Virus record (IMG/VR): IMGVR_UViG_3300033153_005834 | Location: 1-22,519 of that record | Source of the DNA: a virus | DNA length: 22,519 bases | Strand: one strand, 5' to 3' | Part shown: positions 1-22,519 of the stretch, one piece after another | Layout of the letters: every line of letters starts with the position of its first letter | Position numbering within the stretch: position 1 is the stretch's first letter | Notes under the pieces: generated by a model | What the model was told of the DNA's origin: nothing | The model's database searches: none | What the model saw: the letters and a program-made list of their open reading frames with translations, nothing else | Made by a program: the position numbers and the translations under genes

Positions 1-1
1 A

Positions 2-223
2 GATGATTACATTAAATTTGTTATATCAAACTGGGAAGATTACTACATAGCTAAAGAAAAAGTTAAACAATGGAAGTCAGATGAATTCATCCCACCTCAG
101 ATAGCTTTCTCTCCAGTACATGATAATTTATCTATTCACTCCCTTATTGAAACAATGAAAGAGGATAAGCTATTCAATATTATATTAAATGTACAAATCC
201 ACAAATATATAAATGTAAGGTAA
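2..223 (+). CDS. queE: 7-carboxy-7-deazaguanine synthase QueE, C-terminal fragment (partial at window start)
   Basis: The reading frame is open from base 2 to a TAA at 221-223, giving the last 73 residues of a protein whose start lies outside the window. The fragment has the typical end of QueE: an FSPVHDNL segment (family FSPVYGKL/LSPV type), a helix with an ESLxxxxKED-like spacing, and a final NVQIHKYI motif matching the QLHKYIW-type C-terminus of the family. QueE is a radical SAM enzyme that contracts the ring of 6-carboxytetrahydropterin to 7-carboxy-7-deazaguanine, the precursor that QueC turns into preQ0. The radical SAM cysteines would be upstream and cannot be seen. The call is supported by folE, queC and a dpdA-like gene directly downstream. 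Confidence 0.78.
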   Translation, partial: DDYIKFVISNWEDYYIAKEKVKQWKSDEFIPPQIAFSPVHDNLSIHSLIETMKEDKLFNIILNVQIHKYINVR

Positions 224-249
224 TTAATTTAGGAATAATGAAATTAATT
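222..249. repeat. AT-rich inverted repeat after queE
   Basis: AATTAATTT at 222-230 is the exact reverse complement of AAATTAATT at 241-249, with a 10-nt spacer. It overlaps the queE stop codon and the first 64-bp repeat. In the second repeat copy only the inner 5 bp of the stem are kept. It has no GC stem and no following U-run, so an intrinsic terminator is unlikely. An operator, or an UP-like AT-rich element just upstream of the -35 box, is more plausible. Confidence 0.45.
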
Positions 250-250
250 C

Positions 251-280
251 TTGACAGCTATGAGTTGTTTATGCTATAGC
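251..280 (+). promoter_or_regulatory. Sigma-70-like promoter P1 (extended -10), first repeat copy
   Basis: A perfect TTGACA -35 box lies at 251-256. Eighteen bases further on is TATAGC (275-280), preceded by TG one base upstream (272-273), giving an extended -10 TGCTATAGC. The expected start of transcription is near 287. A 14-bp perfect palindrome, TATGCTATAGCATA (270-283), covers the -10. AGCTATG (256-262) and CATAGCT (280-286) form a further inverted pair. A regulator binding there would block RNA polymerase. Confidence 0.72.
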
Positions 281-314
281 ATAGCTTAAAATTTAGGAAT
301 AATGAAATTAATTC

Positions 315-344
315 TTGACAGCTATGAGTTGTTTATGCTATAGC
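315..344 (+). promoter_or_regulatory. Sigma-70-like promoter P2 (extended -10), second repeat copy
   Basis: This is the exact copy of P1 shifted by 64 bp: TTGACA at 315-320, an 18-nt spacer, and the TG plus TATAGC extended -10 at 336-344. The same 14-bp palindrome covers 334-347. The predicted start is near 351, about 40 bp before the first start codon at 393. It probably drives the folE-to-dpdA operon, and possibly beyond, because no terminator is visible downstream. Confidence 0.72.
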
Positions 345-379
345 ATAGCTTAATCAGTTCGTAACCAACAACCCCTAAT

Positions 380-385
380 AGGAGG
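380..385 (+). promoter_or_regulatory. Strong Shine-Dalgarno AGGAGG for the gene at 393
   Basis: A full AGGAGG lies 7 nt before the ATG at 393. It fixes the start of the first gene behind the tandem promoters and shows that the host has a canonical anti-SD sequence. Confidence 0.85.
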
Positions 386-392
386 AAGTAGC

Positions 393-959
393 ATGATTCC
401 AGAGAATGAGATTGACATGGGTGGCTTGAGAGAAGCCGTAACCGCTTTGAACAATACCACACTGCTCGAAGCAAAGATTAAAGTTGTCGGTTTGTCCAAG
501 AAAGTCATGATCGGACAATTTGCTGATGGTGTAGAAACTATCGCAAAAGACGGTAAAGATGGGGAACTCCCCGAAGTCGTCAAACAATTCTACAACAATA
601 TCTTTCGGGATGAGCTTCAATCTGAGGGTGGAGGGGAAGCACCACCTGAGACTGAGACCGACCCTGATCCCGGGGAAGACAAACCAGCAGAAGAGAAGGA
701 CACAAAGCCCGATGAGAAAAAGAAAGACAAGCCCCCGGCAAAGAAGAAAGACCCGAAGCCAAAGTCTCGGTATGGTCATGTCCTGAACTCACAAGCCGGT
801 AACATGGATGACCTGTTCTTCAAGGGTGCTAAACTTGCAGAGATTGCCGAGAAGGTCGGCGTCAAAGTTGGTCGTGTTCGTGGACATCTTAATCATCTCC
901 GCAAGGACAAAGAACTCACAATCAATGAAATTGATGGCTTGTTTAAGGTAGCCGAATGA
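393..959 (+). CDS. Linker protein with C-terminal helix-turn-helix-like domain; phage protein of unknown function
   Basis: 188 residues in three parts. Residues 1-75 are a small mostly helical domain (AVTALNNT, then KIKVVGLSKK, then LPEVVKQFYNN). Residues 76-125 are a low-complexity Pro/Glu/Asp/Lys linker, acidic first and strongly basic (KKKDKPPAKKKD) near the end. Residues 138-188 are a compact domain reading KLAEIAEKVGVKVGRVRGHL, which looks like an HTH for DNA binding. I recall similar N-terminal domains in phage hypothetical proteins but cannot name a function. It is the first gene behind the tandem promoters, with a perfect SD, so a regulatory or DNA-organising role is possible (inference). 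It is visibly richer in G+C than the genes after it. Its stop overlaps the folE start (ATGA at 956). Confidence 0.7.
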   Translation: MIPENEIDMGGLREAVTALNNTTLLEAKIKVVGLSKKVMIGQFADGVETIAKDGKDGELPEVVKQFYNNIFRDELQSEGGGEAPPETETDPDPGEDKPAEEKDTKPDEKKKDKPPAKKKDPKPKSRYGHVLNSQAGNMDDLFFKGAKLAEIAEKVGVKVGRVRGHLNHLRKDKELTINEIDGLFKVAE

Positions 960-1519
960 AAGAATCAGTTGTCGAAGCCTGTCTTGGGCAAATGATAACT
1001 GCAGGGTTGGGGTTTTCACTTGAGGACCCCAACCTTATTGATACTCCCAAGAGAATGGCAAAGATGTATTGTCAGGAGTTCTTTACTAATGTTGGTAAAG
1101 AGTTTACCGATTTCAAATCCTTTCCTAATGAAGAAGGTTATACTGAAATTATAGTATTCCCTCCTATATCTTTCATATCTACCTATTCACACCATTTTCT
1201 TCCTTTCTTTGGAACAGCTTGGTTGGCTTACATACCAAATGATAAACTTATAGGTGCTTCCAAACCAGCTCGACTCGTTCAGCACTATGCTGCCAGACCT
1301 CAATTACAGGAGAATCTTTGCAATCAAGTCATTGATGCCTTTGAAAATGCTATGCGACCCGAAGGATGTATGGTTGTTATGGAAGCTGTTCATATGTGTA
1401 TGATCAGCAGAGGTGTCAAACAACCTAACAATGGTGGTATGATTACATCCTCTATTAGAGGGAATTTCTTCAAAGATTCAGTTAAACAAGAAGCCCTCAA
1501 ATTGATGGGATTAAAGTAA
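956..1519 (+). CDS. folE: GTP cyclohydrolase I (FolE) with a substituted zinc ligand
   Basis: 187 residues, of normal length for the GCYH-I catalytic unit, which converts GTP to 7,8-dihydroneopterin triphosphate, the first step towards preQ0. Visible family signatures are TPKRMAKMY near residue 30, HHFLPFFG at 79-86, YIPNDKLIGASKPARL at 92-107 (Ser and Lys that bind the triphosphate), RPQLQEN at 114-120, and EAVHMCMISRGV at 143-154. The last of these holds the equivalents of E. coli His179, Cys181 and Arg185. The oddity is at residue 77. The family reads S-L-C-E-H-H, with Cys110 as zinc ligand, but here it is S-T-Y-S-H-H, so this Cys is Tyr. The start overlaps the upstream stop and the stop overlaps the next ATG, so it sits inside a tight operon with queC and dpdA. 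Confidence 0.92.
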   Translation: MKESVVEACLGQMITAGLGFSLEDPNLIDTPKRMAKMYCQEFFTNVGKEFTDFKSFPNEEGYTEIIVFPPISFISTYSHHFLPFFGTAWLAYIPNDKLIGASKPARLVQHYAARPQLQENLCNQVIDAFENAMRPEGCMVVMEAVHMCMISRGVKQPNNGGMITSSIRGNFFKDSVKQEALKLMGLK

Positions 1520-2049
1520 TGTCAACCTCAGGAGTAAGTAATATTAAACAAATACCTGACCTTGTTAATCTAATATACTCTGAAGCTAAAGAAGGTAATA
1601 TTTTAGACATAGGGTGTGGTAGAGGTATACTTGGATATTTACTTAAAGTGTTGCACCCTGGTAGATTCACACTTACAGGTATTGATCCTGGTATACCTCC
1701 TAAAGTATATGAAACAGTAATGAAAGTGTATGATTGGATATATGAAATAGATGTGGATGCTTTCATTGATGAGATACTACCTACAATATCTGTCCCTTAT
1801 ATTACAGTTGCTAACCATATATTTGAACATATTCATAAGGACAGAGCTTTACAGATAATAAACAGGTTGAAAATCATATCTAATATAATTATATTGGGAT
1901 TTCCTAATCCTATAACAGGTTACAAATACAATTTATTCTCCAAAGATTATCACACTCATAAATGGGGAGCTACCCCAGATATAATGTTTTCTATAAACTT
2001 CAAAAAAGTCACTGAAATTAAAGGTAATCAGGTATTCATATGGAAATAG
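1519..2049 (+). CDS. Class I SAM-dependent methyltransferase in the deazaguanine operon
   Basis: 176 residues with the Rossmann methyltransferase pattern. Motif I is ILDIGCGRG at 28-36, the acidic end of strand 2 is in TGIDPG (53-58), and a post-motif region reads NHIFEHIHKD (99-108) in the style of Methyltransf_11/23 proteins. A hydrophobic strand IIILGFPNP follows. No DNA-methylase (N/D)PP(Y/F) motif is present, so it is not an ordinary adenine or cytosine-N4 methylase. The gene sits between folE and a radical SAM gene, with a TAATG start at 1519 and a 10-bp overlap at the end. This suggests it methylates a deazaguanine intermediate or the base after insertion (inference). It is more AT-rich than folE. 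It has a shorter C-terminal part than the methyltransferase at 21814 but the same FEHI-type motif. Confidence 0.8.
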   Translation: MSTSGVSNIKQIPDLVNLIYSEAKEGNILDIGCGRGILGYLLKVLHPGRFTLTGIDPGIPPKVYETVMKVYDWIYEIDVDAFIDEILPTISVPYITVANHIFEHIHKDRALQIINRLKIISNIIILGFPNPITGYKYNLFSKDYHTHKWGATPDIMFSINFKKVTEIKGNQVFIWK

Positions 2050-3026
2050 TTAAAGCTGAAATTCTGTGGACAAGGAAGTGTCCCTCAAATTGTGAGTATT
2101 GTTCCATGGCTACAGGTGAAGAAAATACAATGTCAGCTAAACAATGGTGCAAAGGGATTGATCAACTACATAAACTTGGTTGTGGATTCATAGCATTTTA
2201 TGGTGCTGAACCTCTTGCTGACTTCGATAAATTACCAGAAGTTGTAGGGTATGCTGAAAGTATTGGTATCCACACAACTGTTATTACATCTGGTCGAGTG
2301 AATAAAGCCAAAGAAAAGATAAAAGAACTGTATGATAATGGTGCTAAATCATTATCTGTCAGTTATGACATTAATACTGGAGAATTAGCAGCTGGTAAGA
2401 AAATGTCATATGGGGCACCACTATTAAAAGAATGGATGAAATACCCTAACATTAGAGACGGGGCAGCCATCACTACACTGACAGCGTTAAACTTTGGTGC
2501 ATTCCCAGAGCATGTTAAACAAATGTCTAACGAAGGTATCTGGACCTTCTTCGACATCATTCATCCTGATCTCAATCATCCTGGTACAAAATGTAAGAAC
2601 TTTAAAGGGTTTGAAAGCTTATTGTTTTGTAGATGGGAACATGAAACACATTTAAAAAACATGTTCATTAAATTGAAACACATCAAGGAGAATAATTTAC
2701 TCCTTCATAATAGTGAATCATTCATCGATTCAATAATGGGTGATGATTACCTTTTCAATTATAATTGGAACTGTGCAAAGTATGATGAATTTCCATCATG
2801 GATAACAATTGATTATAATGGTCAAGTCAGACCTTGTGATGATTTTTATATGCCCGGTAAATACAATATGCATCTCTTACGACTTGTAGATCATTGGGAA
2901 GAATGGAAGAAAAGATGGAAAGAGATAGTGATCAAACATTGTAATGGTTGTTGCTGGAACACACACATGGATGCTCATTCCATTAAAAGAGGGGACATTC
3001 CCTTCTCAAACTATGTTCATACATAG
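2040..3026 (+). CDS. Radical SAM enzyme with Cys-rich (SPASM/twitch-like) C-terminus
   Basis: 328 residues. The radical SAM CxxxCxxC motif is C14-C18-C21 (CPSNCEYC). The SAM-binding GGEP motif appears as GAEP at 55-58, with an ITSGR strand at 82-86. The C-terminal part has cysteines at 245, 266, 301, 304 and 305 (VRPCDDF, then HCNGCCWN). These are placed like the auxiliary iron-sulfur cluster ligands of SPASM or twitch domains, and two more Cys sit at 185 and 197. It is clearly not QueE, which is encoded just upstream of 223. Lying between the methyltransferase and queC, it is a candidate for chemistry on the side chain at C7 of the deazaguanine (inference). Its start lies inside the methyltransferase gene. 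Confidence 0.88.
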   Translation: MEIVKAEILWTRKCPSNCEYCSMATGEENTMSAKQWCKGIDQLHKLGCGFIAFYGAEPLADFDKLPEVVGYAESIGIHTTVITSGRVNKAKEKIKELYDNGAKSLSVSYDINTGELAAGKKMSYGAPLLKEWMKYPNIRDGAAITTLTALNFGAFPEHVKQMSNEGIWTFFDIIHPDLNHPGTKCKNFKGFESLLFCRWEHETHLKNMFIKLKHIKENNLLLHNSESFIDSIMGDDYLFNYNWNCAKYDEFPSWITIDYNGQVRPCDDFYMPGKYNMHLLRLVDHWEEWKKRWKEIVIKHCNGCCWNTHMDAHSIKRGDIPFSNYVHT

Positions 3027-3034
3027 GAGAAAGT

Positions 3035-3739
3035 ATGCCAGTTATACTCTGCTGTTCCGGTGGTGTAGATTCCTATATCGCATATCATTGGTTAATTGAT
3101 TTTTATACATCAACACAAGGAGTTGATTATACCCCTTATGTACATCCTGTTTACTTTCATCTCAATACTCCCTACTCAGACTTAGAAGTTTCTACTGTAA
3201 AACAACTGATACCAAATACTATTGTTGATCACAGTCTTAATTTGAAGGATAGACAAGAGGAGGGTCAAAATGCTTATATTCCTTTTCGCAATCTTTATCT
3301 TGCTATGCTTGCAGAAAAATATGGAGACAATATTGTTATTGCTGGTATTAAAGGAGACAATGTATCTGATAAGACTCCCGAAATATTTAGGTGGATAAGT
3401 ACAATGCTAACTAATATAAAGGGTAGTAAAATTAAAGTATGGTCTCCTTTCTGGAACATGACTAAAACACAGATTGTAAAATGGTATTTAAAGAAAGATT
3501 TACCAGTAGAAAAACTGTTAGCCACAGTATCTTGTTACTCTGGTCAATTATCTTCTTGTAATAAATGTCCGTCTTGTTTCAGAAAATGGGTAGCATTGAC
3601 TTTGAATGGTATTAAACTTGATTTTGATAATGAAACCATGTTGGATGAATATTATAGTAGGGCATTACATAATGAATTTGATGAGGAGAGGAATAGTGAC
3701 ATACTCAAAGCTATCAAAGGTTATTGCAGTAGACATTGA
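3035..3739 (+). CDS. queC: 7-cyano-7-deazaguanine (preQ0) synthase QueC
   Basis: 234 residues, the usual QueC length. It has the PP-loop ATP-binding motif SGGVDS at 8-13, the family IPFRN motif at 82-86, and the C-terminal zinc site CYSG (Cys167) followed by C175, C178 and C181 in CNKCPSC. QueC uses ATP and ammonia to convert 7-carboxy-7-deazaguanine to the nitrile preQ0. The start at 3035 has an AGGAGAAAGT ribosome binding site. The last 44 bp overlap the next gene in another frame. No fusion to an amidotransferase-like domain is present. Together with folE and queE this gives three of the four enzymes for preQ0. Confidence 0.93.
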   Translation: MPVILCCSGGVDSYIAYHWLIDFYTSTQGVDYTPYVHPVYFHLNTPYSDLEVSTVKQLIPNTIVDHSLNLKDRQEEGQNAYIPFRNLYLAMLAEKYGDNIVIAGIKGDNVSDKTPEIFRWISTMLTNIKGSKIKVWSPFWNMTKTQIVKWYLKKDLPVEKLLATVSCYSGQLSSCNKCPSCFRKWVALTLNGIKLDFDNETMLDEYYSRALHNEFDEERNSDILKAIKGYCSRH

Positions 3740-4025
3740 TGGGGTTCTCACTTTTGAGACAGAGGAATGGGGAGAAGAAGTTTACATGGCTCGTACCCCA
3801 AGACTAAAGAATATAAAAAGGGTAAAAAGATTACATGATTCCGGTTACAGAATTATTCTATTTACTTCTCGACATGAGGAAGACAAGAATATTACCTTGA
3901 AATGGCTCTCTAAACATAAAGTAGTGTATGATGAGATCATCTTTGGCAAACCACATTATGACTTCTTTGTTGATGATCGGGCTTACTCTGACTTTTTTAA
4001 TCTAATGAGGGGGTTGGATAAATGA
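3696..4025 (+). CDS. Small HAD-superfamily phosphatase, GTG start
   Basis: 109 residues when started at the GTG at 3696, which has a very good ribosome binding site (GAGGAGAGG, 3683-3691). The open frame extends further upstream, but those residues overlap queC and look non-native. HAD motifs are all present: DIDG with Asp13 and Asp15 (nucleophile and acid/base), a Thr in LFTSRH (57), Lys85, and FVDDRA with Asp93 and Asp94. There is no room for a large cap, so it is a capless type related to small phosphatases such as polynucleotide 3'-phosphatase or capsular-phosphatase-like HADs. Position between queC and dpdA suggests it removes phosphate from a nucleotide-level intermediate or product (inference). 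It ends in ATGA, overlapping dpdA. Confidence 0.8.
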   Translation: MTYSKLSKVIAVDIDGVLTFETEEWGEEVYMARTPRLKNIKRVKRLHDSGYRIILFTSRHEEDKNITLKWLSKHKVVYDEIIFGKPHYDFFVDDRAYSDFFNLMRGLDK

Positions 4026-4795
4026 AAATCTTTCTTGATTCTGGGGCATTCTCAGCAAATAAAGGGGGACACCCTATAAACATAGACAATTACATGAGCT
4101 ATATTAAATTGCATATGGATAAAATTGAAGTCTATGCAAATCTTGATGTGATTGGAGATGTTGAACAGACGTGGAAGAATCAAGAGATCATGGAAGATGC
4201 TGGGTTCACTCCGTTACCTGTATTTCATCTTGAAGACCCTTTCCCCGAGTATCTGATACGGTGTCTCAATTATAAATACTTCTGCTTAGGTGGCATGGCT
4301 GGTGAAACTGAAAAGGCTCGTATTAAATTCTTCAAGAAGTCATGGGAATTAATCTGTGATACACCGTTAAATTTACCTAAATGTAAAGTACATGGATTCG
4401 GATTGAATGCTCCAAGTTTAGTTCAAAGATTCCCTTGGTATAGTGTTGATAGTTCAAGCTGGGTTTACTATGCTCGACTCGGTATTATCATCATGCCGAA
4501 GACAAGTTCTGATGGGTATAAATATCGATATGATAAACCACCTGTGGTTATGTTTGTGTCTTCAAGGAAAGATCCAGCAACATGCAAGGAACATGAGCAT
4601 GTAAAACTATTGTCAGAGATGGAGTTAGCTAAAGTAGTAAAATACTTTGGTGATATTGGTTACACTTTAGAGGAGCTTGCTGAAGATCACAAAGCACGGG
4701 ACAGAGTGAATATGATTTACTTCTTGGATATGTGTCAAGCTTCACCTGATTATCCTTGGTCATACAAAGAGAAACAAGCTAATCTTTTCGCATGA
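4022..4795 (+). CDS. dpdA: DpdA-like DNA deazaguanine transglycosylase (TGT superfamily)
   Basis: 257 residues with the active-site landmarks of tRNA-guanine transglycosylases. LDSGAFSA at 5-12 matches the SDSGGFQ loop, with Asp6 as the likely general acid/base. FHLEDPFPEY lies at 68-77. LGGMAGETE at 89-97 matches the GG(L/M)AVGE base-binding motif. KVHGFGL at 122-128 is followed by YSVDSSSW at 140-147, with Asp143 as the likely nucleophile. Phage and island DpdA proteins exchange guanine in DNA for preQ0-type bases. The gene follows folE, queC and a phosphatase, so this role fits better than tRNA modification. It is short, and the CxCxxC zinc site of tRNA enzymes is not seen. The last residues are QANLF-Ala, a possible sliding-clamp-binding motif. 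Confidence 0.85.
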   Translation: MKIFLDSGAFSANKGGHPINIDNYMSYIKLHMDKIEVYANLDVIGDVEQTWKNQEIMEDAGFTPLPVFHLEDPFPEYLIRCLNYKYFCLGGMAGETEKARIKFFKKSWELICDTPLNLPKCKVHGFGLNAPSLVQRFPWYSVDSSSWVYYARLGIIIMPKTSSDGYKYRYDKPPVVMFVSSRKDPATCKEHEHVKLLSEMELAKVVKYFGDIGYTLEELAEDHKARDRVNMIYFLDMCQASPDYPWSYKEKQANLFA

Positions 4796-4802
4796 GGTAA
4801 AT

Positions 4803-4982
4803 ATGATACTATATCTCGCAGGTAACTTCCCTCAGATGAAGAAACCTGAGTTAGAAAGGGAAGTGAAAAACAATATAGAAATAAGAGGGTATGCTTACAA
4901 CAGATTGATATCCTTTTACTATGATAAAGACTCACAAACCATCTTAGATATAAAAGTGGAAGAAGATGACATACCATTTTAA
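4803..4982 (+). CDS. 59-residue protein with SSB-tail-like C-terminus
   Basis: A short gene, starting at the ATG at 4803 with GAGGT about 4 nt upstream, 7 nt after the dpdA stop. It reads MILYLAGNF at the N-terminus, has a charged helix (KKPELEREVKNN), then YNRLISFYYD, and ends EEDDIPF. The final DDIPF is the same as the end of many bacterial ssDNA-binding proteins, whose acidic tail binds replication and repair enzymes. The LYLAGNF start recalls strand 1 of nucleotide-binding folds, but 59 residues are too few for a full enzyme domain. I do not recognise a function. The coding call rests on the RBS, the tight spacing between two real genes and the coherent sequence. Confidence 0.68.
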   Translation: MILYLAGNFPQMKKPELEREVKNNIEIRGYAYNRLISFYYDKDSQTILDIKVEEDDIPF

Positions 4983-4997
4983 ATAAAGGAGGGGATA

Positions 4998-6041
4998 ATG
5001 AAAGTAAATAAATTGGAACTGGTGAATGTACTCAACTTAGTAAGACCGGCTCTTGCTAAGAAAGAAAACATCGAAATTATGACCCACTTCATCTTTACTG
5101 GTACAGATGTAGTAACCTATAATGACCGGGTTTGTATCCATCATCCGTATGAAGTTGAAACTCCATTCTCTGTCAAAGCTGATCTATTCTCAAAGATTGT
5201 AGGATCACTTGATGGTGAAGAAGTCGAAATGGAAATTGAGGGAAACACCCTGAAATTTAAAACAGAATTCTCGAAGGGTAAATTCTCAACCAATGTAAAT
5301 AATGAAGTCTCTGATAAAATCAAGTTACTGGCAGAGGAGTTCACAAAGTATGAATGGGATAAACTTCCTGCTGACTTTGGCTCTGCTATTCATCTCCTTC
5401 AGTTCTCTGCCGATAAGGACCGAACCCAGACAACTTCCTGTATCAAATTTGACGGAGAGAATGCTTTCTGTGGTCATGAGGCAAGAATAGCATGGTACAA
5501 ATTTGATGACTCACCGTTCAAAGACAAAAGTTTTCTTGTTGATGCCCAATCGATGCATGAATTAACTGACTTCTCAACTGTTGTGGACATCTGCATTACT
5601 GAAAAGTGGGTACATTTTGCAGATAAAAAGGATGTCATTTACAGTATTCGTAAAAAGGACGGTGACTTTCTTGATATCGAAAAGGTGTTTCTTCAGTTTA
5701 AAGGAACTACCTTACTATTCCCTGACACAATCAGAGAAGCCGTCGAATTTGCTTCTATAATGGTAAGTGATCAAAATATACAAGACAGAACAATCTTGCT
5801 GGACTTTCAACTTGATAAACTTATTATCAGTGGTGAGTATGAAGGGGGAATAGCAGGTGTTGAGAGAGAGTGTGAAAATCCAAATGAAGGAATGACTGAT
5901 CCAATAAAGTTGCGTATGAATCCTATGTTTCTTGGTGACATCACATCTAAAGGACTTGGTAGAGAAAAAGTATCCTATACAGATAGAGGTGTGATGTTTG
6001 AGATAGATAAATTTAAACATATACTTTCATTGGTGGGCTAA
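4998..6041 (+). CDS. DNA sliding clamp-like protein (beta-clamp/DnaN type)
   Basis: 347 residues with a very good RBS (AGGAGGGG). It has no enzyme motif and consists of alternating short beta strands and helices. The first domain reads like a DnaN repeat (FIFTGTDVVTYNDRVCIHHPYE, residues about 32-53, the TNDxxVxL-like segment), followed by FSVKADLFSKIV and EVEMEIEGNTLKFKT. Similar strand-helix patterns recur through the protein, and it ends in a short hydrophobic peptide (KHILSLVG), as many clamps do. The length fits a three-domain beta clamp. Its place directly before the polymerase and near a clamp loader supports a role as processivity ring. Similarity is by pattern, so a divergent clamp is likely but not proven. 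Confidence 0.66.
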   Translation: MKVNKLELVNVLNLVRPALAKKENIEIMTHFIFTGTDVVTYNDRVCIHHPYEVETPFSVKADLFSKIVGSLDGEEVEMEIEGNTLKFKTEFSKGKFSTNVNNEVSDKIKLLAEEFTKYEWDKLPADFGSAIHLLQFSADKDRTQTTSCIKFDGENAFCGHEARIAWYKFDDSPFKDKSFLVDAQSMHELTDFSTVVDICITEKWVHFADKKDVIYSIRKKDGDFLDIEKVFLQFKGTTLLFPDTIREAVEFASIMVSDQNIQDRTILLDFQLDKLIISGEYEGGIAGVERECENPNEGMTDPIKLRMNPMFLGDITSKGLGREKVSYTDRGVMFEIDKFKHILSLVG

Positions 6042-8668
6042 TGAGTTTATTCACAAAAGAAGAGGTAGCTAATACCCAAGTAGTGTATGATCTAAAAGAC
6101 GGAGGTCCGTTCTGTAACGAGTGTGGTATGTTTACTACCTCTCAATCTGCAAGACTCGCACCAACTGGACGGGGAAAAATGAAGTGTCTCATTATTGGTG
6201 AGGCATCAGGTCCAGATGAAGACTTACATGGTAAACAGTTTGTAGGAGAAGTTGGCAAGTTTCTAAGAAAGGAACTTGAAAAGTATGGATTAGATTTAGA
6301 TCGTGATTTCTGGAAAGTAAATGCTATTGGTTGTTTCCCAGGGTATGAAAAAACTGGGGGTAGTAAATCAATAAGATCACCTGAGAATATTGAGATCGAA
6401 CAATGCCGACCGATTGTAAATCAATACATAAAAGAACTTAACCCAGATTATATTATTGTAATGGGAGGATCAGCTTGTAGATCAGTATTTGGATCCTTCT
6501 TCTCCGAAGTACAAGTGTCAAGATGGAGACACACCTGTATACCAGATCGCAGATACAATGCATGGATAATTCCTATTTTTCATCCCTCTTATGCTCACCG
6601 TAATCTAAGCAATCAAAATATAATGTCACAGTACAGACGGGATTTACAGTTTGCTATATCCTGTTTGCAAAAGCCTTCTTTAAAGAATAAACCCGTAATA
6701 AATGATGAAAAGAATGTAGTAAAGCTTACGGAATTTAATGAGGTGATATCATTATTAGATGAAATCATTGCAGATCCTCCTGATGACTTATATCATGACC
6801 TTGAAACTACAGGTATAAAACCGTATAGACCAGGACATAAGATAGTATCTATCTCATTGTCGGAAGATGGGGAGACAGCTTATTCTTTTCCTCTTCAATA
6901 TAGAGATCATTGGACAAGCGATGAGTTGGAAGAAATAATAAATCGGTTAGATACTCTATTAACGGATGTCAACATCAAAAAGATGGCACACAACTTGAAG
7001 TATGAGGATGAGTGGGAAAAGATTATTCTTGGTATTCAAGTATTAGGATGGAATTGGGATTCATTAATGGCGGCTCACATCCTCGACAATAGACGAAGAT
7101 GGAGTAGCTTAAAGTTTCAAACGTATATCAACTTTGGTGTAGTCCCTTATGATTTAGATGTTAAGAGTTACATTAAAGGGTTTCCTTTTAATAGAATGGA
7201 AGAAGTACCTCTTCCGAAACTACTGCTGTATAATGGTTTAGATTCTTTATATGGTATGAGACTTTCATACAAACAAATGGATGAATTTTATGAATTATCT
7301 GAAAGAGGTTGGGATAACATTAACCTCGCTTATGACCTTTTTCAAGACGGCAGTCATGAGTTCTCATTCGTACAACAAAACGGTATACCATCTGATGAGG
7401 AGTATTACTACAAAGCCAAGAAGGAAGTAACCGAGTTAATCGATAAAGTAAAAGACCGCCTTGAAAATGGACCTGAAGCTAAAGCATTTAAAGAGTATAC
7501 TGGATATGAACTCCGAGTAAAAGCAAAGGAATTTTCAGCTAAAGACATAGCAATATTACTGAAAGAAGTACTTGGGTTTGACCTCCCAGAAACTAAGAAT
7601 AAGAATGTAAGTACTGATAAATCGGCACTTGAATTTATAGATCATCCTTTTGTTAGAGACCTGCAGAAGTGGAGGCAGTACAAAAAAATAAGCTCCACGT
7701 ATTTGAATCAGTTTATTAAAGCTACCTACGAAGACAGAATGCACCCAAGTTTTGATCTAATAGTACCTGTCAGTTATAGGTCATCAGCTTCAGAACCAAG
7801 CTTTCAGAACATACCAGTACGAGAAGAGGAGTCAAAGAAATATTGTCGAAGAGGAATCATGCCCCACAAGGGCTGGCAACTGTTGGATGCTGATTATAAA
7901 AGTATTGAAGTATCAATTGGTAACTGCTACCACAAAGATAAGAACATGACCACTTATCTTTTAGATGAATCTACAGATATGCATAGAGATACAACAATAG
8001 ATATCTGGGACTTACCTATTGATGAGGTAACAGAAGTACTTAGATTCAACTCTAAAAATGGATGGGTCTTCCCTCAATTCTATGGATCATACTATGGTAA
8101 TTGTGCTCCTGATCTCTGGCATCGTTGTATGAATTTAAAGACTAAATCTGGTATCATAATTAAAGACTGGATTAAAGATAGAAAAGGGATAGAAACCCTA
8201 TACGACTTCACAGAGCATTGTCGAGCAGTTGAAAATATATTCTGGAATGAAAGATTTCAAGGGTATGCTCAATGGAAAAAGGATATAAACAATTTCTATA
8301 TCAACCATGGATACGTTGAGACTTATCTTGGGTTTAGATATCAAGGTTACATGAATGAAAAAGAAATAGGCAACTACCCTATTCAAGGGACTGCATTTCA
8401 TGTGATGCTCTGGTCACTTATTCGTATAAACAGGACCATGCGAAAACGGAAGATGCTTACTAAAATAATAGGACAGGTACATGACTCCATCTTGTTTAAT
8501 TTATTCCCACCAGAGAAAGCAGAAGTCATATCACTTTTGAATGAAATTGGTACACAAAAAGTCCGTGAACGATTTGATTGGATAACAATACCATTGAAGA
8601 TCGATTTGGAAATAAGTCCAATCGATATGAGTTGGTATGATAAAGAAAAGCTAAAGCTTACGGCTTAA
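6041..8668 (+). CDS. Family A DNA polymerase with N-terminal uracil-DNA glycosylase-like Fe-S domain and 3'-5' exonuclease
   Basis: 875 residues in three parts. Residues about 20-210 match family 4/5 uracil-DNA glycosylases: Cys25 and Cys28 (CNEC), GEASGPDEDLHGKQFVG at 53-69, Cys98 (AIGCFPG) and Cys122 (EQCRP) as the four Fe-S ligands, and HPSYAHR near 181. Residues about 225-420 are a DnaQ-type proofreading exonuclease: HDLETTG (DxE), AHNLKYEDEW, and YNGLD (YxxxD). The rest is a Pol I-type polymerase: motif A DADYKSIEVS near 616, motif B R-x3-K then VFPQFYGS near 668-683 with one extra residue, and motif C GQVHDS near 810. The residue after the motif C Asp is Ser, not the usual Glu. No 5'-nuclease domain is present. 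It is probably the replicative polymerase. It starts at the clamp gene stop (TAATG). Confidence 0.93.
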   Translation: MSLFTKEEVANTQVVYDLKDGGPFCNECGMFTTSQSARLAPTGRGKMKCLIIGEASGPDEDLHGKQFVGEVGKFLRKELEKYGLDLDRDFWKVNAIGCFPGYEKTGGSKSIRSPENIEIEQCRPIVNQYIKELNPDYIIVMGGSACRSVFGSFFSEVQVSRWRHTCIPDRRYNAWIIPIFHPSYAHRNLSNQNIMSQYRRDLQFAISCLQKPSLKNKPVINDEKNVVKLTEFNEVISLLDEIIADPPDDLYHDLETTGIKPYRPGHKIVSISLSEDGETAYSFPLQYRDHWTSDELEEIINRLDTLLTDVNIKKMAHNLKYEDEWEKIILGIQVLGWNWDSLMAAHILDNRRRWSSLKFQTYINFGVVPYDLDVKSYIKGFPFNRMEEVPLPKLLLYNGLDSLYGMRLSYKQMDEFYELSERGWDNINLAYDLFQDGSHEFSFVQQNGIPSDEEYYYKAKKEVTELIDKVKDRLENGPEAKAFKEYTGYELRVKAKEFSAKDIAILLKEVLGFDLPETKNKNVSTDKSALEFIDHPFVRDLQKWRQYKKISSTYLNQFIKATYEDRMHPSFDLIVPVSYRSSASEPSFQNIPVREEESKKYCRRGIMPHKGWQLLDADYKSIEVSIGNCYHKDKNMTTYLLDESTDMHRDTTIDIWDLPIDEVTEVLRFNSKNGWVFPQFYGSYYGNCAPDLWHRCMNLKTKSGIIIKDWIKDRKGIETLYDFTEHCRAVENIFWNERFQGYAQWKKDINNFYINHGYVETYLGFRYQGYMNEKEIGNYPIQGTAFHVMLWSLIRINRTMRKRKMLTKIIGQVHDSILFNLFPPEKAEVISLLNEIGTQKVRERFDWITIPLKIDLEISPIDMSWYDKEKLKLTA

Positions 8669-8678
8669 GGAGGACAAA

Positions 8679-8933
8679 ATGACACATCCTATTAAAGGTA
8701 TGCAAAAAGAGCTTATGTCAATCGGACAAAAACTTGGTAACACAAAAAGACATCTTGACAATACAAAGATGGAACTTAGTAAGTATGTTCGTAAGTGTAA
8801 TGGACTGGTCACAAAGAATGTGGAACTCGAAAGAAGGATTGAGGACACCACTGAGATCATCAATACTTTTTGTGATGAATGTCCAATGCCAGATGAAATG
8901 TGTTATGAATGTCCTCTTAATGAATTGAAATAA
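8679..8933 (+). CDS. Small coiled-coil protein with C-terminal CxxC pair
   Basis: 84 residues with a strong RBS (AAGGAGG) 10 bp after the polymerase. Residues about 5-60 form an amphipathic helix rich in Lys, Glu and Leu, likely a coiled coil (KLGNTKRHLDNTKMELSK, then VELERRIEDTTE). The C-terminus carries two CxxC units, CDEC and CYEC, ten residues apart and acidic around them, a likely zinc-binding knuckle. I cannot assign a family. Between polymerase and clamp loader, it may be an adaptor for one of them (inference). Confidence 0.72.
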   Translation: MTHPIKGMQKELMSIGQKLGNTKRHLDNTKMELSKYVRKCNGLVTKNVELERRIEDTTEIINTFCDECPMPDEMCYECPLNELK

Positions 8934-8949
8934 TATGGAAGGAAAGTAA

Positions 8950-9894
8950 ATGCCATTACAAATTGAATATCGACCACAAGGTTTTGATGAGTTCTACGGC
9001 AATGAGGAACACATTGCATCCCTAAAATCAGTTCTTAACAGACAGAAAGGACCACCTCATTCTTTTCTATTCACAGGTCCTGCCGGCTCAGGTAAAACAA
9101 CACTTGCTTACATTCTCAAAAGTGTACTTGGCATAGCTGATGAGGACTTCTTTGAAATTAATGGGTCTGCGGCAAGAGGCATAAAAGAAATACGAACTCT
9201 ACTGGACAATTCAACTTACTTACCTATGATTGGTAACCATAAGATGTACTTCATTGATGAGTGTCATCAGGTAACACATGATGCACAAGAGGCATTGTTG
9301 AAACAGTTGGAGGACCCATACAAACATGTTTACTGGGTTCTGTGTACAACTGAGCCTGAGAAATTAAAGGATTCTTTCAGACGCAGACCATATAAATTCT
9401 TGTGCAAGCCATTTCAAATGGCAGAGATGACAACCCTGCTGGAAGATATCCTCTACTCCGAAGAAAAAGAGAACATCACCAAAGAAGTAATCGAAAAGAT
9501 TGTAGATGTTTCTAATGGTTCAGCTGGAGTAGCTTTAAATTTACTGGATACTATCATTGATATGGAAGATCCAGCTGCCGCTCTTGCCTGTATCTCAAAC
9601 CTTACCCATGATAAAAAAGCTGTAATAGATATCTCCAGAACTCTTTGTGATCCAAGAATAGGATACAAACAGAAGTGGCACAAAATCAAAAAGATACTAC
9701 CTAATCTTGAGGGCAATCCCGAGTCTGCTCGTAGAGCTATTCTTGAATACGTAGGGAAAGTTCACATTGGTGAGAGTGGTAACATGCAAACTCTTGAAAT
9801 GCTCGGAGTTTTAGAGAAAAGTATCATGTATTCTGGTCACCCCGGGTTAATAATGGCTTGTCATTTGTGCTGTTTAGCATGTAGAGAGGGTTAA
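8950..9894 (+). CDS. Clamp loader AAA+ ATPase (DnaX / RFC-small / gp44-like)
   Basis: 314 residues. The N-terminal IEYRPQGFDEFYGN segment is the YRPxxFxDxxG box of clamp loader ATPases. Walker A is GPAGSGKTT at 43-51, Walker B is YFIDE at 100-104 with His105 after Cys, sensor 1 is in WVLCTTEP (129-136), and an Arg-rich SFRRR at 142-146 takes the place of the SRC arginine-finger box. A helical lid and C-terminal domain follow (SNGSAGVALNLLD near 190-202 is the usual sensor 2 region). It loads the sliding clamp on primed DNA. No second clamp-loader subunit is obvious nearby, so it may act as a homo-oligomer or with a product encoded elsewhere. Confidence 0.92.
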   Translation: MPLQIEYRPQGFDEFYGNEEHIASLKSVLNRQKGPPHSFLFTGPAGSGKTTLAYILKSVLGIADEDFFEINGSAARGIKEIRTLLDNSTYLPMIGNHKMYFIDECHQVTHDAQEALLKQLEDPYKHVYWVLCTTEPEKLKDSFRRRPYKFLCKPFQMAEMTTLLEDILYSEEKENITKEVIEKIVDVSNGSAGVALNLLDTIIDMEDPAAALACISNLTHDKKAVIDISRTLCDPRIGYKQKWHKIKKILPNLEGNPESARRAILEYVGKVHIGESGNMQTLEMLGVLEKSIMYSGHPGLIMACHLCCLACREG

Positions 9895-9895
9895 T

Positions 9896-10423
9896 ATGTT
9901 AAAAGACCATGATTATAAAAAGGATAAATCAATTCAATTCAATCGATTGCATATCAATGCAAGAGAGCAAGCGTCTGTTTTTGGTGAATATGGAGAAGGG
10001 TCAGCTACAGCCGAACTCGAATCTGAGAATGCAGATGCGGCTGTTGAAGAAGAAAAGGCACAACGCTACCAAATTATAGCAGGTGCTCCTGCAGATTACG
10101 GGTTACAAAAAACAACTGAAACAGCCATTAACTCTGTGATATATACGGAGCAAGGGTACCTTGATAAATCAAAGAAAGCAAGACAGGCTAAATACACATC
10201 AAACAGGTTCAAACGAGCATTGAGGGCATTTGAACACCGTAAATCAATGATAGAAGTACTATCCAGATTGCATAGTTCGGGTTACTTTTCAGCACCTCGG
10301 ATAGAAGATGAAACAATACAAACTCTTGTTGACAAAGAGAACGATTCAGAGTATAGAAAGACTATAGATAACAAGGGGTTAGTAACCAAGTTGAAACAAC
10401 AACAACAAAACAAGGAGGAGTAA
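9896..10423 (+). CDS. Conserved-looking phage replication-module protein of unknown function
   Basis: 175 residues, starting 2 nt after the clamp loader stop. The middle reads IIAGAPADYGLQKTTETAI (residues about 60-78), then a long charged helix and AFEHRKSMIEVLSRLHSSGYFSAPR (about 111-135), ending in a QQQQNKEE tail. From memory, phage proteins with a YGL-K-TE segment followed by AFEHRK and LHxxGYF occur next to ssDNA-binding protein and recombinase genes, as here. A role as recombination or SSB accessory protein is possible, but no catalytic motif is seen. The gene ends one base before the SSB-like gene. Confidence 0.72.
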   Translation: MLKDHDYKKDKSIQFNRLHINAREQASVFGEYGEGSATAELESENADAAVEEEKAQRYQIIAGAPADYGLQKTTETAINSVIYTEQGYLDKSKKARQAKYTSNRFKRALRAFEHRKSMIEVLSRLHSSGYFSAPRIEDETIQTLVDKENDSEYRKTIDNKGLVTKLKQQQQNKEE

Positions 10424-10424
10424 G

Positions 10425-11567
10425 ATGTCAAGTTATTTGGACAAGATTAAAAAAGCAAGAGAGGACATGCAAGGACGTCAGCAGGAAGAACACTCACGAA
10501 AAGAGGAAACAGGCTTTCATTCTGGATCTGTTGTAATTGCAGATAGTTTGCCTGAGAAGATGGAGATATGGAAACCAGAAACCGGTGAACATGTCTTTGA
10601 TATCATTCCGTGGCTCGCTGGAAAGAAGCACCCTTATGAACAAGAGGACAAACTGTGTTGGGTATTGTGTCTGTGGATCTATCAAAATGTTGGAGCAATG
10701 AGAGATCAGTTTGTTAGCCCATCAATCATGTGGCGTAAACCTGATCCCGTTGCAGAATACATGGCTTCACGCCGTCTTCCAGAAGATGAATACAAAAAGA
10801 GGAAAGCAAAACACAGAGCCTTCTATCTTGTTTGGGTACATGATACACCTGAAGAAGAAAAGAAAGGTGTTCAACTTTGGGAGATTGCACACTGGTTTAT
10901 TGTGAATCAATTGAAGGAAGCATCTGAGATTCCGATGGAGGGTGGTGTCATTCCGTACATGGACCCAGAAGAAGGTAGCCAAATCTTTATCAAAAGCTAC
11001 GCTGATGGTTCATTTACTGATGGGGAAGGAAAGAAACGAGACAGTATCAAATACACCAACCCTAAGTTTGTAGAACGAAAATCCCCTATTCCCGATTCAA
11101 TACTTGAACAGGGATGTTCTATAGATAATCTTATTGATACCGATCCGTCATATGAAGTTATCTATAAATCATTCTATGGTGCCGATCATGACGGTGAGAG
11201 AAAAGTACTCACACCTGCTGGAGCTAAACCCGGTGCTCCTGATAAGAAAGAAAAAACAGGGGATGACACAGCCGGTGAAAAGAAAAAAGAAAAGATGAGT
11301 GCTGTTACTAATAAACCAGCTGTTCAAGTTGGTGAGAAAGAGTGTCCTCATGGGTTTACATTCGGTGCTGATCATGACAAGTTTCCTACTGAAGGTTGTG
11401 ATGGTTGTATCAAATGGGATCCTTGTAGTGATGAACTTGATGTTTTGAAAGCGGCTGAGGGTGAAGCCCCTCCTGTTGTACAAGAAGAAGCAGCACAGCT
11501 GGAGAAAAAAGAACCAGCACCTACAACAACTCGCCGTCGTATTCGTAAAAGAGCACCATTGAAATAA
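10425..11567 (+). CDS. Single-stranded DNA-binding protein, T4 gp32-like, with Cys-rich C-terminal segment
   Basis: 380 residues, RBS AAGGAGGAG. The N-terminus is a charged helix (residues 1-28), as in gp32-type proteins that polymerise on DNA. The core holds HVFDIIPWLAGKKHPYE (56-72), the phage SSB signature FDIIPxxAG, then FYLVWVHD and LWEIAHWFI. Unlike classic gp32, the cysteines here lie in a separate segment after a Lys/Gly/Pro linker: CPHGFTFGADHDKF (C307, H309), C325, C328 and C334. The last 15 residues are basic (TTTRRRIRKRAPLK), not the acidic tail that usually binds partner proteins. It coats ssDNA in replication and recombination and would work with the RecA-like protein downstream. 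Confidence 0.8.
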   Translation: MSSYLDKIKKAREDMQGRQQEEHSRKEETGFHSGSVVIADSLPEKMEIWKPETGEHVFDIIPWLAGKKHPYEQEDKLCWVLCLWIYQNVGAMRDQFVSPSIMWRKPDPVAEYMASRRLPEDEYKKRKAKHRAFYLVWVHDTPEEEKKGVQLWEIAHWFIVNQLKEASEIPMEGGVIPYMDPEEGSQIFIKSYADGSFTDGEGKKRDSIKYTNPKFVERKSPIPDSILEQGCSIDNLIDTDPSYEVIYKSFYGADHDGERKVLTPAGAKPGAPDKKEKTGDDTAGEKKKEKMSAVTNKPAVQVGEKECPHGFTFGADHDKFPTEGCDGCIKWDPCSDELDVLKAAEGEAPPVVQEEAAQLEKKEPAPTTTRRRIRKRAPLK

Positions 11568-11576
11568 GGGGTAGTT

Positions 11577-12626
11577 ATGAAAATCCGCAATGCTGAACCA
11601 GAAGGACCTGTTGTCGAAGTGGAAGGTGAATTAAAGTTCACCCCAAATGAAGGTAACTTTCAACTGATAGTATCAACTGGATGTACCATTCTTGATCTTG
11701 ACATCTCTGGATTAAGAACAGAATGTGGGGGTGTACCAAGTGGTATCTTAGCTGAAATATATGGACCTAATAGTATCGGTAAAACTGCGGTGCTGTCTGA
11801 GATAGGAGGTAGTATTCAAACTCGGGGTGGGGAAGTAAAGTTCCTCGACCCCGAGGGTCGTCTTGATAAAGAGTATGCTCGTATTTATGGTATGGTACTT
11901 CCTAAATCAAATTACTCTATGCCTATAACCGTAAAAGAAGTATTCACAGAAATCAAGAAATTCAATCCACCTAATAGAGAGATAGCAAATGGTATAATGA
12001 CCGACTCTCTTGCCGCATTGACAACTGACCTTGAACTTGAAACAGGTGATGCAATGGGAATGAAACGAGCCAAAGAATTCTCTGCTGGCTTACGCAAAAC
12101 TTGTGTTGGTATTCGTGAAAACAATTACATTATTGCTTGTTCAAATCAAATCAGACAGGGACAATTTGGTGAAGTAACACCTGGGGGAATGGGTATTTCT
12201 TTTTATGCATCACTTCGTATTAAATTGCATCCTACAAAAGGTGGCAGACTCATTAAAAAAGCCAACATTAAAGAAGATGCCCCGTACGAAATTCAAGGTG
12301 AATTTGAGAAAGACAGGGGGAACAAAGTTGGCTATGTAATAACAAAGAATTCTCTTGACGAACCCTGGCGAAAAGGGTTCTTCTATCTCATGCACAATTA
12401 TGGTATTGATGACATTAGAACCTGTCTTCAGTACAACAAAGAAGTAACCAACCATAGTAAATATGTATGCTGTCATAATGATAAAGAATATGTCGGACTT
12501 GATCATGCTACTAAATTCGTTGAAGATAATGGATCAGAAGAGACTGTCCGCAATCGTACTATAATGTTATGGAGACAAGTGCAGAAAGTATTGCAAGACC
12601 CACGTAAACCGAAAGTGAGAAGATAA
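11577..12626 (+). CDS. RecA/UvsX-like recombinase
   Basis: 349 residues. The RecA core shows STGCTILDLDISG (33-45), where RecA has STGSLSLDIALG, then GGVPSGILAEIYGPNSIGKTA with Walker A at 63-71 (Ser-Ile replacing the usual Ser-Ser). FLDPEGRLDKEYA follows, with Glu93 as the likely catalytic base. GIMTDSLAAL at 139-148 is Walker B. SNQIRQ and GGMGISFYASLRIKL (203-217) match the RecA NQIR and FYASVRLD segments. It would form filaments on ssDNA and drive strand exchange for recombination-dependent replication. It is followed directly by a RuvC-like gene (ATAATG overlap at 12626) and the Mre11/Rad50 set. Confidence 0.92.
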   Translation: MKIRNAEPEGPVVEVEGELKFTPNEGNFQLIVSTGCTILDLDISGLRTECGGVPSGILAEIYGPNSIGKTAVLSEIGGSIQTRGGEVKFLDPEGRLDKEYARIYGMVLPKSNYSMPITVKEVFTEIKKFNPPNREIANGIMTDSLAALTTDLELETGDAMGMKRAKEFSAGLRKTCVGIRENNYIIACSNQIRQGQFGEVTPGGMGISFYASLRIKLHPTKGGRLIKKANIKEDAPYEIQGEFEKDRGNKVGYVITKNSLDEPWRKGFFYLMHNYGIDDIRTCLQYNKEVTNHSKYVCCHNDKEYVGLDHATKFVEDNGSEETVRNRTIMLWRQVQKVLQDPRKPKVRR

Positions 12627-13129
12627 TGCATTTTATCGGAATTGATCCAAGCTTTACAGGCTTAGCAATTGTAAGTATTGATGAGAATGCGGACATCCTT
12701 GATCAGAATCTATTGTCAACAGATAGTAAAACTGAAGTGGAAGATAGGTTATTATATCTTGTTGAGACTACAATGGATCATATTCAAGATCAAAATTTGG
12801 TCTATCTACCAAACATGATTTATATGGAAGGTATAGCTTTCTCCCGTAAAAGTCAATATGCACATCAACTTGGTGCTTTACATTTTATGCTCCGTGTCTA
12901 TATGAAAGTAGCGAATCTTCCATATCAAATTAAAACACCACAGCAGTTAAAGAAGTTTGTAACAGGTAAAGGCAACTGCAAGAAAGACCTCATGCTGTTG
13001 AAAACATTCAAACGATGGGGGCTTGAATTTGAGGATGATAACTTGTGTGATGCATATGGATTAGCTCGTATGGCATTATATAATTATAAAAGTAGTGATA
13101 CTAAAATAGGTACAAGGATTAAACAATGA
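12626..13129 (+). CDS. ruvC: RuvC-like Holliday junction resolvase
   Basis: 167 residues, the typical RuvC size. IGIDPSFTGLA at 4-14 gives the first catalytic Asp (Asp7). YMEGIAFSRKS at 66-76 gives the catalytic Glu68. The C-terminal EFEDDNLCDAYGLARMA region near 134-150 gives the last two acids (Asp137/138 and Asp142). The fold is the RNase H-like resolvase that cuts four-way junctions in pairs, and a helix with basic residues (KGNCKKDLMLLKTF) fits DNA contact. It completes the recombination set after the RecA-like gene and overlaps the next gene by ATGA. Confidence 0.9.
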   Translation: MHFIGIDPSFTGLAIVSIDENADILDQNLLSTDSKTEVEDRLLYLVETTMDHIQDQNLVYLPNMIYMEGIAFSRKSQYAHQLGALHFMLRVYMKVANLPYQIKTPQQLKKFVTGKGNCKKDLMLLKTFKRWGLEFEDDNLCDAYGLARMALYNYKSSDTKIGTRIKQ

Positions 13130-14193
13130 TTGAAGCAATTCAACTCACCAACTTTAAGACCCATAAAGATTCTGTAATTGATTTTGATAAAGGTGTAAAT
13201 ATAATTCAAGGACAGAGTGATTGTGGCAAATCGAATGTGATTCGTGCATTGCGGTGGGTTCTACTAAATTCACCATCAAGGGGTGACTTCTCACATTGGA
13301 AAGGTGGAGCTGAATCAAGTGTCGCCGTCAGCTTTGATGAGGGTAACTTTATTGAAAGGATAAGAAATAAATCTGAGAATGGATATAATATACCAACTGG
13401 TGAGCTACGAGCTATCAAGTCAGAACTACCAGATGAAGTAAAGAATATCACTCGGATGTCAGATATAAATGTACACGGTCAAGATGATGGTTTCTATCTC
13501 TTAAATGATTCACCTGGTAAAGTAGCCCAAGAATTGAACGAAGCTGTCGGACTGGATATAATCGATACTACCTACTCGAAAATAAACTCCATTGTGAACA
13601 AAACTAAAGGAGATAAAAATAGGATAAAACTTAGCCTCAAGGAAGCAACCTTTGACTTGAAGAAATATAAAGGGCTTGGGGATATGGAAATAAAAGTACT
13701 TGAATGGGAAGAAAATTATCATAAGTTGACAGAGTTAGAGGAGAAGATAACCAATATACATAGTCTGATAGATAATATTGAAAAGTGGGAAAGAGACTTG
13801 CGGGATATAAAAGAGTTCTTGAAAGTTGAGCCTCTTCTTGTTGACGTAACATTACTTATTGAAGGTGAATATGAAAAGGTATCAAGAAAAGTTGCACTTC
13901 TAAACCAATTGATAACAAGTATCACTAAGAATAAAGAGGAACAAGCTTACATAAAAGAATGGTTGGAGATAGAAACACCAATAAAAAAGATTAAAACCAA
14001 CATTAAACTCCATGCTGATATCGTTTTTAAGCATGATAAATTAGAAAAGATATGTCGCTCTATACATGAGCTTAAGGAAGATCAAGGAGCCGCAAATGCC
14101 GCGCTTGAATTAGCGGTTACAGCATATGAAAGCAAGCTAAATTCACTTGATATCTGTCCCCTGTGCAAACAGACTATGCCAAAGGAGAAATAA
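13126..14193 (+). CDS. N-terminal half of a split Rad50/SbcC-like ATPase, ending at the zinc hook
   Basis: 355 residues. The start IEAIQLTNFKTHKD and Walker A GQSDCGKSN (29-37) are those of Rad50/SbcC/RecN-type ATPases. NVHGQDDGFYLLNDSPGK near 114-131 is the Q-loop region. Residues about 145-340 are a long helical coiled coil (KLTELEEKITNIHSLIDNI and similar). The protein stops eight residues after CPLC (344-347), the CxxC of the Rad50 zinc hook. No Walker B or signature motif is present. These are in the separate gene at 15521. Two such halves could dimerise through one zinc. It overlaps ruvC by 4 bp. This is a natural split and not a sequence break, since independent genes follow with good RBSs. 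Confidence 0.88.
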   Translation: MIEAIQLTNFKTHKDSVIDFDKGVNIIQGQSDCGKSNVIRALRWVLLNSPSRGDFSHWKGGAESSVAVSFDEGNFIERIRNKSENGYNIPTGELRAIKSELPDEVKNITRMSDINVHGQDDGFYLLNDSPGKVAQELNEAVGLDIIDTTYSKINSIVNKTKGDKNRIKLSLKEATFDLKKYKGLGDMEIKVLEWEENYHKLTELEEKITNIHSLIDNIEKWERDLRDIKEFLKVEPLLVDVTLLIEGEYEKVSRKVALLNQLITSITKNKEEQAYIKEWLEIETPIKKIKTNIKLHADIVFKHDKLEKICRSIHELKEDQGAANAALELAVTAYESKLNSLDICPLCKQTMPKEK

Positions 14194-14194
14194 A

Positions 14195-14374
14195 ATGAAA
14201 GTATGGAGTCACATCAAAGACGGCAAAGAAAGAGGACCTGTTCTTATTGAATTGGAGGACAGAGAGGAAATGAAACATTTCCTTAAATATCTATCGGACT
14301 TTGTTGCAGCAAATCCCAGGAGAAGAAAAGCTGTAGAATGGCTTAAAAATCTTCGTAAGAACCTACCCTATTAG
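14195..14374 (+). CDS. Small basic protein inside the Rad50/Mre11 set
   Basis: 59 residues from the ATG at 14195, which has AAAGGAGA about 8 nt upstream. A longer open frame begins at 14147, but its extra residues overlap the hook-coding end of the previous gene, so the later start is chosen. It reads VWSHIKDGKERGPVLIEL, a beta-strand-like start, then two helices with many Lys and Arg (NPRRRKAVEWLKNLRKN). No known family is recognised. It lies one base after the Rad50 N-half and 8 bp before the nuclease, so it may be a small subunit or DNA-contact factor of that complex (inference). Confidence 0.7.
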   Translation: MKVWSHIKDGKERGPVLIELEDREEMKHFLKYLSDFVAANPRRRKAVEWLKNLRKNLPY

Positions 14375-14382
14375 AGGAACAA

Positions 14383-15291
14383 ATGAAACTACTTGTTACA
14401 GGTGATTGGCACATTCGTGGTAAGAAACCAAAGAATAGAACTGATGATTTCATTCACACACAGGAATCTAAAATCAACTTCATACTTGAAACAGCAGCCA
14501 ACTATAGCTGTCGTTACATCTTACAACCTGGTGACTTCTTTGATTCCTACCAAATAAGCGACTTCCTTAAACAACATTATATTCATAAATTCAAACAACC
14601 TGGTGTCCCTACCATCTTATCTATTCTTGGACAACATGATATGAGATACCATTCTTCAGACAAAAATAACACACCTTTGAAAGTGATGGACTCAGCACAA
14701 GTTGTTGTACTATTAGGATCTGATCCGTTTCACGATCTCGGTAACTTTCATATATATGGTGCATCTTGGAATGAAGAAATACCAAAGATAGAGGATAAAA
14801 ACAAGTACAACATTCTTGCCCTCCACAAAATGATAGTCAATGACAAATTATGGGCAAAGCAAGAAGGACATACATATGGTTATCCTATGCTTAAAAACCA
14901 TGCTTTCGATTTAATTGTATCTGGCGACAATCATACTTCATTCAAGTTTGAATATGGTGGTAAATATCTTTTGAATTGTGGATCATTGATGCGTACAAAT
15001 ATAGATCAGGGAAACCACAAACCTGTAATTTATATTATAGACACAGAAGATCCAACTGATGATTTAATTGAAATAGAAATACCAATTGCACAATTTGAAG
15101 AAGTGTTTGACTTGACGAAAGCTGAAGAGGAACAAGAGAAGAACGAAGAACTGGAAGCCTTCATTGCTGGACTGAAAGATGAGGATGTAGAATTACAGGG
15201 TTTGAATTTCAGAAAGAATGTAACAAAATACATGGAAGCAAATTCAACGAGTCAGGGAATCAAAGACATCATAGACGAGGTGCTGGCATGA
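14383..15291 (+). CDS. Mre11/SbcD-like DNA repair nuclease
   Basis: 302 residues with the five metallophosphoesterase motifs: GDWHI (Asp8, His10), PGDFFDS (Asp51), GQHD (83-86), ALHK (His148) and SGDNH (Asp182, His184). In most Mre11/SbcD proteins motif III is GNHD/E and the last is GHxH. Here Asn is Gln in motif III and the last motif is GDNH, variants I recall in phage homologues. A cap-like C-terminal part with a charged helix (EEEQEKNEELEAFIAGL, about 246-262) follows and may bind the Rad50 coiled coil. T4 gp47 is the functional counterpart, paired with gp46. The stop overlaps the next start (ATGA at 15288). Confidence 0.9.
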   Translation: MKLLVTGDWHIRGKKPKNRTDDFIHTQESKINFILETAANYSCRYILQPGDFFDSYQISDFLKQHYIHKFKQPGVPTILSILGQHDMRYHSSDKNNTPLKVMDSAQVVVLLGSDPFHDLGNFHIYGASWNEEIPKIEDKNKYNILALHKMIVNDKLWAKQEGHTYGYPMLKNHAFDLIVSGDNHTSFKFEYGGKYLLNCGSLMRTNIDQGNHKPVIYIIDTEDPTDDLIEIEIPIAQFEEVFDLTKAEEEQEKNEELEAFIAGLKDEDVELQGLNFRKNVTKYMEANSTSQGIKDIIDEVLA

Positions 15292-15527
15292 CAGATATCA
15301 TAAACGAATTGAAAAAGCTGGAGAAAGAAGTTGAAGAGGGTAAATCTCAAAAGAGTATGCTCGAAGGTAGAATCAGTTCCGACATGGAACGTCTATCATC
15401 TGAGTTTGAGGTGGATACTCTGGATAAAGCCAAAGCAGAACTTGTTGAGTTAGTCACTCAAAAGGAAGCAATTGGTACTAAAATCCAATCTCAATTTGAT
15501 GAGATTAAGGAGCAGTTTGAATGGTAA
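15288..15527 (+). CDS. Short coiled-coil protein, probable separate piece of the Rad50-like arm
   Basis: 79 residues, almost entirely charged heptad-like helix (IINELKKLEKEVEEGKSQ, then ELVELVTQKEAIGTKIQSQF), with a likely turn at EFEVDTLDKA. There is no CxxC. It follows the nuclease with a 4-bp overlap and ends in ATGGTAA, where the next gene, the C-terminal ATPase half, begins 7 bp before this stop. In a full-length Rad50 this is where the arm returning from the hook would be, so it may assemble with, or be read into, the C-half. The N-half plus nuclease plus this peptide plus C-half would form the complete complex. Confidence 0.75.
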   Translation: MTDIINELKKLEKEVEEGKSQKSMLEGRISSDMERLSSEFEVDTLDKAKAELVELVTQKEAIGTKIQSQFDEIKEQFEW

Positions 15528-16144
15528 AATTATCTGATATAGAAGATTATAAACGGAGGCTCTATACTGCAAAAGGCAGACGAGATGAGCTACTTGGGAA
15601 TAAAGCCCAGCTTGAAATAGATTTGGATACAACTTCTACTCGACTGGCCAATGCAGAACAAGCCCGTATCATCTTACAGATAGTGGCACAAAAGACACAG
15701 AAGAAACTGGAGTATCATATCTCCTCTTTAGTTACTACCGCCCTCAGATCAGTACTACCAGAACCGCCCGACTTCAAAGCAGAATTTGTCACTCGTAGAA
15801 ACAAAACGGAATGTGACCTATTGTTCGTTATGAATGGAGAAGAATATTTACCGAAAGAGGGATCAGGTGGAGGGGCTAAAGATATAGCCTCTTTCGCTTT
15901 GCGTGTCTCTCGTTGGGGGCTAAATAAGAATAGACCAACAATGATATTAGATGAGCCATTCAGAAATGTATCTCCTGATTTACAGCATAAAGTATCAGAG
16001 ATGTTAAAGATGGTATCATCTGAGATCAATCTGCAAATTATAATGGTTAGTCATGCAGTCAATATCAATGCTTGTGCTGATAAGGTAACAGAAGTTGTAA
16101 AAGAAAAGGGGGTGAGCAAATGTCAATACCTTACGTCAGAATAG
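15521..16144 (+). CDS. C-terminal half of the split Rad50/SbcC-like ATPase
   Basis: 207 residues. A coiled coil of about 65 residues leads into LEYHISSLVTTALRSVL (63-79), then the ABC signature region EGSGGGAKDIASFALRV (113-129), Walker B TMILDEPF (140-147) with the D-loop after it, and the switch His178 in IIMVSHAVN. There is no Walker A and no hook Cys pair, which are in the partner gene at 13126. The GSGGG form of the signature is the RecF/Rad50-like type seen in phage proteins. It would complete the ATP site in trans. The start overlaps the upstream stop by ATGGTAA (15521-15527), and the next gene starts 24 bp before this stop. Confidence 0.9.
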   Translation: MVKLSDIEDYKRRLYTAKGRRDELLGNKAQLEIDLDTTSTRLANAEQARIILQIVAQKTQKKLEYHISSLVTTALRSVLPEPPDFKAEFVTRRNKTECDLLFVMNGEEYLPKEGSGGGAKDIASFALRVSRWGLNKNRPTMILDEPFRNVSPDLQHKVSEMLKMVSSEINLQIIMVSHAVNINACADKVTEVVKEKGVSKCQYLTSE

Positions 16145-16632
16145 ATGATAAATTAATAGACAGGGCAAAAAAGATAGTGGGTATAAAAAAGGCTGATAGG
16201 CACAATCCTTATTTTAAAGGTGTTCTCGGAGCAATTACTATCGAAGAGGAGTATAATGCTATTTATACAGGTCAGGGTCATATGCTCTTAAAAAGACAAG
16301 TGAAAGCAAGGTATAGTACCACATTAACCACGGTTGAACCTAAACCAAGCTATGCTTGCAATGTATTAGAAAAGGTATCAAAGAAGGATGAGTTTGATAT
16401 GTTTATTTTCATAAGACTACTTTGGAAAAAGAGTTGGCCTCTGCCTGGTAGAGCATATATGGTAGGGGATTTAAGTAAATCAAGGTTTTTAGAAATTGCA
16501 ATAAAGCGACCACCTGGTAAATATGGTAAATCTACATATCCTACCAGTCATTACCATTTACATATAAATCAATTAGATAAACCAGCTATATCCTCAGGTT
16601 TTAGAAAACAATCTAAGAAGGGTTTATTCTAA
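16120..16632 (+). CDS. Unassigned 170-residue protein, weakly nuclease-like
   Basis: The start at 16120 has GGGGGTGAG upstream and overlaps the ATPase half. The protein has VGIKKADRHNPYFKGVLGAI near 20-39, a KRQVKARYS strand near 78-86, EFDMFIFIRLLW near 110-121, and GRAYMVGDLSKSRFLEIA near 129-146. The order of a GVLGE-like segment, a V-K-(T/A)-R strand and a D-x-hydrophobic strand loosely recalls small PD-(D/E)XK nuclease-fold phage proteins. The acidic residue before VK is Gln here, though, so catalytic activity is doubtful. I do not claim a function. It ends in KKGLF and overlaps the next small gene at TAATG. Confidence 0.65.
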   Translation: MSIPYVRIDDKLIDRAKKIVGIKKADRHNPYFKGVLGAITIEEEYNAIYTGQGHMLLKRQVKARYSTTLTTVEPKPSYACNVLEKVSKKDEFDMFIFIRLLWKKSWPLPGRAYMVGDLSKSRFLEIAIKRPPGKYGKSTYPTSHYHLHINQLDKPAISSGFRKQSKKGLF

Positions 16633-16799
16633 TGAAACCACAAGAATCTAAACTCTGGCCCTTGTTTCTCAAATGGTGTGTAAAGAACCAAATAAAGACA
16701 AATAAACACGAAGATGAATGGAGATCATTTTGGGAAACATGGTATGCTGGAGTTAATACAGGAATAAATATAATGAGGAAACGACATGGCATCGATTAG
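16632..16799 (+). CDS. Small Trp-rich protein
   Basis: 55 residues starting at an ATG that overlaps the previous stop (CTAATG, 16630-16634). It is rich in Trp and aromatics: KLWPLFLKWC, EDEWRSFWETWYAG, ending MRKRHGID. The pattern of an acidic-aromatic helix looks like a small DNA-mimic or partner-binding phage protein, but nothing specific is recognised. It overlaps the next gene by 14 bp. Coding is supported by the chained overlaps on both sides. Confidence 0.55.
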   Translation: MKPQESKLWPLFLKWCVKNQIKTNKHEDEWRSFWETWYAGVNTGINIMRKRHGID

Positions 16800-16977
16800 G
16801 ACTCAAAACCTTAGAAGAAAGACGGTAATCTGTCAGAAGCAGGAACTAAAGAAATGGAGAAAGATTCTAAAGGACGATATGTATCGAATAATACATAAAT
16901 CCACTGAACACATAGATTTAAGAACAAATAAATTAACTGGTAAATCAATAATTATAGGGGAGAAAGGATTAAAATGA
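16786..16977 (+). CDS. Small basic protein
   Basis: 63 residues with ATGAGGAAAC as RBS region inside the previous gene. The N-terminal half is strongly basic and helical (RTQNLRRKTVICQKQELKKWRKILKDD), and the C-terminal half reads STEHIDLRTNKLTGKSIIIG. No motif is recognised. The stop overlaps the methyltransferase start (ATGA at 16974), so it belongs to the same transcription unit. Confidence 0.55.
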   Translation: MASIRTQNLRRKTVICQKQELKKWRKILKDDMYRIIHKSTEHIDLRTNKLTGKSIIIGEKGLK

Positions 16978-17564
16978 CAAGTGACCTAACAGTAGACGAA
17001 AGATGGGAGAAGTATCGAATCAATTATCCATATGTCAGGAAAATGAATGAGTTTCTTCCAGTCATGATGGAGATTATAAAGATGTTCCACACTCACACCT
17101 ATGTTGAATTGGGTATACGAGGTGGGTACACCTTCAACCAGATAGCACCCCTTGTTAGAAAAGCCGTAGCTGTGGAGTTGAAAGGAAGAAATCTGAAAGG
17201 GGTGTATAAAGAATCAAACACAACACATCTTTGCATGTCCACTGATCAAGCGGCTGAAGAATGGGAAGAAAACGGATCAGATCCAATAGACTTTTTGTTT
17301 ATTGATGCAGATCACACCCATGAACAAGCTAAGAAAGACTTTGATAACTGGTCAAAGTTTGTGTCCCCTTGTGGTATCATAGCGTTGCATGATACCTATC
17401 CCCCATCCAAGAAGATAAATACATACTGCACTGTTTGGAAACTTGCCCGTGAGATACATACATCCGAAGAGTACAAAGATTGGGAGATATTCACATTCCC
17501 AGGAACATGGGTAGGTCTGTCATTGGTTAGAAACGCTGTGAACCATTTACACTGGTATAAATAA
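16974..17564 (+). CDS. Class I SAM methyltransferase, Methyltransf_24-like
   Basis: 196 residues. Motif I is YVELGIRGGYTF (43-54). The strand 4 motif is DFLFIDADHTHEQAKKD (106-122), where Asp111/Asp113 and His114 are typical of the Methyltransf_24 and O-methyltransferase-like group. IALHDTYPP (136-144) follows. That group includes sugar and small-molecule O-methyltransferases, for example those in cell-surface and antibiotic pathways. It precedes two GT-B glycosyltransferases with a strong RBS between, so methylation of a glycan or glycosylated base is likely (inference). The first strand has Glu in place of Asp, as is common in this group. Confidence 0.82.
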   Translation: MTSDLTVDERWEKYRINYPYVRKMNEFLPVMMEIIKMFHTHTYVELGIRGGYTFNQIAPLVRKAVAVELKGRNLKGVYKESNTTHLCMSTDQAAEEWEENGSDPIDFLFIDADHTHEQAKKDFDNWSKFVSPCGIIALHDTYPPSKKINTYCTVWKLAREIHTSEEYKDWEIFTFPGTWVGLSLVRNAVNHLHWYK

Positions 17565-17577
17565 AGGAGGATAAAAG

Positions 17578-18879
17578 ATGAAAATAGCAATACTGACCAA
17601 TTTTATGGAATTCAATCCTGGCTACAGTCTAACAGGTATTGTACAAGATCAGATAAGGATGCTCTGTTCACACGGTCATGAGGTACATCTGTTTGTCAAT
17701 GATCAGTTTCATGGTAAGGGTAACTTCACAGCACTGCCAGAAGGAGATGCTGAAAAGTATGGATTGAATGAGGATAATTACCAAATCCGAAAGCTCATAC
17801 CATTTTCCCATCTTAAAGATTATAAATCAATAAGTGAACTTACCGATGATCATAAAAAAACCATAGCAGATACAAAAGATGTGCTGGTCAAGGAATTAAA
17901 GGACTTTGATTTAGCATTCACCCATGACTTTATCTTCCAGGGATGGTTCATGCCATATGGACTTGCTTGTAAAGAAGCAACTCCGCACTTACCTACTACA
18001 AGATGGATGCATTGGATACACAGTGTACCATCTACAGCATATGACTGGTGGCGAATCAGAGATTACGGACCACGACATAAAATAATATTCCCTAACATTA
18101 CAGCAAGGCAACAAGTAGTAGAACAATTTGCTGGGTGGCCTGAGGATATGAGGTGTATACACCACATCAAAGACCCAAGATCATGGTTTGGATTCGATAA
18201 AGAGACCTGTGATTTCATTAAAAAGTATCCAGCTGTCATGCAAAGCACCTATGTTAAAATATATCCAGCATCTGTTGATAGATTAGCCGCAAAGAGATTA
18301 CAATATGTTATATCCATCATGGCTAACATTAAAAAGAAAGCTCATACTGTATGCTTAGTTGTTGCTAACCAATGGGCTACAACCAGACAACATAAACAGA
18401 ATGTTGAAAAGTATAAACAAGCTGCAAGGAGAGAAGGACTTGTACCTGGAGAAGATTTAATATTTACATCTGATCTCGGTAAAGAATATGAAGCAGGTGT
18501 TCCTCAATATATGATCAGGAATTTAATGCTCCTGTCAAACTTGTTCATCTTTCCTACAAAAGAGGAATCATTTGGATTAGTTCTCCCTGAAGCCGCTTTG
18601 TCAGGTGTATTAACTGTCTCTAATAAATCTCTTGGTACTCTGATTGAAGTTGCAGGGAATGAAGGGCTGTTCTTTGAATTCGGATCACATCACATGGCTT
18701 TCCATAATGAAAACATGGTACGTTATCTCAACGATCTTGCCCTTATCATTCTCGGAAGATTCAGAGAGAATGAAGCATTACGGATCAAAACATTCTCCAG
18801 ACAGAAATACAACTGGGACACTTTGTATAATCATGAATATCTTCCTGTGATGGCTGAATCGAAAACTTGGGGGCTATAA
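17578..18879 (+). CDS. GT-B glycosyltransferase, GT4-like
   Basis: 433 residues, RBS AAAGGAGGA. The N-terminal Rossmann domain begins MKIAILTNFM, with a GIVQDQIRMLCSHGHEVHLF segment (20-39), as GT4 enzymes do. The C-terminal domain has a typical strand-loop (VCLVVANQW, near 258-266) and the EX7E-type donor site KEESFGLVLPEAALSG (328-343, Glu330 and Glu338), followed by SNKSLGTLIEV. It would move a sugar from a nucleotide donor with retention. The acceptor is unknown: phage DNA base, phage structural protein or a host glycan are all possible. It ends at 18879, overlapping the next start. Confidence 0.88.
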   Translation: MKIAILTNFMEFNPGYSLTGIVQDQIRMLCSHGHEVHLFVNDQFHGKGNFTALPEGDAEKYGLNEDNYQIRKLIPFSHLKDYKSISELTDDHKKTIADTKDVLVKELKDFDLAFTHDFIFQGWFMPYGLACKEATPHLPTTRWMHWIHSVPSTAYDWWRIRDYGPRHKIIFPNITARQQVVEQFAGWPEDMRCIHHIKDPRSWFGFDKETCDFIKKYPAVMQSTYVKIYPASVDRLAAKRLQYVISIMANIKKKAHTVCLVVANQWATTRQHKQNVEKYKQAARREGLVPGEDLIFTSDLGKEYEAGVPQYMIRNLMLLSNLFIFPTKEESFGLVLPEAALSGVLTVSNKSLGTLIEVAGNEGLFFEFGSHHMAFHNENMVRYLNDLALIILGRFRENEALRIKTFSRQKYNWDTLYNHEYLPVMAESKTWGL

Positions 18880-19988
18880 TGAGACTGGTTTTCATGTTCT
18901 ATTGTAAACATCATGCTCCAATTAATTCTCGACCTCCCTGGAATCCCAAAAGAAGGTGTTCAGAGCGTTGGGATCAATACTGGACAGAAGGTACATTCTG
19001 GTTGATTAATCGTATGATAGAAGAAGGGATTATAGACGAATGTATGGTCTTCATTGAATCTGCTAAGGGTCCTGGTAAAATGAACATACCATACAAAAAC
19101 ATATACGGATTTGTGATGCCTGAGATTTCTTACCTAAATGATTATCTCAGGGAAGACGATGTTATATGGATAAGAGGAGGATTTCGCTCGTGGCATAATT
19201 TCATGGTTGAATATCACATGGACAAATGGAAGATACTCTATGGTGCTAATACAGGTAGAGAAAGTTGGCACTGGTGGGACATAATTCTTGATGACTTGCA
19301 CAATAATCCTCCTCATATGGATAGATTCAACAGAATCTGGCTGCACTTTGAAAAGCCAACCCATCCATTAATCTTTTATCCAGTAGATATAGAAAAGAGG
19401 TATGACATCTGTATTGGTGCTTCTCATGTCCACGATAAAAAAGGGCAATGGAGAACTATCAGAGCATTACATAAATACAAAGAAATATATGGTAAAAATC
19501 TGAAAGCTATCTTCCCTTGTGGAGGGGGTAGAGGAGTACAAACTACCCCTGCTCTACAATTACTACCAGAATTAGATGTTGTTCAGCCCGGGTTTGTACC
19601 CAGAGAGGAATTAAGAACTATTTATAATCAATCAAAACTATTTGTTCATCTTGGTGAAGGAGGTCAGAATGATAGAGGTCCTCTTGAAGCAATGAGATGT
19701 GGAACACCTGTTGTTATTACTGCACCTAAACGTCATGGTAGGGTTACATATGAAAATCCAAATGTGTCTCATGTAATTAAAAATAAGAACGATTATGCTG
19801 AGATAGCTTTTGTTTTTGACAGCCTTATTAAAAAAGATACTAAAACTATTAAACAACAAACAATAGATTGGCACGAAGATACAAGTGGAATAAACTATGC
19901 ATCCTTACCTCAGATGGGGAAGATATTTAAGTTCTTCTCACTTCACCCCAATGTTGACAAAGAAGCCCTTAAAAAGGAGTTTGTATAA
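18879..19988 (+). CDS. GT-B glycosyltransferase, group 1 / GT4-like (second copy)
   Basis: 369 residues from the ATG at 18879, which overlaps the upstream stop (TAATG). An in-frame ATG 12 bp upstream at 18867 is possible but has no better RBS. The N-terminal half is divergent (MRLVFMFYCKHH, later EDDVIWIRGGFRSWH). The C-terminal half is a clear glycosyltransferase donor domain: DICIGASHVHDKKGQWRTI (176-194), PCGGGRG, then FVPREELRTIYNQSKLFVHL (239-258), then RGPLEAMRCGTPVV (266-279) with Glu270 as the E of the EX7E region. It lies in tandem with the GT at 17578, suggesting a multi-sugar product or two steps on one acceptor. Confidence 0.85.
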   Translation: MRLVFMFYCKHHAPINSRPPWNPKRRCSERWDQYWTEGTFWLINRMIEEGIIDECMVFIESAKGPGKMNIPYKNIYGFVMPEISYLNDYLREDDVIWIRGGFRSWHNFMVEYHMDKWKILYGANTGRESWHWWDIILDDLHNNPPHMDRFNRIWLHFEKPTHPLIFYPVDIEKRYDICIGASHVHDKKGQWRTIRALHKYKEIYGKNLKAIFPCGGGRGVQTTPALQLLPELDVVQPGFVPREELRTIYNQSKLFVHLGEGGQNDRGPLEAMRCGTPVVITAPKRHGRVTYENPNVSHVIKNKNDYAEIAFVFDSLIKKDTKTIKQQTIDWHEDTSGINYASLPQMGKIFKFFSLHPNVDKEALKKEFV

Positions 19989-19989
19989 A

Positions 19990-20886
19990 ATGAAAATACA
20001 TCATATAATGCATACTGGGGCAAATAATTTCTACTGGCTTTCTGTTCTCAACGAACTCCGAACTGTATATGGAATCCAGGTAAAGATAAGTAGACTTAAT
20101 CATTATGAGAGGGAAGGAAACTGGGACGGAGATGTTCTTACTTATCAGACTTTCCCAGATGAAAACCAGCCAAGTAAATTTAATCCCAAACTCACAGAAA
20201 AAACAGACAAGTTGTTTAACGAGTTTCAGGGTCTGAAGATACTTGTAGACTCCCATGATGATGGTGACAAAGATGCTTTTACCAGGTTCAATAACTGGTC
20301 TACACCAAGAATAAAAGCCTTTCCATCGAAACGGTTTATGAAAGATTATAATGTAGTATTAAAAACAACCTTCTCCTCAGAACTCATGGAGATATATCCA
20401 GATAAATATGATAGAGATATTATATTAAGTTGTAAATTTGGGGAACATCGATATCATCACGACATACGAGATGGAATCAAACACCAATTAGAAAAGTTTT
20501 CCGATGTAAACTTTGAATGGGAACCTGGAAGAGAAGCCTTTATCGATAGTCTTAGAAAGACATTGATATCCATTGCAGCACCTGGACATGGACAGCATAC
20601 TGCTACTCACCAATGTACCTTCAGAAGTGGTGCTTTATTATTTACTCATACCTCTTTCAATGACATCCATTATCTCCCTCATTATGATCTTGTCGATGGT
20701 GTTGATTTTATATCCTATGATCTGTTCAACTTTACAGATAAACTTAAATGGGTTTTAAGTAAGCCTGATATGATTCACAATATTAGAATGAATGGACAAC
20801 ATGCTCTTGAACAAGGATACAATTTGACAATAGAGTTGAGAGAACACACATCTATCACAATACCTCCGGAGTATTATAAAAAATGA
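19990..20886 (+). CDS. Glycosyltransferase-like protein (exostosin/CAP10-like C-terminal half)
   Basis: 298 residues from the ATG at 19990, chosen because AAGGAG lies 10 nt upstream. The open frame reaches back to 19897, but that part overlaps the preceding gene. It begins MKIHHIMHTGANNFYW, a GT-B-like N-terminal strand. A middle region has FNPKLTEKTDKLFNEF, and a C-terminal part reads SIAAPGHGQHTATHQCTFRS then GALLFTHTSFNDIHYLPHYD. This resembles the donor-binding region of exostosin or CAP10/GT90-type proteins, where an Arg/Glu-rich segment precedes a conserved aromatic loop. No EX7E is seen, so the call is tentative. It ends in ATGA, overlapping the radical SAM gene. Confidence 0.55.
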   Translation: MKIHHIMHTGANNFYWLSVLNELRTVYGIQVKISRLNHYEREGNWDGDVLTYQTFPDENQPSKFNPKLTEKTDKLFNEFQGLKILVDSHDDGDKDAFTRFNNWSTPRIKAFPSKRFMKDYNVVLKTTFSSELMEIYPDKYDRDIILSCKFGEHRYHHDIRDGIKHQLEKFSDVNFEWEPGREAFIDSLRKTLISIAAPGHGQHTATHQCTFRSGALLFTHTSFNDIHYLPHYDLVDGVDFISYDLFNFTDKLKWVLSKPDMIHNIRMNGQHALEQGYNLTIELREHTSITIPPEYYKK

Positions 20887-21803
20887 CTGAACTTAAATAC
20901 ACCTCAACATATTACAAATTCTTAAAGCACCCTGATCAACTGAAATCATATTGTGAGGGAACTGGAAGAACAATTATTTCCACTCATATATCCCCAGAGG
21001 GTTCCTGCAATTTAGGTTGTCATTATTGTTCTGTATCAAGGAGGGATACCCATGAAAGAATAGAATTAGGGGTCATACAGGACTATATCACAATGTTGTC
21101 ATTTCGTGGATTAAAAGCAGTTATAATAACAGGTGGAGGAGAACCCACATTATATCCAGAATTCGATGAGCTTGTTCGTTGGATCCACAGTAGAGAATTG
21201 AAGATAGCTCTAATAACAAACGGTACTTGTAAAAATGTGCTATGGGATTTATTTACTTGGGTCCGCATAAGTTTAAATAACTTGGATAAAGTATATTTCC
21301 CTAAAATAAAAGGTACATTAGGTTGTAGTATTATATATACTGGTCAAAGTCTTGGGTATTTCAAAGAGGTTGAAAGACTAATTAAAGGAACAGATGTAGA
21401 ATATGTCCGAGTGGTTCCTGATTGTAGAGGGAATCAAAAAGAACTGATAAAAAACCATCTGAGAATAGATGAAATATTAAAGGAACTTAATAACAATATA
21501 TTCTTCCATCAACACAAACTACACAGAACACCAGAAGCAAATGTATGTCATCAAGCTTACTTCAGACCCTATTTAAGTGAAGTAAATGGAGGAACAGTCT
21601 TTCCATGTGACAGCTTGGTTCTGAATAATTCAAGTAGACACTTCACCTCTGATTATGCTATCTGTAAAGCAGAAGATATTTTAAACTTTATGGATGGTAA
21701 AATTAAAATGAAATTCAACCCCATTAATAAATGTAGTGGGTGTGTATTTACAAATACAGTGGATGTTTTAAATGCTATTAAAATGCCAATGACACATTTC
21801 TAA
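20883..21803 (+). CDS. Radical SAM enzyme with Cys-rich C-terminus (second)
   Basis: 306 residues. The CxxxCxxC motif is C42-C46-C49 (CNLGCHYC), and the SAM-binding GGGEPT is canonical at 84-89. ITNGT near 111-115 is the usual strand 3 motif. The C-terminal region has Cys222, 242 (FPCDS), 261, 284 and 287 (CSGC), consistent with auxiliary cluster(s) as in SPASM or twitch proteins. It is not a deazaguanine biosynthesis enzyme by motif and shares with the radical SAM protein at 2040 only the general layout. It sits between glycosyltransferases and a methyltransferase, so it may act on a sugar or on a modified base (inference). The start overlaps the preceding stop. Confidence 0.88.
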   Translation: MTELKYTSTYYKFLKHPDQLKSYCEGTGRTIISTHISPEGSCNLGCHYCSVSRRDTHERIELGVIQDYITMLSFRGLKAVIITGGGEPTLYPEFDELVRWIHSRELKIALITNGTCKNVLWDLFTWVRISLNNLDKVYFPKIKGTLGCSIIYTGQSLGYFKEVERLIKGTDVEYVRVVPDCRGNQKELIKNHLRIDEILKELNNNIFFHQHKLHRTPEANVCHQAYFRPYLSEVNGGTVFPCDSLVLNNSSRHFTSDYAICKAEDILNFMDGKIKMKFNPINKCSGCVFTNTVDVLNAIKMPMTHF

Positions 21804-21813
21804 TTACAGATGG

Positions 21814-22395
21814 ATGCCAGAACTGACAATCCCTATGTGTGCCAGAATAATTGAGATATTAGATATAAAAGATGAAGATAAAATACTTGACTATGGATGT
21901 GCAAAAGGATTCTATGTAAAAGCCTTCAGACTGTTGCACAAACAATGCTGGGGATATGATACCAGTAAGTATGCTTTGAGTCAGGTAAGTGCAAGTATTA
22001 AAAGATTTGTATCAAATGATTTAAAAGCTCTCGGTAATTTTAAAATAGTGATCGCCAAGGATGTTTTTGAACATATTGATTACTCTAAGATAGACAGCAT
22101 TTTAAAAGAGATTTCTGAAATTACTGAGTACTTATTATGTATAATCCCACTTGGATATAGAGGTAAATATATTGTGCCTGCTTACGAATTAGATAAAACT
22201 CACATCATAAAAGAATCATTAAGTTGGTGGAAGAAGAAACTTGATAAATGTGGGTTCAATATCCTATCCTCTGAATATAATATGAAGCACATCAAACAAA
22301 ATTACAGTCAATGGAAAAAAGGTAATGGATTTATTATCTGCAAACAAAGGAATGAAAATGAAACCTATGCCAGTAGTGATTCTATCTTACAATAG
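21814..22395 (+). CDS. Class I SAM methyltransferase, Methyltransf_11-like
   Basis: 193 residues. Motif I is ILDYGCAKG (24-32), the strand 2 end is GYDTS (47-51), and AKDVFEHIDY (81-90) is the FEHI-type motif shared with the methyltransferase at 1519. A C-terminal part reads IIPLGYRGKYI, then ELDKTHI and SLSWWKKKLDKCGF, the last typical of Methyltransf_11/25 small-molecule methyltransferases. No DNA methylase catalytic motif is seen. It directly follows the radical SAM gene, repeating the methyltransferase/radical SAM pairing. The first 38 bp of the next gene lie within its end. The RBS is weak. Confidence 0.83.
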   Translation: MPELTIPMCARIIEILDIKDEDKILDYGCAKGFYVKAFRLLHKQCWGYDTSKYALSQVSASIKRFVSNDLKALGNFKIVIAKDVFEHIDYSKIDSILKEISEITEYLLCIIPLGYRGKYIVPAYELDKTHIIKESLSWWKKKLDKCGFNILSSEYNMKHIKQNYSQWKKGNGFIICKQRNENETYASSDSILQ

Positions 22396-22519
22396 ACCTG
22401 TTCACTTTGAAATCGTATTAAAATCATTTGGTCGGAACTGCAAGTACAACCACCCAAACTTCAAAGAGGTGTTTCCTACCTACATTGTTGTTCAAGACTA
22501 TCCTTGTGTAAAAAAGACA
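22358..22519 (+). CDS. GT-A-like glycosyltransferase, N-terminal fragment (partial at window end)
   Basis: Fifty-four residues are visible from the ATG at 22358 (AAGGA about 6 nt upstream; a second in-frame ATG at 22352 is too close to the RBS) to the window edge. It reads MKPMPVVILSYNRPVHFEIV then LKSF, close to the first strand and helix of nucleotide-sugar glycosyltransferases (PVVILTYNRP type), followed by PTYIVVQDYP as the second strand. The DxD motif would be downstream. It is in the same frame-overlapping layout as the rest of the glycosyltransferase and methyltransferase island. Confidence 0.62.
   Translation, partial: MKPMPVVILSYNRPVHFEIVLKSFGRNCKYNHPNFKEVFPTYIVVQDYPCVKKT

Follow-up and report, generated by a model that had tools for sequence, protein, structure and literature searches.

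Which host nucleases fail against a phage depends on the bases in its DNA, and the reading of operons for base synthesis has already led to new ones. Cui et al. 2023 reportedly linked phage DpdL, DpdM and DpdN to methylated, formylated, carboxy or unsubstituted forms of 7-deazaguanine, and DpdM is said to have an unusual fold; we know of no radical SAM (rSAM) enzyme among the three. The closest described systems are those for preQ0/archaeosine DNA modification in phages 9g and CAjan, in which FolE, QueE, a QueC-family protein and DpdA are encoded in one operon, QueD is part of the pathway, and the QueC-family protein is either canonical QueC or Gat-QueC (PMC6884629). According to PMC6884629, the Gat-QueC of phage 9g produces its own preQ0.

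The window analysed here is a whole viral fragment of 22,519 bp from an uncultured virus, and contains a 7-deazaguanine DNA-modification operon at positions 2-4795, with the genes in the order given in Table 1 and followed by replication genes. Neighbouring genes in the operon abut or overlap, and the coordinates and reading frames of the original prediction were checked and are correct. Since the window is the entire fragment, queD and most of queE fall off its left end; QueD is found in the relatives. The operon contains the FolE, QueE, QueC-family and DpdA genes of the 9g and CAjan systems, and family matches confirm it as the deazaguanine operon originally proposed. However, the gene that had been read as queC fails the canonical tests (TIGR00364 and the YPDC motif) and encodes a protein that we name QueC-R, in the place of canonical QueC or Gat-QueC. 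The rSAM enzyme, the HAD phosphatase and the optional methyltransferase are also absent from the gene set described in PMC6884629. The window DpdA is 38% identical to the phage 9g enzyme across 89% of the query (E 1e-30), which makes it a homolog of the 9g type, and from its sequence it is proposed to swap guanine for 7-deazaguanine in the viral DNA. In contig G006, the closest relative, the gene order is the same from the HTH-like gene through dpdA, with protein identities of 55-73% (FolE 73, methyltransferase 64, rSAM 58, QueC 55, HAD 60, DpdA 71). The reading that we favour, and consider probable, is that an rSAM/QueC-R/HAD cassette replaces canonical QueC, and that the operon makes a 7-deazaguanine base other than plain preQ0 for insertion by DpdA.

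Table 1. Features of the modification operon in the window.
Feature	Position	Strand	Evidence
queE (7-carboxy-7-deazaguanine synthase), 3' end only	2..223	+	TIGR03963 E 1.9e-10; TIGR04349 E 8e-10; phrog_2076
Exact 64-nt tandem duplication, candidate promoter/operator	226..353	+	repeat and palindrome
HTH-like gene, function unassigned	393..959	+	weak HTH matches; conserved between queE and folE
folE, GTP cyclohydrolase I	956..1519	+	PF01227 E 8e-45
Class I SAM methyltransferase, accessory	1519..2049	+	PF13489 E 1e-5, just under the Pfam cut-off
Radical SAM enzyme, C-terminal Twitch/SPASM-like auxiliary cluster site	2040..3026	+	PF04055 E 4e-12
Non-canonical QueC-family ligase (QueC-R)	3035..3739	+	PF06508 E 1e-19
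Small HAD phosphatase	about 3606..4025	+	phrog_1238 E 2e-21; DxDGxxT motif
dpdA, predicted 7-deazaguanine DNA transglycosylase, phage 9g (DpdA1) type	4022..4795	+	phrog_887 E 5e-47

The rSAM gene is present in 41 viral loci, 39 of which contain a QueC-family gene, 36 dpdA, 33 queE, 33 folE and 26 queD, where the last count refers to the cluster identified as queD by sequence. In most of these loci the gene stands beside QueC, so that it belongs to the operon as originally supposed, and the order rSAM-QueC-R-HAD-dpdA is conserved across loci. Among 74 dpdA contigs gathered independently of rSAM, the rSAM gene is present in 17 of the 25 contigs with QueC-R and in none of the 49 without it (Fisher p 5e-11, a value that overstates the association because the contigs are related), and it never accompanies canonical QueC (0 of 32). 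HAD is present in all 17 contigs with rSAM and in 9 of the 57 others, while the frequencies of QueD, QueE and FolE do not differ with the rSAM state. The two QueC types occur together in none of 97 contigs. The restriction of rSAM to contigs with QueC-R, with QueD, QueE and FolE unchanged, suggests that the cassette stands in for QueC. Moreover, since rSAM is conserved in dpdA operons, a step beyond plain insertion of preQ0 is likely, which partly supports the further-modified 7-deazaguanine of the original prediction, but with methylation removed from its core. It is highly improbable that shared descent alone explains the linkage, with one viral lineage carrying the genes side by side without joint action. 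The contigs are related, and the supported branches of the DpdA tree require no more than 3 switches in rSAM state, but the best DpdA tree contains 11 rSAM-state and 7 QueC-type changes, the neighbourhood is kept among proteins down to about 30% identity, and HAD relatives are fused to QueC-R in several viruses. An independent-pair test of rSAM against QueC type on the DpdA tree, which has low power, was not significant.

Five rSAM loci are without dpdA of the 9g type. Two of these are cut off, while three large contigs (L039, L045 and L048) are unexplained, and a search of the five contigs for TGT (PF01702) gave nothing. A setting of its two extra enzymes in homologous operons without dpdA would have spoken against the original prediction; for the rSAM gene this was not observed, with the reservation of the three large contigs, which lack DpdA of the 9g type. 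On visual inspection, the L039 and L045 proteins that contain DSGG/DSGGF motifs resemble TGT, but they have no Pfam or informative PHROG match to support this. No QueF was found above the cut-off in the viral records tested, where the weakly matching proteins were FolE, a relative of QueF in fold.

The QueC family PF06508 includes canonical QueC, Cap9 and QatC (PMC13329287, PMC13279940), and QueC-R shares with them the fold, the SGGxDS loop, the zinc cysteines, the RN of VPxRN and the Asp of YPDC. It differs in that it lacks the Tyr and Cys of YPDC and the Tyr and His of YxQxHxxE, and in that it has a HAD partner, to which it is often fused; HAD and DpdA go unmentioned in the QueC-family paper. 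The window protein contains SGGVDS, IPFRN and four cysteines in a CxxCxxC arrangement, features that are invariant in the family, and QueC-R forms a separate clade in the tree (SH-aLRT 99). Against the canonical model TIGR00364, QueC-R scores 56.9 bits and its relatives 46-58 bits, with a cut-off of 150.3, while the canonical-type viral QueCs tested score 167 and 234 bits. The substrate motif YPDC reads VSDK in the window. Across 41 QueC-R sequences, the Tyr is replaced by V in 33 and the Cys by K in 32, while both residues are kept in all 26 canonical-type viral QueCs. A QueC of this type, with an xPDK motif, is also encoded by the cultured Bacteroides phage BS162P1, along with a DpdA-like gene and QueE, and no rSAM was detected in its vicinity. 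The YxQxHxxE positions are occupied by L, T, Y and E in the window. Viral QueC-R genes thus pass a Pfam search for QueC without the canonical signature, so that a “preQ0 pathway” annotation may be incorrect for a viral genome with such a gene, a likely annotation error that is corrected here.

It is possible that QueC-R is a fast-evolved ordinary preQ0 synthase, and that rSAM, HAD and any methyltransferase act later, on preQ0 before or after its insertion into DNA, to give decorated preQ0. Decorated preQ0 is near the idea of the original prediction. R99, E42, D133, Y189 and the zinc cysteines are retained in QueC-R and are compatible with preQ0 synthesis, but Y35 and Y131, which are essential in E. 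coli QueC and the second of which is reported to require an aromatic ring (PMC13329287), are replaced by L and V in the window. Most rSAM loci contain a single QueC-family gene along with QueD, QueE and FolE, as expected if it supplied preQ0; however, the switch of QueC type closely follows rSAM and HAD. In the small MAG G011, a protein of the QueC-R type is the only clear QueC and is located beside FolE2, QueD and QueE, and the MAG also encodes a tRNA TGT at another place. This fits preQ0 synthesis and suggests that the QueC-R type may serve a tRNA pathway. QueC-R is paired with Gat-QueC in five rSAM loci, which would also fit a supply of preQ0, but a locus with Gat-QueC need not hold a separate preQ0 enzyme, given the report on the 9g protein (PMC6884629).

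The rSAM enzyme contains a CX3CX2C motif and an auxiliary site consisting of C245-x15-G-x4-C266 and C301-x2-C304. In 34 rSAM sequences, C14, C18, C21, C245, C266 and C304 are invariant and C301 is conserved in at least 90%, which is the cysteine pattern of SPASM/Twitch enzymes. The SPASM domain model scores 14.3 bits, below its cut-off of 27. The best fold match of the AlphaFold2 model (pLDDT 94) is to the cytosylglucuronate decarboxylase BlsE (PDB 7vob; Z 24.8, 301 residues, 3.5 A). The rSAM barrel is common to the window enzyme, BlsE and viperin-like enzymes, and BlsE matches over the whole length, but at 15% identity, so that the likeness is one of fold only; the 25 best NCBIfam matches do not include the BlsE family TIGR04466. 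A second QueE was rejected as an identity for the rSAM enzyme, as no QueE family occurs among these 25 matches; the separate QueE, present only as its 73-aa end, does match. No full-length match was found in 50,697 phage records, and a scan with the rSAM as a single protein gave no matches, while an alignment-based scan returned 40 viral loci. A scan of prokaryote genomes gave nothing, which is weak evidence, since the exact patterns used missed the rSAM of locus L144 inside that collection. The L144 locus was also the sole hit when 397 genomes of one phylum were searched.

Peptides are frequent substrates of SPASM/Twitch rSAM enzymes, and in the fold ranking of the QueC-R model, Cap9 with its bound protein product (Z 19.0) is placed above QatC (17.9) and QueC (17.2), although Z gaps of 1-2 are small and do not convincingly tell the three apart. 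Both observations would fit a cassette that is not for a DNA base, in which a Cap9-like QueC-R attaches 7-carboxy-7-deazaguanine (CDG) to a protein and rSAM and HAD process either the resulting conjugate or some unrelated compound, with counter-defence as one example of a role. We consider this improbable, because the conserved gene order ends in dpdA and the cassette occupies the place of canonical QueC in the operon, no candidate target protein was found, and the YxDC motif retained in Cap9 (PMC13329287) is lost from QueC-R. An identity as Cap9 of type IV CBASS does not fit either, given the VSDK motif and neighbours that are rSAM, HAD and dpdA, not a CD-NTase.

The HAD protein is identified by its DxDGxxT motif (VDIDGVLT in the translation) together with its PHROG profile match, while its match to EcbF-BcbF (E 6e-10) is below the cut-off. 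The true start probably lies inside the 3606..4025 frame, the first ATG of which overlaps queC. HAD is a core partner in the cassette that tracks QueC-R; the original prediction mentioned it in passing and missed this core role. The methyltransferase, in contrast, had been taken as an integral member and a methylated side chain given as one example of the product. The window type is present in only 5 of the 41 loci, which makes it an accessory and takes methylation out of what the core genes predict; a carbon-extended side chain, the other example given, would be compatible with the findings. Aligned with four relatives, it contains a small-molecule type EH loop (FEH) and no NPPY at the motif IV position, and it was therefore rejected as a DNA amino-methyltransferase. 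Extra enzymes that alter the base recall DpdL, DpdM and DpdN, but the window methyltransferase is an ordinary class I enzyme, set apart from DpdM by the description of its fold only.

In the favoured reading, FolE and QueE, with QueD encoded off the fragment, would produce CDG as the substrate. In other dpdA viruses canonical QueC would convert this to preQ0, while here rSAM, QueC-R and HAD would act at that point. The SGGxDS site and the zinc site of QueC-R are both intact, as is the aspartate that recognises the edge of guanine, so that the enzyme, despite its altered substrate pocket, has most likely retained ATP-dependent activation of a carboxylate. The rSAM and HAD enzymes would turn the final base into something beyond plain preQ0, and DpdA would put this 7-deazaguanine in place of guanine in the viral DNA. 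For a widespread group of uncultured viruses, the cassette thus predicts a base beyond those known, and it narrows the candidates for expression to a few genes. QueC-R also represents a further line in the QueC family, in which modification of proteins, besides the making of bases, has been demonstrated or suggested for some members. A more specific, and doubtful, version by analogy with Cap9 and its protein N-terminus is that QueC-R forms an amide between the 7-carboxyl and an amine, not a nitrile, that rSAM and HAD prepare or trim the amine, and that DpdA inserts an N-substituted 7-amido-7-deazaguanine, which could optionally be methylated as well. Such a base would represent a class so far undescribed in DNA.

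Relatives of the HTH-like gene are present in 21 of the 41 rSAM loci. Promoter-like sites occur at about chance frequency in a consensus scan. Both units of the 64-nt duplication contain TTGACA and the palindrome TATGCTATAGCATA, and the duplication is a candidate promoter/operator of the operon.

The first 4.8 kb of the window, which spans a whole viral contig of 22,519 bp, contain on the plus strand a tight operon with the end of queE, an HTH-like gene, folE, a methyltransferase gene, a radical SAM gene (rSAM), a QueC-family gene, a gene for a small HAD phosphatase (HAD) and dpdA. The original observation of a deazaguanine DNA-modification operon is confirmed. The DpdA protein is 38% identical to the proven enzyme of phage 9g. 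Directly after the operon follows a replication module that, as labelled by sequence inspection, contains a clamp, a polymerase, a clamp loader, RecA and others. The closest relative, contig G006, contains the same operon genes in unchanged order, including the methyltransferase, with 55-73% identity.

An alignment-based scan of IMG/VR identified 40 loci with relatives of rSAM. With the window included, a QueC-family gene is present in 39 of the 41 loci, dpdA in 36, queE and folE in 33 each, and a cluster assigned to queD by sequence in 26. The usual position of rSAM is directly upstream of the QueC gene. Three large contigs with rSAM lack a DpdA of the phage 9g type. The suggestion that two extra enzymes, a methyltransferase and a radical SAM protein, create a further-modified base is partly supported: rSAM is a genuine component of these operons, and the methyltransferase is an extra outside the core of the family. 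The window-type methyltransferase is found in five loci, and two other types in six and four loci, respectively. In the deduplicated set, the window type occurs in four rSAM loci and in none of the other dpdA loci, and a further scan detected it in these viruses alone, weak matches aside. It contains an EH loop of a kind common in small-molecule methyltransferases. A methylated product is thus plausible for the window virus, but not for the family.

The rSAM protein falls outside all curated NCBIfam families, and a comparison with PHROG gave no match at E 0.1 or better. A search against 50,697 phage records gave just three matches to the window protein, all partial, and none to a diverged relative; a scan of prokaryote genomes with exact patterns found no rSAM either, but is weak evidence, as it missed the rSAM of L144 in the same collection. 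Invariant in the 34 full-length proteins are the CX3CX2C cysteines and three of the four cysteines of the auxiliary cluster, as well as a number of charged residues (K5, E7, D172, K184 and others). The AlphaFold2 model is confident (pLDDT 94). Over its whole length, its fold is most similar to that of BlsE (Z 24.8, next 21.6), which decarboxylates a nucleoside by radical chemistry. Since the identity is just 15%, the modelled match is evidence of fold, not of function. A second, diverged radical SAM paralogue is located beside or near Gat-QueC in L034, L035 and L037.

In a tree built from the QueC-family proteins of these viruses, two groups separate (SH-aLRT 99), one of which holds nearly all rSAM-linked genes. 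The window protein, here called QueC-R, reaches only 56.9 bits against the QueC equivalog model (cut-off 150.3), compared to 167-234 for the canonical-type viral QueCs, and is by sequence not canonical. The canonical signature was defined in a 2026 study of the QueC family, in which mutations showed that E. coli QueC requires Y35, R99, Y131 and Y189 to make preQ0 (PMC13329287). All 26 canonical-type viral QueCs retain these four residues. In the window QueC-R, Y35 is replaced by L, Y131 by V and the Cys of the YPDC motif by K, while R99, D133, E42 and Y189 are retained. The modelled fold is that of QueC, Cap9 and QatC. The residues of Cap9 that correspond to the Tyr and Asp of YPDC contact the deazaguanine by stacking on it and by reading its Watson-Crick edge (PMC13279940); QueC-R has thus kept the edge-reading residue and lost the stacking one. 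Four dpdA loci without rSAM (L086, L088, L111, L112) each contain two different non-canonical QueC-family genes and may represent another variant of the pathway.

Because a search based on rSAM would bias the counts, co-occurrence was examined in 74 distinct contigs that had been retrieved solely through DpdA. Here, 17 of 25 contigs with QueC-R also contain rSAM, versus 0 of 49 without QueC-R and 0 of 32 with canonical QueC. HAD is present in all 17 rSAM contigs versus 9 of 57 others. The p-values of these comparisons ignore the relatedness of the contigs. QueD, QueE and FolE are equally frequent with and without rSAM. The two QueC types occur together in none of all 97 contigs. A single fusion protein combines QueC with HAD in several loci, namely L011, L021, L024, L025, L042, L045, L048 and L049. 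On the best DpdA tree, the rSAM state must change 11 times, but supported branches force just three changes, and the paired test had too few pairs. The eight QueC-R contigs without rSAM include two truncated ones that begin right beside the gene (L075, L081) and two with a different gene at the rSAM position (L063, L064), which in L064 encodes a methyltransferase-like protein. The rSAM/QueC-R/HAD cassette replaces QueC in viral dpdA operons, and the finding is better described as the exchange of QueC for a cassette within the viral pathway of 7-deazaguanine DNA modification.

FolE, QueD and QueE would make the base precursor via 7-carboxy-7-deazaguanine (CDG), which is the established route (PMC13329287). 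QueC-R, rSAM and HAD would then convert CDG, with optional methylation thereafter, and DpdA would put the finished base into DNA; overall, this route is probable. The strongest point against a product other than preQ0 comes from the small MAG G011, in which the only clear QueC is of the QueC-R type and adjoins FolE2, QueD and QueE, with TGT elsewhere; a search for QueF in G011 found none. A product other than preQ0 is nevertheless preferred, for three reasons: QueC-R lacks two essential QueC residues, this change accompanies two added enzymes, and canonical QueC is absent where the cassette is present.

The compared contigs are fragments, and two cassettes are on contigs binned into MAGs of Sulfuricurvum and Borrarchaeum, respectively, which may be viral contigs binned along. 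The Borrarchaeum contig (L145, 179 kb) contains a diverged rSAM, QueC-R, DpdA, a clamp and a polymerase together, and may come from an archaeal virus or from a phage that was binned wrongly. Its QueC-R is long enough for a HAD fusion. Other features are listed with their positions below.

Positions of individual features in the window and in the compared loci
Locus	Position	Feature	Remark
Window	226-353	64 nt exact tandem duplication, TTGACA and a 14-nt palindrome per copy	Ends shortly before the HTH-like gene; may be a promoter and operator in duplicate
Window	16974-22395	Second cluster: two group 1 glycosyltransferases, another likely one, methyltransferases	First glycosyltransferases and 16974 methyltransferase have G006 relatives
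Window	20883-21803	Unrelated radical SAM protein of second cluster	No relative in G006
L022	6832-8544	QueE split by intein-like insert with HNH domain	Near radical SAM cysteine motif
L049	7149-8720	QueE split by intein-like insert with HNH domain	Near radical SAM cysteine motif
L024	12496-13431	Phosphoribosyltransferase-like domain fused to FolE N-terminus	
L144	2565-3452	Phosphoribosyltransferase-like domain fused to FolE N-terminus	Matches phrog_8995
L148 (Azospirillum picis)	8737-9186	Phosphoribosyltransferase-like gene	Adjoins QueC-R type gene
L169 (cultured Bacteroides phage BS162P1, OP172706)	8989-10615	Non-canonical xPDK-type QueC adjoining DpdA-like gene, QueE near	All three annotated hypothetical; no rSAM detected there
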